A model generated the notes under the pieces. It saw only the letters and a list, made by a program, of their open reading frames with translations. It was not told where the DNA came from and searched no databases. From positions 3,077,628 through 3,141,627 of the forward strand of contig NZ_CP116619.1 of assembly GCF_030409055.1 (NCBI RefSeq): DNA of 64,000 nucleotides. Reading direction: 5' to 3'. Origin of the DNA: Trichocoleus desertorum NBK24. Its GTDB lineage: Bacteria > Cyanobacteriota > Cyanobacteriia > FACHB-46. Positions within the stretch are counted from its first letter, which is position 1; every line of letters starts with the position of its first letter. Shown here piece by piece: positions 1 through 64,000 of the stretch. The position numbers and the translations under genes are program-made.

Positions 1-284
1 GAGTTGAAGCCAAAATGGCACTATCAGAAATTACGGAATAAATCAAAAAACTGGCAATACAGCTCAGCCTACCTTGATAATTGTGCGGACGATTCGCAAT
101 CCTACAACACCTATATTGGAAGACGGAAGCCGACACTGCCTCAGTCAAGTTACTCTACAGACTAATCTGACTCAGCTAGTGGTGCTTAAGAAACCTGACG
201 AGAGCTGAAAGTTTTTGTCTAGCAGTTTCTAGTTGAGAGCTTGCTGTTTTCAATCGACCTTCTTTAGGTGTTTTAGAGAGTTGG
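1..284. other. left-edge non-coding stretch
   Basis: No gene is recognised here. One forward frame closes with TAA at 39-41 and could be the last dozen codons of a gene lying left of the window. Another forward frame is open from base 8 to TGA at 206-208 and looks protein-like, but a TGA at 5-7 lies directly before it and it has no good start. The rest should hold the promoter of the following kinase gene. Confidence 0.4.
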
Positions 285-1661
285 GTGCCTGTGCTAAATC
301 AATCCAGTCCTCATATTATGCCGCCATCTCTATCTGAAGGGAATGGATTGGCCTTGGGTGTAGAGTCATCGCTACAAGATTTACGGCTCTACAACTTTCA
401 AGTTGACATTAGCTGTTCAGGCGCAGAACTGGCTCAGTTCTTCGAGAAGTATCCCCTATTACCAGGCGCTATTTTGCTGGAGCAGGGTGAGTTTGTCGGC
501 ATGATATCTCGACAGCAATTTTTAGAGTATTTGCTGCGTCCTCAGGGATTAGAGTTATTTCTGAAACAACCCTTGAGGGTTCTCTACAGTTATGCCAGAA
601 CTCAGTCTCTTGCTCTACCCGCAGATACCTTGATTGTGACGGCGGCCCAGCAAGCACTACGGCGATCGCGCGAGCTACTAGGTGAACCGATTGTGGTTTG
701 TACAGAGCCAGGAACTTATCACCTGCTGAATATGCACGAATTAAATATTGCCTATTGGCAAATTCGGGGCATTGAAACTCAGGTGAGGTACGAAAGGGCT
801 CAAGCCCAAATGATTCAAACTGAAAAGATGGCTAGTTTGGGTCGCTTAGTTGATGGCATTGCTCATGAAATTTTAGATCCAGTTAGTTTCATTTGGGGAA
901 ATTTAACTCACGTTTCTAGCTATAGCCAGAACTTGCTAGAGTTGATTACTGCTTACGAAACTTATTTGCCAGGAGTACCTGAAGAAATTCTTGATTTGCA
1001 GGCAGATTTGGAGCTGGATTATCTCAAACAAGATCTGCCCCAAACTATTGCTAGTATCCGCTCTGGTGCAGAACGGTTATCTAAGTTGGCGACCAGCCTG
1101 CAAAACTTTTGTCATATTGATGAGGTTTACCCTAAACCTGCTGATTTGCATGAGTGCCTCGATAGCATTTTGCTATTGCTAAAAAGTCGTTTAACTGGAG
1201 AAATCAGCATTATTAGAAATTACGGTCAGTTGCCTCCAGTGTCTTGTTTTGCGGGGCAGCTCAGCCAAGTATTTATGAATGTTTTGACGAATGCAGCTGA
1301 TGCTTTAATCGATCAAGCAATTCGGCAAGAGCTAGCGATCGAATTTGGCAGTCAAGGCATTCTCGCTCCACCCCAAAAACCCCGCATTGAGATTACGACC
1401 CAAGTCTGCCCAGCCAGATCGGTGACGGCTGCCTCTGGCACTCGCTGGGTTTCAGTGCGGATTGCGGATAATGGCTTAGGTCTCTCGCCAGAGCGGTATC
1501 AGCAGATTCTAGAGTCGTTTTCGGTTGAGAGACGAGCGGCGAAAGAAACGAGTTTGTCTGTGAGCTATCAAATTGTGACTGCGAGACACGGTGGCAAGTT
1601 TGAAGTGCGATCGCAACCTGGAGTCGGGACAGAATTTGAAATTTTATTACCCTTGGTTTAG
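285..1661 (+). CDS. CBS-like domain histidine kinase, degenerate ATP lid
   Basis: A soluble two-component sensor kinase of 458 residues without membrane segments. Residues about 45-145 look like a CBS-domain pair (VGMISRQQFLEYL), a module that often binds adenine nucleotides. A short helix leads to the phospho-acceptor box GIAHEILDP with His194, then a dimerisation helix pair. The ATPase part shows an N box (NVLTNAADAL, Asn336) and a G1 box (IADNGLGL, Asp395). The expected second glycine box before the last helix is replaced by ETSLSVSYQIV, so the ATP lid is abnormal and activity is uncertain. Translation starts at GTG; an ATG 33 bases downstream is an alternative. The end overlaps the convergent rimM by 15 bases. 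No response regulator is adjacent, so the partner is unknown. Confidence 0.85.
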   Translation: MPVLNQSSPHIMPPSLSEGNGLALGVESSLQDLRLYNFQVDISCSGAELAQFFEKYPLLPGAILLEQGEFVGMISRQQFLEYLLRPQGLELFLKQPLRVLYSYARTQSLALPADTLIVTAAQQALRRSRELLGEPIVVCTEPGTYHLLNMHELNIAYWQIRGIETQVRYERAQAQMIQTEKMASLGRLVDGIAHEILDPVSFIWGNLTHVSSYSQNLLELITAYETYLPGVPEEILDLQADLELDYLKQDLPQTIASIRSGAERLSKLATSLQNFCHIDEVYPKPADLHECLDSILLLLKSRLTGEISIIRNYGQLPPVSCFAGQLSQVFMNVLTNAADALIDQAIRQELAIEFGSQGILAPPQKPRIEITTQVCPARSVTAASGTRWVSVRIADNGLGLSPERYQQILESFSVERRAAKETSLSVSYQIVTARHGGKFEVRSQPGVGTEFEILLPLV

Positions 1662-2291
1662 CGGCCTTACTTGCTCGATTAAACCCAGTGGGGGAGTGAT
1701 TTCAACTCTCCTCGCCGCCAAATCTACGACAGGTACGATCTCGTTGACAAAGGGCACTAAAACCGTGGGCTGCTTAGGATTTTTTGGCTCTGTCAGCTTC
1801 ACTTCTAGCAGATCGTTGCCAGCAGGAATCACATCGGTGACTGTGCCTAGTAGAGTTTGCGTCGCTTGATCAAATACTTCTAACCCGATCAAGTCGATGA
1901 CATGAAATTCACCTTCTTCTAGTTGCGGGCGATCGCCTTCTGGAACTAGAAGCTTACAGCCTTTGAGGGCTTCAGCATGGTCGCGATCGCTAACATCGCC
2001 CAATTGCAGAACATACATTCCTTTGCCATGCAAGTAGCGACCCTTCACCAATTCGATTGGTTGGGGTTCAGTGGCATTTAGAGGCAGGAGCCAACGGGTT
2101 CCTGGTTCCTCAAAGCGCTCTGGAAAGTCGGAATTTGGGTAAACTCGCACCTCGCCTTTTAAGCCCTGGGCAGACACAATTTTGCCGATTTCTAGCCAAC
2201 CTTCAGGCACGATCGCTGAGTTTGGGGCAGGGGAATGGGTCGAGGGAGTTTTGGTTTTGCGGCGCTCAGACATCTTTTTCTCACGGATCAT
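1647..2291 (-). CDS. rimM: ribosome maturation factor RimM
   Basis: RimM binds ribosomal protein S19 and helps 16S rRNA processing and assembly of the 30S head. The 214 residues begin with about 30 low-complexity residues, then the RimM N-terminal domain (GWLEIGKIVSAQGLKGEVRV), then a PRC-barrel domain (LIGLEVFDQATQTLLGTVTD) ending in LVPFVNEIVPVVDL, the standard order. The N-terminal extension is longer than in E. coli. The chosen ATG lies three bases after the avtA stop, so the two genes are probably one transcript; an in-frame ATG six codons later is an alternative start. The 3' end overlaps the convergent histidine-kinase gene. Confidence 0.95.
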   Translation of the reverse strand: MIREKKMSERRKTKTPSTHSPAPNSAIVPEGWLEIGKIVSAQGLKGEVRVYPNSDFPERFEEPGTRWLLPLNATEPQPIELVKGRYLHGKGMYVLQLGDVSDRDHAEALKGCKLLVPEGDRPQLEEGEFHVIDLIGLEVFDQATQTLLGTVTDVIPAGNDLLEVKLTEPKNPKQPTVLVPFVNEIVPVVDLAARRVEITPPLGLIEQVRPLNQG

Positions 2292-2294
2292 GAC

Positions 2295-3587
2295 TCAGGA
2301 AACTCCCTCACTGACGGCGGTCAATTGATAAACTTCTGCCACCACTTTGGCTAAGCGCTGCATTCCGATCGCAATTTCCTCGTTGCTAGCGGTGAGGCTA
2401 ATCCGGACGCACTGCTGTTTGTGGGGCCAATCTTCGCTTAAACCTGGAAAGAATGAGCTACCCGGTACGACAATCACACCCACCTGCTTGAGTTGTTGAT
2501 AGAACTCCCAATCGGTGATGGGTAAATCTTTTAGCCACAGCCAAGCAAAAATAGCGCCTTCACCCCGATGGAGAAACCAAGGAATGTCTTGGGGCATGGC
2601 TTGATCGAGGCTGGTTTCGACGACGGTGAATTTCTCTTGGTAATAAGGACGAATGACTTGAGTAGAAATCTCAGCGAGTGCTCCAGAGGCGATCGCCTGC
2701 GCCGCGATCGCTTGACCATAACGAGACGAGTGAATACACAAGTTCGTCTGAAAGCACTCTAAAACTTGAATCACTTTCTCATCACCGATCGCAACTCCCA
2801 CCCGTTCTCCTGGCAATCCTGCTTTAGACAAGCTCATGCAGTGAACGATATTGTCCCCGAAGACAGGCGTCATCTCAGTAAAGTTTAAGGCAGGAAAGGG
2901 AGGCGCATAGGCTGAGTCGATCAAGATGGGGATGTTGTGAGGCGTTGCCAATGCCGCAATTTTTTGCACCTCTTCGTCAGTTAAAACGTTCCCGGTGGGG
3001 TTGCAAGGCCGTGAAAACAGCACAAATCCAGTGCTTTCATTAATTTCCAGTTGGCTGAAATCGGGGCGATACTTGAAGCGGTGTGCCTGCTCATCTATAT
3101 CTAGCGCAGGTTTGTAAGCAACCAAAGCTTCCGGGATCAAGGTGACACCGCCATAGCCTGTGTAGTCGGGGCTAAGAGGCAACACGATTTGTTTGAGATC
3201 GCCGCTGGTAGTGTAGCCGCCCAGAGCATTAGCCGCATAGAAATAGAGGGCTTGGCTTCCGGGTGTAATTAAAATATTGCGATCGCTCAAAGTGAGTCCG
3301 TAACGCTGACTAAAATCCTGTCGAATCGCTTCAATCAGGGGTTGATAGCCTTGGCTAGAACCATAACGACAAACTACTTCTCCATACTCATTGCTGCTGA
3401 GTAGTTCCGCCGTGCAATTTCGCCATAGTTGCTCCACCTCTGGCAAGATCACCGGATTTCCAGCACTCAAATTGATGAATTCCTGACCATTGCCCGCTCG
3501 TAGGGTTTCAATGATATCTTTCATAATTGCCCGCACCCCAGTGAGCTGGGACATTTGAGCGCCGAATTGAGTCAGGACAGGGTTCAT
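2295..3587 (-). CDS. avtA: valine--pyruvate aminotransferase
   Basis: A fold-type I PLP aminotransferase, most like AvtA, which moves the amino group between valine and pyruvate/alanine in branched-chain amino acid metabolism. The protein has 430 residues, a normal length. Visible marks are NLSAGNPVILPE near the N terminus, the substrate-side SRPCNPTGN (residues 192-200), the PLP-phosphate motif ILIDSAYAPP and the Schiff-base lysine Lys255 in SLSKAGLPGERVG. It is the first gene of a likely avtA-rimM transcript. Exact amino-acid specificity cannot be read from sequence; other class I aminotransferases are possible but the N-terminal pattern favours AvtA. Confidence 0.85.
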   Translation of the reverse strand: MNPVLTQFGAQMSQLTGVRAIMKDIIETLRAGNGQEFINLSAGNPVILPEVEQLWRNCTAELLSSNEYGEVVCRYGSSQGYQPLIEAIRQDFSQRYGLTLSDRNILITPGSQALYFYAANALGGYTTSGDLKQIVLPLSPDYTGYGGVTLIPEALVAYKPALDIDEQAHRFKYRPDFSQLEINESTGFVLFSRPCNPTGNVLTDEEVQKIAALATPHNIPILIDSAYAPPFPALNFTEMTPVFGDNIVHCMSLSKAGLPGERVGVAIGDEKVIQVLECFQTNLCIHSSRYGQAIAAQAIASGALAEISTQVIRPYYQEKFTVVETSLDQAMPQDIPWFLHRGEGAIFAWLWLKDLPITDWEFYQQLKQVGVIVVPGSSFFPGLSEDWPHKQQCVRISLTASNEEIAIGMQRLAKVVAEVYQLTAVSEGVS

Positions 3588-4014
3588 AGGAGAACAGGTA
3601 ACAGGAGCGACTTGAGGATGCTCATTAATGCTAACCGCTGGAGGGACGCGATCGCGTGCTCTGAAATCAACTGCGTCAACTGCTGTGCTTTACAACTCCT
3701 TAAATTAAGGATGAGATGGCTTGCAAAACTTCATGAGACGACAAAATTCTTTGGCTTTATCTACAACTTTAATGACGAAGCTTTAGAGAGTATGAAAAAT
3801 TACCCCTAAGCTTCTCAACACCTGTCAAGCTAGAACCCAGTCCCGTTGCGTTACGTTGCTTGTACAGAGCTGATTCGAAGAGATTTGTAATTTGTCCAGT
3901 CGTCAATCGAATGTTGCTAAGCACGTTGGACCCCTGATTCAGACTCAATCCGGAGTGATGCCGTTGGATCAGTCTGAGCCGAGATTTTAGTGAAGAGCGA
4001 GAGCCTTAAATCCT
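3588..4014. other. divergent intergenic region, avtA / glgP
   Basis: No convincing gene is present. The stretch separates divergently transcribed avtA and glgP and must hold both promoters. An open frame of 84 codons on the plus strand begins inside avtA and has no family resemblance that I can see. No clear terminator or riboswitch was found. Confidence 0.5.
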
Positions 4015-6222
4015 ATGACGAATACTGCTGCTATGAAGCCTGCTGCTAAGCTGAGTGCGAAGCTGCCCCTTCCACTGAAACGACTAGCAGATCTGGCTTA
4101 CAACTACTGGTGGAGCTGGGCCAATGGTCATGTCTCTTTGTTTCAAAATATCAATCCTGATGAGTGGCAGCGCTCCGGGCATAATCCGGTCGCTTTGCTA
4201 GAGTCCGCTTCTTACGAACGCTTAACCCAGTTAGCGGAAGACCCCCTGTATCTCAAGCGCTTGCAAGGTCTAGCCACGCAATTTGACCGTTACATGCGAG
4301 AAAAAGACACTTGGGCCAACCGAGTCGCGCCCCAGTTGTCACAAGAGCATCCTGTGGCTTATTTCTGCGCTGAGTTTGGCATTCACGAATCGCTTCCGGT
4401 CTATTCGGGCGGTCTAGGTATTTTGGCGGGAGATCACCTCAAATCTGCCTCTGACCTAGGAGTGCCGATGGTGGGGGTTGGGTTGCTCTACCGTCAAGGT
4501 TATTTTCACCAACGTCTAAACCGCAATGGCTGGCAAGAGGATTACTACACAGACAATCCTTTTGAGCAGATGCCGCTCGAACTTGTGACGAATGCTGAGG
4601 GAGAACCCATCACCATTGAGTTGCAAATTCGCCAACGCATGGTCAAGGTGCAAATCTGGCTGGTGCAAGTGGGGCGAGTCAGGCTCTACCTGCTAGACAC
4701 AGACCGAGAAGATAATGACCCCATCGATCGCTGGTTGACCGGGCACCTGTACGGCGGCAACCAAGAAACCCGGATTGCCCAGGAAGTCGTATTAGGGATC
4801 GGCGGTGTTAGAGCGCTACAAGCTTTAGGGATTCAGCCCACGGTCTATCACCTCAATGAGGGTCACGCAGCGTTCTGCTTGCTAGAGCTGTCGCGATTGG
4901 AAGTAAAGCAAACGGGCAAATCTTTCTACGATATTGAAGCCTCGGTGCGCGATCGCTGTGTGTTCACCACCCATACGCCCGTACCCGCAGGTCACGACGT
5001 TTTCTCCGCCGATCTGATGGACTCCTACTTTGCCCAGTTCTGGCCAGAGCTAGGGTTGTCCCGTGAGCAGTTTATTTCTCTGGGTGCCCGTCGCTTAGGC
5101 GATCCTTGGGAGCCGTTTGGCATGACTGTCTTGGCCTTGCGTTTGTGTCGGGGTGCGAATGGCGTCAGCGCCCTGCATGGTCAAGTGTCTCGCAAGATGT
5201 GGAGCATTTTGTATCCAGACCGTCCAGAAGATAAAGTGCCGATTAGCCACATTACGAATGGTGTGCATGCCCGCACCTGGACTGCTCCCTTGCTCAGCGA
5301 TTTGTATACGCAATATCTCGGCGAGAACTGGTCTGCACGGGTCGTTGATCCTGAAATGTGGGCAGGGGTAGACAAAATTCCTAACGAGGAACTGTGGTCG
5401 CGCCACCAAATCCTCAAAGAGCGCCTAGTGGCTCATACCCGCTTCAAGGTGAAGGCATCGCGGCAGGGACGTGGGGAAGATGGAGATCATATCCATGCTG
5501 CCGACCATTTGCTCGATCCCAAAATTCTCACCATCGGCTTTGCTCGTCGCTTTAGCCCCTACAAGCGGGGGGCTCTGCTACTCCGGAATGCCGAGTTGGC
5601 TTTGCAAATCTTTGGCAGTTCCGATCGCCCGGTGCAAATTATCTTTGCGGGTAAAGCTCACCCTGCGGATGAGGAAGGCAAGCGGATTATTCAGCGCTTG
5701 ATGGAGTGGTGCCGCCATTCTGCTATTCGCGACCGCGTTGCGTTCATTGAAGACTACGACATTTACACCGCTCAAAAGCTGATTCAAGGCGTAGATGTGT
5801 GGCTGAACAACCCACGTCGCCCCTTAGAAGCATCGGGAACCAGCGGTCAAAAGGTCTGCTTTAATGGTGGCCTTAACTGTAGTGTGCTAGATGGTTGGTG
5901 GTGCGAAGGCTACCAAGCTGGCCCCGATGGCAAAGGTCTAAATGGTTGGGCGATCGGCGAAGATGCCAATACCAGTGACCAAGAACTGCAAGACCGCATC
6001 GATTCTGAATCGCTGTATCGGCTCTTGACTGAGGAAATTGTTCCCCTCTACTACGACCAAGATGCCAATGGCATTCCCAACGGTTGGATTCAGAAAATGA
6101 AGGCATCTATCAAAACCAACTCCCCCGCTTTCAACACCGATCGCATGGTGGCTGACTATGTGAGACAAATGTATGCTCCTGGAGCAACTGCCAATGTAGA
6201 GCCAGTCATGGCAGCGCTTTAG
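4015..6222 (+). CDS. glgP: alpha-glucan phosphorylase (short type)
   Basis: Glycogen/maltodextrin phosphorylase: it releases glucose-1-phosphate from the non-reducing ends of glycogen, in the cytosol. With 735 residues it belongs to the shorter GT35 subfamily rather than the 800-850 residue E. coli type. Seen in the sequence are the N-terminal block LADLAYNYWWSWA, the glycine-rich VYSGGLGILAGDHLKSASDL, and the PLP-binding region EASGTSGQKVCFNGGL with the likely Schiff-base Lys613, where the E. coli family reads GTSNMKFALNG. A strong intrinsic terminator follows about 65 bases after the stop, so this is probably a single-gene unit. It is expected to mobilise glycogen in darkness. Confidence 0.93.
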   Translation: MTNTAAMKPAAKLSAKLPLPLKRLADLAYNYWWSWANGHVSLFQNINPDEWQRSGHNPVALLESASYERLTQLAEDPLYLKRLQGLATQFDRYMREKDTWANRVAPQLSQEHPVAYFCAEFGIHESLPVYSGGLGILAGDHLKSASDLGVPMVGVGLLYRQGYFHQRLNRNGWQEDYYTDNPFEQMPLELVTNAEGEPITIELQIRQRMVKVQIWLVQVGRVRLYLLDTDREDNDPIDRWLTGHLYGGNQETRIAQEVVLGIGGVRALQALGIQPTVYHLNEGHAAFCLLELSRLEVKQTGKSFYDIEASVRDRCVFTTHTPVPAGHDVFSADLMDSYFAQFWPELGLSREQFISLGARRLGDPWEPFGMTVLALRLCRGANGVSALHGQVSRKMWSILYPDRPEDKVPISHITNGVHARTWTAPLLSDLYTQYLGENWSARVVDPEMWAGVDKIPNEELWSRHQILKERLVAHTRFKVKASRQGRGEDGDHIHAADHLLDPKILTIGFARRFSPYKRGALLLRNAELALQIFGSSDRPVQIIFAGKAHPADEEGKRIIQRLMEWCRHSAIRDRVAFIEDYDIYTAQKLIQGVDVWLNNPRRPLEASGTSGQKVCFNGGLNCSVLDGWWCEGYQAGPDGKGLNGWAIGEDANTSDQELQDRIDSESLYRLLTEEIVPLYYDQDANGIPNGWIQKMKASIKTNSPAFNTDRMVADYVRQMYAPGATANVEPVMAAL

Positions 6223-6285
6223 CCTCAGGGTTGTAGCGACGAAACCACAGATGGTTGATTGAACCATCCATTCAGACTGTCTATC

Positions 6286-6324
6286 GCTGCCGTAGATCAT
6301 TTACCGATTTGCGGCAGCTTTTTT
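6286..6324 (+). terminator. intrinsic terminator after glgP
   Basis: Seven-base perfect stem GCTGCCG (6286-6292) and CGGCAGC (6312-6318) followed directly by six T. A second hairpin without a T run (GATGGTT/AACCATC, 6250-6268) lies just upstream. Confidence 0.8.
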
Positions 6325-6441
6325 GGCTGGGTTTGCAGTTGCTGTGGCCCCCCATCGAACTGATAGCCTGGAGTAGCGAATATGCAAGCTGGCAGTCTCA
6401 GCAGCTTGTTTGTCTTTTGACAAAACTAAAGTTAGATACGT

Positions 6442-7281
6442 ATGCCGATTTGGGAAGCTGATTTTTATCGTCGTCCTTTGCAGGATGAGCAGGGGCATCC
6501 CCTGTGGGAGTTGTTGCTTTGCGATCGCACCCGAAATTGGGAATTTAGTGCCCTGTGTCCTCAACCAGACGCCAATGCTACTTGGGTCGTGGCGCAACTA
6601 CAAAAAGCAGCCGAGTCGCAGCCCTCGCCAGAACGCTTGCAAGTTTTTCGGCCCCAAGCTCTAGGTCTACTGGAACTAGCAGGGAAAGAGCTAGGAATAG
6701 CGGTGGAGCCAACGCGCCGCACCTTTGCCTTAAAGCAGCTATTGCGAGAGAAAGCCCAGCAGTATTCTCAACCCAGCAACTATGGTCAGCAGCCTTATTC
6801 ACCCCTAGAGCTAGACAAGCCACCCCCGACCCCCATCGCTGAGAACATTCAAGGAGAACAGTGGCGGTTTGCTGCGATCGCCGCAGGTCAACTGGTAGAA
6901 GCTTTTCAAGATCGGCCAATCCCAATTTTGGAAATGCCAGAAATTCTCTTACCCCTCAGTTTAGGGCTGGCTTCCGATTTGCCTGTGCCTGGGGTGATTA
7001 TTGACGCGGGTCGCCGCTCAATGAAGCTGGCTCAATGGTTACAGCAAGTTCGTCCAGTTGCCTTAAACTACATGGCTGGCAGTCCAGACGGCCTGATTTT
7101 AGAAGCTGGTTTAGCCGATCGCTGGGTACTAGCCACCTTTGAAGATCCAGAGGTAAAAACTGCCGCTCAAGCTTATGAGCAACGAAAACAAGCGTCTCAA
7201 GGTCTACACTTCTTGCTCGTCCAACCCGATGATTCGGGCATGACCTACAGTGGTTTTTGGCTCCTACAACCCGTAGATTAA
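6442..7281 (+). CDS. Tab2/Atab2 family RNA-binding protein
   Basis: The 279 residues match the Tab2/Atab2 family, found in oxygenic phototrophs. The algal and plant members bind chloroplast mRNA (psaB, and in Arabidopsis also photosystem II transcripts) and promote translation; the cyanobacterial role is not well established. Features seen: N-terminal IWEADFYRRPLQDEQGHPLW and the C-terminal block WVLATFEDPEV with FLLVQPDDSGMTYSGFWLL, both typical. No signal peptide or membrane segment. It stands alone on the plus strand after the glgP terminator and converges on the rhomboid gene. Confidence 0.88.
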   Translation: MPIWEADFYRRPLQDEQGHPLWELLLCDRTRNWEFSALCPQPDANATWVVAQLQKAAESQPSPERLQVFRPQALGLLELAGKELGIAVEPTRRTFALKQLLREKAQQYSQPSNYGQQPYSPLELDKPPPTPIAENIQGEQWRFAAIAAGQLVEAFQDRPIPILEMPEILLPLSLGLASDLPVPGVIIDAGRRSMKLAQWLQQVRPVALNYMAGSPDGLILEAGLADRWVLATFEDPEVKTAAQAYEQRKQASQGLHFLLVQPDDSGMTYSGFWLLQPVD

Positions 7282-7314
7282 GCCCTCTAAACTCCGTGCT
7301 AGCAAAGTGAACCA

Positions 7315-7357
7315 TAAAAAACCGCTGAAGTTGTATGTCTACAAAATTTCAGCGGTT
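7315..7357 (-). terminator. intrinsic terminator of the rhomboid gene
   Basis: Perfect 10-base inverted repeat AACCGCTGAA (7320-7329) and TTCAGCGGTT (7348-7357). Read on the minus strand the stem is followed by a run of six T, so it ends transcription of the rhomboid gene; it lies between convergent genes. Confidence 0.85.
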
Positions 7358-7383
7358 AGACAACCTGTTTGGGAGAGAACGAT

Positions 7384-8097
7384 TTACAGAGCTTTGGCTT
7401 CGGGATCGGAGGAAAAGAGTCCGAGTAAAGGCCCTAAAATAGCTCCGAACACAAAACCACCCGCATGAGCCCAGTAAGCAACGCCGCCTCCTTCCATGCC
7501 AATGTTGGCTGGGGCATTGAGGCTGGCTGCTCCATAAAAGGCTTGCTGGACAAACCACCAACCCAAGAAGAAGAAAGCGGGAATGCGGACGGTAGTAATA
7601 AAGAAGCCCAGAGGCAGCAAAGTCAGAACTGAGGCTTTAGGATACTTCAGAATATAGGCTCCCATCACCCCGGCGATCGCCCCACTTGCTCCCAGCGAAG
7701 GAATAGCAGAATTAGGGGAGAAAAACCACTGAGTTAAAGCTGCCAAAGCTCCGCAAGCTAGATAAAAAATTAAATATTTGATATGGCCTAAGCGATCTTC
7801 AACGTTGTTACCAAAGATCCAAAGAAACAGCATGTTACCTGCAATATGGAGAAAGCCACCATGCAGAAACTGTGAACTGAACAAAGTGAGCCATTCCGGT
7901 GGTCCAGCAGTAATTGCTTCACCCGCAAAGCTAGCGGTTAACTGCCTAGGAACGACGGCCCAGGTATAGAAAAACCCTTCTAACTGCCCTGGAGCGAAAC
8001 TCAACTCAAGGATAAAAACTAAAATATTCGCAACAATAAGGGCGTAGGTAACGTAGGGCGTGATTATAGTCGGGTTGTCATCACGAAGAGGAACCAC
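7384..8097 (-). CDS. rhomboid family intramembrane serine protease
   Basis: A polytopic membrane protease of 237 residues that cleaves membrane-spanning substrates. The catalytic dyad is visible: Ser138 in LGASGAIAG and His211 in AHAGGFVFG. The first long loop carries the conserved FLHGGFLHIAGNMLFLWIFG, and about six hydrophobic segments are present. Substrates cannot be inferred. Translation probably starts at GTG, as no nearby ATG precedes the conserved N terminus. It is a single-gene unit with its own terminator. Confidence 0.92.
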   Translation of the reverse strand: MVPLRDDNPTIITPYVTYALIVANILVFILELSFAPGQLEGFFYTWAVVPRQLTASFAGEAITAGPPEWLTLFSSQFLHGGFLHIAGNMLFLWIFGNNVEDRLGHIKYLIFYLACGALAALTQWFFSPNSAIPSLGASGAIAGVMGAYILKYPKASVLTLLPLGFFITTVRIPAFFFLGWWFVQQAFYGAASLNAPANIGMEGGGVAYWAHAGGFVFGAILGPLLGLFSSDPEAKAL

Positions 8098-8217
8098 AGG
8101 CGCTTTTCCTGAGCATCTACTAGCTGGAAGATAACTGATTTGCTTAGGGCTGTCTGCTGACCTCTAGACAGATTTCGTTACAAACTAGGCATTAAACCGG
8201 GCATTAAACTGACCATT

Positions 8218-8245
8218 AAAAAACCCCTCATCAAATGGAGGGGTT
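8218..8245 (-). terminator. intrinsic terminator of petJ
   Basis: Perfect stem AACCCCTC (8222-8229) and GAGGGGTT (8238-8245) with an 8-base loop. On the minus strand it is followed by six T, the right orientation to end petJ transcription. Confidence 0.88.
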
Positions 8246-8316
8246 CTTGCAAAAACTAAATAACTCAATCTATGGAAAATAGCTTTGTAAGTTGAGTTTG
8301 TCGGTTCGCTAGAAGC

Positions 8317-8652
8317 TTACCAACCCTTTTCAGATTGTTCTAGAACGTAAGTTGCCACATCATCAATTTGCGCATCGCTGAGACGGCCACCAAAAGCGGG
8401 CATGGCATTCTTACCATTTTTCACTTGGTTGGTGATGGCTTCAACGGAGTTCATGCCAAATTGGGCCAAAGCGTCCTTCTTCAGGGTCTTATTAGCCATA
8501 ATGACGTTGTTGCCGCCCATATGGCAGGCAGCACAGTTAGCACTGAACACCTTGGCACCATTCGCTGCATCACCTGCGAGGGCAGGACGACCAAAACCAA
8601 CAGCAAACATTGCGATCGCTACCAAGACGATAGACAATAGCTTTCTCAACAC
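8317..8652 (-). CDS. petJ: cytochrome c6
   Basis: Soluble lumenal electron carrier between cytochrome b6f and photosystem I or the terminal oxidase, an alternative to plastocyanin. The 111-residue precursor has a signal peptide ending about residue 26 (GRPALA), the covalent haem site CAACH at 40-44 with His44 as one ligand, and Met84 in AMPAFGG as the other. Mature length about 85 residues is normal. It is the last of three cytochrome c genes on this strand (psbV, psbV2, petJ), an arrangement also known from Thermosynechococcus. In many cyanobacteria petJ is repressed by copper; no regulator gene for that is in the window. Confidence 0.96.
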
Positions 8653-8689
8653 AGTTCTCCTCTACTCAATCAATACACAGCAAACAACA

Positions 8690-8736
8690 AGAACGCCTTG
8701 CTTAGACTATTCTACGCTTCTACAAGGCGTTTTTTA
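8690..8736 (-). terminator. stem-loop between psbV2 and petJ
   Basis: Perfect 9-base inverted repeat AACGCCTTG (8692-8700) and CAAGGCGTT (8723-8731). On the minus strand it sits after psbV2 and about 40 bases before the petJ start, followed by a T-rich but interrupted tract; on the plus strand six T follow. It may end psbV2 transcripts or lie in the petJ leader. Confidence 0.5.
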
Positions 8737-8794
8737 GTGAGGACAGACATCTGGTATAACTGCTTGCAAATTCGCAAAGCGTTTGAATTTTAGT

Positions 8795-9286
8795 TCAGAA
8801 GTCACTGATACCCCAACCAGGTGCTTTTTGAGCCGCTCTGAGAATAAAAGCAGCAAGTTTTTCCACCTGCTCCTGAGGTAGCCAGCTCTCTGGCACCTGG
8901 CGACAGACATAATTTTCCTCGGTGCCATCATAGGTCATTGGTTGACGTAAATAATCAACCAAATTATTGATGTTGTCTCGCTGGGGAACTGCTCCCTGCA
9001 AAGCAGCTAGCGATAAAGACACCGACGGATTGGGTAGAGTCGCGCCGCCCAAATGACAGTTCTTACAATTGTTTTCAAATAAACGTTTACCCGCCCCAAA
9101 GTCGTCTGGTGCAAACAAACGACTTTGACTCTCATCTAGATCGAGCGCAACAGGCTCAGTAACCCGCAAATACTGAGAGACGTAAGGATCTACAGCGGCT
9201 TGAGCGGGGCTAGCCAACAAAATGATGCCTAGCCAAACTACCAAAATTGCGAGTAAAGGGCGAACTGAAAAGCGTAGACCTAGCAT
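8795..9286 (-). CDS. psbV2: cytochrome c-550-like PsbV2
   Basis: A paralogue of photosystem II cytochrome c550, exported to the thylakoid lumen; its physiological role is not settled. The 163-residue precursor has a signal peptide ending near residue 30 (SPAQA). The haem site is CKNCH at 74-78. Where PsbV has its second haem-ligand histidine after TYDG, this protein has TYDGTEENYVCRQ, placing Cys128 there. That agrees with the histidine/cysteine haem ligation reported for Thermosynechococcus PsbV2. The C-terminal AAQKAPGWG also differs from PsbV, which ends in GGGKIYY. It lies directly after psbV and may be cotranscribed. Confidence 0.92.
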   Translation of the reverse strand: MLGLRFSVRPLLAILVVWLGIILLASPAQAAVDPYVSQYLRVTEPVALDLDESQSRLFAPDDFGAGKRLFENNCKNCHLGGATLPNPSVSLSLAALQGAVPQRDNINNLVDYLRQPMTYDGTEENYVCRQVPESWLPQEQVEKLAAFILRAAQKAPGWGISDF

Positions 9287-9329
9287 GACGGCGACAACCT
9301 GGTAGCGAGTAAGCCAGCGATTCAGCAGA

Positions 9330-9400
9330 TGGCAGAAACTCTTGAGGTCACTATCGTTGGGGATAAGTGGGCCTCAAGGGAGAGGTCTGCGTTTCTGCCA
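9330..9400 (-). promoter_or_regulatory. nested inverted repeat in the psbV-psbV2 spacer
   Basis: Two nested inverted repeats fill the gap between psbV and psbV2: an outer 10-base pair TGGCAGAAAC/GTTTCTGCCA (9330-9339 and 9391-9400) and an inner 7-base pair CTTGAGG/CCTCAAG (9341-9347 and 9372-9378). A transcript could fold into a long hairpin. There is no T run, so a processing, stability or attenuation element is more likely than a simple terminator. Confidence 0.45.
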
Positions 9401-9427
9401 ACGACTGTCTCCTAGACGGGACAGGCT

Positions 9428-9916
9428 TTAATAGTAGATTTTGCCACCGCCCCATTTTTGGCCGACGATCTTGGGTTGTAAGAGAATATGACCCGCGATC
9501 GCCACGAGGTCATCCTCGGTCAGGTTTCTCATCTTGGGGAAGATATCCGTGCTCTGAGTGCTAGGGTGCAGCTCCGCAATAGATTCAGCCCCGTCGTAGG
9601 TGGTGGGATTGTGCATGTAATCCACCAGTGCCTCGATATTGGTACGAGGTGGAGTTGCTAGAGCCAGAGCCTCCGGCTCAAGACCTACGTTAGGGTCAGT
9701 CTTGGTGCCGCCACCTACGTGACATTGGCCACAAGCATAGTTAAATAAGCGTTTTCCTTCTTGAACTTGCTTTAAGCTCAAAACAACATTTTGACCTTCG
9801 CTACTTGGGACAGTGCGGAGCGCTGCATCTAGTTCAGCTGCATTAGCACTGCCGATAAAGGTTTGGAAGGCGAAAAATACAGTGGCCACAGCAAGCCAGA
9901 TGTATCTTTTAAGCAT
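9428..9916 (-). CDS. psbV: photosystem II cytochrome c550
   Basis: Extrinsic lumenal subunit of photosystem II that stabilises the oxygen-evolving manganese cluster and its calcium and chloride requirement. The 162-residue precursor has a signal peptide ending about residue 26 (GSANA), a haem site CGQCH at 62-66 and the second ligand His117 in SIAELHPS. Mature length near 136 residues and the C-terminal GGGKIYY are typical. A purine-rich tract with AAGGAGAA precedes the ATG. It is the upstream gene of the psbV-psbV2-petJ row. Confidence 0.97.
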   Translation of the reverse strand: MLKRYIWLAVATVFFAFQTFIGSANAAELDAALRTVPSSEGQNVVLSLKQVQEGKRLFNYACGQCHVGGGTKTDPNVGLEPEALALATPPRTNIEALVDYMHNPTTYDGAESIAELHPSTQSTDIFPKMRNLTEDDLVAIAGHILLQPKIVGQKWGGGKIYY

Positions 9917-10124
9917 GGTTCTCCTTAATGTGGCTCAGTTAGCAGATATTCATCCTCAACACAGGTTGGCTCAACCCATTGCTCCGTATTTTTAGGAGCC
10001 CACCCTCATGTCAAGGCCCAAAACTAGCCCTGGAAGTGTCCTGCAAAGGTCAGGATTGAGCCTTTCTAATATCAATATCATGCCACTGAGGGGTCCCTTT
10101 CCCAAGAGAACTGCCCGCTGAGTT

Positions 10125-11048
10125 TCACAAGGGATTTGCAGAACTGAGGGAAACAGCTTCGGGTAAATGCACAAAGTGTGAAGCAGCGGGGGCAGGTTGG
10201 TGTAGCCGAATCAGTTGCGCCAGGGTTTTCTTGAGCTGGGTTCGGGGCACGATCGCGTCTACAAAGCCATGTTCCAGCAAATATTCAGCGGTTTGGAAAT
10301 TATCGGGGAGTTTCTCTCGCAGCGTTTGCTCAACTACTCGTCTGCCCGCGAAACCAATGGTGGCTTTCGGCTCTGCCAAAATAATGTCGCCAAGCATGGC
10401 AAAGCTTGCAGTCACCCCGCCTGTAGTCGGATGGGTCAAGATGGGGATGTAAAGGAGCCGCGCTTCTCGATGCCGTTCTAAGGCACCAGAGATTTTAGCC
10501 ATCTGCATCAAGCTGAGCATGCCTTCTTGCATCCTGGCTCCGCCAGAGGCGCATACGAGCATAACTGGCAACCGCTCACGAGTCGCTCGTTCAATCAGGC
10601 GGGTAAATTTCTCCCCCACCACGGAACCCATGCTGCCACCCATAAAGCGGAAGTCCATGACTCCTAGGGCGACGGGCAAGCCTTCCAGTTGGCCTAGCCC
10701 TGTTTGGACACCGTCTGGCAAGCCCGTTTTGTCCTGCATTTCTCGGATGCGATCGCCGTAGCCCTTGCGATCGCGAAACTTCAGCGGGTCAATCGGACGA
10801 ATGGCCGTGTCTAAGGGTAGCCAAGTATTGGCATCAATGAGTTGGCGGATGCGCTCGTCGCTGAAGACGCGAATGTGGTGGTTGCACTCTAAGCAAACCA
10901 TTTGATTCGCCCGTAGGTCTTTGGTGTAAGTCAGAGCACCGCACGACTCACACTTAGTCCATAGCCCATCCGCAATTTCTCGTTCTTGCCGTTCCTTGCT
11001 GGTCGGCTCTGCCTTTCGTCGATTTGCAAACCAATCAAATAGAGACAT
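10125..11048 (-). CDS. accD: acetyl-CoA carboxylase carboxyltransferase subunit beta
   Basis: Beta subunit of the carboxyltransferase of acetyl-CoA carboxylase; with AccA it moves the carboxyl group from biotin to acetyl-CoA, giving malonyl-CoA for fatty-acid synthesis. The 307 residues start with MSLFDWF and a four-cysteine zinc ribbon (Cys33, Cys36, Cys52, Cys55), followed by the crotonase-fold region with [13 protein letters not shown] and the oxyanion-side [18 protein letters not shown]. Length is normal. It is monocistronic by spacing, and accA is not in the window. Confidence 0.96.
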
Positions 11049-11259
11049 GAAAGTGATTGATTCCTTTTATTTTGTTATTTCTATTCCCATCAGCCTTAAG
11101 CAGGCAAAATCCTGAATTTCAGGCTTAATGGCCTAGCCAGCTTTGATCAAAACTATTTTGATACCCCAGCAAAAATTCTGGCACAGGAATTCCTGTAGAC
11201 CGAAAAATCTGCTAGTGAGTTGCTAACGAGTTTATGTGAATTTGTTTCACCCGCTTTTA

Positions 11260-11478
11260 TTATCCCTCTGTGTGCTCTTCCTCCACGGGACTAATGAGGA
11301 GTAAGGCTGTCCATTGGTCTTCGGCACGCACTTGTAAGGCAGCAGGACTTCCCAGCCCTAGATAAGGCGCAACACCCAAATCAAGCACCCGCGCTGGAAT
11401 TTGATGAGCAGCTAGAACCTGCTGCATAATTTCTGCTTCCCAACGGGTACTCGTTGTCCGTAATGTGATCCAAGACAC
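11260..11478 (-). CDS. DUF2007-like small protein
   Basis: A 72-residue protein. The pattern of an N-terminal strand, the helix STRWEAEIMQQVLAAHQIPARV and a glycine-rich turn (APYLGLGSPAALQV) leading to AEDQWTALLLI resembles the DUF2007 'putative signal transducing protein' family, which has a ferredoxin-like PII-type fold. Function is unknown. It lies 81 bases downstream-side of the prepilin peptidase on the same strand gap and has no clear partner. Confidence 0.7.
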   Translation of the reverse strand: MSWITLRTTSTRWEAEIMQQVLAAHQIPARVLDLGVAPYLGLGSPAALQVRAEDQWTALLLISPVEEEHTEG

Positions 11479-11559
11479 GGAGGGATTGTATCAAAAATGT
11501 GGGAATTTTATCAAAAGATCAAGAAAGTGTAGAGTTTAGTGCTTATAGACGATCGCTAC

Positions 11560-12381
11560 TTATAGAGCCGGAAAAAATAGCTGCAAATAGCCTGAGATAA
11601 TGGCTTCACCCCATAATGCTGCAATCAAGGCCCCTAACGCTAGAAAAGGGCCAAAAGGCATTTGTTGACGCCGTCCCAGCCAGCCAAACGCCATCGCTCC
11701 ACCCCCCACAAAAGCACCCACTGCACAAGCCAAAAATCCCGCCAGCAAAAAATATTTCCAACCCAGCCAAGCGCCCATCATGGCAGCGAGTTTGGCATCG
11801 CCCGCTCCCATCGCTTCTTGGCCCAGCGCGATCGACCCAGCTAGAGTAATGAGGTTGAGTAACCACAGCCCCACAACGGCACCTACCACCCCTACCATTA
11901 GCTGATTGATGACTGGAGCCACGCTAAAGCTCAGAACTGAGCCAACCGCAACTTGGAAACCTAGCCCCACCAACAAACCGGATCGAGTCAGCGGTTCTGG
12001 CAGGGTCATGGTATCCAAGTCAATTAGGGATAAGGCTAGCAGCCAACTCACAAAGGTCCAATAGCCCAAAGTTTGGACGGAAAAACCAAAAATTAGAAAA
12101 ACCAGCACGAAAAGAGCACCCGTTGCGGCTTCTACCAAGGGGTACCGGGGAGAGATAGGGCTTTTGCAGTAACGGCAACGTCCGCGTAGCCACAGCCAGC
12201 CTAGAACCGGAACGTTATCTTGCTTACCTAGGCGGTGTGAACACTGGGGACAGCGTGAAGGCGGCCAAAGAACAGATAAGCCTGCGGGTAAGCGATAGAC
12301 GACAACATTTAGAAAGCTGCCGATAGATGCACCGAGTGTAAAGGCAATCAAAGCGGTGAGAACGGTAAACAGAGTATCCAT
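11560..12381 (-). CDS. pilD: prepilin peptidase / N-methyltransferase (A24)
   Basis: Membrane aspartic protease that cleaves and N-methylates type IV prepilins, needed for pili, twitching motility and DNA uptake. Starting from ATG at 12381 the protein has 273 residues. It shows the methyltransferase-type N terminus GASIGSFLNVVVYRLP, two CxxC pairs (about Cys44/47 and Cys69/72), and the catalytic aspartates in LIDLDTMTLP (about 121-123) and GAGDAKL (about 195). Seven or eight hydrophobic segments follow. A TTG two codons upstream is a weaker start. No pilin genes are nearby, as is common for pilD in cyanobacteria. Confidence 0.94.
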   Translation of the reverse strand: MDTLFTVLTALIAFTLGASIGSFLNVVVYRLPAGLSVLWPPSRCPQCSHRLGKQDNVPVLGWLWLRGRCRYCKSPISPRYPLVEAATGALFVLVFLIFGFSVQTLGYWTFVSWLLALSLIDLDTMTLPEPLTRSGLLVGLGFQVAVGSVLSFSVAPVINQLMVGVVGAVVGLWLLNLITLAGSIALGQEAMGAGDAKLAAMMGAWLGWKYFLLAGFLACAVGAFVGGGAMAFGWLGRRQQMPFGPFLALGALIAALWGEAIISGYLQLFFPAL

Positions 12382-12489
12382 AACCAAGGCTTTAGTTTGG
12401 CAGTATTGGCCGAACGGGTTATGGTCAGGTGACTGACATTAGGGCACTCAATGCTCTAGTGACTCCAAGCTACCAGCACTCATTCAGCA

Positions 12490-12753
12490 CTAATAAAGTT
12501 CTGACTCAATTTGATTGAAGGGCACGAAACACTCTTGGGGAAGCAAAACGGGCCTGCCAGAGAAAATTAGTTTGCCCCGATGAGTGTAGCGATCGATCGC
12601 GACGCCTAAAGGAGGTTGAGTCAGCTCAGGATGAACTTCGTAGTAAGTACGATAAATCTGCCGTGCGGCTCTGACTACTGCCGGGTCTAAAAAGACGGGA
12701 AATTCCACATCTTCTATCCTATTTTCGGGTCGTTGTTGGGAAACGTACACCAC
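12490..12753 (-). CDS. hypothetical protein, 87 aa
   Basis: I do not recognise a named family. The protein is soluble, without cysteines apart from one near the end, and compact: an acidic N terminus (NRIEDVEFPVFLDPAVV), a helix AARQIYRTYYEVHPEL, and a beta-rich end with RPVLLPQECFVPFNQIE. Composition is protein-like and codon use matches the neighbours, so it is probably real. Start is GTG. It sits alone between leuB and the prepilin peptidase. Confidence 0.65.
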   Translation of the reverse strand: MVYVSQQRPENRIEDVEFPVFLDPAVVRAARQIYRTYYEVHPELTQPPLGVAIDRYTHRGKLIFSGRPVLLPQECFVPFNQIESELY

Positions 12754-12862
12754 AAACCTATCCCTAATTTTTACGCTCGACTTTAGTCGATCTAGGTGAT
12801 TACAGCAAGGGTTAGAGCAAAATTAGCGAATCACTACGCTCCAACCGCTACCTCTGAATCCC

Positions 12863-13954
12863 CTACTCAGCCCTTTCAAGTGCTTCGATCAAAACATCCC
12901 CCATCTTCCGGCAGCCTACTAGAGTTTTGCCTTCAGACATAATGTCTCCGGTGCGGTAGTCTTGGTCGAGCACCTGCATTACAGCTTGTTCAATGCGATC
13001 GGCTGCTACAGGTTGATTCAATCCGTAGCGTAGCATCATAGCTGCACTCAAAACTTGGGCGATCGGGTTGGCTTTGTCTTGGCCCGCAATGTCTGGAGCC
13101 GAACCATGAACTGGTTCATACACCCCAGGCCCAGAAGCGCCCAAACTGGCAGAGGGCAGCATGCCGATACTACCTGTCAACATGGCAGCAGCGTCGGAAA
13201 GAATATCGCCAAACAAATTGCTAGTCACAATGGTGTCGAATTGTTTGGGCCAGCGGACTAACTGCATCGCCGCGTTGTCCACGTACATATGGGACAGTTC
13301 TACATCGGCATATTCAGCCGCCAACTGGGTCACGCGATCGCGCCACAACTGCGAAACATCTAGCACATTGGCTTTATCGACGGAACACAGTTTTTTGCCC
13401 CGCTTCTGGGCGGTTTCAAAGGCTACCTTGGCGATGCGATCGATTTCTGACTCGGTGTAGGCCATTGTATTGACGCCACGCTTCTCGCCAGATTCTGTGG
13501 CAAAAATACCTTTGGGTTGACCGAAATAAACGCCGCCTGTCAGCTCTCGTACTACCATGATGTCGATGCCTTCTACAACTTCACGCTTGAGGCTAGAAGC
13601 ATCAATTAACTGGGGCAAAATCTTAGCAGGACGCAAGTTGGCAAAGAGTTCTAGACCTGCCCGTAGTCCGAGTAATCCAGTTTCGGGTCGCAAGTTTCGA
13701 GGTAACGTATCCCACTTGTAACCCCCAATCGCAGCGAGTAGGACGGCATCGCTATTGCGACAAGTTTCTAAGGTTTCTGGCGGCAGGGGTGCGCCTGTGG
13801 CATCGATCGCGGCCCCGCCAATCAAAGCCGATTGAAAATTAAATTCTAGATTGAGCTGCTGGCCTACAACTTTCAGCACGTCTACCGACACCGCCATGAT
13901 TTCAGGGCCGATGCCATCGCCAGGTAGAAGGGTAATTCGGTACTGCTGTGCCAT
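12863..13954 (-). CDS. leuB: 3-isopropylmalate dehydrogenase
   Basis: NAD-dependent oxidative decarboxylation of 3-isopropylmalate to 2-oxoisocaproate, the third step of leucine synthesis. The 363 residues have the family signature: N-terminal [12 protein letters not shown], the arginine-rich substrate loop [31 protein letters not shown], the metal-binding [19 protein letters not shown] and the NAD-binding [18 protein letters not shown]. It is a single-gene unit preceded by a short spacer with three direct repeats. leuA, leuC and leuD are not in the window. Confidence 0.97.
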
Positions 13955-14088
13955 AAGTCAACTCAAAGGGAACGGTGGAAGTACTCACAGGGTATTTATC
14001 ATACCTGGCAAGGGCACCAACCAATAGACTGCACAAAAACAGAAAACCCGCAAAAACTAGGGTCAGTACTAGTCCTTACGGGGCAAGG

Positions 14089-14133
14089 TCAAATTCAGGA
14101 TGATCAAATTCAGAGTGATCAAATTCAGAATGA
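14089..14133. repeat. three tandem 15-bp repeats
   Basis: Three head-to-tail copies of TCAAATTCAGRRTGA (14089-14103, 14104-14118, 14119-14133) differing at two positions. They lie between the 5' end of leuB and the 3' end of the CsbD-like gene. Confidence 0.9.
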
Positions 14134-14146
14134 ACCGAATGAGCGA

Positions 14147-14509
14147 TTACTGCACCGCATTGTGCAGGTTGCCTGCGGATTCGGGACGAGCTTGGCGGGC
14201 ACGAATATCTTGCTCTGCTTTTTGAGTTTTAGCAGCTACATCAGAATTGGGTTGGCTCAAGCGGATGTTACCTTCAGCTTGCCGAACCTTGCCGCGAATT
14301 TGGTCTTCGCGATCGCCAGTCAAATTGCCTTTGATTTCTTGAGTTTTGCCCTGGAGGCTTTGCACAAATCCTGTCACCTCTTCACCCAGTTCGTTGCTTT
14401 GGCTGGCAGCGGCCCAGCTGGGTTGAGCGCTCATCACATTGGCTAAGGTAATCACTAGCCCCAGGACGACGGCAATCAAAACTTTGCGAACTTGCTGAAA
14501 TAAACTCAC
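14147..14509 (-). CDS. secreted CsbD-like stress protein
   Basis: A 120-residue protein with a signal peptide (residues 1 to about 34, hydrophobic core VLIAVVLGLVITLANVMSA, cut after SWA). The mature part GKTQEIKGNLTGDREDQIRG followed by VRQAEGNIR resembles the CsbD family, small hydrophilic proteins linked to general stress in bacteria. The rest is charged and likely helical or disordered. Most CsbD proteins are cytosolic; the export signal is the unusual part but similar secreted versions occur in cyanobacteria. Function in the periplasm is unknown. Confidence 0.72.
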   Translation of the reverse strand: MSLFQQVRKVLIAVVLGLVITLANVMSAQPSWAAASQSNELGEEVTGFVQSLQGKTQEIKGNLTGDREDQIRGKVRQAEGNIRLSQPNSDVAAKTQKAEQDIRARQARPESAGNLHNAVQ

Positions 14510-14789
14510 TTCAATCTCCTTTGAAAAAACTGATTTTTGTTGCGAAAATATGACGACTTCAACCTATCGAAGATTCTTAACTTAACCCTCTTTCGCAGGG
14601 GATAAGTCATGCATCCAAACATGCGTAGAACCCATGCGGAACCTTACTTATGGCAGAGTTCTAATTGCAGTTTTTGGAGCCAATTAGCTTTTGAGCAAAC
14701 CCAAACTTTTTGTTTTTGTTTTAGGTTTTCTCCTGATTTGTCGTTAGGATGTGGCTGTAGAGTACGGCAATGCCTCACAGCGATCGCCT

Positions 14790-16055
14790 ATGACCCGTAC
14801 CCCTCTGGTTGAGCGCATTCAACAATTTAATCAAGGCCGCAATCCGCAACTGCTGCACCGCAAATATAAAACGATGCAACGCAATCCGTTTGCCTTTTTG
14901 CGGGGCACTTGTCATTTGTTTTATCAAGATTGGCCGAGCGCTACCGATCTCAATCAATCCCCTTTAAGTTGGATTTGTGGGGATCTGCACCTAGAAAACT
15001 TTGGCACGTTCAAGGGTGACAACCGTTTAACTTATTTCGACCTCAACGATTTTGATGAAGCAGTGCTTGCTCCCTGTACTTGGGACTTGGCGCGGTTTCT
15101 CACCAGCATCTTTGTCGGTGCCAATGCCTTGGGCCTGGGCGAAACAGAGGCGATCGCTCTGGCTAATTGTTTTTTGACTAGTTATAAGCAAGCGCTGCTG
15201 TTTGGTAAAGCAGGTTGGGTAGAGCGGGGGACGGCGACTGGTTTAGTGCAGGAGTTGCTGAATCAGTTAAGGCAGCGCAAACGCCAAGATTTTCTGAACA
15301 GCCGCACCGAAATTAAGGGCAGCACCCGCCGCATTCGTTTAGATGGCAAACGAGCCTTGCCAATTGCTAGCGCTGAGCGCAAGAAAATTACTGCTTTAAT
15401 CGAGAAATTTAGGGTGCAGCAAGCTAAACCCAAGTTTTTTAAGCTGCTGGATGTGGCCCAACGAGCAGCGGGTACAGGCAGTTTGGGCATAGAGCGCTAC
15501 ATCTTGCTCGTCGTCGGTCATGGCTCCCCCGATGACAATTACTTGCTGGATCTCAAGCAAGCTCAAGCTTCTGCCTTGCAGCCTTATTTAACAGCACCGC
15601 AACCCCAATGGCACAATGAGGCGGAGCGGATTGTCTCAGTCCATCAACGAGTGCAAGCAAGCTCACCCGCTCTTCTCAGGACGGTGGTGCAGGGTGATAA
15701 ATCTTTTGTTTTAACCGAACTCCAACCCTTTGAAAACCGAGTCAATTTGGAGGCCAATCGCGGCAGGCTGAAGCGATTAGAAAAAGTAGTCGTAACCATG
15801 GGCGAGGTGGTGGCTTGGGGACAACTGCGGAGTGGAGGGCGGCAAGGCTCGGCGATCGCAGATGAGCTGATTGATTTTGCCCAACAACAAACCTGGCCCA
15901 CCACAGTGATGGATTACGCCCGACAGTATAGTCAGCAAGTAGAGCAAGACTGGCGCGAGTTTCGTGAAGCCCTTAAAGATGGTGTGGTTGAGCAGCCTAA
16001 TCTGGAAGTCAATCTAGAACCCAATCTGGACGCAACAGCGGTTGCGCGTTCATAG
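14790..16055 (+). CDS. DUF2252 family protein
   Basis: A soluble 421-residue protein of the DUF2252 family, which has a protein-kinase-like (aminoglycoside phosphotransferase-like) fold; substrate unknown. The hallmarks are WICGDLHLENFG and, after a strand, FDLNDFDEAVLAPCTWDLAR, which resemble the catalytic and metal-binding loops of that fold. I chose the ATG at 14790 because it precedes the conserved PLVERIQQFNQGRNP; an upstream GTG at 14751 would add 13 residues that include a HIP1 octamer. It is followed, about 180 bases later, by an ABC exporter operon, with no evident link. Confidence 0.85.
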   Translation: MTRTPLVERIQQFNQGRNPQLLHRKYKTMQRNPFAFLRGTCHLFYQDWPSATDLNQSPLSWICGDLHLENFGTFKGDNRLTYFDLNDFDEAVLAPCTWDLARFLTSIFVGANALGLGETEAIALANCFLTSYKQALLFGKAGWVERGTATGLVQELLNQLRQRKRQDFLNSRTEIKGSTRRIRLDGKRALPIASAERKKITALIEKFRVQQAKPKFFKLLDVAQRAAGTGSLGIERYILLVVGHGSPDDNYLLDLKQAQASALQPYLTAPQPQWHNEAERIVSVHQRVQASSPALLRTVVQGDKSFVLTELQPFENRVNLEANRGRLKRLEKVVVTMGEVVAWGQLRSGGRQGSAIADELIDFAQQQTWPTTVMDYARQYSQQVEQDWREFREALKDGVVEQPNLEVNLEPNLDATAVARS

Positions 16056-16233
16056 ACCTACGGTTGGCATTCACTCTATATTTCCTCTGCGTAGAAATAC
16101 TGCTTTAACAACCCATTGCTAAGCAGTCAATTGTGCCAGTTGTTTCAATTCTATAAACCAGATGCCAAAGCTATAGGCGAAAGGCTAGCCTTGCGGGTAA
16201 CTTGCATCGCTCCTCAGCACCTATGGCACATCT

Positions 16234-17184
16234 ATGGCAAAAGAACTGGCGATTCGGACTCGTGGGTTGACTAAGCAGTTTGACCGTCACATTGCCGTCC
16301 ACGATTTAGATTTAGAAGTTGAAATAGGGGAAGTCTATGGCCTGATTGGGCCGAATGGCGCTGGAAAAACCACACTAATTCGCATGTTGGCGGCAGCAGA
16401 AGAACCTACTACAGGCGAAATTTTTATCAATGGCGATCGCCTACTGCGAGACCACAGCAACCCCAACTTAAAGCAACGTCTGGGCTACTTGCCAGATGAC
16501 TTTCCGCTCTACGATGACTTAACAGTTTGGGACTACCTCGACTATTTTGCGCGGCTTTACCGTTTGCGAGACCCCCGGCGGACTCGACGCCTGCATGATG
16601 TCTTGGAACTGGTGCAACTCAGCCACAAGAGAAACAGCGCGATCGCCACTTTGTCTCGTGGCATGAAACAGCGGCTCAGCCTAGCCCGCACCATCATCCA
16701 TGAACCGATTCTGCTGCTGCTAGATGAGCCTGTATCGGGTCTTGATCCGATTGCGCGGATGCAGTTTCGCGAAATCATTAAGGTTTTGCGCGAAGCGGGT
16801 ATGACAATTTTGATTTCGTCACACGTCCTCAGCGACTTAGCCGAGCTTTGTACGTCGGTTGGAATTATGGAGCTAGGCTATTTGGTCGAAAGTGCTTCTC
16901 TCAAAGACCTATATCGTCGCCTCAGTCGGCAACAGATTGTGCTGGCAACGCTGGGCAGCTTGGAGGCATTGCAGGCGGAGTTGAAAAACCACACTTCCGT
17001 AGAAGGCTGGGATGTCGTCCCTGGAACTCAACAAGTACGAGTGCAATTTTCAGGTGGCCCGGAAGAAAGTGCAGTGTTATTGCGATCGCTCGTAGCTGCC
17101 GGAATTTCTTTAACTGAATTTCATTGCACGCAGGAAGACCTAGAAACAATTTTTCTCAAATTGGGGCACAAGCAGGCGTCTTAA
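16234..17184 (+). CDS. ABC-2 type transporter ATP-binding protein
   Basis: ATPase subunit of an ABC exporter, 316 residues. Walker A is GPNGAGKT at 39-46, the signature is LSRGM at 140-144, Walker B is LLLDEPVSGLDP at 161-172. The final third (after residue about 215) is the regulatory extension seen in ABC-2 exporters of the CcmA/NatA type. It is the first gene of a three-gene unit with two membrane proteins that share a common N-terminal motif. The substrate cannot be told from sequence. Confidence 0.92.
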   Translation: MAKELAIRTRGLTKQFDRHIAVHDLDLEVEIGEVYGLIGPNGAGKTTLIRMLAAAEEPTTGEIFINGDRLLRDHSNPNLKQRLGYLPDDFPLYDDLTVWDYLDYFARLYRLRDPRRTRRLHDVLELVQLSHKRNSAIATLSRGMKQRLSLARTIIHEPILLLLDEPVSGLDPIARMQFREIIKVLREAGMTILISSHVLSDLAELCTSVGIMELGYLVESASLKDLYRRLSRQQIVLATLGSLEALQAELKNHTSVEGWDVVPGTQQVRVQFSGGPEESAVLLRSLVAAGISLTEFHCTQEDLETIFLKLGHKQAS

Positions 17185-17252
17185 AAAGGATGCGGGAGGA
17201 AGGATGTTCGCGAAGCGTTCCGAAGGAAAGGATGAAAGGAGAACAGAGATTA

Positions 17253-18827
17253 ATGACAATGACAGCTAAATGGTTGGATAGAGTGGGTGATTGGAACCCA
17301 CAACTATTTCGAGAACTGAAAGGCCGCTTAAAGTGGCGGAGTGTCTTGTTTGTGGGTTTTGCAGCCCTGCTAGTGCAGTTTTTGCTGGGCAGCGTGCTAT
17401 CTAGCGAGGATAGTGACCCAGTCGGTGTATTCCGGATGCTCAATTGGCTGCTACCCTTGCTGCTACTGGTTCCGGGCACTGTAATGCTGATGACAGATTT
17501 GGAGCAGGAAGAACGGCGGGGTACGTTGAATTTTATTCGTTTAAGCCCACAAACGAGCCAAAGTATTTTGCTGGGTAAATTGTTGGGGGTGCCAATTTTG
17601 TTGTACCTCGGTGCGGCTTTGCTGGTGCCGCTGCATATTTGGTCTACGATCGCCTCTCAAGTTCCTCCCGGTTTTCTCCTCAGTTTCTATGGCCTTTTGG
17701 GAGTTGCTTGTGCCTTGGTCTTCAGCTTGGCGTCGTTATCTGCCTTTCTGGGGAGATTTTCAACAAGTACAGTCAATGCTTTCGGTAATGCCACGACCTT
17801 GTTCGCGACCTTCTTTGTAGGGGTGGCGTTTTTGCCAATTTACATCAGTTGGAATCAGCTAACGGTCTGGAGGTTTTTTCTGCAAGGGCAGATGGACCCT
17901 AGTGAATTCTTTGATATGCGATGGTTTTTCTTACCTATTAGTGAAAATTTGGCGATCGCGCATGGCTTTACCTTGCTCAACGCTGGGCTAGCAATCTATT
18001 GGGTTTGGCACATCTTAAACCGCTGTTTTTGTTCTCCGACATCAGCGTTGCTAAGTAAGCGCCACAGCTATTTCATGACGGCTCATCTAGAGCTATTCAT
18101 GTTGGGATTTTTAGTCCAAATTTCTGGTTCTCTCAACGCGACATCTGACTGGTTTGGAGTTTTACTCTGCGTCTGTCTTGCTAACTTGATCTGGTTTGGG
18201 GTCTTAATGGTACTCCTCTCACCTCAGCGGCAAGCCTTACTAGATTGGGCACGCTATCGCCACTCAATGAACACTGCGGCTTCAGGCGGAACGCGACGTG
18301 CTTTAATCGCAGATTTGGTTTGGGGTGACAAAAGCCCAGCGCTGGTGGCAATGTTCCTCAATTTCAGCTTTGTGGTTGCATTACTGGGTACTTGGCTACT
18401 TGTAGTGGCTGATGAGGCAGCCAAATTTCAATTGCTGATGGGCTTGCTTCTCAGTTTTACCCTACTGGCGATTTATGCCGCGATCGCTCAGTTTGCCACT
18501 TTAGCCAAGTCACGCCAACAGGTTTTGCAAGTGGCTACGGCGATTGGTGGCGCTGCTGTATTGCCACCTCTGATCTTGGTTTTGGTAGCGCAAGGAGAGC
18601 CGAACCAGGGCAAAGAATTGATGCTGTTTTCGCCTTTGCTGTGGCTCGTTTTAGAAGAGGTTTCTAAGACAGCGATCGCTTTAAGTTTGCTAGGGCAATT
18701 GGGGTTGCTGGGGCTACTGACCTTCCGCTTCACGCAAAAACTGGGACGACTCGGTGCATCTGAGACAAAAGCTTTGCTCACTGGAAGAGATACCGCTTTC
18801 CGGGTGAGACCGCAGGGTGCAGATTAG
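17253..18827 (+). CDS. ABC-2 type transporter permease (tandem copy 1)
   Basis: Large integral membrane protein of 524 residues from the chosen ATG. The start is supported by AAAGGAG about a dozen bases upstream and by alignment of the N terminus with the next gene; an upstream ATG at 17232 is possible. It opens with the soluble block DWNPQLFRELKGRLKWR, then about a dozen hydrophobic segments. After the third segment comes TDLEQEERRGTLNFIRLSP, the cytosolic coupling motif typical of ABC-2 permeases, which contacts the ATPase. A cytosolic stretch PQRQALLDWARYRHS divides the protein into two halves. It is paralogous to the following gene. Confidence 0.85.
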   Translation: MTMTAKWLDRVGDWNPQLFRELKGRLKWRSVLFVGFAALLVQFLLGSVLSSEDSDPVGVFRMLNWLLPLLLLVPGTVMLMTDLEQEERRGTLNFIRLSPQTSQSILLGKLLGVPILLYLGAALLVPLHIWSTIASQVPPGFLLSFYGLLGVACALVFSLASLSAFLGRFSTSTVNAFGNATTLFATFFVGVAFLPIYISWNQLTVWRFFLQGQMDPSEFFDMRWFFLPISENLAIAHGFTLLNAGLAIYWVWHILNRCFCSPTSALLSKRHSYFMTAHLELFMLGFLVQISGSLNATSDWFGVLLCVCLANLIWFGVLMVLLSPQRQALLDWARYRHSMNTAASGGTRRALIADLVWGDKSPALVAMFLNFSFVVALLGTWLLVVADEAAKFQLLMGLLLSFTLLAIYAAIAQFATLAKSRQQVLQVATAIGGAAVLPPLILVLVAQGEPNQGKELMLFSPLLWLVLEEVSKTAIALSLLGQLGLLGLLTFRFTQKLGRLGASETKALLTGRDTAFRVRPQGAD

Positions 18828-18883
18828 CGATCGCTCTAAACTTTGGCTCTTGTTATTAGCTCCTCTTACTGGAAAGAACTGCC

Positions 18884-20620
18884 ATGCTTCAAGTTGGGTT
18901 GAACCGTCTGGGGGATTGGAACCCACAACTATTTCGAGAAATTAAAGGCCGCTTGACTTTCCGCAATCTAGTACTCGCGATCATGATTTCGGTCGGGGCA
19001 CAACTGATTTTTCTCATGTATTACTGGGGGCAACTTCCAGCGCTACCTTCTAGCCACAAGTACTGCACGGGTTCTGGGCCAGATTACTCCCTTACTTGCT
19101 TGACCGATGCTCTGGGGCACACCCTGATCAATTGGCCGCTTTGGTTTTTAGATGCCTTTATCGGCTTGAGCTTGATCGGCATGGTGATGCTACCAGTCGT
19201 TGGTACTTATCTTTTGGTCAGTGACCTAGACCGAGAAGAGCGCCGAGGTACGCTCAATTTCCTGCGCCTAACGCCTCAGTCAGCTTCTAGCCTCTTAGTC
19301 GGCAAGATGTTAGGCGTGCCAATTTTGCTTTATGGGGCAGCGTTACTCGCAGTACCTCTGCATCTCTGGTTGGGCCATGCCTCTGGGATTTCTCTAGCTT
19401 TAATCTTCGGTTTTTATGGGGCGATCTTAGGTAGCTGTCTTTGCTTCCATAGCATTGCCTTGCTGTTTGGGCTAATCAGCACGGGCTTAGGAGGTTTCCA
19501 GCCTTGGTTAGGCAGCGGGGTCTTGCTCTTTTCACTAATTGTTTCCGTGAGTCGGAGCGTTGATCACTCTGCTGTAGATTTGCTGACCATGCTCACGCCT
19601 TGCTTGGTGCTGGCTCGGATGTTGCCTGTAGAGCTTCTGAGTACGGCTGATTGGTATCAAGAAAGCTTCCAAACTTTGGAATGGTTTGGCCTGTCCATTA
19701 GTTCTAACTGGCTCAATGTCCTTGGCTTTACTGTTTTGAATTATGGATTGTGGAGTTTTTGGGCTTGGCAAGCCTTACAGCGGCGCTTCCGCAATCCCCA
19801 TATTTCGCTATGGAGTAAGTACCAAAGTTATGGCTTAACAATTTGCTTTGAAGGCTTCGTTTTAGGCTTGGCCTTGCAAGCTTATAAAGCGACACAAAGT
19901 CTGTCTCCAGAGTATGCGCCTGTGGGTCAACCAGCAGAACCCTATCGACATCTGCTACAAGCGCTATCTCAGAACTTCAATACTTTGATGATTCTAAACC
20001 TAGTTTTCTTTCTGGGCTTGATTGCTGCTTTGTTGCCGCATCGCCAAACAGTTCAGGATTGGGCCAGGTATCGGCGTGAGCGAGCTGCTAGTCGTCAACT
20101 TTGGTCTGCGGCTCTTATCTCTGAGTTGCTGGGGAGTGAGAAAAGTCCTGCCGTTTTGGCGATCGCCGCTAACCTTACCATCGCGTCTGTACCTTTGCTG
20201 GCTTGGATCTTGTCTTGGCCCTCCAGTGACAACCAAGATCAAGCGATCGCAGGACTGGCACTGAACTTTAGCATGCTGGCTCTCTACGCGGTGTTAGCGC
20301 AGCTCCTGCTGCTGATGCCCAGTTCCAAGCGAGGTTTATGGGCTTTCACCACGATTAGCGCTGTTATTGTGCTACCCGTTTTAGTGTTGGCAATTTTGTC
20401 GATCGAACCTGACCAAGCGGCTGGGCTGTGGCTATTCTCAGCGTTTCCTAGTGTTGCAGTTCCTGCTGCCTCTGCTCATGAAATCGTCCTAAGTTGGCTC
20501 GGCCAGTTAAGTGTCGCAAGCTTACTGAGTTTGCGTTTAACCCGACAAGTGCGGCAAATTGGGGCATCGGCTTCCCAGGCTTTGCTCAGCGATCGCCCCC
20601 GCTTAGCCAACCGAGTTTAG
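18884..20620 (+). CDS. ABC-2 type transporter permease (tandem copy 2)
   Basis: A 578-residue integral membrane protein, paralogue of the gene just upstream. Shared landmarks in the same order are DWNPQLFREIKGRLTFR at the N terminus, SDLDREERRGTLNFLRLTP after the first hydrophobic segments, and HRQTVQDWARYRRERA between the halves. It is longer because of an extra loop after the first membrane segment (SSHKYCTGSGPDYSLTCL). With the ATPase gene the pair could form a heterodimeric exporter. The stop lies only 13 bases from the end of convergent sucD. Confidence 0.85.
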   Translation: MLQVGLNRLGDWNPQLFREIKGRLTFRNLVLAIMISVGAQLIFLMYYWGQLPALPSSHKYCTGSGPDYSLTCLTDALGHTLINWPLWFLDAFIGLSLIGMVMLPVVGTYLLVSDLDREERRGTLNFLRLTPQSASSLLVGKMLGVPILLYGAALLAVPLHLWLGHASGISLALIFGFYGAILGSCLCFHSIALLFGLISTGLGGFQPWLGSGVLLFSLIVSVSRSVDHSAVDLLTMLTPCLVLARMLPVELLSTADWYQESFQTLEWFGLSISSNWLNVLGFTVLNYGLWSFWAWQALQRRFRNPHISLWSKYQSYGLTICFEGFVLGLALQAYKATQSLSPEYAPVGQPAEPYRHLLQALSQNFNTLMILNLVFFLGLIAALLPHRQTVQDWARYRRERAASRQLWSAALISELLGSEKSPAVLAIAANLTIASVPLLAWILSWPSSDNQDQAIAGLALNFSMLALYAVLAQLLLLMPSSKRGLWAFTTISAVIVLPVLVLAILSIEPDQAAGLWLFSAFPSVAVPAASAHEIVLSWLGQLSVASLLSLRLTRQVRQIGASASQALLSDRPRLANRV

Positions 20621-20633
20621 CTGGAATCGCTCT

Positions 20634-21524
20634 TTAGCGGAGTGCCTTTTTCACCAAAGCTGGAATTTGAGAAGGGCGCTCTGCAACAGGAATATTGGCC
20701 CGCTTAAAGGCGGCAATCTTACTCTCAGCTGTACCAATTTCGGTGCCCAACTCAGCCACTTGAGCTGCAATAATCGCTCCCGCATGGCCCATGTGCTTGC
20801 CTTTCGGCACAGTGCGACCAGCTAGGTAAGCAATGACAGGCTTGTCGATCACTTCCGCCACATAGCGAGCGGCCACTTCTTCGCTGTCTCCCCCAATTTC
20901 TCCTACCAAGACAATCACTTCTGTAGTGTCGTCCTCGTCCAAACTTTGCAGCCACTGGGGAAAGGAGGAGCCAACGATCGTATCTCCGCCAATGCCTACC
21001 CCGATGGATTGGCCTAAACCCGATCGGGTCAGTTCTAAAGCAATTTCGTAGGTGAGAGTGCCGCTGCGACTGATCAGGCCAACCGGGCCAGGAGTGTAAA
21101 ACTTGGCAGGATGGGTTCCTAACAACACTTTCTGTCCTGGCACAATAATGCCGGGGCAATTTGGCCCCACGATCAGAGTATCCGTTGCTTCTGCCTTGCG
21201 AGTCAGATGCACCATATCTAGGGGTGGCATTCCCTCCGTCACGATAATGATTTGTCGAATGCCAGCGGCGATCGCCTCTAGGGCTGCGTCTAGGATTAGG
21301 TAAGGGGAGACAAACAAAATGGTGGTATCCACTGGCCCCACGGTGGGTAGTGCTTGCTCCACCATGTTAAAAATGGGGATGTCTTCGAGTTGCTGTCCTC
21401 CATGCCCAGGGCTGATCCCCGCCACAATGTTGGTGCCGTAAGCCTTCATTAGAGGGGCGTAAAGCTTTCCTAGGGGTTCTGTAATGCCTTGAACCAGGAC
21501 TTTGCTGTCTGGATTAAAGTTCAT
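20634..21524 (-). CDS. sucD: succinate--CoA ligase, alpha subunit
   Basis: Alpha subunit of succinyl-CoA synthetase, which converts succinyl-CoA to succinate with formation of ATP or GTP in the TCA cycle. The 296 residues show the CoA-binding N terminus (LVQGITEPLGKLYAPLMKAY), IVGPNCPGII, and the phospho-histidine region KHMGHAGAIIAAQ. The N-terminal motif is slightly divergent from the common GKTGTFH form. It follows sucC with a 140-base gap and is probably cotranscribed. Confidence 0.93.
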   Translation of the reverse strand: MNFNPDSKVLVQGITEPLGKLYAPLMKAYGTNIVAGISPGHGGQQLEDIPIFNMVEQALPTVGPVDTTILFVSPYLILDAALEAIAAGIRQIIIVTEGMPPLDMVHLTRKAEATDTLIVGPNCPGIIVPGQKVLLGTHPAKFYTPGPVGLISRSGTLTYEIALELTRSGLGQSIGVGIGGDTIVGSSFPQWLQSLDEDDTTEVIVLVGEIGGDSEEVAARYVAEVIDKPVIAYLAGRTVPKGKHMGHAGAIIAAQVAELGTEIGTAESKIAAFKRANIPVAERPSQIPALVKKALR

Positions 21525-21664
21525 ATCTCTCTACCTACCGGAACGAAGCTGATCCCCAAGGCAGCACCCGCTCTGAGTGCTGATCTACTTTGATTGTATG
21601 GGGTCGCAAGACTAGTCGCTTCATTCGGTCAGAAATTAGACAAACAGAAAGTAGGCAAGGAGAG

Positions 21665-22846
21665 CTAGGCCTGTTTGGCATTGGACCTAGCTAATGCGAC
21701 AACCTGAGCGATCGCTTCGTCTAAGCTCTCTGTGAGAGTAATTTGTTGGGCGGCAAATCGTTCTTTCGCGGCTTCAAAATCTGGTCCTACCAAACGCACA
21801 ATCAACCGTGGCATCCGACCAACCCGATTTTTGTTCTGTATGTAGGTTGTAATAGTTTGAGCAATTTCATCACAGGAAACAATATTGCCTAAGAGATTCA
21901 CCAAAACCACTCTGGCACTTTTGTCTCGTAGAATCAGCTCTAGCCCTTGCTCAATTCGTTCTGGTAAAGCGGCGGGCATGCGATCGCTATAAAAATCCCG
22001 ACCAATGTTGAGTAAATTGGCAGGCTTTCCTCCAGCCTGATGCACCAAGTCTAGAGTCGTCATGGTCAGCCCTGCGCCATTGCAGAGAATGCCAATATTG
22101 CCTTCCATTTCAATCAAGAATGGCAACTTAGCAAAGCGACGGTACTGACCTACTGACTGAACCGCTGTTTCTTTCATTCGTTGGCTGCGCTTGACGGCGA
22201 GCTGAGCCAGATCTGGATGGCGATTTAGGGCATCATCATTGGCCGTGACTTTGCCATCTAGTGCCATGACCTCGCCTTTAATGCTGATCCCCAGTGGATT
22301 GATTTCTACCAAATCCAAATCTTTCTGGGCAAACAGTTGGTACATTTTCTCGACCACTGTACTAATCGATTGAATGAGTCCTCCCTCCAGTCCCATCTTC
22401 AGCGCTAAACGCCGAGCATAGAACGGCGAGAATTCTTGATCGACCATGACCTGCTGCATTTTTTCCAGGGATGCTTCCAGTTGCACCCCACCATGCTGCG
22501 ATCCCAACAGCACCGGACGGCGAGCCGAGGGGTCAATGGCAACAGCTAAATAAAATTCTTGATTGGCGTCATATTTTGCTTCTGCTAGCAAAACTTCGGG
22601 GTACTCCCCCATGATGGGCAGGTTAAAGATGGTTTGGGCCGCCGCGATCGCATCAATGGTGTTTTCCACGAACTTGATGCCCCCAGCTTTGCCTCGTCCG
22701 CCAGCCCGCACTTGCGACTTGAGCACAACAGGATAAGGAATTTTTAGGCCCTTCAGATCCTTGGGGTGGTCAATCCGTTGGGAGGACAGCACAGGGATGC
22801 CCATCTCCCGAAATAATTCCTTCGCTTGGTACTCTAGCAAATCCAT
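21665..22846 (-). CDS. sucC: succinate--CoA ligase, beta subunit
   Basis: Beta subunit of succinyl-CoA synthetase, which carries the nucleotide-binding ATP-grasp domain. The 393 residues begin MDLLEYQAKELFREMGIPV, then KSQVRAGGRGKAGGIK (nucleotide loop), LVEINPLGISIKGEVMALDG (metal binding) and the CoA-ligase half with GNIGILCNGAGLTM and NLLGNIVSCDEIA. Length is normal. In cyanobacteria this enzyme works beside a 2-oxoglutarate decarboxylase bypass; no bypass genes are seen here. Confidence 0.95.
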   Translation of the reverse strand: MDLLEYQAKELFREMGIPVLSSQRIDHPKDLKGLKIPYPVVLKSQVRAGGRGKAGGIKFVENTIDAIAAAQTIFNLPIMGEYPEVLLAEAKYDANQEFYLAVAIDPSARRPVLLGSQHGGVQLEASLEKMQQVMVDQEFSPFYARRLALKMGLEGGLIQSISTVVEKMYQLFAQKDLDLVEINPLGISIKGEVMALDGKVTANDDALNRHPDLAQLAVKRSQRMKETAVQSVGQYRRFAKLPFLIEMEGNIGILCNGAGLTMTTLDLVHQAGGKPANLLNIGRDFYSDRMPAALPERIEQGLELILRDKSARVVLVNLLGNIVSCDEIAQTITTYIQNKNRVGRMPRLIVRLVGPDFEAAKERFAAQQITLTESLDEAIAQVVALARSNAKQA

Positions 22847-22965
22847 GAGAGCCGAGAATGCCTGTAATCGGTGGAGAAAAACACTAAAAATGGTGAAGTA
22901 ACTTGGGTTGGAGCTGGAGCTGGCAGACTCGTTACTTCACACAGCTCGGTAAAGGCTAGTTTCGC

Positions 22966-23874
22966 TTATTTCTGGCGACTCTGCCAGTCTTGGGCAACAC
23001 GGTCAATGCCATAGAAACGCTGCCAGAATTTATCGACGGCCCGAGTCGGCAACAGTTTGGTCATGAGAAACAGCAAGGCTCCCCCGCCAGTAGCTGCCAA
23101 GTAACGAGGCCGAGGACGGCGATCGCTGAGGGGTCGAATGATCACGTCAGCCACTCGTTCTGCACTCCAAGCACGACTACTCGTTTGTTGCTCTAGCTTT
23201 TCCAGCTTCTCGAAGGCCGCACGGTAAGGTGTACTTTGCGGATCGGGAACTGCCTCCTCGACCGCCGTTGCCACCACGCCAAAAAAGTCAGTACTGACCG
23301 GGCCAGGTTCTACCACACTAACTTGAATATTGAATGGCTCCAGTTCCATCCGGAGAGCATCGCTCAATCCTTCTAAGGCAAACTTAGAGGCGCTGTAGAG
23401 TCCGCCAAAGGGAAACGCCAATCGACCGCCGAGCGAACTAATGTTGATGATGCGCCCCCCACCTTGATGTCGCATGAACGGAATCAAAGTCTGAGTTAAG
23501 GCTAGAGGGCCAAGCAAATTGACTTCAAACTGGCGACGAGTAGCAGGGACAGGCACCAACTCCAGTGGCCCCATCTGTCCGTAGCCAGCATTATTCACCA
23601 AGGCATCTACCCGCCCAAACTTATCGATCGCCGTTTGGGCAAGTGCCTGTGCTTGTTCAATTTGAGCAATATCAGTTGGAACCGCCAAGACCTCAGCTCC
23701 AGCTTTACGGCATTCTGTAGCCACCGCTTCCAACCTTTCAGCACTCCGGGCCGCGAGTACCAGCCGAATGCCAAAAAACTTTGTGGCTAACACGCGGGCC
23801 AAAGCCGCACCAATTCCTGTAGAGGCTCCGGTAATCAGAACGACTTGTTCCACAAGAGGACGGGGGTAAGACAT
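22966..23874 (-). CDS. short-chain dehydrogenase/reductase
   Basis: Classical SDR with an N-terminal Rossmann fold: VVLITGASTGIGAALAR at about residues 12-28, NNAGYG at about 95-100, catalytic Ser near 147 (INISSLGGR) and YSASK with Tyr about 160 and Lys about 164. Numbering is from the ATG at 23874; a TTG two codons upstream is less likely. The C-terminal part (LLFLMTKLLPTRAVDKFWQR) has a hydrophobic stretch that may attach it to a membrane. The substrate is unknown. It precedes sucC on the same strand with a 119-base gap. Confidence 0.88.
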   Translation of the reverse strand: MSYPRPLVEQVVLITGASTGIGAALARVLATKFFGIRLVLAARSAERLEAVATECRKAGAEVLAVPTDIAQIEQAQALAQTAIDKFGRVDALVNNAGYGQMGPLELVPVPATRRQFEVNLLGPLALTQTLIPFMRHQGGGRIINISSLGGRLAFPFGGLYSASKFALEGLSDALRMELEPFNIQVSVVEPGPVSTDFFGVVATAVEEAVPDPQSTPYRAAFEKLEKLEQQTSSRAWSAERVADVIIRPLSDRRPRPRYLAATGGGALLFLMTKLLPTRAVDKFWQRFYGIDRVAQDWQSRQK

Positions 23875-24101
23875 GACCAACTCCAGTCAGAATGTACAGG
23901 TTCCAGGCGATCGCTCAACTAATTGATTGCTCTGCAACGGATTGCCGCCTCATTCTGCAATGTTTGACTGAAATTTGTCTCTAGCAGACGTGGGATTTTG
24001 CCATACTGTTGTCTGGATCAGATGTCTGGCTAAGGTCAGACTTTTGTTCGTGAAGTTTCGCTAAGCCAGTTCCAGTTCTTCCTTTGTTCTCGCTTGTCCG
24101 C

Positions 24102-24797
24102 ATGACTGCTTCAGCGCCTCATTGCTCCCATTACATTTACTTGCATGGCTTTGCCTCTAGCCCTCGTTCTGCGAAAGCCCAAGATCTCCGCGATCGCTTT
24201 CAATCGTTAGGCATTAAGCTCACAATCCCCGACCTAAACCACCCAGACTTTACTCACCTAACCCTCACCAGACAATTACAACAGGTTTTGGCGCTACTTC
24301 CGGCTGACGCTACACCTGTCACTTTAATTGGCTCTAGTTTTGGAGGCTTAACTGCTGCCTGGGCTGCCCAGCACCAGACCCAGATTCAACGCTTAGTCTT
24401 ACTGGCACCAGCATTTCAATTTTTGGATCATTGGCTACCCCACCTAGGCGAAGAGCAAGTAGAGCGTTGGCAAACTGAGCAGTATTTGTCGGTGTACCAC
24501 TATGGTGAAGGGCGATCGCTACCCCTCAGCTACAACTTCATCCTCGACGCCACCCAATATCCAGAAGCTCAACTGCAACGCTGCATTCCCACTTTAGTGC
24601 TGCATGGCCGAGCTGATGACGTAATTCCAATTCAATCCAGCCGACAGTTTTCTGCCCCACGTCCTTGGGTGGAAGTCATCGAGCTAGACAGCGACCACGC
24701 CTTGACCAATGCCAGCGATCGCATTTGGACTGCTATACAAGCCTTTTGCCAATTACCAGCCCACCGCTCACCCAGTAACAAGCTGAAGACCGAATAA
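24102..24797 (+). CDS. YqiA/YcfP-family alpha/beta hydrolase
   Basis: A 231-residue cytosolic hydrolase. The first strand reads YIYLHGFASSPRSAKAQ, the hallmark of YqiA/YcfP esterases, and the nucleophile elbow is LIGSSFGGL. The acid and base are likely in LHGRADDVIP and ELDSDHAL. The natural substrate is unknown. I start at ATG; an upstream TTG would add six residues. It converges on the following gene. Confidence 0.85.
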   Translation: MTASAPHCSHYIYLHGFASSPRSAKAQDLRDRFQSLGIKLTIPDLNHPDFTHLTLTRQLQQVLALLPADATPVTLIGSSFGGLTAAWAAQHQTQIQRLVLLAPAFQFLDHWLPHLGEEQVERWQTEQYLSVYHYGEGRSLPLSYNFILDATQYPEAQLQRCIPTLVLHGRADDVIPIQSSRQFSAPRPWVEVIELDSDHALTNASDRIWTAIQAFCQLPAHRSPSNKLKTE

Positions 24798-24856
24798 GTT
24801 ACTCTGAAAAACACTGGCTTCTCTGTCACATCCATCTGTCACACCTACACCAATTC

Positions 24857-25462
24857 TCAGCGTCGAGTTTTGGGATTGAGATTAGTAGAACTTTGACGCA
24901 TACTGCGAATCGTCTGCGGTAATACCCCGACTAAAAGTGCAAATGCTTCATCTGGTAGCTGGGCAACTGTAGCTGGATCAAAATAGTTCTCAAACTGATT
25001 CAAGATCATTTGTGCCCGCTGCAATGGCACGGCATTGTCGGTGAATTGTTGAGTGAGTCGAATCCACTGGCGGCGAATTAAATAAGCTTTTTGTCGCTCC
25101 TCATGAGTGTCGGGTTCTACAAGAGACAAATCTCCGACTGGAATAGCCTTGACACAATCCATATCAAAGAAACCACCTACTGCTGCGCCAGGCCCAGCGA
25201 ATTCCGCATGAAACTGCTTGTAAATAACTAGGCCGTTTCTGCGGCGGCTATTCACCATCAACAACTGTCCGCTGTTTAGCTGAGTAATAAGTTCAGGTGA
25301 ATTTGGGTGCTCAACAACAGCTCCACAAGCGCTGGGATCTGGAATATTCATCCTTTGAAAGTTTTGAGCTTCTGTGTATTTGCCTATAACACAGGTGCGG
25401 CTAATTGGAATATTGACCTCGAAAGAGGCAGTCTGATAGCGCTGCTGGCTTTCGCTATCCAT
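24857..25462 (-). CDS. hypothetical protein, 201 aa
   Basis: I do not recognise a domain. The protein is soluble and begins SFEVNIPISRTCVIGKYTEA, with a central region rich in beta-prone residues (QLLMVNSRRRNGLVIYKQFH) and a helical C-terminal half (ERQKAYLIRRQWIRLTQQF, then DEAFALLVGVLPQTIRSMRQ). Composition and codon use match neighbouring genes. No operon partner on the same strand. A bacterial regulator or structural role cannot be distinguished. Confidence 0.65.
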   Translation of the reverse strand: MDSESQQRYQTASFEVNIPISRTCVIGKYTEAQNFQRMNIPDPSACGAVVEHPNSPELITQLNSGQLLMVNSRRRNGLVIYKQFHAEFAGPGAAVGGFFDMDCVKAIPVGDLSLVEPDTHEERQKAYLIRRQWIRLTQQFTDNAVPLQRAQMILNQFENYFDPATVAQLPDEAFALLVGVLPQTIRSMRQSSTNLNPKTRR

Positions 25463-26076
25463 CGAGACCTACTCCTAATGGCTTCCTGTGGGCATGCACC
25501 CGAACCCAGCACAGGCTAACAAACCTAACCTTAAAGTACACCAAGTACATTAATTTGATTGGAAGCAATCGAGCCAGGTCTGCCATAACTTGACGTTACT
25601 TTTGTGTGGTTTGCATTTAGGAGTCAAATGCTGGCTTCACACCCTTATTCTATGGCACGAATCAACCCTAGCCCAACCTAGACCAAGGAATAAATCGTGT
25701 AGAAAAGCCATTCAACTAGTTTGAAGTTTAAAGTGTGTATGAAGACTAAGAGAATACAAATCAAGAATAGATGAAGTTGCTTTATAAGCTCGAATCATTT
25801 GTAGTAAAAAATCTAACTTTGTTGAATTTGATTGGTTTAAGTAAATCTAGGTTGACCACCTCTAAAGTTGCTAGATATGACTGAATCATATAAATAAATC
25901 ACACTTCACTTTGATAGCTATAGTTTCAGGAGAAAACGAGCAATTCTTTATTTGAGTTAGAAAGTTATTTGAAGAATAGGCGATCGCCAACCATCCTTGC
26001 CATTTTTGCCGTTTCTGCCAATTATGTATAGTTTCAAAGAGTTTTAATCCTTAGATTCCTAATAAGCATTTATTAC
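25463..26076. other. AT-rich intergenic stretch, about 600 bp
   Basis: No gene, RNA or clear repeat is seen. The sequence is noticeably richer in A and T than the neighbouring genes, with a single HIP1-like octamer near 25980. It separates two minus-strand genes. Confidence 0.5.
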
Positions 26077-26706
26077 TTAAACAGGTGTAGTTCGCCTCGT
26101 GGCAGCAGGCGAGAGATGCTTGTGTAGCAGGAGGCGTCGTGGTTGCCTCAGTAACCAAGCACTCCAACTCGGATCGGCTTGTTGTAGTTTGTACCCTGTT
26201 TTGAGATAAAGCCGTCTAGCTTGATAATTATTTTCCAAAACATGCAGATAAATATCTTGAAAGCCCCAGCTTAAAGCAATGCTCTCACAAGCCGTCAAGA
26301 GGTGATATGCCACACCTTGCCGACGATGTTCTGCCCGAACAGCCAAATTGGAAAGATAAAGATATTTGGCCTGATGAAACTGAAAGACATGAGGGTGACG
26401 CAACGCCATCTCTACGGTACCAATTAAATCGTCTGCTGAGTCCGAATCAGACCGCTCCGCTCTGAGCGTAGTATGCACAGCGACCAAACAAGCATAATTG
26501 GGAGTGGTCGCTCGCAATCGATTGCGTAAATCTTCATATATGCCCAGACGCAGCAACGGGTACAGCCAGTGTCTTAGCCCCGCCTGAGAATGAAAACTAT
26601 CGGCCAGGATGTCAGTCAGACCAGTCAAGTCTGTTAACTGAGCAACCCGAATGCTGAAGTCGGGCGAATCTAGTAATCGTCCCGGAGAGGTTTGCTCATC
26701 AGACAT
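26077..26706 (-). CDS. GNAT family N-acetyltransferase
   Basis: An acetyltransferase of about 209 residues from the chosen ATG (MSDEQTSPG). The fold is indicated by IRVAQLTDLTGLTDILADSF at the N terminus and by LYLSNLAVRAEHRRQGVAYH, where RRQGVA is the acetyl-CoA pyrophosphate loop, followed by LHVLENNYQARRLYLKTGYK. An upstream start at 26796 would add 30 hydrophobic residues that do not resemble the family. Substrate unknown; similar plant and cyanobacterial GNATs acetylate protein N termini or lysines. Confidence 0.82.
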   Translation of the reverse strand: MSDEQTSPGRLLDSPDFSIRVAQLTDLTGLTDILADSFHSQAGLRHWLYPLLRLGIYEDLRNRLRATTPNYACLVAVHTTLRAERSDSDSADDLIGTVEMALRHPHVFQFHQAKYLYLSNLAVRAEHRRQGVAYHLLTACESIALSWGFQDIYLHVLENNYQARRLYLKTGYKLQQADPSWSAWLLRQPRRLLLHKHLSPAATRRTTPV

Positions 26707-26796
26707 TGAGGAATAAAAAGGAAAACTCACTGTTTTCAGGATACATAGCCCGTAAAGATCGTAAATGATTTGTCGAGATGAAGTTAGAGTTAACAC

Positions 26797-27542
26797 TGCT
26801 AGGAACTAATTTAAGCATTACACCACCCCTAACCCTTAAATACCCCGATCTTAAATCCGGGCAAAACCAGGCTCAGAATTGGGAACGCTGACTAAGGTTT
26901 ACGGTCATCTAGCACGGCTTGTTAACTTTCGCAACATTAGAACTGTATTAGGATTGTATGAGGAGTGCATCAACCTTGAGCTAACCCTCGCTACATCCTA
27001 GATAAGACTGGGCACCTTAACTTCAGCTGCCTGAAAAGGAACTCAGCTCTGATTACACAAGTTGTACCGCAGGGCATTAGCTTACTAGCCATCCTGATCG
27101 AGGTTTCCTCCCTAAAATTGTCACAATTTTTTCTGAGGAGTACTGTTTCAGACGGAATTAGTAGATCAGTACAGATTAGCAACCGGATTTTCTTGTCTTT
27201 GAATACTGCGACGGTCGTCACGCCTTTTGTTTTAAGGACTAGTAGCAGACTGCAAACAAATTTTGTTGCGCAGCCCTCTACTCTGTTGCCTGTCAAGGCA
27301 TGTCATCAGCAGTTCTTAAGCCTTCGGACTCTACTAGGAGTTTGGGGCAAAGAACTACGGATTACGGCCCTAACTGTAGTGCAGCAACTTGGGGCTAATC
27401 GATTAGTTAGATTAATTAATTTAATTAATGCAGTGTTCAGGCAAGCTATTCACCTAGCACAACTCAGTCTCTCCAGTTCCAGCAACTTATATCCAGTGCA
27501 ACGATTGTTGAATCAACTGCCTCTGCAGCAGGAGAGCGGTGC
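26797..27542. other. long leader region before the sensor-cyclase
   Basis: About 750 bases without a recognised gene. A palindrome-like AT block TTAATTAATTTAATTAA lies near 27412-27428. A plus-strand frame of 142 codons from TTG at 27118 ends in an ATGA overlap with the next gene, but its composition (rich in Leu, Ser, Gln) and lack of any known motif make it doubtful. Confidence 0.4.
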
Positions 27543-30500
27543 ATGAAATCCCCAGATACCAGTAAACCCAAAATTCTGGTGGTTGATGACGAGCCAGATA
27601 ACTTGGATTTGCTCTACCGAACTTTCCACCGAGAGTTCAAGGTACTCAGAGCCGAAAGTGCACCTGTGGCGCTGGATATCCTAGCTAATGAAGGTGATAT
27701 CGCTGTCATCATCTCAGACCAGCGCATGCCCTTAATGAGTGGGACAGAGTTCCTTAGTCTCACGGCTACGCAGTACCCGGATATTATTCGGATCATTCTG
27801 ACAGGGTATACCGACGTCGAAGACTTGGTCGAAGCCATTAACTCTGGCAAAGTCTTCAAATACGTCACCAAGCCCTGGGATGATGAAGAACTTAAAGGTG
27901 TTGTGCGTCAGGCGGTTGACACTCACAATGTACTGAAAGCTCGCACGCGAGAGTTGTGTCGGACACTGCGGCAAGAGTCTTTACTGAATGCCGTTACAAA
28001 CACAATTCGCAGCGCTCTGAACTATCGACAAATCATGCAAACGATTGTCGATACGATGGGGCAAATGTTTGAAGTGAGTTGCTGTGTCCTACGGCCGTTT
28101 CAAGACGATCGCATGGAGGATGAGTGGTTTGTTTATGCGGCTCGTTCCCCTCACGGAGCCAACTCGAATCACTCATCCGAGCTATCTATGTCGGGCGAGG
28201 CAAAGCGATTTCCTGTCTTGTCTGATGGAGATAACAGCGCAGCTAACGATTGGAGTCACCTGGCTCAGACTGTCTGGAAAACTCATGAGGTCAAACTTCT
28301 TGATGACGTAGCAACGCTAAAGGAAGATGAGGTTGATATTCCAGACTTGAAGCTGCGTCAACAAATTTATACCGCTGCCAATATTCGTTCTAGTTTAGTG
28401 GTGCCCTTAATCTGCCGTCAGGAGTTGATGGCAGTTCTGGCATTGCATCAAACTGGGGAGCCACGAGTTTGGCAAGATGACGAGATTCAATTAGTGATTG
28501 TGGTAGCGGATCAGGCAGCCTTAGCTTTGTCCCAAGCCCGTGCCTATGAACAAGTTCGAGCCTTGGCTCAACGTGAGGCGTTGGTCAATACAATCACCGC
28601 AGCCATTCGCTCTAGTTTAGATCCGCAAGATATTTTTGCTGCTATTACTCAGCAGTTGGGCCAAGCACTCCATGTGGATGGCTGTGCTCTTTCCCTGTGG
28701 ACAGAGGATGATGAGTATGTCCAGTGTGTGGGTCTACACGATTCTACCGAGTCCACGAATGAGACGGTAGGAGAACTAACTACCTTGTTGCCCAGCTCTA
28801 CAACTGGGGTAGGGCAAGGACAGTCTAGTAACTCCCATTTACCGTTTGAACTGACACCGCCACTAACCACTCATACAACTAGCTCCAGTAGCTCCCGCCG
28901 GAGCGGGTCAGCGCTGGATAGATTAGAGGATGGGGGAGTACATTTACGTCATTTACCCCAGTCACGGGTGCCGATTAGAGGAAATCCGGTGTTACAGCAT
29001 CTGCTGTTAACTCAGAAGCCTGTAGCAATTGAAGATTTAGGCCAGCATCCAGAGCTGAATGTGGCAGATTTACCTTTGCGATCGCCTGCCCGCGCCCTGC
29101 TGGTCGTTCCTTTGCTGTCTGATGGCAAAATTATTGGCAGCATTTCTCTGCGACAAGTACGTCACCCACGCCGTTGGCAAGTTTCAGAAATTGAATTGGC
29201 TCAAGCCGTAGCTGCCCAAGCCGCGATCGCGGTACAACAATCTCGTCTTTACCAAAAAACTCGCCAGCAAGCTGAGCAGCTTATAGAGCTAGACCACCAA
29301 AAAACTGAATTCTTTCAGAATATTTCCCACGAGTTCCGGACTCCACTCACGCTAACGATTGGTCCTTTGGAGTCGGCAGTCGCTCAGAAAGAGGGGCTAG
29401 CTTACGATCAAGCCGTCATTGCTTTGCGTAATTCGCGCCGTCTTCTCCGACTGGTCAATCAATTGCTAGATTTACAACGACTGGATGCTGGGCGAATGCA
29501 ACCCAGTTTCCGTCCCTGTGACTTGACCGAGTTTGTGAGTCAGGTCGTTGAGTCCTTTCGGCCATACTGCGACAAAAAAGAAATTACGCTGTTCACAGAA
29601 CTGCAAGATTGTCCTGCGGTTTATCTTGATCTTGAGAAATTTGACAAGGTACTCTACAACCTCTTGTCCAATGCCATGAAGTTCACGGCAGCTAGTGGCA
29701 GGATCACAGTATCCATGCAGTTGGCTGGCGACCACTGCCTATTGAAAGTAAAAGATACAGGAATCGGCATTCGTACCGACCAAATTCCGCACTTATTCGA
29801 GCGTTTCCGGCAAGCTGAGGGTTCTGCGAATCGCAGCTATGAAGGAAGCGGTTTGGGTCTTGCCTTGGTGAAAGAACTAGTGGAGCTGCACGGAGGCCAA
29901 ATTTCGGTCGAGTCTGTGTATGGCGAAGGCACGACTTTTACCGTGTGGTTGCAGACAGGTCTAGCGCACTTGCCAGCCGAGCAAGTCATTGAAGTTCCTA
30001 CAGAAGCTCAAATGAGCCGTGCTGCTGTAGAACTGGCTGACATCGAAGCTGAAATTTATGAAAAAGATGAGCAAGCGCTGCCCACGCTGGAAGCAGGACT
30101 CGTGGGACTGGAGGTTGTTGCTGACAAAATCGCAGGACAAGGACAGGACAAAACTGCTGCCGAGACAGTAGCTAGAACCAGTAAGGTTCTGGTTGTAGAT
30201 GACAACCCGGATCTACGTACTTATGTCTCTAGAGTCTTGCGGCAAGCAGGTTATCAAGTGCTGACTGCTCGTAACGGGGGTGAAGGCTTTAATGCTGCTC
30301 AAACTCACCACCCAGACTTGATTGTGACGGATCTGATGATGCCGCTGGTTTCTGGACTCGACATGATCCAAATGCTGCGGGCATCCGAGGCTTTAAGGGG
30401 TACGCCAATTATTCTGTTAACTGCAAAAGTTGATGAAGATACCCGGATTGAAGGAGCAGAGCGGGGTGCAGATGCGTACTTATCTAAACCCTTCAATGAC

Positions 30501-31229
30501 CGAGAGCTGTTGGCAGAAGTGCGGAACTTACTAGCTCTGAAGGCGAATGAGCGTCGAGTCGCTGAGCTGAATACCTACTTAACAGAATCTGTTCTACGGC
30601 GTTTCTTGCCACCATCAATGGTGAAAAAAGCCGCAGCAGGAGATTTGTCCTTGGATCTCCGACCTGAGCCGCGTCTCATAACGGTCTTATTTAGCGACAT
30701 TATTGGCTTTACCCAACTTTCGAATACTTTGCGATCGCGCCGTGTAGCAGAATTGCTCAATGAGTACCTAGCGGAAATGACTCAGGCCATTTTTGACAAT
30801 GGGGGTACGGTGGATAAGTTTATGGGAGATGCGATTCTGGCCTTGTTTGGGGCTCCTGAAGAACTAACCCCCAACGAACAGGTGCGGCGGGCGATCGCGG
30901 CGGCTCGACAGATGTACCGCTCACTCAACGACCTCAACCAGCGCTGGCAGGAGCAAGGCATCAACCAAGTCCAGTTCCGCTGTGGCATCCATCAAGGAAC
31001 CGCAGTCGTGGGCATGTTTGGCAGTGCTGACCGCGCTGACTATACAGCGATTGGCCCTAGTGTCAACATTGCTTCGCGCATCCAAGAGGCAGCAGAGCCT
31101 AACTGCATTCTGGTTTCGGCAGCAGTAGCAGACTATTTGGATGAAGAAGAAATCACTAAATTCAGCCCGCTCAAGCTGAAAGGAGTGGATGAAACGGTAT
31201 TGACTTTTGCCCTCAAAACAGAAGGGTAG
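27543..31229 (+). CDS. hybrid sensor kinase with two receivers, GAFs and adenylate cyclase
   Basis: A 1228-residue signalling protein. Order: receiver 1 (residues 9-130, Asp59, Lys110); GAF about 160-340; a second GAF about 360-570, with a Ser/Thr-rich insert near 430-470; HisKA with NISHEFRTPLTL (His596); HATPase with NLLSNAMKFT (Asn710), KDTGIGI and GSGLGLALVKELVELHGG; an acidic linker; receiver 2 with VDDNPD and LIVTDLMMP (Asp930); class III cyclase from about 1040. The cyclase keeps both metal aspartates (Asp1052, Asp1096), substrate Lys1092, Thr1168 in DYTAIGPSVN and the transition-state pair Asn1175/Arg1179. A Lys/Thr pair is the class IIIb type, so cAMP is the likely product. It is cytosolic; no membrane segment is seen. 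The layout recalls cyanobacterial CyaC. Confidence 0.95.
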   Translation: MKSPDTSKPKILVVDDEPDNLDLLYRTFHREFKVLRAESAPVALDILANEGDIAVIISDQRMPLMSGTEFLSLTATQYPDIIRIILTGYTDVEDLVEAINSGKVFKYVTKPWDDEELKGVVRQAVDTHNVLKARTRELCRTLRQESLLNAVTNTIRSALNYRQIMQTIVDTMGQMFEVSCCVLRPFQDDRMEDEWFVYAARSPHGANSNHSSELSMSGEAKRFPVLSDGDNSAANDWSHLAQTVWKTHEVKLLDDVATLKEDEVDIPDLKLRQQIYTAANIRSSLVVPLICRQELMAVLALHQTGEPRVWQDDEIQLVIVVADQAALALSQARAYEQVRALAQREALVNTITAAIRSSLDPQDIFAAITQQLGQALHVDGCALSLWTEDDEYVQCVGLHDSTESTNETVGELTTLLPSSTTGVGQGQSSNSHLPFELTPPLTTHTTSSSSSRRSGSALDRLEDGGVHLRHLPQSRVPIRGNPVLQHLLLTQKPVAIEDLGQHPELNVADLPLRSPARALLVVPLLSDGKIIGSISLRQVRHPRRWQVSEIELAQAVAAQAAIAVQQSRLYQKTRQQAEQLIELDHQKTEFFQNISHEFRTPLTLTIGPLESAVAQKEGLAYDQAVIALRNSRRLLRLVNQLLDLQRLDAGRMQPSFRPCDLTEFVSQVVESFRPYCDKKEITLFTELQDCPAVYLDLEKFDKVLYNLLSNAMKFTAASGRITVSMQLAGDHCLLKVKDTGIGIRTDQIPHLFERFRQAEGSANRSYEGSGLGLALVKELVELHGGQISVESVYGEGTTFTVWLQTGLAHLPAEQVIEVPTEAQMSRAAVELADIEAEIYEKDEQALPTLEAGLVGLEVVADKIAGQGQDKTAAETVARTSKVLVVDDNPDLRTYVSRVLRQAGYQVLTARNGGEGFNAAQTHHPDLIVTDLMMPLVSGLDMIQMLRASEALRGTPIILLTAKVDEDTRIEGAERGADAYLSKPFNDRELLAEVRNLLALKANERRVAELNTYLTESVLRRFLPPSMVKKAAAGDLSLDLRPEPRLITVLFSDIIGFTQLSNTLRSRRVAELLNEYLAEMTQAIFDNGGTVDKFMGDAILALFGAPEELTPNEQVRRAIAAARQMYRSLNDLNQRWQEQGINQVQFRCGIHQGTAVVGMFGSADRADYTAIGPSVNIASRIQEAAEPNCILVSAAVADYLDEEEITKFSPLKLKGVDETVLTFALKTEG

Positions 31230-31280
31230 TCGTAGGAGCATTCAAAAGCCGCAGACTTAGACGAAAGTGGCAACGTGCTG

Positions 31281-32078
31281 TTACAGCATTTTTTGCGCTT
31301 GTTTGACAAAGTGAATAAACTCGTCCCAACCGTTAAGGCCACCATTAACGGCGCGTCTAACTTGTTCCCAATCCTGCTTCTGGACGGCTGCATCAACTTC
31401 GCGATCGTAAAAATACAAAGCTAAAATTTCGGCAGCAATCTTGGGGTCAAGTGCCAGATCTGGATTGTCTTCTAGTGGGCACCCTAGCTTTTGACCATAT
31501 TCTCGATAGTTCGCTCGTCCCGTGATTTGTACAAAACCACGTCCGTGGTAGCGGGCTCCATCGCCTGGATAGATGTTGCCCAAGTCTTCTCGGTTCTCGT
31601 ACCTTTCCGTGAAATAATCGTTGCCGCCCCACTCGTGAATTGGACGGAAACCTCCAGTCTCTACTCCGATGGTGGCGATCGCGGCAATTAAGGTTGGGCG
31701 GTTGAGCAACCGCTGCTGCTGGAATGCTTGCAAAACCCCTGGTAAGTAATTCTGCACGTCACCCAGAGGGCAGTCTAGAATATCAGCGACTTGCCTTGGG
31801 GCCAGCATCTCCAGCAAAGGATTACAATCAGGAATTGTTTTTGCTTGAATTAACTGCTTAGCAATCTCTGGAGTGAGGTCGTCATTCGCCGCGTTAAATG
31901 CTTGACAAAAACGGGCGATCGCCGCAGAAGTTAAAGCACCACAGTGACCATCTGGTTCACCAATGGGCATTTGTAAGTCACGCAATCGGACTTGGATCTG
32001 CTTCACTAAATCCGCATCCTGGGCAACCTGTTTCAAGGTTAAGGTAGCAGTTCCATTACAAATATCTTGTAACCGCAT
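31281..32078 (-). CDS. GH19-like hydrolase with peptidoglycan-binding domain
   Basis: A 265-residue protein. Residues about 20-80 look like a peptidoglycan-binding-1 domain (QIQVRLRDLQMPIGEPDGHC). Residues from about 120 form a glycoside-hydrolase-19 (chitinase/endolysin type) domain: IAAIATIGVETGGF with the likely catalytic Glu140, and YHGRGFVQITGRANYREYG at 177-195. No signal peptide is visible, so export would need another route, as for phage endolysins; no phage genes are near. Likely role is cell-wall hydrolysis, less likely chitin degradation. It converges closely on the sensor-cyclase gene. Confidence 0.85.
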   Translation of the reverse strand: MRLQDICNGTATLTLKQVAQDADLVKQIQVRLRDLQMPIGEPDGHCGALTSAAIARFCQAFNAANDDLTPEIAKQLIQAKTIPDCNPLLEMLAPRQVADILDCPLGDVQNYLPGVLQAFQQQRLLNRPTLIAAIATIGVETGGFRPIHEWGGNDYFTERYENREDLGNIYPGDGARYHGRGFVQITGRANYREYGQKLGCPLEDNPDLALDPKIAAEILALYFYDREVDAAVQKQDWEQVRRAVNGGLNGWDEFIHFVKQAQKML

Positions 32079-32199
32079 TGCAAATTTCTCAGCTTTGCTC
32101 CGATTATCTCAAAAAGCGAGCTGGCATGAGGAATCGTTAGAATTTGTATACCCTACTGGGAAATTAGCCGAATTTCGCGGGCTTGTTTGAAGTTTGCCA

Positions 32200-33390
32200 A
32201 TGACACGATTTATTGATTCCACTCCTCAAACAGAGTCTGCTAATTGGCGTCGCCACGTTGATCCACCCCGTCTTTGGTGGATGACGATCTCAGGGTCAGT
32301 GCTGCTGCACTTGCTCTTGGCGTTGACTTTACGGTGGTGGTCGCTCCAGGCGGCGATCGCCCAATCGTCAGCAGCAAGTTCTGTTCCTATCGAGTTAATT
32401 GATCTGGCTCCTGAGACAGCCACCCCTGATGACCTAGCCTCTTCTCTAACTGCTACATCTGCTCAAGACCCTACACCTGCCGAGCCTACTCAAGCTAGTG
32501 ATGAGGCTTCTGTTCCGGAGCCTGGAGTCACTTCCGTCCTTTCTGAATCTCTAGACGCTTCAGCACCGTCACCTGTTATTCCATCCCCTAGTCCATCACC
32601 GCAAGAGTTACAGCCGCTTCAGCCATCGCCTATAATCCCCCAACCATCTTTACCATTTACTCCCCCCGTCTTACCTAGCCCTGAGCCCAGCCCTGAAACG
32701 GTTCAGGATAATGGCGAGGTTCCACTAGCAGATACCAATAACCAGGCACCAGCGCCCCTAGACAATAGTCTTCCACCTACAGAACCCAACACTCTACCTG
32801 AACAGCCCCCAGAAGATTCTGGGACTTTACCAGCAGAGCCTGAGCAGACAACAGATCCGCAAGGCAACGAAGATCCGTCCGCAAATCCTGGCAACGGTAC
32901 AGGATCGGAAACCGAAACTGCATCCGATCCTGTCTCTCCAGCCCCTACGGCCCCAGCTAATGAAGAGGTAGGCGAGCCGATTGGTCAGGTATCTGTTGAT
33001 CAAAATTCAGTCCCTGCTGAGTTTCAAGCTAGCTTAAGCGTTAGTGCACCTACAGGCGTAGGAGATATTCCCGATCAACTTGCTGCACCCACACGCACCA
33101 ACCAAACTTTTCTCTCGGATGCTTTGGGTGCTGGCTGCCCACTCGCTCCCGAAAGTGTTCGTTATTTTGGCCAGTCTGTAGAACTGAGAATTGCAATTGA
33201 TGAGCAGGGGCGTGTTTTAGACGAGGCTACCGTGGTCATGACGCCTAGTGGAAGTGAATCCTTTGACCAATTAGCCAAATGTGCGATCGCCACTTGGGAA
33301 TTTAGCCCAGCCTCTAATCGCTTAAACGATGTCAACTCTCCTGTCTCCAGCAATTTGAATGTGCAGGTCACGATCAATTCAGTTAATTGA
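32200..33390 (+). CDS. TonB-like proline-rich membrane-anchored protein
   Basis: A 396-residue protein with one N-terminal membrane segment (LWWMTISGSVLLHLLLALTL), a very long Pro/Ser/Glu/Thr-rich linker (about residues 60-260), and a C-terminal folded domain of about 110 residues (VELRIAIDEQGRVLDEATVV and FDQLAKCAIATWEFSPAS) that fits the TonB C-terminal fold. Such proteins transmit energy across the periplasm to outer-membrane receptors or act as envelope spacers. ExbB/ExbD are not nearby. ATG at 32200 is preferred over an upstream TTG. Confidence 0.75.
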   Translation: MTRFIDSTPQTESANWRRHVDPPRLWWMTISGSVLLHLLLALTLRWWSLQAAIAQSSAASSVPIELIDLAPETATPDDLASSLTATSAQDPTPAEPTQASDEASVPEPGVTSVLSESLDASAPSPVIPSPSPSPQELQPLQPSPIIPQPSLPFTPPVLPSPEPSPETVQDNGEVPLADTNNQAPAPLDNSLPPTEPNTLPEQPPEDSGTLPAEPEQTTDPQGNEDPSANPGNGTGSETETASDPVSPAPTAPANEEVGEPIGQVSVDQNSVPAEFQASLSVSAPTGVGDIPDQLAAPTRTNQTFLSDALGAGCPLAPESVRYFGQSVELRIAIDEQGRVLDEATVVMTPSGSESFDQLAKCAIATWEFSPASNRLNDVNSPVSSNLNVQVTINSVN

Positions 33391-33487
33391 ACAAACTTTT
33401 AAGCTTGAAATTTTCGGTAATCGTGCTATCCTAGTCTAGGCTCGATTACAAAGTGATATTGCAATAGCAATCAAGCAAAATTCAATC

Positions 33488-33558
33488 GCGGGTGTAGTTT
33501 AGTGGTAAAACCATAGCCTTCCAAGCTATTGATGCGAGTTCGATTCTCGCCACCCGCT
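33488..33558 (+). tRNA. tRNA-Gly (anticodon UCC)
   Basis: A full cloverleaf can be drawn: acceptor GCGGGTG/CACCCGC, D arm with GTTTAGTGGTAAAAC, anticodon stem ATAGC/GCTAT with loop CTTCCAA, T arm CGAGTTCGATTCTCG. The anticodon TCC reads GGA and other Gly codons. CCA is not encoded. The gene is 71 bases long, as usual for tRNA-Gly. Confidence 0.97.
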
Positions 33559-33631
33559 TATTAAGAACTTCAAAAATTAAATTAATAAAGACAAGGGGGT
33601 AGCTGATCCCTCACTCTTCTAAGTTTTTGTA

Positions 33632-33664
33632 TAAAAAACAAGGGCAGGTTGCAAGAACCTACCC
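33632..33664 (-). terminator. intrinsic terminator of the small secreted protein gene
   Basis: Stem GGGCAGGTT (33642-33650) and AACCTACCC (33656-33664) with one mismatch and a 5-base loop. On the minus strand it is followed by CTTGTTTTTT, so it would end the transcript of the gene starting at 34142. Confidence 0.65.
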
Positions 33665-33764
33665 CGGAGCTTTATTTTGGGAGCCTCTAAAACAGAGGTG
33701 AGATGAGCTGAAAGAATGTGAGCAGGGATAATAGTTGAGTTTCAGGAACTCCTAGCAACTCAAA

Positions 33765-34142
33765 TTATTTACCTTGAAGCTTTTCAAGGTTCTTCTTGAT
33801 GGTTTGCTCAACAGAGGGGGGTGCATCTTGAGAGTTGGAAGGGCGATACATTTTGTCAATGTCAGCGTCACCCTGAGCCGCATTCAAGCCCTTGCCTTGG
33901 GTTTCAACTTCCTGCTTTTCTAGTCCATAAGGATCTTGTGCTTCGATAGCTTGGTAAGATTTCTCTTCAATACCTTTGAGCTGAGCTTCACCTTTGGTGG
34001 GGCTGCTGCTGCCCGAATACATAGAAGAAGCGGCAAAAGCAGGAGCCGCTTGGGTTACCAACAGTAAGGCACAAGTAAAAGCAATTACTAAAAAGCGCAC
34101 AGGGCGTAGAAGAGCAGATAAGTTGATGCGAATAGATTGCAT
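33765..34142 (-). CDS. small secreted hypothetical protein
   Basis: A 125-residue precursor with a clear signal peptide (LRPVRFLVIAFTCALLLVTQ, cut after PAFA near residue 37). The mature part is hydrophilic and likely helical (GEAQLKGIEEKSYQAIEA, VEQTIKKNLEKLQGK). The ATG at 34142 is chosen because CGGAGAAG precedes it and the signal peptide begins there; the frame is open further upstream but without protein character. Periplasmic or lumenal location is likely; function unknown. An intrinsic terminator follows. Confidence 0.78.
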   Translation of the reverse strand: MQSIRINLSALLRPVRFLVIAFTCALLLVTQAAPAFAASSMYSGSSSPTKGEAQLKGIEEKSYQAIEAQDPYGLEKQEVETQGKGLNAAQGDADIDKMYRPSNSQDAPPSVEQTIKKNLEKLQGK

Positions 34143-34320
34143 ATAGAGCTTCTCCGGGTAACAGTTATTATGTGTTGTTAAGCAGGAATTTTGTGAGTAA
34201 CTTCCTGAATGACCTGCCCTTAATTTGCTGGAATTTGTGACTCCGCTGCATCTATACCCGGATAGATTCTGGAGAAATAAATTCAACTCAAGGGGCTACA
34301 ATCGCTTGAGAACCTAACTG

Positions 34321-34617
34321 TTACGATACCGAAGATAGAAACTCTACCTGAGGTAAGAGTGGGTCTTTGACGATACCAACTCCTGCAAAACCCCAGCGCT
34401 TCATTAAACCAGCGATCTGAGTGCCAGGAATAGATTCCACGGCAAAGCGATCGCGGAGGTCAGAGGCATGAGTATTCAGATAACTCAAAGCCTCGAAATC
34501 CTCACGAAACATCAACAAATAACTAGCCTTGGTAGCACTAGAGCCTTGACTAAAATTAGCAGTTAGGTAATTGCCATCTAGTCTGGAGCGAATGATGTAG
34601 TAAACCTGAGAAAGCAT
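34321..34617 (-). CDS. hypothetical protein, 98 aa
   Basis: A small soluble protein with N-terminal MLSQVYYIIRSRLDGNYLTA and a central YLLMFREDFEALSYLNTHAS. I recognise no named domain. The ATG at 34617 is preferred over an in-frame GTG at 34623, since GAGGTG lies five bases upstream of that ATG. It lies downstream of the DppB-type permease on the same strand, with a gap of about 100 bases. Confidence 0.65.
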   Translation of the reverse strand: MLSQVYYIIRSRLDGNYLTANFSQGSSATKASYLLMFREDFEALSYLNTHASDLRDRFAVESIPGTQIAGLMKRWGFAGVGIVKDPLLPQVEFLSSVS

Positions 34618-34718
34618 AGTCACCTCAGGAGGAAATATCCGAAAGAAATATCCAAAAGAAATATTTACTAGGTTGGCCTACGTGGGTAGGTGCTTTGGTA
34701 ACAAGGTGCTGGCGCTTG

Positions 34719-35810
34719 TTACTTTAAGTTTTCTAAACGAATGCGCGGATCAACAGCTTTGAGCAGTAAATCGGCTAACAGATTGCCAACGATTAACATG
34801 ACTGCTCCCATCATCAAGCTAGCCATCACCACATACAGATCTTGAGCAATCACCGCTTGCAAAATTAATCGACCTAACCCAGGCCAGTTAAAGAAAAATT
34901 CTGCAATAAAAGCACCACTCAGAAGCCCCGCAAATTCAAACCCTAGCAGCGTAATTAAAGGGTTAATCGCATTGCGTAGGGCATGCACATAAATGACTTT
35001 GTTTTCTGGCAAGCCCTTAGCTCGCGCCGTCTGAATGTAATCCTGCCGCAAAACATCCAGCAACTCTCCCCGCATAATGCGTTGTAAGCCTGCAAAGCTA
35101 GTGACGCTGAGAGCTAGAGTAGGCAAAATCATGTGCCAACCCACATCCAAGATTTTGCCAATGGGGGAGAGGTCATCATGGTTGATGCTGGTCATATCTC
35201 CCACAGGAAAGAGCGGCGAGGTATTTTGGGCCAAAATTAGCAACAGCAGCGCCGTGATGAAACTGGGAAATCCTTGACCGATGTAGCTGATGACTTGTAG
35301 CACTCGATCTGCTGTCCGGTTTTGGTTCACAGCGCTAACGATGCCCAAGGGAATCGCGATCGCCCAAGTAATTACCAATGAAGCGATCGCCAACAACAGC
35401 GTATTGCCGACTCGCTCCCACAATAGAGCCGCCACCGATCGCTGATAGACAAAGCTAGTGCCAAAATTCCCTTGAGGCAAAATTAGAGGAATCGGCCCCA
35501 CCTTAACCACATGAGGCTTGAGGATTTGCCAAAGCCAGCGCCCGTATTGTTCCAGCATTGGCTTATCGAGGCCAAACTGTTGCTGTAGCTCTTGAATTCT
35601 CTCCGGCGAAATTTTGGGATTCTGCCGCAAAGTATCGAGGTAATCCCCAGGTGCCAGTTGAATAATCGCGAAACTCAAGGCAGACGCCAGCAATAAAGTC
35701 AGCAGTGCCTGTAATAGTCGCTTCACCACATAGACAAAGGTTTCGCTGGTAACTGAGGAGATTACCCGATGCCCAAAAGAGTCCAGCCCGCTACGATCAG
35801 AAAGAGTCAT
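34719..35810 (-). CDS. DppB/OppB-type ABC transporter permease
   Basis: Inner-membrane permease of a peptide, nickel or oligosaccharide ABC importer, 363 residues. It starts with a short cytosolic tail, then FVYVVKRLLQALLTLLLASAL and the family's QLAPGDY. The coupling loop that contacts the ATPase is MRGELLDVLRQDYIQTARAKGLPE, a complete EAA-like motif. The last segments carry LIVGNLLADLLLKAVDPRIRL, typical of DppB. The partner permease, ATPases and solute-binding protein are absent, so it must pair with proteins encoded elsewhere. It lies 11 bases downstream of apt and is probably cotranscribed. Confidence 0.92.
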   Translation of the reverse strand: MTLSDRSGLDSFGHRVISSVTSETFVYVVKRLLQALLTLLLASALSFAIIQLAPGDYLDTLRQNPKISPERIQELQQQFGLDKPMLEQYGRWLWQILKPHVVKVGPIPLILPQGNFGTSFVYQRSVAALLWERVGNTLLLAIASLVITWAIAIPLGIVSAVNQNRTADRVLQVISYIGQGFPSFITALLLLILAQNTSPLFPVGDMTSINHDDLSPIGKILDVGWHMILPTLALSVTSFAGLQRIMRGELLDVLRQDYIQTARAKGLPENKVIYVHALRNAINPLITLLGFEFAGLLSGAFIAEFFFNWPGLGRLILQAVIAQDLYVVMASLMMGAVMLIVGNLLADLLLKAVDPRIRLENLK

Positions 35811-35821
35811 TCAAGCCAGTA

Positions 35822-36334
35822 TTAATAGTCAACCAAGGTCACGATTGGAACTTCTGGTAACCGCTCACGGCCCTTTAAGTCCCGTAGCTCGATGATAAAT
35901 CCAAAGCCTACAAGGTGACAGCCTGATTGTTGCACCAATTTAGCGGTTGCCTCAGCAGTGCCCCCGGTCGCAATCAAATCGTCTACGATCAAAATCCGAC
36001 AGCCCGACTGAAAGGCATCTTGATGCACTTCTAAGCGATCCATGCCGTACTCTAGTTCATACTCAATACTGTGAACTGGCCCAGGCAACTTACCAGGCTT
36101 GCGGACGGGGATAAAACCAGCTCCCAGTTTGTAAGCAAGAGGAGCGCCAAAAATAAATCCCCGCGATTCCATGCCAACGACATAGTCTGCCCTGAGATCG
36201 CTACACTTATCCGCTAGGGTATCAATGGTGTAACGCAGCCCTTCTGGATCGCGCAGTAAGGTTGTAATATCTCGGAACAGAATTCCTGGTTTAGGAAAAT
36301 CGGGAATCTCACGAATGAGGGATTTCAGATCCAT
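35822..36334 (-). CDS. apt: adenine phosphoribosyltransferase
   Basis: Purine salvage enzyme making AMP from adenine and PRPP. From the ATG at 36334 the protein has 170 residues, the usual length, starting [20 protein letters not shown]. The substrate-side loop [15 protein letters not shown] and the PRPP-binding motif [18 protein letters not shown] are intact. An upstream in-frame start at 36370 would add 12 unrelated residues. It is the first gene of a likely apt-permease pair. Confidence 0.95.
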
Positions 36335-36648
36335 AAAATTGCGAGTAAGAATTGAGGGTGCAGTCGGCAACTATTGTTTAATTGAACCTGAAATTGGCTG
36401 CGATCGCTTGAATAAGCTTTTTGGAGCGTCAATCATTCAGCTCAGTTGCCTCAGAAATCGTACAATGAAAGTTTGTAAAGTTTTGGTTGATTCTAAACAT
36501 TTGGAGTTGTTATTCGCTGGGTTCGAATAATCTAAGTAGAGTTGGGGAATGATAGAAATTGGCAGATCCCCGATGCTCTGAGTGCAAAGTTCTAAACTAT
36601 CGGTAGGTTGCTGCTGATATCTCACCCCCTAAGGTCTAGCAAGCTGGA

Positions 36649-37275
36649 ATGAATGTGTCTGTGAGCGTAATGCCGTCAACGAGTCTATCCGCCCCGTCAG
36701 CTCCTTTATTCTTGGAGAATCTACCCGATCCAGACTTAAGCGCTGGCGTTTGTCCCCGTCGAGCTCGCTTAGAAATTGACCTAATGCTTTTGGCAATTGA
36801 AGCGCTGGACTTAGGGGGCTCTGAAGCGATTTTGTCAGTGGCAAAGGAGTTGGAACTCCAGGGGATTATTAAGAATCGGGTCGCTTTGTGGCGCATACGC
36901 AGCACTAACCCCCTTCGTCGTTATAGCCAGCGCCAGCCTCTGAGCTTAGTAGAAGCCAAGGCCCTCGTCGCGATCGCCTGTCACTTAGCTCGTCGTCTCA
37001 CTGTAGTAATTCGTCAGCTATTGTTAGCCCATCGGCAACTCACAGAGAAGCAGCTTTCGGTAGAGCATCACTTCCGCCTGTATGACTACCTTGAACGCTT
37101 CCGCGCTCACTTCCGCGCCCGAATGAACCCACGACGAGCTGGAGTTTTGGCCTACAGCTCCGACGAGAAATTGAACGAATTAGCGCTGAGTCTGCTAGGC
37201 AAATTACTATTTTGTACGGGCACCTTTGGCATGCAACGGTTTTGGATCAGTTTGTTTGATGGAGAGGTAGAATGA
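36649..37275 (+). CDS. DUF3038 protein
   Basis: A 208-residue protein of the cyanobacterial DUF3038 family. Recognised block: CPRRARLEIDLMLLAIEALD followed by LGGSEAILSVAKELEL and NRVALWRIRSTNPLRR. Soluble, helical and rich in Arg and Leu. The stop overlaps the start of the DUF4335 gene in ATGA, so the two are translationally coupled; the same pair is found together in other cyanobacteria, which suggests a joint, still unknown, role. Confidence 0.85.
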   Translation: MNVSVSVMPSTSLSAPSAPLFLENLPDPDLSAGVCPRRARLEIDLMLLAIEALDLGGSEAILSVAKELELQGIIKNRVALWRIRSTNPLRRYSQRQPLSLVEAKALVAIACHLARRLTVVIRQLLLAHRQLTEKQLSVEHHFRLYDYLERFRAHFRARMNPRRAGVLAYSSDEKLNELALSLLGKLLFCTGTFGMQRFWISLFDGEVE

Positions 37276-38717
37276 CGATTCAACGTCAGTACAGCTTGCC
37301 CAACTGCACGCTGGTTTTAGAAGGATTAAGCGATCCGACCGCCTCCACTAATCCCACTGAGTTGCGGCCTTTAATGTCGATTTTGATTAATGCCGAGTGC
37401 CGAATTTTGGGGCGAGAGCAACCCATATCTGGCGGACGCGACTTCTTTGTGGCTTTAGTGGTAGCCGTGAGTCGCTACGCGCAAGAATTTCTTAGCGGCA
37501 TCCACCTACCTGTATCCTCCCCAGCTATTCAACTACAGGAGTTAGACCGCAATCAGCATCGTTTGATTGTGCAACCTTCGGAAGAATCGGCTAGAGAGAC
37601 AGCCTCTGCTACCCAGATCGATCTCAATACGGTACAGCTATTTGATCTAGTAGATGCAGTAGATCAATTTTTTGCTGACGCCCAAACCTTGCCCGACTTG
37701 ACCCTACAGCTAGCACCCGTTTCGAAGCGCTATACAGCCGCCCGTCAAATGACCGCTGAGCGAGTAGTGCCTGCTGCTATCGGTGTATCTGGTTTGGCTC
37801 TAGCTGCTGTGGCTCTTTTCTTTATTCCTATTCCTCAAGTTCAAAAGCCTGAAGATCCGACGGCTCAGCCGAACACGAGTCAGTCTCAGACCCCCTCACC
37901 GACCGGAACGGCTAGCCCCTCTCCTCAGACAGCCGCAGCGGTACAAACCAGCCCCACTGAGTCTCCTACTACTTCGCCAACAGCCTCCCCAATACCTAGC
38001 CCTACGACTACAAGTCAGCCTGACCTAGAGAACGTGCAAGCTGCTCTAGCTGCTGCGCCGGAGATTACCGATCCGACTCAACTCGATAGTTTGAGCAAAA
38101 AGGTATACGACCAGATCGACCAATCTTGGAAGCAAGAACCAGAGTTCGATCAAGAGCTAGTATATCGAGTTAGTGTTGCCCAAGATGGGGCTATCCTGGG
38201 TTACAGAGAAGCTGAGAATACGCCTACTGGAGCGGCTGAGCAAACTCCTTTGCTTGACCTCCTCTACATTCCGGCTAATGGTGGTAGGTTGTCTCAGGAG
38301 CCGATTGGTCAGTTCCGAGTTGTCTTCCGACCCAATGGGGTGTTGCAAGTGAGTCCGTGGGGAGGTTACACAGCAGCGCCTAGCCCTACCTCAGAAATCA
38401 CTGACTCATCAGCCATTGAAGATCTGACGGGTAAGCTCTACGACCAAATTGACAGAAATTGGAAAGAGAGGCCTGATTTTGAGCGGGAGTTGGTCTACCG
38501 AGTGAATGTCGCACCGGATGGCTCGATCGCGAATTATGAGCCGATTAATCAGCCTGGGTCTGACTACGTAGAAGATACGCCCTTGCCCACCTTACTCAAG
38601 TCTAATACTGCCCCTGCTCAGAATAACTCAGCTAATCAAGCTTCATTAGCCCCTTTTAGAGTGGTATTTAAGCCCAATGGGGTGCTGCAAGTAAGCCCCT
38701 GGCGCGGCTATCAGTAA
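37272..38717 (+). CDS. DUF4335 protein with two C-terminal repeat modules
   Basis: A 481-residue protein. Residues 1-150 form the DUF4335 domain (QRQYSLPNCTLVLEGLSD, SGGRDFFVALVVAVSRYAQEF). One membrane segment follows (VVPAAIGVSGLALAAVALFF, about 165-190), then a Pro/Thr/Ser linker and two related modules of about 105 residues, each with a YDQID helix, ELVYRV strand and FRVVF(R/K)PNGVLQVSPW ending. It would be anchored in a membrane with the repeats on the far side. Coupled to DUF3038 by a 4-base overlap. Function unknown. Confidence 0.85.
   Translation: MTIQRQYSLPNCTLVLEGLSDPTASTNPTELRPLMSILINAECRILGREQPISGGRDFFVALVVAVSRYAQEFLSGIHLPVSSPAIQLQELDRNQHRLIVQPSEESARETASATQIDLNTVQLFDLVDAVDQFFADAQTLPDLTLQLAPVSKRYTAARQMTAERVVPAAIGVSGLALAAVALFFIPIPQVQKPEDPTAQPNTSQSQTPSPTGTASPSPQTAAAVQTSPTESPTTSPTASPIPSPTTTSQPDLENVQAALAAAPEITDPTQLDSLSKKVYDQIDQSWKQEPEFDQELVYRVSVAQDGAILGYREAENTPTGAAEQTPLLDLLYIPANGGRLSQEPIGQFRVVFRPNGVLQVSPWGGYTAAPSPTSEITDSSAIEDLTGKLYDQIDRNWKERPDFERELVYRVNVAPDGSIANYEPINQPGSDYVEDTPLPTLLKSNTAPAQNNSANQASLAPFRVVFKPNGVLQVSPWRGYQ
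38061..38714 (+). repeat. two direct protein-level repeats in the DUF4335 gene
   Basis: Module 1 (38061-38369) and module 2 (38394-38714) encode matching units that begin EITD, contain YDQID and ELVYRV, and end in PNGVLQVSPW. Similarity is clear at protein level and also in DNA near the module ends. Confidence 0.85.
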
Positions 38718-39019
38718 GCGGGTGTTTCGTGAGACGTTTTTCCTGAAACGCTTGCTTGGTTCAGAGATGGGACTGCGGTCCCGTCCAGACTCTATTGACT
38801 ATCTATCCCAACGCCTGTTAGTTAGGGCCAATCCTTACTAACTCTTCTGTATAGCAATCAGAGACAGTGGAAGTTTCATAGTTCATCAAAGTTTTCACTC
38901 GCCGCAACTTTTCTTAGTTCAATCGCGAAAACTCCATAAGAAACTTCAATTTGCTCAATTGCTTCCCAGAGTTGAGATAGCATCACAATTGAATCGTCTT
39001 TAAGTATTGATTAGTCAGC
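38718..39019. other. intergenic region before the OmpA-like gene
   Basis: No gene. Two hairpin-capable stretches follow the DUF4335 stop: AAGCG plus GTTTC against GAAACGCTT (38716-38753, with a bulge), and GGGAC/GTCCC (38769-38782). Neither has a good T run. Confidence 0.4.
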
Positions 39020-39961
39020 GTGACTCCAGTTTCCAAAGCCAGCTCTCCTACAATTAGGCCACCCAAGCAAAATTGGCCGCTCTTAGTGTTTATGTTTCGG
39101 CTCCTGCTGCTACTAGTGGGAGGGGGATTTGCTTGGCTGGGAGGAGTTGTAGCGGCGACCTTCTACCCTGCCCCTAATCCAGAACCGCCTCTGTTCGAAA
39201 GAGCCTTGCGTCAATCTAGCGCCTGGGTGATTCAGATCAAGCGGCTACCCCAATCTTGGACCCGACCTAGAGTTTCCCCTCAGGCCGATACTACAACGGT
39301 TGACCCTAGCCCTACTGTTGCTGTCAGTCCGCTCCCACCCCTCACCACTGCTCAACAACAGCAGATTGAGGCAGAGGTCACTCAATTGCAAACTACGGTT
39401 CAAAGTGTGAGCGATCGCCTGAGCGCTTTGGAAACCCAGCTAGGCACGAACCGAGCTGTAGAACCTCTAGAAAACCGTTTGGCTATTTTGACCCAACAGT
39501 TAGCCACAGCTTCTGGTACAGCCCCACCGAGTCCTGCTCCTATCCCAACCGCGACTCCGGCGATCGCTCCAGTGGCTAATGCGATTAACAGCCCTGTAGC
39601 CTATCCCGCAGATCGTTTAACAGTGACTCTACCCACCGATCTGCTATTCAGAGCAGGTCAAGTAGGTTTTAGCCCAGAGACACGCAACTTGCTTGACAGC
39701 ATTGTTGGAGATCTGCGCAATTATCCCGGTGCCTCGGTACAGGTTGCGGCTCATACCGATGATGCAGGTCAGCCAGAAGCAATTCCAGAGTTGGCTTTTC
39801 AGCGGGCACAAATGGTGCAGCAATATCTAGCCAGTACTCTAGGCAACGATTATCACTGGGTCGTGATTGGTTATGGGTCAGCCTACCCTCTTGCAGAAAA
39901 CAATAGCGCGGCCAACCGTCAGCGGAATCGGCGGATTGAAATCGTGATTGATCCTCGATAA
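39020..39961 (+). CDS. OmpA-family envelope protein
   Basis: A 313-residue protein with a GTG start, one N-terminal membrane segment ([20 protein letters not shown]), a Pro/Ser-rich spacer, a predicted coiled coil ([20 protein letters not shown]), a second spacer, and a C-terminal OmpA domain ([36 protein letters not shown]) that binds peptidoglycan. The topology fits an inner-membrane anchored cell-wall linker, like MotB-type or cyanobacterial OmpA-like proteins. Its end overlaps the region just before fmt. Confidence 0.85.
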
Positions 39962-39992
39962 AGTGTGGGTTCCAAATAATTTGCCACAAAGC

Positions 39993-41003
39993 ATGAGAGT
40001 TGTTTTCTTCGGTACGCCCCAATTTGCGGTTCCCAGTTTGGAGAAGCTGCTCAATCATCCTGAGTTTGAGGTAGTAGCAGTGGTTAGCCAACCCGATAAA
40101 CGTCGCGGGCGGGGTAATCAACTGACTGCTTCACCTGTTAAAACAGTGGCTTTGGCGCACCAAATACCCGTTTGGCAACCCCAGCGGATCAAGAAGGATT
40201 CTGAAACGTTGGAGCAACTAGCAGCTCTACAAGCCGATGCTTTTGTCGTGGTAGCTTATGGGCAAATTCTCTCTCAGCAGATTTTGGATATGCCTAAGCT
40301 GGGATGTATTAACGGGCATGGTTCCATCTTGCCGCAATATCGAGGTGCTGCCCCGATTCAGTGGTGCCTCTACCACGGTGAAACCGAGACAGGCATTACC
40401 ACCATGCTGATGGATGCGGGCATGGATACAGGGCCGATGCTACTGAAGGCGACGACTTCAATTGGGTTGCTAGAGACAGTCCAAGACCTAGCGACTCGGT
40501 TAGCGGAGCTGAGCGCAGATTTGTTAGTAGATACGCTGTTGAAGTTAGAGCGGCGAGAAGTGCAACCAATGCCTCAAGATGCGGCAACTGCAACTTATGC
40601 TCCGTTGATTCAAAAGCAAGACTATTGGTTAGATTGGTCGCGATCGGCGATCGCTCTGCATAACCAAATTCGCGGTTTCTTTCCTAACTGTGTGGCTATG
40701 TTTCGGGACACAGTGCTCAAAATTGAGTCAACCCTGCCCTTAGGGCCTGCCTATTGGGACTTGCTGCCCACCGAATTCCGAACTTTGGAAGCAGACTGGT
40801 CAGAGCTAGTTGCTAGTCAACTTTCCCTTGGCTCCGTGATTCACATTGCTAAAGGATTGGGGCCAATTGTGCAAACGGGTGATGGCTTATTACTGCTGCG
40901 AGAGGTGAAGCTGGCAGGAAAGCGATCGCAATCAGGCTGGGATTTTGCCAATGGCACTCGCTTGGAAGTGGGGGAAGTGTTAGGCAACGGCCAAGAGTTT
41001 TGA
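39993..41003 (+). CDS. fmt: methionyl-tRNA formyltransferase
   Basis: Formylates initiator Met-tRNA with 10-formyl-tetrahydrofolate. From ATG at 39993 ([19 protein letters not shown]) the protein has 336 residues. The catalytic formyl-transfer region shows [20 protein letters not shown] (Asn and His of the NxHxSxLP motif) and [18 protein letters not shown]. The C-terminal OB-like domain follows. The motif usually reads NVHASLLP; here it is NGHGSILP, a tolerated change. It starts 32 bases after the OmpA-like gene and may share its transcript. Confidence 0.95.
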
Positions 41004-41005
41004 CG

Positions 41006-41362
41006 CTAAACCGACTGTTCGTAATGATGGCAAGAGTCACAAGGCCCGTCTGGATTGACCGCGCAACGAATCAATTCTGAATGAGCGTTGAAGCGACAAC
41101 TCCCATCTCCCAGAATCCAACGTCCTGCCACTAAACTTCTTTCTATAGGGCGGGTCGCTGATTGGACGTACAGCGCGATCTTATGCAACTGATAGCGGCC
41201 TGCTCTGAGCTGATAGCGATGATGGCGCTCTAAAACAGCGTAGGTTTTGCCGTCTAAATCCAAGTAAGAACCAGGCTGAGGAGACCAGTCGAGCTGAACA
41301 TTGCCAATGGTTTGATGTGGGTGGGTGAGAATCACCTCGGTTGATAAAGTGGGTTGCTCCAT
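41006..41362 (-). CDS. DUF6464-like protein
   Basis: A 118-residue soluble protein. It has a beta-rich N-terminal half (YLDLDGKTYAVLERHHRYQL) and a conserved tail CRFNAHSELIRCAVNPDGPC followed by DSCHHYE, which matches the cyanobacterial DUF6464 family. The four cysteines in the tail could bind a metal or form disulfides. Function unknown. It is convergent with fmt, with two bases between the stops. Confidence 0.75.
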   Translation of the reverse strand: MEQPTLSTEVILTHPHQTIGNVQLDWSPQPGSYLDLDGKTYAVLERHHRYQLRAGRYQLHKIALYVQSATRPIERSLVAGRWILGDGSCRFNAHSELIRCAVNPDGPCDSCHHYEQSV

Positions 41363-41555
41363 GAGTCTTACTGTGATCTGACTGACATTAGAGAGATGCT
41401 AACGCATTTATCAAAGCCACTTTTTAGTTTAGGTTTGGCTGGAAGTTTTGAGTTGATTCAATCTAGATTGAAGTTAAGAACTCTCAATCTAAAAGCTGGA
41501 AGGATTGCTGCATGGGCACCTCAGGATGAAGACGAGGTATTTCCTCGCGGCAAGA

Positions 41556-42161
41556 CTAAGCTTGACTTGTTAAATTCACTAGAAATAGCTCGAAGGTTTG
41601 GACGGCCCGAATGGCGATTTGAACCAGGGGCCAGCCGACCAAACAAATTAACCCTGCCCAGCGTAAGCCAATGTCTAGACCTTGACGTACTGCCAAGATA
41701 ACCGTGAGCAAGCTCCAGAGTGCCAAAGCAAATTCGATGGGCGATCCTAACAATGGAATTAGGGTCAGAAAGTTTAGAGCTTGCGGTGCGTAGGCAAATC
41801 CGATTGGGATCAGCAATTCACGGTAAGTGGGTTGGCTAGAGCGTAGCCACTGCCCAATTTTCCAAATTGTCGCAGTCCAAAAGTAGTATCCTGCCCCTAC
41901 AGCTAGACCGTCAATCACTAGAGCTAAACCCAGGATGGTCACTGAGGCTCGGTTGGTGATCAGAATGACTGCACTTCCTAGCATGTGAGACAAGACGGCC
42001 AAAATCACGATCGCACGAGCAATACTGCGATTCCTAGAAGTGTTGAGCGCATTTTCGTAAAACTCAGCATTCAAAGCGATCGCATTCCAGAGAGTTTGAA
42101 TTAACGTTGCTTTGGAGTCTTTACTACTCACAGGTTGGTGCTCACTTTTGTCGCTACTCAC
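41556..42161 (-). CDS. Yip1-family membrane protein
   Basis: A 201-residue integral membrane protein with about five hydrophobic segments. The N-terminal cytosolic helix (LWNAIALNAEFYENALNTSR) followed by IVILAVLSHMLGSAVI and later PIGFAYAPQALNFLTLIPLL fits the bacterial Yip1/YIF1 family. Role unknown. The start appears to be GTG; the upstream DNA carries several ACTCAC repeats. Confidence 0.75.
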   Translation of the reverse strand: MSSDKSEHQPVSSKDSKATLIQTLWNAIALNAEFYENALNTSRNRSIARAIVILAVLSHMLGSAVILITNRASVTILGLALVIDGLAVGAGYYFWTATIWKIGQWLRSSQPTYRELLIPIGFAYAPQALNFLTLIPLLGSPIEFALALWSLLTVILAVRQGLDIGLRWAGLICLVGWPLVQIAIRAVQTFELFLVNLTSQA

Positions 42162-42289
42162 GGGTTGTCACTCACTTGTTCACTCACAATTTTGCCACTC
42201 CCGGCCACTCAAACTTTTTCAGCCACAATGGATGCCTATGGCTGAAGACGGATGACAGCCTTAAGTAAAATACGCTACAAAATCAGTTC

Positions 42290-43333
42290 ATGTTCAACTT
42301 CGCGGGCCGTATTCTTCTGTGGCTAAGAGGTGGCAGTCTAAAACTGCTGACCTTGGCGGGTATTATCTTGCTAGTCTGGGGTACCGTTTCACCTGTAGGT
42401 ACTTTGGTCTGGTGGTTAAATGAAGGCGCTGAGAGCTTAGGTTTAAGGAAAGGCTCAACGAAGCGATCGCTTCCGGGCGATCGCGATCAAGTGGCCTCCA
42501 GCCAGCCCATTTACTGCTACATCGTCTTTTTGACTGGGGTGGGAGACTTTTCTGCCAACCAGCTCACGCCTGGAGAAGAATATTTTCTCAATCAGCTAGA
42601 GCAAGATCATCCAGATTGCGTCACCGTACGAGATGTGTTTCCTTATTCTGCGGCCAACGAAAGCTTGGGTGGACGACGGCCCCTAGCCCCTTTGTGGCGC
42701 TTTGCCAACAATGCCGACGGTTGGTTAGGTGCAGCCGATGTTTTAATTAAAATTCGCAACCTGTGGCGCTTTGCGATCTCGGCTGACGATCGTTATGGCC
42801 CCTTATATAACCAGGGTATTGCCACTGCCATCATTGATCGCATGAATGCGATTCATCCGGTTGAGACCGCAGCCCAGCAATCCATCAAAATAATTTTGAT
42901 TAGTACCAGTGGGGGTACCCAGGTTTCTCTAGGCGCGGCTGAGTATCTGAACCAATGGCTAGACACAAAGATTTTAGTGGTTTCGGTAGGTGGCGTTTTT
43001 TCAGGCACTGATGGCTTTGAGGCAGCGGAGCGAGTGTATCACCTGCAAGGTGAGCGAGACTGGGTTGAGGACATCGGCCAGGTTGTATTTCCCTCGCGTT
43101 GGCCTTGGACAGTCGGTTCTCCGTTTCACCAAGCTCAATGGCAAGGCCGCTACAGTGTCCATGACACCGGGCCGCACGACCATGACGGACCCAAAGGCTA
43201 CTTTGGCGAGGCGATCGCCCAGCCAGCTCCAGCCCAAAAGGCAGGGCAGATTAAGTATGTTGACCTAACGCTACAGGTGGTCAATCAACTACCCATCTGG
43301 GCCGACTCTCCCGCCGACCAACCCATTCCGTAA
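42290..43333 (+). CDS. membrane-anchored alpha/beta-hydrolase-like protein
   Basis: I do not recognise a named family. The 347 residues begin with a membrane segment (LLTLAGIILLVWGTVSPVGTLVWWL), followed by a soluble domain with a first strand YCYIVFLTGVGDFSANQLTPG, a later IKIILISTSGGTQVSLGAAEYL that looks like a nucleophile elbow with Ser in GTSGG-like context, and ILVVSVGGVFSGTDG. The C-terminal half contains histidines (VHDTGPHDHDGPKGYFGE) where a catalytic base could lie. An anchored hydrolase is the best guess, unproven. Near the next membrane-protein gene, same strand. Confidence 0.65.
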   Translation: MFNFAGRILLWLRGGSLKLLTLAGIILLVWGTVSPVGTLVWWLNEGAESLGLRKGSTKRSLPGDRDQVASSQPIYCYIVFLTGVGDFSANQLTPGEEYFLNQLEQDHPDCVTVRDVFPYSAANESLGGRRPLAPLWRFANNADGWLGAADVLIKIRNLWRFAISADDRYGPLYNQGIATAIIDRMNAIHPVETAAQQSIKIILISTSGGTQVSLGAAEYLNQWLDTKILVVSVGGVFSGTDGFEAAERVYHLQGERDWVEDIGQVVFPSRWPWTVGSPFHQAQWQGRYSVHDTGPHDHDGPKGYFGEAIAQPAPAQKAGQIKYVDLTLQVVNQLPIWADSPADQPIP

Positions 43334-43409
43334 CGGGACTTAAACATCGATTGCGAAATTTTGTATTGGCTTCCATACTCAGGGGGAAGTTAATTCAAGT
43401 TGTGTTGTC

Positions 43410-44879
43410 ATGTCATCACTACAAAAAATAGCCAGACGTCGCTCAGCCGTTCGTCGCAACCTCTGGTTTGAACGAGTGATGGCAATCTTAGCGTCAGCAA
43501 ATTTGTTGCTGGTGCTATTTGATGTGAGCTATGTATCGCTGCGAGATTTCTACTTATTGCGGTTACCACGCCTGATTCCTTCAGCCGGAAACTTAACCCA
43601 GCTATACGATCCGGTGAAAGGGATTGAACCCCACCGAGATACCCAAAACTACTTGCAAGCTGTAGCTGATTTAGAAGCGCAAGTCGAGAAGACGGGCATC
43701 AGTTCACCTGAAGTGGAGCCTTATCTAGCGCAGTTGCGGAGTCTTAGCACCGAGATGATCGATGGCGATCCCTTCGAGATCGCTGACAAAAGCGGCACTC
43801 TGGAGAGAATCAAAAATCGGATGCGGGAGCATATCTATGGGCAACGCCGACAAGTTTCTTCTCGCGAGTCTTTCAATCGATTTTGGAGCCAAGACCATCT
43901 ACTACAGGCGGGATGGCGCAGCGAAATTGATTTCTTCAATCAAGGAATTCGCCCCTTAATTGCAACCAACTATTTTCGGCCCTTAGGAGAAACTGGGGGG
44001 TTTGTTAGTTATTTTTGGCGCATTGATTTGCCTTTCGCGATGATTTTCTGCGTGGAATTCTTCGCTCGGACTTTTTATATTAGTCGTCGCCATAAAGGTG
44101 TTAGTTGGCTCGATGCCATGTTATGGCGCTGGTATGACGTGTTTCTGTGGTTGCCTTTTGGGTTTTGGTTCCCTGCTTGGCGATTGCTGCGGATTATTCC
44201 AGTGACAATCCGGCTGCATCAAGCCAAACTGGTTGACCTAGACTTTGTTATCGCTCAAATCAACCGTGGTTTTGTGGCCAACTTCGCTGAAGACTTAACC
44301 GAGGTTGTCGTGATCCGCGTGATTAATCAAGTGCAAGGGTCGATTCAGCGCGGTGAACTGACACGGTGGCTATTTCGTTCACCCAGTACCCGTGGTTACA
44401 TTGACCTCAACAACGTCAATGAGGTAGAAGCGATCGCCACCCTCCTCGTCAAACTGGTTGTGTATGATGTACTGCCCAAAATCCAACCTGACCTGGAGGC
44501 CATTCTGCGGCACAGTATCGAAAGTGGATTACGGCAACTCCCCATCTATCAAGGTTTACAACAAGTGCCGGGGGTGCGGGATCTGCCAACTCAACTCGCA
44601 GACCAAGTCGTTGCCAATGTGACTCAGACTGCCTATCAAGCTTTGGTTGGTGCTTTAGAAGATCCTGTAGGAGCCCAACTCTCTAGTCAACTCGTACAAC
44701 ATTTTGCCGAAGCCTTAGGGTCGGAAATGCAAAGCCAGCAGAATCTGCACAAAATCCAGAAGCTACTCTTTGACCTCTTAGAAGAAGTCAAGGTGAACTA
44801 TATTCAGCAGCTTTCAGCGGAGGACATAGAGGGTGTGATAGAGCAAACTCATCAGCTCCACCAAATCGTGAAAAAATAA
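43410..44879 (+). CDS. conserved polytopic membrane protein, unknown function
   Basis: A 489-residue protein, not recognised by name. Membrane segments are likely at about 22-45 (MAILASANLLLVLFDVSYVS), 205-225 (LPFAMIFCVEFFARTFYIS) and 240-262 (WYDVFLWLPFGFWFPAWRLL). Between the first two lies an acidic soluble helix region; after the third a long helical cytosolic or periplasmic tail of about 220 residues with coiled-coil character (QNLHKIQKLLFDLLEEVKV). It follows the hydrolase-like gene at 76 bases and may share its operon. Confidence 0.7.
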   Translation: MSSLQKIARRRSAVRRNLWFERVMAILASANLLLVLFDVSYVSLRDFYLLRLPRLIPSAGNLTQLYDPVKGIEPHRDTQNYLQAVADLEAQVEKTGISSPEVEPYLAQLRSLSTEMIDGDPFEIADKSGTLERIKNRMREHIYGQRRQVSSRESFNRFWSQDHLLQAGWRSEIDFFNQGIRPLIATNYFRPLGETGGFVSYFWRIDLPFAMIFCVEFFARTFYISRRHKGVSWLDAMLWRWYDVFLWLPFGFWFPAWRLLRIIPVTIRLHQAKLVDLDFVIAQINRGFVANFAEDLTEVVVIRVINQVQGSIQRGELTRWLFRSPSTRGYIDLNNVNEVEAIATLLVKLVVYDVLPKIQPDLEAILRHSIESGLRQLPIYQGLQQVPGVRDLPTQLADQVVANVTQTAYQALVGALEDPVGAQLSSQLVQHFAEALGSEMQSQQNLHKIQKLLFDLLEEVKVNYIQQLSAEDIEGVIEQTHQLHQIVKK

Positions 44880-45002
44880 GGTTAAAAGCGTTAGCATTTG
44901 GGTGATTGAGCCGACCCACCTGCCTAAGAAGTACCTTTTTGAAGCTACCTTCTGGAGATGGATCTACACCCCTCTGCCTATTCCAAATGGGGTGCGCTAA
45001 AC

Positions 45003-45008
45003 TATAAT
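45003..45008 (+). promoter_or_regulatory. -10 box ahead of a possible small RNA
   Basis: A perfect TATAAT hexamer upstream of a structured stretch ending in an intrinsic terminator at 45072-45095. The -35 region (around TTCCAA, 44981) is weak. It suggests a transcript starting near 45015. Confidence 0.5.
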
Positions 45009-45014
45009 CATGTG

Positions 45015-45095
45015 GGCTTGGGGCTTTCCAAGTCCGTACGGTGATTTCGTGGAAGTAGCTATTTCATGGGGAGTGGGTCGTTACCCACTTTTTTT
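45015..45095 (+). ncRNA. putative structured RNA or attenuator upstream of rimP
   Basis: About 80 bases run from a TATAAT box to an intrinsic terminator. Visible pairings are hairpin CTTGG/CCAAG (45018-45032), self-complementary CCGTACGG, a near-palindrome GAAGTAGCTATTTC (45053-45066), and the terminator AGTGGGT/ACCCACT with a CGTT loop (45072-45089) and seven T. Since rimP starts 175 bases later, this is either an independent small RNA or a leader that stops transcription before rimP-nusA. I cannot assign it to a known RNA family. Confidence 0.5.
45072..45095 (+). terminator. intrinsic terminator upstream of rimP
   Basis: Perfect 7-base stem AGTGGGT/ACCCACT with tetraloop CGTT followed by seven T. 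It closes the transcript that begins after the TATAAT box and lies within the rimP leader region. Confidence 0.85.
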
Positions 45096-45270
45096 ATTGC
45101 TAGGGCCGCTGTTTTATGGTCAGGGCCTATGACGAGTCTCTCCAAATTTGAGATTTCATCAAAGCAGACAACCTTGTAGCTCTAAGACATCACTCATAGT
45201 CAAACTCTACAAAATTTGGATGTAGGGCCAGCCGGAATAATCATTGGACGTCGGCAGAGGAGGTAAGACA

Positions 45271-45732
45271 ATGGCTCACCCTTTGATCCCACAAATTATC
45301 GAGATTGCAACACCCGTTGGCGAAACTTTGGGATTAGACGTGGTTGCGGCTGTATTTCACACAAACCAAAGCCCTCCTGTTTTGCGCGTAGACATCCGCA
45401 ATCTCCAAGAAGACACCGGGCTGGAAGACTGCGAACGGATGAGTCGAGCCTTAGAAGCGGCTCTAGATGAAGCGAATGTGATTCCTGATGCCTATGTTTT
45501 GGAAGTGTCTAGCCCTGGGATTTCTCGGTCACTCACCAGCGATCGCGAATTCATTTCATTTAAAGGGTTTGCGGTGATTGTTAGCACTTCAGAACCTTAC
45601 GAAGGGAAAAAAGAGTGGCAAGGACTACTGGTGCGGCGCGATGACACGGCTGTCTACATCAACCAAAAAGGGCGAGCGATCGCCATTCCTCAAGCTTTGA
45701 TTACGAGAGTGCAACTCGATGAGCGTCGCTAG
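45271..45732 (+). CDS. rimP: ribosome maturation factor RimP
   Basis: Assembly factor for the 30S subunit, 153 residues from the ATG at 45271, which has an excellent Shine-Dalgarno (AGAGGAGGTAAG). The family blocks are present: [37 protein letters not shown] and [20 protein letters not shown], then the SH3-like C-terminal domain. It heads the rimP-nusA-ylxR-infB group, the order usual in bacteria. Confidence 0.95.
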
Positions 45733-45841
45733 TACTCACTACTCATGATGGCCTTAGACGCAAGCCAAACTAGCAAAATAGCGCTAATCAACTCATAGCC
45801 TACGACTGCATTTAATTCACAACTCTGGAGGTGTTACTAAT

Positions 45842-47176
45842 ATGTCAATGGTTCCTCTGCCTGGACTCAAAGTCATGATCGACAGTATTAGCCAGGAGCG
45901 CAACTTGCCCAAGCATGCTGTACAGGCTGCCTTGCGCGAAGCTCTCTTAAAAGGCTATGAGCGCTATCGACGGACTCAGCGCCTCGACCACGTCAATTTT
46001 GATGAGGAATACTTCGACAACTTTGAAGTAGAACTTGACACCGAAGAAGAAGGCTTCCGAGTGCTTTCTACCAAAGCGATTGTGGAGGAAGTTAGCAATT
46101 CAGACCACCAGATTGCCCTAGAAGAAGTCCAAGAAGTGGCCGCAGAAGCCCAACTGGGCGACACCGTGATTTTGGATGTCACCCCGGACCAAGGAGAATT
46201 TGGTCGGATGGCTGCCATTCAAACCAAGCAAGTATTGGCCCAAAAACTGCGAGACCAACAGCGCAAGCTGGTACAAGAAGAGTTCCAAGATTTAGAGAGC
46301 ACCGTACTGCAAGCCAGGGTACTACGCTTCGAGCGCCAATCTGTCATCATGTCAGTCAGCAGCAGCTTTGGCCAACCAGAGGTAGAAGCCGAACTGCCCA
46401 AACGAGAGCAACTACCAAACGACAACTACCGAGCCAACGCCACATTCAAGGTTTATCTGAAGCGAGTTTCTGAAGGTTCCCATCGGGGGCCACAATTGCT
46501 GGTTTCCAGAGCCGATGCGGGTTTGGTAGTGTATCTGTTTGCCAATGAAGTCCCAGAAATCGAAGATGAAGTGGTACGCATTGTGGCAGTGGCTAGAGAA
46601 GCTAATCCACCTTCTCGCTATGTCGGTCCTCGTACCAAAATTGCGGTAGACACCTTGGAGCGCGATGTTGATCCGGTAGGAGCTTGCATTGGAGCTAGAG
46701 GTTCCCGCATTCAGGTGGTCGTGAACGAGCTACGTGGTGAAAAGATTGATGTCATCCGTTGGTCACCTGATCCCGCCACTTACATTGCCAATGCTTTGAG
46801 TCCTGCACGAGTGGATGAGGTGCGCCTTGTTGATCCCGAAGAACGCCAAGCCCACATTCTCGTAGCAGAAGATCAACTCAGTCTCGCGATTGGTAAGGAA
46901 GGTCAAAACGTGCGTTTGGCCGCTCGTCTGACAGGCTGGAAAATTGACATTAAAGACATTGCTAAGTATGACTACGAAGCCGAAAATCGCAAGATTGAAG
47001 CTCTAGAAGAAGCTCGGCGACAGTATAAGGCGACCGAGTATGAGGAAGACTATGAAGATGAAGAGTATCTAGACGAGGACTACGAGGAAGATCCCGTAGA
47101 AGCCACTGCTGACGAGGAAGAGAATTTGGAGGCTCCTGCCGCAGATGCAATTGATTCTGATTCTGTCAGCGAGTAA
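45842..47176 (+). CDS. nusA: transcription termination/antitermination factor NusA
   Basis: RNA-polymerase associated factor for pausing, termination and antitermination. The 444 residues contain the N-terminal polymerase-binding domain (MIDSISQERNLPKHAVQAAL), an S1 domain, and two KH domains with VDPVGACIGARGSRIQVVV and AIGKEGQNVRLAARLTGW. The tail after about residue 395 is strongly acidic (EEDYEDEEYLDEDYEED). The acidic repeat domains of the longer E. coli protein are absent, as usual for cyanobacteria. GGAGGTG precedes the start by about eight bases. Confidence 0.96.
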   Translation: MSMVPLPGLKVMIDSISQERNLPKHAVQAALREALLKGYERYRRTQRLDHVNFDEEYFDNFEVELDTEEEGFRVLSTKAIVEEVSNSDHQIALEEVQEVAAEAQLGDTVILDVTPDQGEFGRMAAIQTKQVLAQKLRDQQRKLVQEEFQDLESTVLQARVLRFERQSVIMSVSSSFGQPEVEAELPKREQLPNDNYRANATFKVYLKRVSEGSHRGPQLLVSRADAGLVVYLFANEVPEIEDEVVRIVAVAREANPPSRYVGPRTKIAVDTLERDVDPVGACIGARGSRIQVVVNELRGEKIDVIRWSPDPATYIANALSPARVDEVRLVDPEERQAHILVAEDQLSLAIGKEGQNVRLAARLTGWKIDIKDIAKYDYEAENRKIEALEEARRQYKATEYEEDYEDEEYLDEDYEEDPVEATADEEENLEAPAADAIDSDSVSE

Positions 47177-47233
47177 GTGTCTTGCGAGCCAGAAATGATT
47201 TCCCTGCTGAAGCAATAACTGATCAGTAACCCG

Positions 47234-47488
47234 ATGAAGCCTAACTATCGTCGATGTGCTAGTTGTCGTAAAGTTGCTCCTAAAGAAGATTTCTGGCGCA
47301 TTGTGCGGGTGCATCCATCACAAACAGTACAATTGGATCAGGGCATGGGGCGTTCTGCTTACCTATGTCCTGAGGTTCAGTGCTTGCAAGCGGCTCAGAA
47401 AAAAAATCGACTGGGGCGATCGCTGAAAGCCTCTATACCAGCTGAGTTATACCAAACCTTAGAGCAGCGTTTGGCAAAAGCTGAATAA
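47234..47488 (+). CDS. ylxR: YlxR family RNA-binding protein
   Basis: An 84-residue basic protein with the YlxR signature NYRRCASCRKVAPKEDFWRI and GRSAYLCPEVQCLQAAQKKN. In Bacillus the homologue (RnpM) binds and modulates RNase P; the cyanobacterial role is untested. It lies between nusA and infB, its normal place. Confidence 0.93.
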   Translation: MKPNYRRCASCRKVAPKEDFWRIVRVHPSQTVQLDQGMGRSAYLCPEVQCLQAAQKKNRLGRSLKASIPAELYQTLEQRLAKAE

Positions 47489-48025
47489 GTCAATGGACTA
47501 AAACTAAATCGCGCTCTAGAATGGGGAAGTGGCAAATCCCCACTCTCCGACTAGGATTTACATGTAACGTTGAGCTTGTAGGAGCGTAATGACGGTATAT
47601 TCTGGAATTGATAATCAAAAGGCAAGGGTAAAAAATCCTTGTCAGCAGCTAGGTGATCACCAAACGCAGGTTGTAATCTACCTGCTGAGTTTGGTTGGGG
47701 AAAGTTAACACCAGGCGAGGATTATTCAAAACCAGTACTCACAGGTTGACGAGGTTGCCCAGAAAAGCGGCACTAAAGTGCCAACCTCAACGGCCTGCAA
47801 ACCTACAAGATTCATGCAAGATTTTAAACTAGCAAGCTGTTTACAGGCTATAAATAGCCGTTTGTCTTCGGAAAAACACTCCCGCAGCAGAGTGCAGCTT
47901 TTCTCGTTTAAAGTTAAAAAGGGAAACGACGTTTAATATTTCAATATACGTCAGCAGATCAACCACTTGTAGTTAGTTTGCAAAACAGTAGGCCACTATG
48001 TAACACATTCAAGAGGGAAGAGTGG
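47489..48025. other. long infB leader region
   Basis: More than 500 bases separate ylxR from infB. No gene is visible. A notable fold is GAGGTTG (47751-47757) against CAACCTC (47782-47788) enclosing the hairpin GGCACT/AGTGCC (47769-47782, two-base loop). A further short inverted repeat TGGGGA/TCCCCA occurs at 47522-47542. infB may have its own promoter or leader control here. Confidence 0.45.
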
Positions 48026-51000
48026 ATGAATAACGGCAAAGTTAGAATTTACGAGCTATCAAAGGAACTAAATTTGGATAACAGGGATATACTAGCCGTT
48101 TGCGAACAGCTAAATATTTCAGTTAAGAGCCATAGCAGCACGATCACAGAAGATGAGGCTGAGCGCATCCGTGCTGCCGCTGAAAAATATACAGCCAGCC
48201 ACTCCTCTCCTCCAAAGCCAGCTTCAGCCAGCCACAGTGCGGGTGCCCAAGCTAGAGAGGCTGCCCAAGCGGCGGGTCGGAAGCCGCAGATTTTAGAAAT
48301 TCGCAGACCCAAAGCGATTAGTCCCAATCAACAGCTCGCTGACAATGGGAATGAAGCAATTCCTCAAGCGACAAAACCTACTCCTCAACCTCCTACCAAT
48401 CAACCCTTGCAAACTCCTGTTAAGCCAGCGGCACCCAGTCGCCCGACTCGTTCCGCACCTGAAAGTGCTGCTCCTGTTTCTATTCCTGCTTCCGAGCCTG
48501 TTGTTGAACTGACCCCATCGGCTCCATCTGTGGGTGAGACTGATAAACCTCAAGTTAAACGTTCCCCTAGTCCCACGGAAGAAACGGCTCCTAGAGCAAG
48601 GGCGAGTCATCAACCTAGCATTCAGCCACAATTGGTGGCACCACCCTCTAGACCAGCAGCTCCGACGACAAATCGGGGTCCAAGCAATCCTGCCAATCGG
48701 ATTGTCTTAAAACGCGATCGCCCTGAGCGTCCTGAGGGTGAGACTCCGTCGTCGGGTCGCCCTACCGAATCTAGAGTTGGGCAAAGTCCGGAAAGACGTG
48801 CCGATGCTCCAGAACGGCGGGAGCGTCCGGCTGTAGGAGGCGGAGATAATGATGAGCGCCGTCCTCAGCCTGTGACTGAGCTGAGGCGTCCCGCTAGCCC
48901 TGCTAGACCTGTTCGTCCGACTCAGCCCCGTGAAGGTCAGCCAGGTGGATCTGGCGATCGCTCTGGAGCCGGTCTACAAGTAGAACGCTCACAAGCACCT
49001 GCTGGCGGAGGCCCCATTGATGAGCTTCGCCGTCCCACCTTACCTCGCAACTTGAAGAAAGGTAAGAGTTGGGAAGAGGAAGAAGAGGAAAACGCAGAAA
49101 ATGCGAAGGCTAAGGCTGGCCCTAAAGCTAAGCGTCGGTCACAGCCTGTGCTGGATGACGAGGACATTGAAATTGAAGACCTCGACATTGATGGTGAAGA
49201 GGAACTGGATGAGGACGAGGATGCTCCTGTTCAAGTGAGCCTCTCTCTGGCACGTCCCGCTAAGCCTAAGTCTCGTCCAGGCCAAGCTAGACCCATTGCT
49301 GCTGCTCCAACCGCACCGAAGAGCAGAAAGTCAAGCCATCGCGATCGCCGCGATCGCCGCGAGCAAGAAGCCAAAGTCGAGCGTCCCACCAAAATTACTC
49401 TGACAACCGGACTAACGGTACAAGAGTTAGCCTCACTTTTGGCAGTACCAGAAACAGAAATCATCAGAGCCCTGTTCTTCAAAGGCATTGCTGCCAACAT
49501 CAACCAAACCCTTGATGTTCCGACTGCGAGCATGATCGCTCAAGAAATGGAAATCGAAGTCGAGATGGCAGAGAAGGAGGCAGAAGCTCGGAAAGTTACC
49601 GAGATGCTGGATGCATCAGATTTGGAACTGTTGCAGCGGCGTCCTCCAGTAGTCACGATCATGGGTCACGTAGACCACGGGAAAACTACCTTGCTCGACT
49701 CCATCCGCAAAACCAAAGTGGCTCAGGGAGAAGCGGGCGGCATTACCCAACACATTGGTGCCTACCATGTTGATGTTACCCATGAAGGTAAGATGCAACA
49801 GGTAGTGTTCCTGGATACACCGGGTCACGAAGCCTTTACGGCGATGCGGGCTCGTGGTGCTAGAGTCACTGACATTGCCATTCTGGTCGTTGCTGCGGAT
49901 GACGGCGTTCGTCCCCAAACCATTGAAGCTATCAGCCACGCTAAAGCGGCAGAAGTCCCAATTATTGTCGCCATCAACAAGATTGACAAAGAGGGCGCTC
50001 AGCTCGATCGCGTCAAGAATGAGTTGATGAACTACGACCTGGTACCTGAAGAATATGGTGGTGACACCATCATGGTTCCGGTCAGCGCCATTAAAGGGGA
50101 AAACCTAGATACCTTGCTAGAAATGATTCTGCTGGTGTCAGAGGTAGAAGATCTCTATGCGAACCCAGATCGCTCGGCTAAAGGAACAGTCATCGAAGCC
50201 CACCTCGATAAAGCTCGCGGTCCGGTTGCTTCCATGCTGATTCAGAATGGTACCCTCCGGGTGGGAGACACCATTGTTGCAGGTTCAGCCCTAGGTAAAG
50301 TCCGGGCAATGGTAGACGATCGTGGGCAGCGAGTCGAGGCAGCGGGGCCATCTTTTGCGGTAGAAATCCTAGGTCTAGGAGACGTTCCTGCTGCGGGTGA
50401 TGACTTTGAAGTCTTCCAAGATGAGAAAGAAGCAAGAGCGGTGGCTTCGGCCAAGACCGATCAGCAACGTCAATCTCGTCTACAGCAGCAAGCCCTCGGT
50501 GCTCGTCGGATTACGCTCAACTCCTTGTCCGCTAAAGCTCAAGAAGGCGAGCTGAAGGAACTCAACCTGATTCTGAAGGCGGATGTGCAAGGGTCAGTAG
50601 AAGCAATTCTTGGCTCGCTGCAACAACTGCCTCAAAATGAAGTACAGGTTCGGGTGCTGTTATCGGCACCAGGAGAGGTTACAGAGACTGACGTTGACTT
50701 AGCCTCAGCTAGTGCTGCCGTGATTATTGGGTTCAATACCACTCTGGCGAGCGGTGCGAGACAAGCTGCTGACGCAGCAGGTGTTGATATTCGTGAGTAC
50801 AACATCATCTACAAGCTCTTGGATGATATCCAAGGGGCGATGGAAGGTCTCCTAGAACCAGAAATGGTGGAAGAACCACTGGGTCAGGTGGAAGTTCGGG
50901 CTGTCTTCCCCGTTGGCAGAGGTGCAGTTGCAGGTTGCTATGTCCTCTCCGGCAAGGCAATTCGTAACTGTAATGCGCGAGTTCACCGAGGCAACAGCGT

Positions 51001-51172
51001 CATTCATGAGGGTATCCTAGACTCGCTCAAGCGGATGAAGGAAGATGCCAAGGAAGTCAATGCTGGCTACGAATGCGGTGTTGGCATGAGTACTTTTCAT
51101 AACTGGGTCGAAGGGGACATCATTGAAACCTTCCGGATGGCGACGAAGCGCCGGACCTTGTCGGCTAACTAA
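48026..51172 (+). CDS. infB: translation initiation factor IF-2
   Basis: GTPase that brings fMet-tRNA to the ribosome. From ATG at 48026 ([20 protein letters not shown]) the protein has 1048 residues; an earlier in-frame TTG-type start would add 16 unlikely residues. Residues 1-60 are the IF2N domain; about 70-430 is a very long Pro/Ala/Arg-rich disordered region, typical of cyanobacterial IF-2, with an acidic block near 370-410. A second IF2N domain follows ([20 protein letters not shown]). The GTPase shows GHVDHGKT at 547-554, [15 protein letters not shown] and NKID. Terminal domains II-IV are complete. A strong terminator follows. Confidence 0.97.
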
Positions 51173-51247
51173 AACTTGAACTAGTAGAGTTGTAGATTCT
51201 GTTAAGGAAATTACGACTCTATCTAACTGAATCGCAAGTTTAACTGA

Positions 51248-51285
51248 ATGAGAGGAAAGCGTTTATACCTTTCCTCTCATTTTTT
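51248..51285 (+). terminator. intrinsic terminator after infB
   Basis: Perfect 12-base stem ATGAGAGGAAAG (51248-51259) and CTTTCCTCTCAT (51269-51280) with a 9-base loop, then five more T. It ends the rimP-nusA-ylxR-infB transcript. Confidence 0.93.
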
Positions 51286-51355
51286 ATAGTTTATCGAGAT
51301 TGGGGAATCTCTCCCTTATACTGAGGCTGGATTATCACTATTTCAGCTAACTGCT

Positions 51356-52069
51356 ATGCGCTCTTTTTGGTCAGAGCCTTATTTGTGGGTTCATGCTGCT
51401 GGAGCGGCAGTCTTGCCTATCTTGCTGGAACTTTGCCTACTGGGATTTGCCGTCGGAGATCCCATCCTGCCTGCTGGGGTGGAAGTTGGCTTGGTTGCGG
51501 TAATTGGCATTGCTCCTCTGCTGTGGATGCAACTGTTCCGTCCGTTCAACATTTTCAGTCTTATGGTGTTTGCGCTGAAACTAGAAAAATTAACTGTGGA
51601 TCAGCGCCGCATTCTCAGCTTGTTTAAGATGCAGGAAGGTCGAGTACTGGCTGCGGTTACACCCGTATTCTTGGTAGGGGTCTTGTGGCAACTCTATCGA
51701 GTCGCGCCTGTAGCGGCTAGCGTCGCTCCATTCCCAGCGACCTGGCGAGTCGCGGGTTTACTGCTAGCCGCGATCGCCTTTTTGGGTTGTAACTTGTTCT
51801 TGCAAGTACCAGTCAGTGTGGCTCGGGTTTTATTGCTGAGTGATGCTGAATTTGCGGCAACTGAGCCTTATCCAACTGAAAAAATTCAACGAGACTTTAC
51901 CGCTCCTGGCATCCAGGTGAACCAGATTTTGCCCCCTGTTGTTCCAGAAACTCAGTCTCAAGGGCAGGCGATCGCGGCAGGCAGATTAACCACTGCTATG
52001 CCTTTGACAGAGGCTTCCCCAGAGCCTACTACTTCCGACGCTAATACTACAGAAGTAAATGATATTTAA
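51356..52069 (+). CDS. low-complexity-tail membrane protein
   Basis: A 237-residue protein with four or five hydrophobic segments (first WVHAAGAAVLPILLELCLLG) and a C-terminal tail of about 60 residues rich in Pro, Thr, Glu and Ala (EASPEPTTSDANTTEVNDI). This matches a cyanobacterial family annotated as 'low-complexity tail membrane protein'. The loop LFRPFNIFSLMVFALKLEKL is well conserved in my recollection of that family. Function unknown. Confidence 0.75.
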   Translation: MRSFWSEPYLWVHAAGAAVLPILLELCLLGFAVGDPILPAGVEVGLVAVIGIAPLLWMQLFRPFNIFSLMVFALKLEKLTVDQRRILSLFKMQEGRVLAAVTPVFLVGVLWQLYRVAPVAASVAPFPATWRVAGLLLAAIAFLGCNLFLQVPVSVARVLLLSDAEFAATEPYPTEKIQRDFTAPGIQVNQILPPVVPETQSQGQAIAAGRLTTAMPLTEASPEPTTSDANTTEVNDI

Positions 52070-52205
52070 CACCCTCAATCCCTGAGTAATAGTGTTGTTT
52101 GTAGCACACCGCTACGAGATGACTTCGCTATCCTAGAAAAAGGGCAACTCTCAAATTTTTCTGCGTCCGAGTCCTGCTGTGTTTATTGCTTTTTTTGAGG
52201 TACTT

Positions 52206-52439
52206 ATGGCTAATTCTGCATTTTCCTTTGGTGACCCACCCCGTTCAACTTCAGCCGCTTCTAGTAGTCTTTCTCCAGATCTAGAAATTTGGACCCATCT
52301 CAAGCAGGCGATCGCGACTAGCTCTGGCTTTCAGCGTTGGCAGCTAGAAGGCAAAACAGATGAAAATCTAGACACTCTGAGCCTAGATCATCGAGTTCAG
52401 CGTTACCTGCGTGAAACCCTGGAAACATTAGCTTACTGA
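52206..52439 (+). CDS. small conserved hypothetical protein, 77 aa
   Basis: A small soluble protein from ATG at 52206 with a Ser-rich start (MANSAFSFGDPPRS), then a helix-turn-helix-like region SGFQRWQLEGK and the C-terminal VQRYLRETLETLAY. I recognise it only as a cyanobacterial type of small hypothetical protein. An upstream ATG adding nine residues is possible but less likely. It converges on the DUF1400 gene with four bases between stops. Confidence 0.65.
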   Translation: MANSAFSFGDPPRSTSAASSSLSPDLEIWTHLKQAIATSSGFQRWQLEGKTDENLDTLSLDHRVQRYLRETLETLAY

Positions 52440-52443
52440 ATGC

Positions 52444-52992
52444 TTAGAAAAAGCGGCCTCGATTTAGCAAGTTTTCGAGGCGACCACTCAAATCACTCAG
52501 TTGACGGTAGGCTGCCACTAGGCGATCGCCTTCAACTTCGACTTCTTGAGTAGGATAATTTTGCAGTACTTCCATCAGTGTTAACTTGCCGTCTGGGGTA
52601 GCAGAGAGAGTAATCGCTGCTCGGAGGGCTTGGCGGTTTGCCCGATTAGACGGTGTATGGATCGCCTGGCTCATTTGATCGAGCACAGCATTGCCTATCC
52701 AACTGTTTAAAGTTCGGTCTAGCAGTAAGGGATTGACTCTGACTTCCTCAGTTAAAGGCTGACGAATATCTTCTGGATTTTTTCCGGCTAACTTCAAGTA
52801 AGACGCTAAAGCAGGGGAGGGAACACCTGTTTCCGTCAGCCTCGTTAATTCTTGGACAGAAATTTTTTCTCTTAAAATCTTATATTTCAGTACTACTTGC
52901 TCTGCTGCGATCGCGCTAGAGCTACTCAGTAATATGCCAGCGGTGAGAGTCACTGCCAGCGCCTGTCGCAATTTTGAAGTGAGTGAGTTCAT
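52444..52992 (-). CDS. secreted DUF1400-domain protein
   Basis: A 182-residue protein with a signal peptide (ALAVTLTAGILLSSSSAIAA) followed by a DUF1400 domain (VVLKYKILREKISVQELTRL and VNPLLLDRTLNSWIGNAVLD). This domain normally forms the N-terminal part of cyanobacterial alpha/beta hydrolases; here it stands alone without the hydrolase domain. It should be periplasmic. Similar short forms are known in cyanobacteria, so truncation of a longer gene need not be recent. Confidence 0.8.
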   Translation of the reverse strand: MNSLTSKLRQALAVTLTAGILLSSSSAIAAEQVVLKYKILREKISVQELTRLTETGVPSPALASYLKLAGKNPEDIRQPLTEEVRVNPLLLDRTLNSWIGNAVLDQMSQAIHTPSNRANRQALRAAITLSATPDGKLTLMEVLQNYPTQEVEVEGDRLVAAYRQLSDLSGRLENLLNRGRFF

Positions 52993-53501
52993 GAGAAATC
53001 CTGGTTATGTAAATGCGTATATGTAAATGCTTCTACACAAAATGACGAAGTAGAGGCTCAGTTGTTGCAGTTTCTATTACGAAAATTCTAGATTTTGTAA
53101 TACAAGTCTGTTGATTCAATCAACTCAAAAATAGAACTCATGCTGACTTGAAACCCTCACTTTCATTTTTGTAGGATCGTTTCTAAGCTATGAAGCAACC
53201 TAATCAGTAAAAATTCTCCACGAGCTATTAAGATTAATTCGCCACCAAAAGTATTAGAAAAGCAGGGAACCCCAGCGGTGGCTAACTTGTCGTTTAGGGC
53301 AATAGACCGATTTTAATCCTAAGATTTTGGGGAAACCCCTTAACTTATAGGTATCTTTTGATAGGAGTTAGAGGCAACTGGCAAGTTCCAGAACGCATTA
53401 TTGTCTCTTAAAACTTTATTAACTAGTGTGAACTGATTAATAGAGTTAAATTTAATCGTGCTCCTTGCCTCACCCCATATCGATATCTTTTGAGAGCGAC
53501 A
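52993..53501. other. AT-rich intergenic region, about 500 bp
   Basis: Divergent promoter region between the DUF1400 gene and the DUF1565/SLH gene. Nothing convincing is encoded; no clear repeat or RNA is seen. Confidence 0.5.
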
Positions 53502-55202
53502 ATGATGACATATCAGGGTTCTCGGATTCAGCAACCCACTACTCATAAAATGGATACCACCCCCAAAGCGATCGCCTCCTTCCAGATTGGCCTTACTGCT
53601 TTATTCCTTTGGGTGGGAGGTACAGCGATCTTACCTGCCGGAGCCAACGACGCCCAACCTTCCAACCATATTTCTCCAACAGCGCAGCAAGTTGCCCAGA
53701 TTCCTGCCGGAGCTGCAGTTCTCTATGTCAACCCTGCTTTAGGAACGGATGGCAGTGGTGCTGGCAGTAGTGAAGGAGCCCCGTATCGCAGTATCACTTA
53801 CGCCTTACAACAAGCAAAGTCTAACACTGTAGTTCAACTGGCACCGGGCAGCTATACCAAAGATACCGGGGAAGTTTTTCCCCTCGTCGTTAAGCCAGGT
53901 GTCATCTTGCGAGGAGATGAAGCCAATAAAGGGCAAACAGTCTTGGTAATTGGCAGTGGTCCTTACGTCAGTCCTACCTTTGCTTCTCAGAACGTCACGA
54001 TTCGAGCAGACAAAAACAGTGAAGTTCGGGGCCTGACAGTTACCAATCCCAGTTCTCGCGGCACTGCACTTTGGGTGGAGTCTACCAATCCGACAATTAG
54101 AAATAACACCTTCTCTAACAGCTTACGAGATGGGATTTTTGTCACAGGCACTGGGGCTCCTACCATTGCCGATAACGTCTTTACCCAAAACAAAGGGAAT
54201 GGTATTTCTCTAGCTCGTGCCGCTCAAGGTGAGATTCGAGACAACTTGTTTCAAAGCACAGGCTTTGGGATTGCCATTGGCGGCACCTCTGCGCCAACTG
54301 TAGAGAGCAACCAAGTGATTCAGAACACCGATGGCATCATAGTCTCTGACTCTGCTCGTCCGATGCTGCGTAAAAACGTGATTGAGAGCAACACGAGAGA
54401 TGGTGTAGTCGCAATTACCAATGCCCAACCGGATCTAGGAACAGCAGAAAATCCTGGCAATAACACCATTCAGAATAATGGTCGCTACGATCTGTATAAT
54501 GCCACCCGTAGCAACACCATTGTGGCTGTCGGCAATCAAATTAACCCACAGCGCATCTCTGGGCCTGTAGATTTTGTTGCAGCCAACGTGCCAGGGAACG
54601 GACCCACGACCTCGCAGTTTCCTGATGTGCAAGGTCACTGGGCACAAGCTTTTATCGGAGCTTTAGCTTCTCAGAATATTATTAGTGGCTTCCCTGATGG
54701 CACCTATCGTCCTTCGGCTCCCGTGACCCGGGCTCAGTTCGCGGCCATTATCAACAAAGCGTTTAACCCCACCGCCCAGCGTTCTGCGATGAACTTTGTG
54801 GATGTCGGTCAAAGTTTCTGGGGCTATCAAGCGATACAAACTGCTTACCGGGGTGGGTTTCTGGCAGGATATCCAGGTGGTGTATTCTTACCGGATCAGC
54901 AAATTCCGAGAGTGCAAGTTTTGGTTTCCTTAGCCAATGGTCTGGGATACAGTGCCACGAATACCACGGCTCTGACTCGTTACTACGCAGATGCAGCGCA
55001 AATCCCTAACTACGCGATCGCCCCTGTGACAGCCGCAACTCAACGTAATATTGTCATCAACTACCCAACTCTCAATCAACTTAACCCCAATCGGGAAGCA
55101 ACTCGCGCCGAAGTGGCAGCTTTTGTCTATCAAGCATTAGTCAATTCTGGAAGAGTCGAGCCTATTACTTCGCCCTATGTAGTTACTGGTTCTCAACCGT
55201 AA
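53502..55202 (+). CDS. DUF1565 beta-helix protein with SLH domains
   Basis: An exported cell-surface protein of about 566 residues. A signal sequence is likely in QIGLTALFLWVGGTAILPAG. Residues about 75-330 form a right-handed parallel beta-helix of the DUF1565/NosD type, seen as short repeated strands (PTIRNNTFSNSLRDGIFV, PTIADNVFTQNKGNGISL, PTVESNQVIQNTDGIIVS). The rest has three S-layer-homology motifs, starting with FPDVQGHWAQAFIGALAS, FVDVGQSFWGYQAIQTAY and a weaker third, which anchor proteins to the cell wall. It could bind or cleave polysaccharide; catalytic residues cannot be picked. Several starts are possible at the N terminus (ATG 53502 chosen). Confidence 0.88.
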   Translation: MMTYQGSRIQQPTTHKMDTTPKAIASFQIGLTALFLWVGGTAILPAGANDAQPSNHISPTAQQVAQIPAGAAVLYVNPALGTDGSGAGSSEGAPYRSITYALQQAKSNTVVQLAPGSYTKDTGEVFPLVVKPGVILRGDEANKGQTVLVIGSGPYVSPTFASQNVTIRADKNSEVRGLTVTNPSSRGTALWVESTNPTIRNNTFSNSLRDGIFVTGTGAPTIADNVFTQNKGNGISLARAAQGEIRDNLFQSTGFGIAIGGTSAPTVESNQVIQNTDGIIVSDSARPMLRKNVIESNTRDGVVAITNAQPDLGTAENPGNNTIQNNGRYDLYNATRSNTIVAVGNQINPQRISGPVDFVAANVPGNGPTTSQFPDVQGHWAQAFIGALASQNIISGFPDGTYRPSAPVTRAQFAAIINKAFNPTAQRSAMNFVDVGQSFWGYQAIQTAYRGGFLAGYPGGVFLPDQQIPRVQVLVSLANGLGYSATNTTALTRYYADAAQIPNYAIAPVTAATQRNIVINYPTLNQLNPNREATRAEVAAFVYQALVNSGRVEPITSPYVVTGSQP

Positions 55203-55225
55203 ATTATTAAAAAACGAGATTGCAA

Positions 55226-55268
55226 GTATAAAGCGCCAACTCTAATCATCAGAACTGGCGCTTTATAC
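55226..55268 (+). terminator. inverted repeat terminator after the SLH gene
   Basis: Perfect 13-base repeat GTATAAAGCGCCA (55226-55238) and TGGCGCTTTATAC (55256-55268). It ends in a short T-rich tract only, so termination may be partial. It is 23 bases after the stop. Confidence 0.7.
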
Positions 55269-55517
55269 ATTTATTCACGGGGATTTATGTTTAGGGTCTT
55301 TATCTCGGCTGACCCCATTTCAACATCTTCAGTTTGGCAGAGATTTTCAGGAAATCTTGATTTCGTAATGTTTTCTTTGCATTTCCATTCCTTGTGATTT
55401 GTAAACTTTAGTTGATGAAACGCTTATGAAATCTATCTGCCTTAATTCCTGGATCAGGGTATTGTTCAAAAATTTGAAGGATGGAAAATCTTAAATCATT
55501 CCCTCCGGGGTGAGAGC

Positions 55518-55814
55518 TTAAGGTTTTCGCCTCGTTCGTTGCTCTAGGCGGTACAACCAAACCATCAGGGCCACAACAACTAGTTGAACCCCTAAGTTGG
55601 GTAGGGCTGCTTCTACTTCTCGCCCTGCTAGAAGTTGCATTAGGAAGAGAAAGGCTCCGATCGCACCAGAGGCTCCAAAAGTGATGTAGATAAACTGCCT
55701 GACCCCCTTATAAGGAGTTTTGAGTTCAGCTCTTAATCGCGCATATTTTTCTGGACTCAGTTTTTGAGGATTTTTGGTTGGAGTGGTAGGTGTCTTAGAA
55801 GTAGGCTCTCTCAT
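55518..55814 (-). CDS. DUF3493 membrane protein
   Basis: A 98-residue protein with a charged N terminus (SPEKYARLRAELKTPYKGVR) and two membrane segments (FIYITFGASGAIGAFLFLMQ and VQLVVVALMVWLYRL). This matches DUF3493, which in plants and algae is part of LPA1/REP27 proteins needed for photosystem II assembly. A similar role here is inference. It is a single-gene unit. Confidence 0.8.
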   Translation of the reverse strand: MREPTSKTPTTPTKNPQKLSPEKYARLRAELKTPYKGVRQFIYITFGASGAIGAFLFLMQLLAGREVEAALPNLGVQLVVVALMVWLYRLEQRTRRKP

Positions 55815-55941
55815 TCTTCTTGGTTTGGCTTTGGTTCTGGCTTAAACCAACTGATCTTGGCACAATTAAAATCATGTTAATCTGCTTGAAAGTGAAGTAT
55901 GCAGGTCAGCAGGGAGCCTGCTATACTGATCAATTGTTCGC

Positions 55942-56013
55942 GCCGATGTGGCTCAGTGGTAGAGCACTCGATTCGTAATCGAGCGGTCGCGGGTTCAAAT
56001 CCCGCCATCGGCT
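55942..56013 (+). tRNA. tRNA-Thr (anticodon CGU)
   Basis: Complete cloverleaf: acceptor GCCGATG/CATCGGC, D arm with GCTCAGTGGTAGAGC, anticodon stem CTCGA/TCGAG with loop TTCGTAA, T arm CGGGTTCAAATCCCG. Anticodon CGT reads ACG. CCA is not encoded. Length 72 bases. Mobile-element debris begins about 240 bases downstream. Confidence 0.97.
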
Positions 56014-56255
56014 TCTTAAGCCTTATACACAATACAGATCTAGAGACTGTAGAACTACTTTGAGACTCATCTGACTGTCTCGGAGCAGTTCCTTCTAAGC
56101 TGTGACTATGGATTGACTATGAAAGGTTTCTCTAGTGACAACGCCTCTAAGCTATTTGGACGCTTATTCGTACGGCGATCGCCATAACAGACTTTATCGG
56201 AAATAAGTTTAAGCTGGAGTCATAGGAGATAGGGTTGAGTAGCCTGGAGGCAAAG

Positions 56256-56630
56256 ATGCTGTCCTACGCCCATCGTTCAAAACAAACCCCGAGTGCTACA
56301 AAGCTTGACTGGGTTAACAGTCGCTGAATTCGAGCAGCTTTTAATCAGTTTTGAGCAGGCATGGCAAGGGTATGTGGAGCAGCAGCATCTCAACTGTTAG
56401 GCTACGAGCAGCAGTTACCGGAGCGAGAACCCCATCGATTAGAAGGCGTGCTGGCGGGGTGTCCAGGGTTAAAGTTCATCATTGATGGTACCGAACGGCG
56501 CATCAACCGCCCCAAGGACAAAGCTGAGCGCAAGCAGTATTACAGTGGTAAAAGACATTTACGGTCAAGAACAACATCATCAGCCAACGTCGAGTCAAAG
56601 TGGTGTTTTTGAGCGACACCTATGAGGGTA
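56256..56630 (+). pseudogene. eroded IS5-like (DDE superfamily 4) transposase
   Basis: Three overlapping reading frames must be joined to read a transposase. The first piece begins MLSYAH near 56256, then shifts to QNKPRVLQSLTGLTVAEFEQ up to a TAG at 56398. The next frame continues with LPEREPHRLEGVLAGCPGLKF and IIDGTERRINRPKDKAERKQ and YYSGK, a block typical of IS5-group transposases. After another shift it reads TVKNNIISQRRVKVVFLSDT. Compared with intact relatives, about 60 residues between the first and second part are missing, and the C-terminal catalytic part is absent. It cannot make a working enzyme. Confidence 0.85.
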
Positions 56631-56635
56631 TATAA

Positions 56636-56689
56636 GGCGGCAATGACCATACCACCGATCAGAAAGCCGAGCGTTAGGGACTGCAACTG
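56636..56689 (-). pseudogene. 54-bp fragment of a second sbtA copy
   Basis: These 54 bases match 58309-58362 inside the intact sbtA at 50 of 54 positions. Read on the minus strand they encode QLQSLTLGFLIGGMVIAA, against QLQSPTLSFLIGGMVIAA in SbtA (residues 14-31). No further sbtA sequence continues on either side. The piece starts where the transposase remnant stops and is followed by the sbtB terminator. Confidence 0.85.
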
Positions 56690-56724
56690 AGACCCAAGTC
56701 TTGTAGGCAAGAAATATGGCTACT

Positions 56725-56752
56725 AAAAAACCGGGGTCATGCCCCGGCTTTT
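56725..56752 (-). terminator. intrinsic terminator of sbtA-sbtB
   Basis: Strong stem CCGGGG/CCCCGG (56731-56736 and 56742-56747) with a 5-base loop. On the minus strand it is followed by TTTTTT; on the plus strand also by TTTTT, so it can act in both directions. It lies 20 bases after the sbtB stop. Confidence 0.88.
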
Positions 56753-56772
56753 TAGGTCTGCGTCGTTTCGAT

Positions 56773-57141
<369 letters not shown>

Positions 57142-57210
57142 TTATTAATATATTGAGTTGCTTGGTCTGCCGAGTCAAAGGAGCGCCGACAGACCGCGAC
57201 CCGTCTGGGA

Positions 57211-58401
57211 TTAGCCGCCGCCGATGCCGCCGATCGCCTGGGCAAGCCCGAGGAAGAGCGGTATACACAAGCCGATCGCAACGGGTGTACCGATTGCTGT
57301 GGAGGCCCCGATGTAGGCGGAGGGATTGGCCGACGGAATCCCGGCTCGCAACGTGGGTGGGCCTGAGATGTCTGAACTGGAGGCGGCGATGACGGCCAGA
57401 ACCACTACACCACCAAGGCTGAATCCTGTGGTGTAGTGGGCAATCATACCGAGACCGAAGGCGATGAACCCATGCAATAGCGGTGCCACTACGCTATACA
57501 CGACGTACCACTGGGCTACCTTGCGCAGTTCGCCAAGTCTTGACCAAGCCTCCATACCCATGACCAGCATCAAGATCGAAAGCAAGCCGCGGAAGAGAGG
57601 GTCGTAGAAGCTTTTATAGACACTTTCCGGCTGGGCGAGTATGCCAAGAGCAAGACCGAGCAACATTGCCGATAGAGCAGGTCCCTGGAGGCTTTCCTTC
57701 ACGATCGGCCATATCTTGACCCGATTATCTGCGGAAGACTTCTGGTTGCGATACTCTCGGCGGCTGCTGGGATAATCACCTGCGGGACTAGGATAATCGC
57801 CTGTGGTACTGAAAGCCGTGCCTGCGGGGAGAGATGCGCCTGCGGTACTGAAAGCCGCGCCTGCGGTACTGGTATATTCTCCTGCGGTGCTGAGATGCTC
57901 ATCCGCCTTACGCTTCTTCTTGTTGAGATAAATGTTAGCCACCACAATCGCCGTTACGAGGGCTGGGATATCCATGAAGGGATAAAGTGCGCCAGCCCAT
58001 GCCTCGTATTGGATGTTTTGTCCCTCCAGTACCGTCAGGGCGGCGGCCATAGTAGAGCCACTCACAGCACCAAACAGTCCCCCGGTCGCAATCGCATCTA
58101 CGGTTTTGACCTTCGGCAGCTTGGCCAATGTATAGCGCGCGATGAATACAATAAGAATCCCTATTGCTATAGCAAACGCTACGGGTAACACCATCTCCGT
58201 TAGGTTGGAATTGCGGATCGCCTGACCACCGGTCAGACCGATTTTCATGAGCAGCATGAAGACGATGATCTGAGTAATCGCCTCTGGAATTACCAATTCG
58301 CTACCAAGGGCGGCAATGACCATACCACCAATCAGAAAGCTGAGTGTTGGGGACTGCAACTGCTTAACGAAGTCTATTAAGAACAAGGACAAGAAATCCA
58401 C
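57211..58401 (-). CDS. sbtA: sodium-dependent bicarbonate transporter SbtA
   Basis: High-affinity Na+/HCO3- symporter of the inner membrane, feeding the CO2-concentrating mechanism; usually induced under low CO2. The 396 residues form two five-segment halves: residues 1-160 and 237-396, with QLQSPTLSFLIGGMVIAALG in the first helix region and GGLFGAVSGSTMAAALTVLE and LAVIAASSSDISGPPTLRAG as substrate-path motifs. The cytosolic loop 161-236 carries heptapeptide repeats rich in STAG. Start is GTG at 58401 with GGAGG six bases upstream. The ~340 bases upstream hold the promoter; regulator sites for CcmR or CmpR were not recognised. Confidence 0.97.
   Translation of the reverse strand: MDFLSLFLIDFVKQLQSPTLSFLIGGMVIAALGSELVIPEAITQIIVFMLLMKIGLTGGQAIRNSNLTEMVLPVAFAIAIGILIVFIARYTLAKLPKVKTVDAIATGGLFGAVSGSTMAAALTVLEGQNIQYEAWAGALYPFMDIPALVTAIVVANIYLNKKKRKADEHLSTAGEYTSTAGAAFSTAGASLPAGTAFSTTGDYPSPAGDYPSSRREYRNQKSSADNRVKIWPIVKESLQGPALSAMLLGLALGILAQPESVYKSFYDPLFRGLLSILMLVMGMEAWSRLGELRKVAQWYVVYSVVAPLLHGFIAFGLGMIAHYTTGFSLGGVVVLAVIAASSSDISGPPTLRAGIPSANPSAYIGASTAIGTPVAIGLCIPLFLGLAQAIGGIGGG
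57779..57901 (-). repeat. 21-bp tandem repeats in the sbtA loop
   Basis: Six head-to-tail units starting CCTGCGG: 57779-57799, 57800-57820, 57821-57838 (18 bases), 57839-57859, 57860-57880 and 57881-57901. They encode variants of a heptapeptide such as STAGAAF, STAGEYT, STTGDYP. Unit 2 and unit 4 are almost identical. Confidence 0.93.
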
Positions 58402-58744
58402 AAATGCCTCCTTCCGCCTCCTCTAACGAGGAGTGATTATTGTGATAAGTGAGCGTTAAAGAGTAATGGTGCAGCGCTACACGCCTACAGCACAGGTATT
58501 ACGCGAGAACATGTCGGCAGGGTGTTCAGAGGTGGCCGCTCTTCCAACGGGGCTGGAAGGTATTGCTGTCTCGCAGTACTCTTCATAGACTTTTCTCTAT
58601 CAAGACTTGAATCTCTATGCACTCAACTCTATCGTGAAATTCACAGATTTTTGCGCTCTACAACATGGATTTGAAACGCAATATCAAATTCAAATCATAA
58701 GTTTTTCTTTTAAGTCCCTTGTCTGCCTTCACCCAGGTCACCTA
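58402..58744. other. region upstream of sbtA
   Basis: About 340 bases between sbtA and an LRR pseudogene, presumably containing the low-CO2-regulated sbtA promoter. I found no confident -10/-35 pair or regulator site. The start-proximal part has two purine-rich GGAGG stretches; the nearer one is the ribosome binding site. Confidence 0.45.
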
Positions 58745-59404
58745 GGTGTCTCTAGTCGTCAACGACATTAAAGACATCACCCTCTACAGTCGCTCACTAA
58801 TCTGGAATATCTATTTCTAAACAACAGCAACATCGCTAATCTGCAAGCGCTGCAACCCTCACGAATCCCAAAACCTTGTCGCTGTACGACAACGACATTG
58901 CGGGTTTGTCTCCTATCACTGCGCTCACGGAACTGGATACGCTGTCGATTTACAACAATTGCATCTCCGATCTGTCACCCCTAGTCGAGCTCGACAACCT
59001 GGTGTCATTTGCAGCGTTTAACAACCAGATCACCAAGCTTTCCCCCTCGCAGACCTTGATCAGCTTTGGTGTCTTGCCCTAGGCAATAACCGCATCCGCG
59101 ACCTGTCCCCTGACCGATCTGAGATAGCTCTAGAGTTTATTTGTGTTTGGCAATAAGATTGCCGATGTCGCACCGCTGCAAGATTTGAACCAACGCGCAT
59201 TGGCTCAACCTGTACAACATGCCTGTGGCTGAGGTGAACGCCCTGGCGGATTTGTCAAAGTTATTGTGGCTCGCTCTGCAGGGGACTGACCTGCTCCATC
59301 CTACCTGTCCAGCCGAACCGATCAGCGTCTGTTTGTTTTTACCAGAGGACGGTATGGGGCCAACCAAATCGGGAATAGGAGTTGCGTGGGCACCACTCTT
59401 CTAG
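58745..59404 (+). pseudogene. leucine-rich-repeat protein pseudogene
   Basis: Joining several frames gives a run of about seven LRRs of the internalin type: VNDIKDITLYSRSLTNLEYL, LFLNNSNIANLQALQ, TLSLYDNDIAGLSPITALTE, TLSIYNNCISDLSPLVELDN, SFAAFNNQITKLSP, then in another frame LADLDQLWCLALGNNRIRDL, in another VFGNKIADVAPLQDLN and finally WLNLYNMPVAEVNALADLSK. The end LHPTCPAEPISVCLF resembles the C-terminal cap common in cyanobacterial LRR proteins. At least four frameshifts and two stops break it, and the N terminus is missing. An intact relative would likely take part in surface or protein interactions. Confidence 0.85.
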
Positions 59405-59415
59405 CAATGGCTGAG

Positions 59416-59661
59416 CTAATCAATCGACATTTCGGGGGGAGTTGTTGCTGGCTCATAAGTCGTGGACGAACTGTAACTGGCGAGGTTAAACCACCCCACC
59501 GCCAGTAGGAGACCGAACCCACAGCCCAACAAAAAAGCCCAGGCGTGAGACGACTCGAGCACACAGAGCAGGCGACGATCTCCGCTATATATCTGTACTA
59601 GCCAGCCTTCGCTGGTGTTGTCAAACTTGGTCCGCAGTTTAGTTGGGTCAAACTTATTCAT
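59416..59661 (-). CDS. hypothetical single-span membrane protein, 81 aa
   Basis: A small protein from ATG at 59661 (MNKFDPTKLRTKFDNTSEGW) with a soluble N-terminal half and one membrane segment (AWAFLLGCGFGLLLAVGWFN), then a short Thr/Pro-rich tail. Not recognised. A longer reading to 59745 is possible but without protein character. It lies in the eroded accessory region, so it could itself be a remnant. Confidence 0.5.
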   Translation of the reverse strand: MNKFDPTKLRTKFDNTSEGWLVQIYSGDRRLLCVLESSHAWAFLLGCGFGLLLAVGWFNLASYSSSTTYEPATTPPEMSID

Positions 59662-60271
59662 TGTGTCCGCTCCATGCTGATCGAATGTGTGTGGCGGTAG
59701 CGGGCGAGTACCCGTCGCTACGGAAACACCTGTCAGAAATATCACCTAGGAATGGGGAGTGTCTCAAGGAGACAGACTGGGTCGCTCAAACCTGACATTG
59801 ATGTTGAACAGAAGACAGAAATCTATGCTTTCGCCTTAAACCATATTTTTAAGTCTATGCTTAAAATTGCTGCAACTGCCATGCTCTACTAAAGTCCATC
59901 ATCATAATTATCTGAACTGATTGATAAGCTGGGCTTTTGATGACTGGCACGCAGATAACGGCTGGGTATGGAGCGATCGCCACCAATTTACGTGACCGAA
60001 TCTTGTTGACCCGCTTCTGCTGGTTAAGGAAGTAAAATCGGTCTGGCGTTATAACGAGGGTGTATTGATCGACACCTGCGGAGAAATGCTGGTGGGGATT
60101 CAGCACATCTAGAGATGTCACAAAAAAACTTACAGCAGCAGTTTCAACTGATGCAGCGTTTGGTGTACATTTTTACGAACTAAATCTTTTTTTTACATAC
60201 TTAGGCTTAAACCTTAGTAGTACGGACAAGTTTGTTAGTGTGAGTGTGTAGTTGGGTTTTAAGCGATCATT
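59662..60271. other. accessory region without clear genes
   Basis: About 600 bases. A minus-strand frame of 86 codons (59861-60121) begins TSLDVLNPHQHFSAGVDQYT and has no recognised relative; I do not count it as a gene. The AT content is raised toward the right end. Nothing else seen. Confidence 0.4.
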
Positions 60272-60496
60272 ATGTTGCTAGATGCTGATGACTCCAGCGA
60301 AGGTATTAGTAGATCGGAGCTAGAACGCTTCTGGGGCAAGGAACTGACAGGGTTAACGATCGCTCAGCGCAAAGTTGTTATCGAGTTGTACAGAATATCT
60401 AGACGGCAGGCAGTTCCCGCGATCGCCATTGAGGAACAAGTAAGAAATATTACCTGTTCTGAATCCTTACTTGCGGAAGCCAGTGTGCCAGGTTAG
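60272..60496 (+). CDS. hypothetical protein, 74 aa
   Basis: A short soluble, helical protein (SRSELERFWGKELTGLTIAQ, RKVVIELYRISRRQAVPAIA). No family recognised and no strong ribosome binding site. Protein-like composition and a HIP1-containing body support it weakly. It lies in an accessory region next to other small unknowns. Confidence 0.4.
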   Translation: MLLDADDSSEGISRSELERFWGKELTGLTIAQRKVVIELYRISRRQAVPAIAIEEQVRNITCSESLLAEASVPG

Positions 60497-60661
60497 CTTG
60501 AATCCCTCACTACAGCTAATGGAGGCTAGATCAAGTCATAAGCACAGAGATCGGTAGAAATAAGTAGAAGTGATGCACGCTTAACAGTTATTTGTGTCTT
60601 GGAGCACAGCAGGATTGTAAATATTAAATAAGAATAAAGTTAATGTTTTTGGGGGTAGATC

Positions 60662-60940
60662 ATGCTTCCTCTAGTGCTCTCTCATGAGCTAGTACATCCC
60701 TTCAAGTTCTGGTACGACAACGAACTTCAGGATGGTATGTGTTCGGGGAAAGAACTGTACCGCCTAGTCGAAAAGTGCGGTACTAGGGATCGACAGAGAG
60801 CATTTGGTTTGGCCGTTAAGTTGGCAGAGCAGGGAAGCCACGTTTGTGTCACTTGTATGCGGGCCGAATACTGTATATGGGTAGGCTTGAGAAGCAAAAT
60901 GCCTCAGCTCCCAGAACTTGCAAACTCGTTAGCTGCTTAA
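60662..60940 (+). CDS. cysteine-containing hypothetical protein, 92 aa
   Basis: A small soluble protein, not recognised by name. It begins MLPLVLSHELVHPFKFWYDN, has a helical middle (KELYRLVEKCGTRDRQRAFG) and five cysteines, three of them close together in HVCVTCMRAEYCIW. This could bind a metal or a redox partner. A purine-rich GGGGG lies upstream of the ATG. Fairly likely to be real because the composition is far from random. Confidence 0.55.
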   Translation: MLPLVLSHELVHPFKFWYDNELQDGMCSGKELYRLVEKCGTRDRQRAFGLAVKLAEQGSHVCVTCMRAEYCIWVGLRSKMPQLPELANSLAA

Positions 60941-61028
60941 TTGGGTCGCGGTACGAGAAGGTGTGACCAACGTTAGAGGTCGCGATCGCTCTAGCTGCTT
61001 ACGCTGAGAAAGTAACTTAGTCGGCGTA

Positions 61029-61199
61029 ATGACCATGCAAAGAAACTCAATAGTGACAGTTTTGGTGTTGGGCTTGTTACTGGTGGCCCTGTTTTCGCCA
61101 TTTTCAGTTTTAGCTTTGTTAATGCTGTTCGTCTTTGTTTCTACAGTGGGTTCGCTGATCTGGACTCTGCTGAGAATCCTGGTGCAAGGAGACGCTTAG
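61029..61199 (+). CDS. small membrane protein, 56 aa
   Basis: A short hydrophobic protein with the core VTVLVLGLLLVALFSPFSVL followed by ALLMLFVFVSTVGSLIWTLL and a short polar tail ending QGDA. Two membrane segments separated by a Ser-Pro turn are likely. It can start at ATG 61029 or at ATG 61035 (54 residues). The hydrophobic periodicity and positively charged N terminus (MQRN) suggest a real gene. Function unknown. Confidence 0.55.
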   Translation: MTMQRNSIVTVLVLGLLLVALFSPFSVLALLMLFVFVSTVGSLIWTLLRILVQGDA

Positions 61200-61589
61200 G
61201 CGATCGCGCTTCGTTAAAAAACTTGCAGCCGTCATAACCCTCGCTTCAGTCCCACTTATGAACAATATGGGGCAATTTGCGTCTGTGAGAATATCTGTAG
61301 GAATCAGTCAAATAGATTGCGTATCCACCCTACCTGTATATAAACTTTTGTATAGAGACTCCGTGTTTGTTATAACAGTCGAGTCATACATCTAGAGATA
61401 GAGCTTGCGACAGAGCTAGCGATCGCTGATTTACTTCTGCCTAGGTTGAAATTCTGAACTAATTGATTTCTTGTGAGGAGCCTTCTGTCTCTAAACTTCG
61501 GCTCACTTCAGGGCTTCAAACGACAGACTGAAAAAAGGTTGTTGGACTGAAGAGAGCAGCTAAAAATTCTTGAAAAGAGCTAATTATTC
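61200..61589. other. intergenic region before the ABC-2 exporter
   Basis: About 390 bases with no gene recognised. It should hold the promoter of the following ABC-2 pair; no confident promoter, repeat or RNA was identified. Confidence 0.45.
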
Positions 61590-62363
61590 ATGAAGTATTG
61601 GCGAGAGACACTGGCAATTGCACAGCGAATTGTGCTGGAACTGGTACGGCGACAACGTAGCTTAATCTGCTGGAGTATCTTTCCAGTTTCGATTCTGTTG
61701 ATCAACGGTTTAATTTTAGCGGAACGCACCCAACTCTCTAACGCTCAGGCTTTTGAAGCGGCTGCTCCTCTCACACTGGTCGGCGCTGCTTTGTTTTTTA
61801 GCTGTTTAGGCGGAAGCATTGCCACCGTTGTTGCCGAACGAGAACAACAAACCCTCAAGCGTTTGGCTATTTCTCCTCTCAGTGGCATCTCTTATTTCCT
61901 GGGCATTTTTTTGGCGTATAGCTTAATCGGCCTGGGGCAAACTCTGCTGGTCTACCTGGTGGCGGCTTTTGCAGGAGCGCAGTTTCAAGGTTCGCTGTGG
62001 TTGGGTGGGCTAATTATTCTACTTAGCATCATGACTTATGTAGGGGGCGGGTTTTGCCTTGGAACTCAGTTTGCCCGCCGGACAGAAGATGTAAATGCCT
62101 TGGTGTCTGCCTTTGGGGTACCTCTCCTGATTCTGGGCGGTGCCTTTATCCCCATCAGCTTTTTCCCCCAAGTATTGCTAGATATCGCCCAATTTAATCC
62201 GATTTACCACATGAATGAGGCGTTGTTTGGGGTGGCAGCGGATGGCAAAGGCTTAGAGGCGATCGCGCCTCACTTTCGCGTGCTGGTGATTTGTGCAGGA
62301 GTTATGGTGGTGGCAGGATGGCTCTCCTACCAACGCATGTTGCAAATGGAAAGGAGACTCTAA
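61590..62363 (+). CDS. ABC-2 type exporter permease
   Basis: A 257-residue membrane protein with six hydrophobic segments. The topology and the coupling region VVAEREQQTLKRLAISPLSG are typical of ABC-2 permeases, as is the late LILGGAFIPISFFPQVLLDI with NPIYHMNEALFG. The gene is followed almost at once by the ATPase (five bases between this stop and the GTG start), so they form one exporter. It is distinct in size and sequence from the two tandem permeases near 17-20 kb. Substrate unknown. Confidence 0.9.
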   Translation: MKYWRETLAIAQRIVLELVRRQRSLICWSIFPVSILLINGLILAERTQLSNAQAFEAAAPLTLVGAALFFSCLGGSIATVVAEREQQTLKRLAISPLSGISYFLGIFLAYSLIGLGQTLLVYLVAAFAGAQFQGSLWLGGLIILLSIMTYVGGGFCLGTQFARRTEDVNALVSAFGVPLLILGGAFIPISFFPQVLLDIAQFNPIYHMNEALFGVAADGKGLEAIAPHFRVLVICAGVMVVAGWLSYQRMLQMERRL

Positions 62364-62368
62364 CGTCA

Positions 62369-63304
62369 GTGTTGCAAATTGAAAACCTCGCCAAACAATA
62401 CGGTCAGCGGCAGGTGCTACAAGACTTGAGTTTGCATATCCGCCCCGGAGAAATCTACGGCTTGCTTGGTCCTAACGGTGCTGGCAAGACCACAACGATC
62501 AATATTCTTTGCAACTTGCTCCGAGCCGACAGCGGCACAATTCGCATTAGTGGTCAACTCGTTTCGGAAGCAACGAAGCCATTGCTTGGAGTGGCTCCCC
62601 AGGAAAGTTTGCTGTACAAGAGCTTGACTTGTGAGGAAAATCTCAAGTTTTTTGCTCAGATTTATGGCTTGTCAGGCAAAATGCGATCGCAGCGAGTGCA
62701 GCATTGTTTGGCCGCAGTAGGTCTGGCCGATCGCGCTAAAAGCCCTGCCGAAACCTTGAGCGGTGGGATGCAGCGGCGGTTGAGTATGGCGATCGCCTTA
62801 GTTCATCAACCGAAATTAGTCGTACTGGACGAACCCACTACCGGATTGGATATTGAAGCCCGCTACGAAATTTGGGACTTGATTCGGCAGTTACAGGCGC
62901 AAGGCATCACAGTACTACTGACCACGCATCTGCTAGATGAGGCGGAGCGGCTTTGTCAGCGCATCGGCATTCTGAAGCAAGGGCGCTTGTTGGCTGAAGG
63001 CAGCTTAAGCGAGCTAAGGCAATTGATTCCGGCGCAAGAAATTGTGTTGGTGCAAACGCCAGAAGAGGAATTGGCGATCGCACGAGCCGAACAACTCGGT
63101 TTTACTAAGCGTCGTTACGGCAGAGATCTTGCTTTCTGGTTGCCACAAGCTTTGGAACTGAAAGAAATTCTCGCCCACTTTGATGGCATTCCCCTCGACT
63201 CAATTGCCCGTCAGCCCGTGCGGTTAGAGCATATTTATGTGGAAGTGACGCAAAACCAAAAATTGCCTGAAGTGCCACAGCCAAATCTATTGATTCAAGC
63301 CTGA
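62369..63304 (+). CDS. ABC-2 type exporter ATP-binding protein
   Basis: ATPase partner of the preceding permease, 311 residues from GTG at 62369, which has AAGGAG upstream within the end of the permease gene. It begins VLQIENLAKQYGQRQVLQDL. Walker A is GPNGAGKT (about 34-41), the signature LSGGMQRRLS, Walker B LVVLDEPTTGLD. The C-terminal extension after about residue 220 is the regulatory domain common in drug or antibiotic exporters. A longer reading from 62291 would overlap the permease by 73 bases and has no conserved residues. Confidence 0.92.
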   Translation: MLQIENLAKQYGQRQVLQDLSLHIRPGEIYGLLGPNGAGKTTTINILCNLLRADSGTIRISGQLVSEATKPLLGVAPQESLLYKSLTCEENLKFFAQIYGLSGKMRSQRVQHCLAAVGLADRAKSPAETLSGGMQRRLSMAIALVHQPKLVVLDEPTTGLDIEARYEIWDLIRQLQAQGITVLLTTHLLDEAERLCQRIGILKQGRLLAEGSLSELRQLIPAQEIVLVQTPEEELAIARAEQLGFTKRRYGRDLAFWLPQALELKEILAHFDGIPLDSIARQPVRLEHIYVEVTQNQKLPEVPQPNLLIQA

Positions 63305-63420
63305 AAGGGGCAAGTTCTGCGATCGCGCTCAGTCGTAATAAGTTAAAAGTTGAGTGAACCAGCCTAGGAATTTCCGTTTAACCATTCACCTGACTGAAGA
63401 ACTAAGGTATGTAGAATTGA

Positions 63421-63446
63421 GGGGAGCTAAGCCAGTCCCCCATTTT
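63421..63446 (+). terminator. weak terminator after the ABC-2 pair
   Basis: Stem GGGGA/TCCCC (63421-63425 and 63436-63440) with additional pairing inside, followed by CATTTTAATT. About 115 bases after the ATPase stop. Confidence 0.4.
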
Positions 63447-63529
63447 AATTCCATACGTTTGAACTAATAGCTGCATCAGCTCAGTTCCAGACCCCTATCC
63501 TGTCAGACCTGTGGCCCAGAGCACGACTT

Positions 63530-64000
63530 ATGAACTCCGAGCTTGAACCTAAACCATCTCAGTTGGCAGCACAGCCTCCAACTTTACCGTCGATGGTAGT
63601 GAAGCAGGGATGGTTTAGAAGAATCAGCTGCCGTCTAAGCATTGGTCAGAAAATTAGCTATGGGTATGCGATCGCGTTGGGGGTGGCTGTAGTCGGCACA
63701 ACCGTAGGCTTTGTCATCGGCGATCGCTTCCATCATGCTGCTTTAGAACGCCACAATCGAGTCGAAGAAGAAGTTCGGTTGCTCCACCGCTTACAAGCCA
63801 GTATCCTCCAAGCTCGGACCCACCAACAACAATTTATTCCTTTAACAGAAGATTTGTCTTCATTGCGGGATGAATATGAGCACTTTTTGGTTCATGCCGA
63901 TGAAATCAATCGGCTCTGGGCTAGTGTAGAAACTCATGCTCAGCAGTTTGAATATCACGCTGATAACCACCAAGAAGGGATTCCCCAGCTATTAAAGACT
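63530..64000 (+). CDS. N-terminal part of a membrane sensor protein (cut by window edge)
   Basis: The frame stays open to the last base, giving 157 residues. After a Pro-rich cytosolic start comes LSIGQKISYGYAIALGVAVV then GTTVGFVIGDRF, a single membrane segment, followed by a helical extracellular region (EEEVRLLHRLQASILQARTH, LSSLRDEYEHFLVHADEINR). This pattern is known from the N terminus of cyanobacterial hybrid histidine kinases with a helical periplasmic sensor. The kinase part lies outside the window, so the type is inferred. Confidence 0.7.
   Translation, partial: MNSELEPKPSQLAAQPPTLPSMVVKQGWFRRISCRLSIGQKISYGYAIALGVAVVGTTVGFVIGDRFHHAALERHNRVEEEVRLLHRLQASILQARTHQQQFIPLTEDLSSLRDEYEHFLVHADEINRLWASVETHAQQFEYHADNHQEGIPQLLKT

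Follow-up and report, generated by a model that had tools for sequence, protein, structure and literature searches.

The rimP-nusA region of Trichocoleus desertorum NBK24 raises the question of how an operon is transcribed when an intrinsic terminator stands in front of its first gene. The window, meaning the whole 64-kb stretch of DNA that was analysed, covers positions 3,077,628-3,141,627 of NZ_CP116619.1, and all positions below are counted from its first letter. Behind the terminator, rimP, nusA, ylxR, and infB follow one another on the + strand (Table 1). A preliminary description of this DNA had offered two readings of the interval before rimP, namely a stand-alone small RNA or a leader whose terminator is bypassed. 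On the other side of the interval from rimP lies an unannotated 489-aa membrane-protein-like frame (43410-44879), for which no Pfam match was found; frames resembling it were present upstream of rimP in 47 of the 80 named loci described below.

Table 1. Features of the leader interval and of the genes behind it, in window positions.
Feature	Position	Strand	Basis
Conserved promoter word GCTAAACT, with the putative -10 hexamer TAAACT at 44998-45003	44996..45003	+	GCTAMAMT conservation
TATAAT, probably not the main -10 box	45003..45008	+	In only 4/93 homologous stretches
5' hairpin P1, GGGCUUGG..CCAAGUCC	45014..45035	+	z -3.0
Paired words AUUUCGUGGAAG...AUUUCAUGG between P1 and terminator	45044..45070	+	Word kept in many orders
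rimP-leader intrinsic terminator, GAGUGGGU CGUU ACCCACUU + U7	45071..45095	+	Sole strict terminator of the window; stem near-invariant in relatives
175-nt spacer up to rimP, with the ribosome-binding site GAGGAGG (45257-45263) at its end	45096..45270	+	
rimP (ribosome maturation factor)	45271..45732	+	Pfam RimP_N and RimP C-terminal SH3 domain
nusA (candidate feedback regulator)	45842..47176	+	Pfam NusA_N and NusA-like KH
ylxR	47234..47488	+	Pfam YlxR
infB (IF-2)	47978..51172	+	Open frame that reads as IF-2, named by inspection

The terminator was evaluated with a strict criterion, which asked for 7 or more consecutive base pairs in the stem and 7 of 8 T behind it. On both strands of the window only one site was retained, at an expectation of 0.05 per shuffled 64-kb strand. 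Its stem pairs 45071-45078 with 45083-45090, the U7 run occupies 45089-45095, and the hairpin has a predicted stability of about -12 kcal/mol (z -3.6). A looser consensus scan was uninformative on its own: over 5 kb it returned 8 terminator-like sites, where 4.9 would be expected. The leader from 45010 to 45096 folded at -31 kcal/mol compared to -21.6 kcal/mol in shuffles (z -3.2), and none of 200 shuffles was equally stable. The preliminary description had spoken of about 80 structured bases, a clean intrinsic terminator, and a rimP start 175 bases later; these statements hold, with a structured part of about 86 nt and the ATG at 45271. In the middle word a weak hairpin is possible (45046-45054/45062-45070), with a z of -0.1 in the window. 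Local hairpins of this word in relatives (CUUC-nUG-GAAG and CGUGGAA/UUUCAUG) were discarded, having 70-75% of cells paired and a covariation no higher than that of shuffles. A short upstream reading frame (45010-45132, or from an ATG at 45066) was likewise dismissed on reading the sequences, as a varying loop length meant that its start codon and frame were not preserved in relatives.

To evaluate the conservation of the element, an initial blastn survey of 59 relatives was made, in which the core was recurrently found directly upstream of rimP. An unbiased set of 80 named cyanobacterial loci was then picked by the RimP protein, a sampling that leans to filamentous groups; one of these loci (L096) had no upstream sequence. 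Together with 18 added loci, which were found via the element itself and hence are biased toward carrying it, the terminator was present in 93 of 97 rimP upstream regions. The absence of conserved stems upstream of rimP had been named beforehand as an observation that would speak against the element, and the opposite was seen. The gene order was also nearly constant, with nusA after rimP in 79 of 80 loci. In the unbiased loci the strict pattern was counted 76 times upstream of rimP, 74 of these no further away than 500 nt and the other two at -525 and -560. It was found nowhere else on either strand of these loci (989,866 bases). With strict filters, a covariance model run on 291 genomes from this class returned 96 hits, spread over 95 genomes. 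Of the 89 hits that could be placed relative to rimP, 86 were on its strand and no more than 240 nt upstream of it. Among deep-branching genomes, about 20 of 30 carried the element when judged by eye, down to forms like GGGGGUGUCGGCCCC-UAUUUUU.

Two side observations concern the placement of the element. In locus L142 (G122:C113:8700-11300), an exception to this placement, the leader lies 1.6 kb from rimP with a 361-aa transposase-like frame (TnpB-like, by inspection) in between, which is a natural separation of the leader from its gene. Outside the window, the genome of NBK24 has two further GTGGG...CCCACTTTTT terminators (L146 and L148), whose neighbours were named by inspection as a gas-vesicle-like cluster and an SUI1-like frame. 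Both copies sit 3' of reading frames, and the stem thus also occurs outside leaders.

The conservation of the terminator stem is of sequence and not of covariation. In 92 parsed cases the 5' arm was always GTGGG and the 3' arm was CCCAC (76) or CCCGC (16), the gap from GGG to CCC was 5-6 nt in 81, and the U-run, with a range of 6-8, was exactly U7 in 77. GGG was followed by T or C in 85 of 92 relatives, and CCC was preceded by G or A in 85 of 92; the window has GGGU..ACCC. In the covariance check proposed earlier, the stem was conserved and no compensatory double changes were found in it, nearly all variation being G-U exchange. Since a terminator by itself requires stability alone, the fixed letters suggest that the stem is recognised, and the same was inferred from the fixed rimP-leader stem letters by Naville and Gautheret (PMC2965389).

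The 5' end of the leader was assigned from the promoter. The word GCTAMAMT was found in 48 of 93 relatives compared to 1.2% of shuffles, mostly at a near-constant 71-77 nt 5' of GTGGG, and in the window TAAACT lies about 74 nt before GTGGG. The three members of the genus all have the same promoter word, GCTAAACT. The TATAAT box that the preliminary description had taken for the promoter does exist and shares one base with the conserved GCTAAACT box, but three of the four relatives that have it belong to this genus, and class-wide it is TAAACT that is conserved. Because GCTAMAMT rather than TATAAT is kept at a near-fixed distance before GTGGG, transcription is predicted to start near 45010, so that P1 would stand right at the 5' terminus of the leader. 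In relatives having the promoter box, the P1 region was variable in sequence with a mean z of -2.9, and in one congener (L003) the P1 stem was preserved via a double change from C-G to U-A.

The distance between the terminator and rimP bears directly on the function of the element. Only 10-25 nt separate the end of the U-run from the start codon of rimP in 64 of 93 loci. A spacer of at most 25 nt is too short for a promoter, so the polymerase that transcribes rimP in these species would have come from the conserved promoter and passed the terminator. We therefore consider it likely that the leader is a transcription attenuator of rimP-nusA that works by readthrough, and of the two earlier readings the bypassed leader is the one that fits a terminator conserved only upstream of rimP. 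The other one, a trans-acting small RNA with an ordinary 3'-end terminator and a rimP with its own promoter in the spacer, would account for the promoter, the roughly 86 structured nt, and the strong terminator, and this genus and some others do have spacers of 161-245 nt. It is very unlikely, as the short-spacer species leave no room for a second promoter, the element stays at rimP in nearly all placeable genomic hits, and the 5' half of the leader is variable in sequence across relatives, unlike the seed of a trans-acting RNA. In this genus a second promoter may lie within the long spacer and circumvent the terminator; no sigma-70-like site with 9 of 12 matches was found on the + strand of 45096-45270. 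A separate small RNA is not needed under attenuation, and a short RNA may still accumulate from the terminated leader. In the actuatons of Synechocystis (PMC5386190) a small RNA and the downstream mRNA arise from one start. This precedent lends some support to the small RNA reading, and it also resembles the arrangement proposed here from the sequence, with a single promoter for the terminated leader and the readthrough mRNA. The main text of that paper does not mention rimP or nusA.

The short spacers are also an argument for another explanation, in which the hairpin chiefly controls rimP translation by folding close to the start codon, with termination as a by-product. In agreement with it, a purine-rich ribosome site was found within the spacer in only 11 of the 64 short-spacer species. 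The exact U7 of most relatives would be superfluous for translation, and in this genus the hairpin lies 175 nt from an ATG that has its own GAGGAGG; we regard this explanation as highly improbable. Where the hairpin adjoins the start codon, control of translation could nevertheless be part of the reason for the stem conservation.

Attenuation by readthrough requires that something sets the ratio of termination to readthrough, and an RNA-only switch was considered, in which the terminator would be blocked when an upstream word pairs to its 5' arm. In Nostocales and their neighbours, ACUUCUUG can form 8 contiguous base pairs with CAGGAAGU (about -10 kcal/mol), and 91% of cells were paired in a selected set of 31 sequences. 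The pairing was absent in the window (z +0.9) and the class median z was -0.6; moreover, partners exchanged between species paired equally well (Wilcoxon p 0.34), and the covariation score was matched by 80 of 500 shuffles. Such a switch is thus unlikely as the general explanation, and the class-wide pairing tests gave no support for an antiterminator common to the whole class. The alternative pairing UUCCA/UGGAA of the preliminary description was lost in both congeners, which have UUCCC/CAGAA (L002) and ACCCA/UGAAA (L003). In the Nostocales-like loci (L031-L058) and their neighbours, a highly conserved ACTTCTTGGAAGATATCCCTATCGCAGGAAGTGGG was observed about 35 nt upstream of the rimP terminator, and its first 8 nt together with the CAGGAAGU terminator arm form a candidate antiterminator limited to this clade.

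We propose that the interval serves the rimP-nusA-ylxR-infB operon as its 5' leader and acts as follows. RNA polymerase would start near 45010 off the TAAACT box and synthesize a leader of about 86 nt comprising P1, a short conserved word, and the terminator. A part of the polymerases would end at 45095 and the remainder would continue into rimP, nusA, and infB, so that the choice between stop and readthrough would set the output of the operon. Intrinsic termination appears to be the route because Rho was absent in all 59 relatives tested, by a search that was positive in 9 of 14 known control genomes. As the stem sequence is fixed and no antiterminator was seen in this genome, the choice would most likely be made by a protein that recognises either the hairpin or a polymerase pausing there. 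The leading candidate is NusA, because its gene is in the operon, NusA of B. subtilis is autoregulated, and NusA stimulates intrinsic terminators with the Synechococcus elongatus RNA polymerase in vitro (PMC13289151). High NusA would then lead to more termination and lower its own supply. We give NusA roughly an even chance of being the sensor, and RimP, NusG, or effects of translation or growth rate on the polymerase could set the ratio instead.

Comparison with known systems showed that the element is the cyanobacterial form of an already described control element. The rimP-leader of Naville and Gautheret (2010) is a GGGc(...)gCCC stem with a U stretch, 4-130 nt from the gene, ahead of rimP-nusA-infB, and has no general antiterminator (PMC2965389). 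The window element shares its position upstream of rimP in a rimP-nusA-infB operon, the stem with U7 directly after it, and, as shown by the pattern and covariance-model counts, its specificity to rimP. It differs in the extended GUGGG/CCCAC(GC) stem with a mostly exact U7 and in an added promoter word at a near-fixed distance with a 5' hairpin; the usual cyanobacterial spacing falls within the published range, while the 175 nt of the window lie outside it. When E. coli rimP was read directly, GGGCTTTAGGCCCTTTTTTTAT was found about 17 nt before the start, as in most cyanobacteria. The main text of PMC2965389 makes no mention of cyanobacteria, and a literature search for a description of a cyanobacterial rimP leader found none. 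The preliminary description could not match the element to a named cyanobacterial RNA. Rfam yielded no match within the interval with the E limit raised to 5, and only two tRNAs in the whole window; the published rimP-leader does fit. The Rfam family RF01770 is similar in lying upstream of rimP and containing a terminator; at the gathering cut-off of the family, its model matched only E. coli among 14 control genomes and nothing in the NBK24 genome.

The B. subtilis NusA leader would be similar in mechanism. As summarised in a review (PMC12288461), NusA autoregulates there by stimulating termination within the leader of its own gene (Mondal et al., 2016), so that an intrinsic leader terminator governs transcription into nusA. 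The dependence on NusA has been shown for B. subtilis according to that summary, whereas for cyanobacteria it is proposed by analogy; furthermore, B. subtilis has Rho, in contrast to the 59 cyanobacteria tested.

The rimP terminator was missing in picocyanobacteria, the small genomes of family f2. In these (L138-L140, L149-L155, L157, L161-L165, and L167) the last approximately 80 nt before rimP form a conserved structured RNA, which begins immediately after a TACATT/TAGATT-like box and comprises an outer stem such as GUCCGACG/CGUCGGAC, an inner CUCC..GGAG hairpin, and a GGUCA box. Several pairs were preserved via double changes. In several of them the outer stem's 3' strand has an alternative partner downstream, for example GUCGGGC-UU-GCCCGAC in L149. 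No Rfam match was found in the upstream regions of L138-L141. The smallest, AT-rich genomes of 1.7 Mb (L141 and L166) had neither the terminator nor the structured element upstream of rimP. A broader and rather doubtful idea is that leader control of rimP-nusA is near-universal in cyanobacteria with a sensor rebuilt by lineage. Most would rely on a terminator read by NusA, Nostocales would have gained an RNA antiterminator in addition, and picocyanobacteria would have replaced the terminator by an unrelated structured RNA (outer CCGACG/CGUCGG, inner CUCC/GGAG), possibly a new ligand- or protein-binding RNA.

According to a 2026 study, canonical intrinsic terminators account for only a minority of the transcript ends of Synechococcus (PMC13289151). 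A terminator conserved nearly to the letter before the gene of a main termination factor offers a test of whether the cell gauges its own termination capacity. The cyanobacterial rimP-leader family could be added to Rfam, and the element bears on the missing ribosome-binding sites at the rimP start codons of many cyanobacteria. The terminator probably throttles the rimP-nusA operon in most cyanobacteria.
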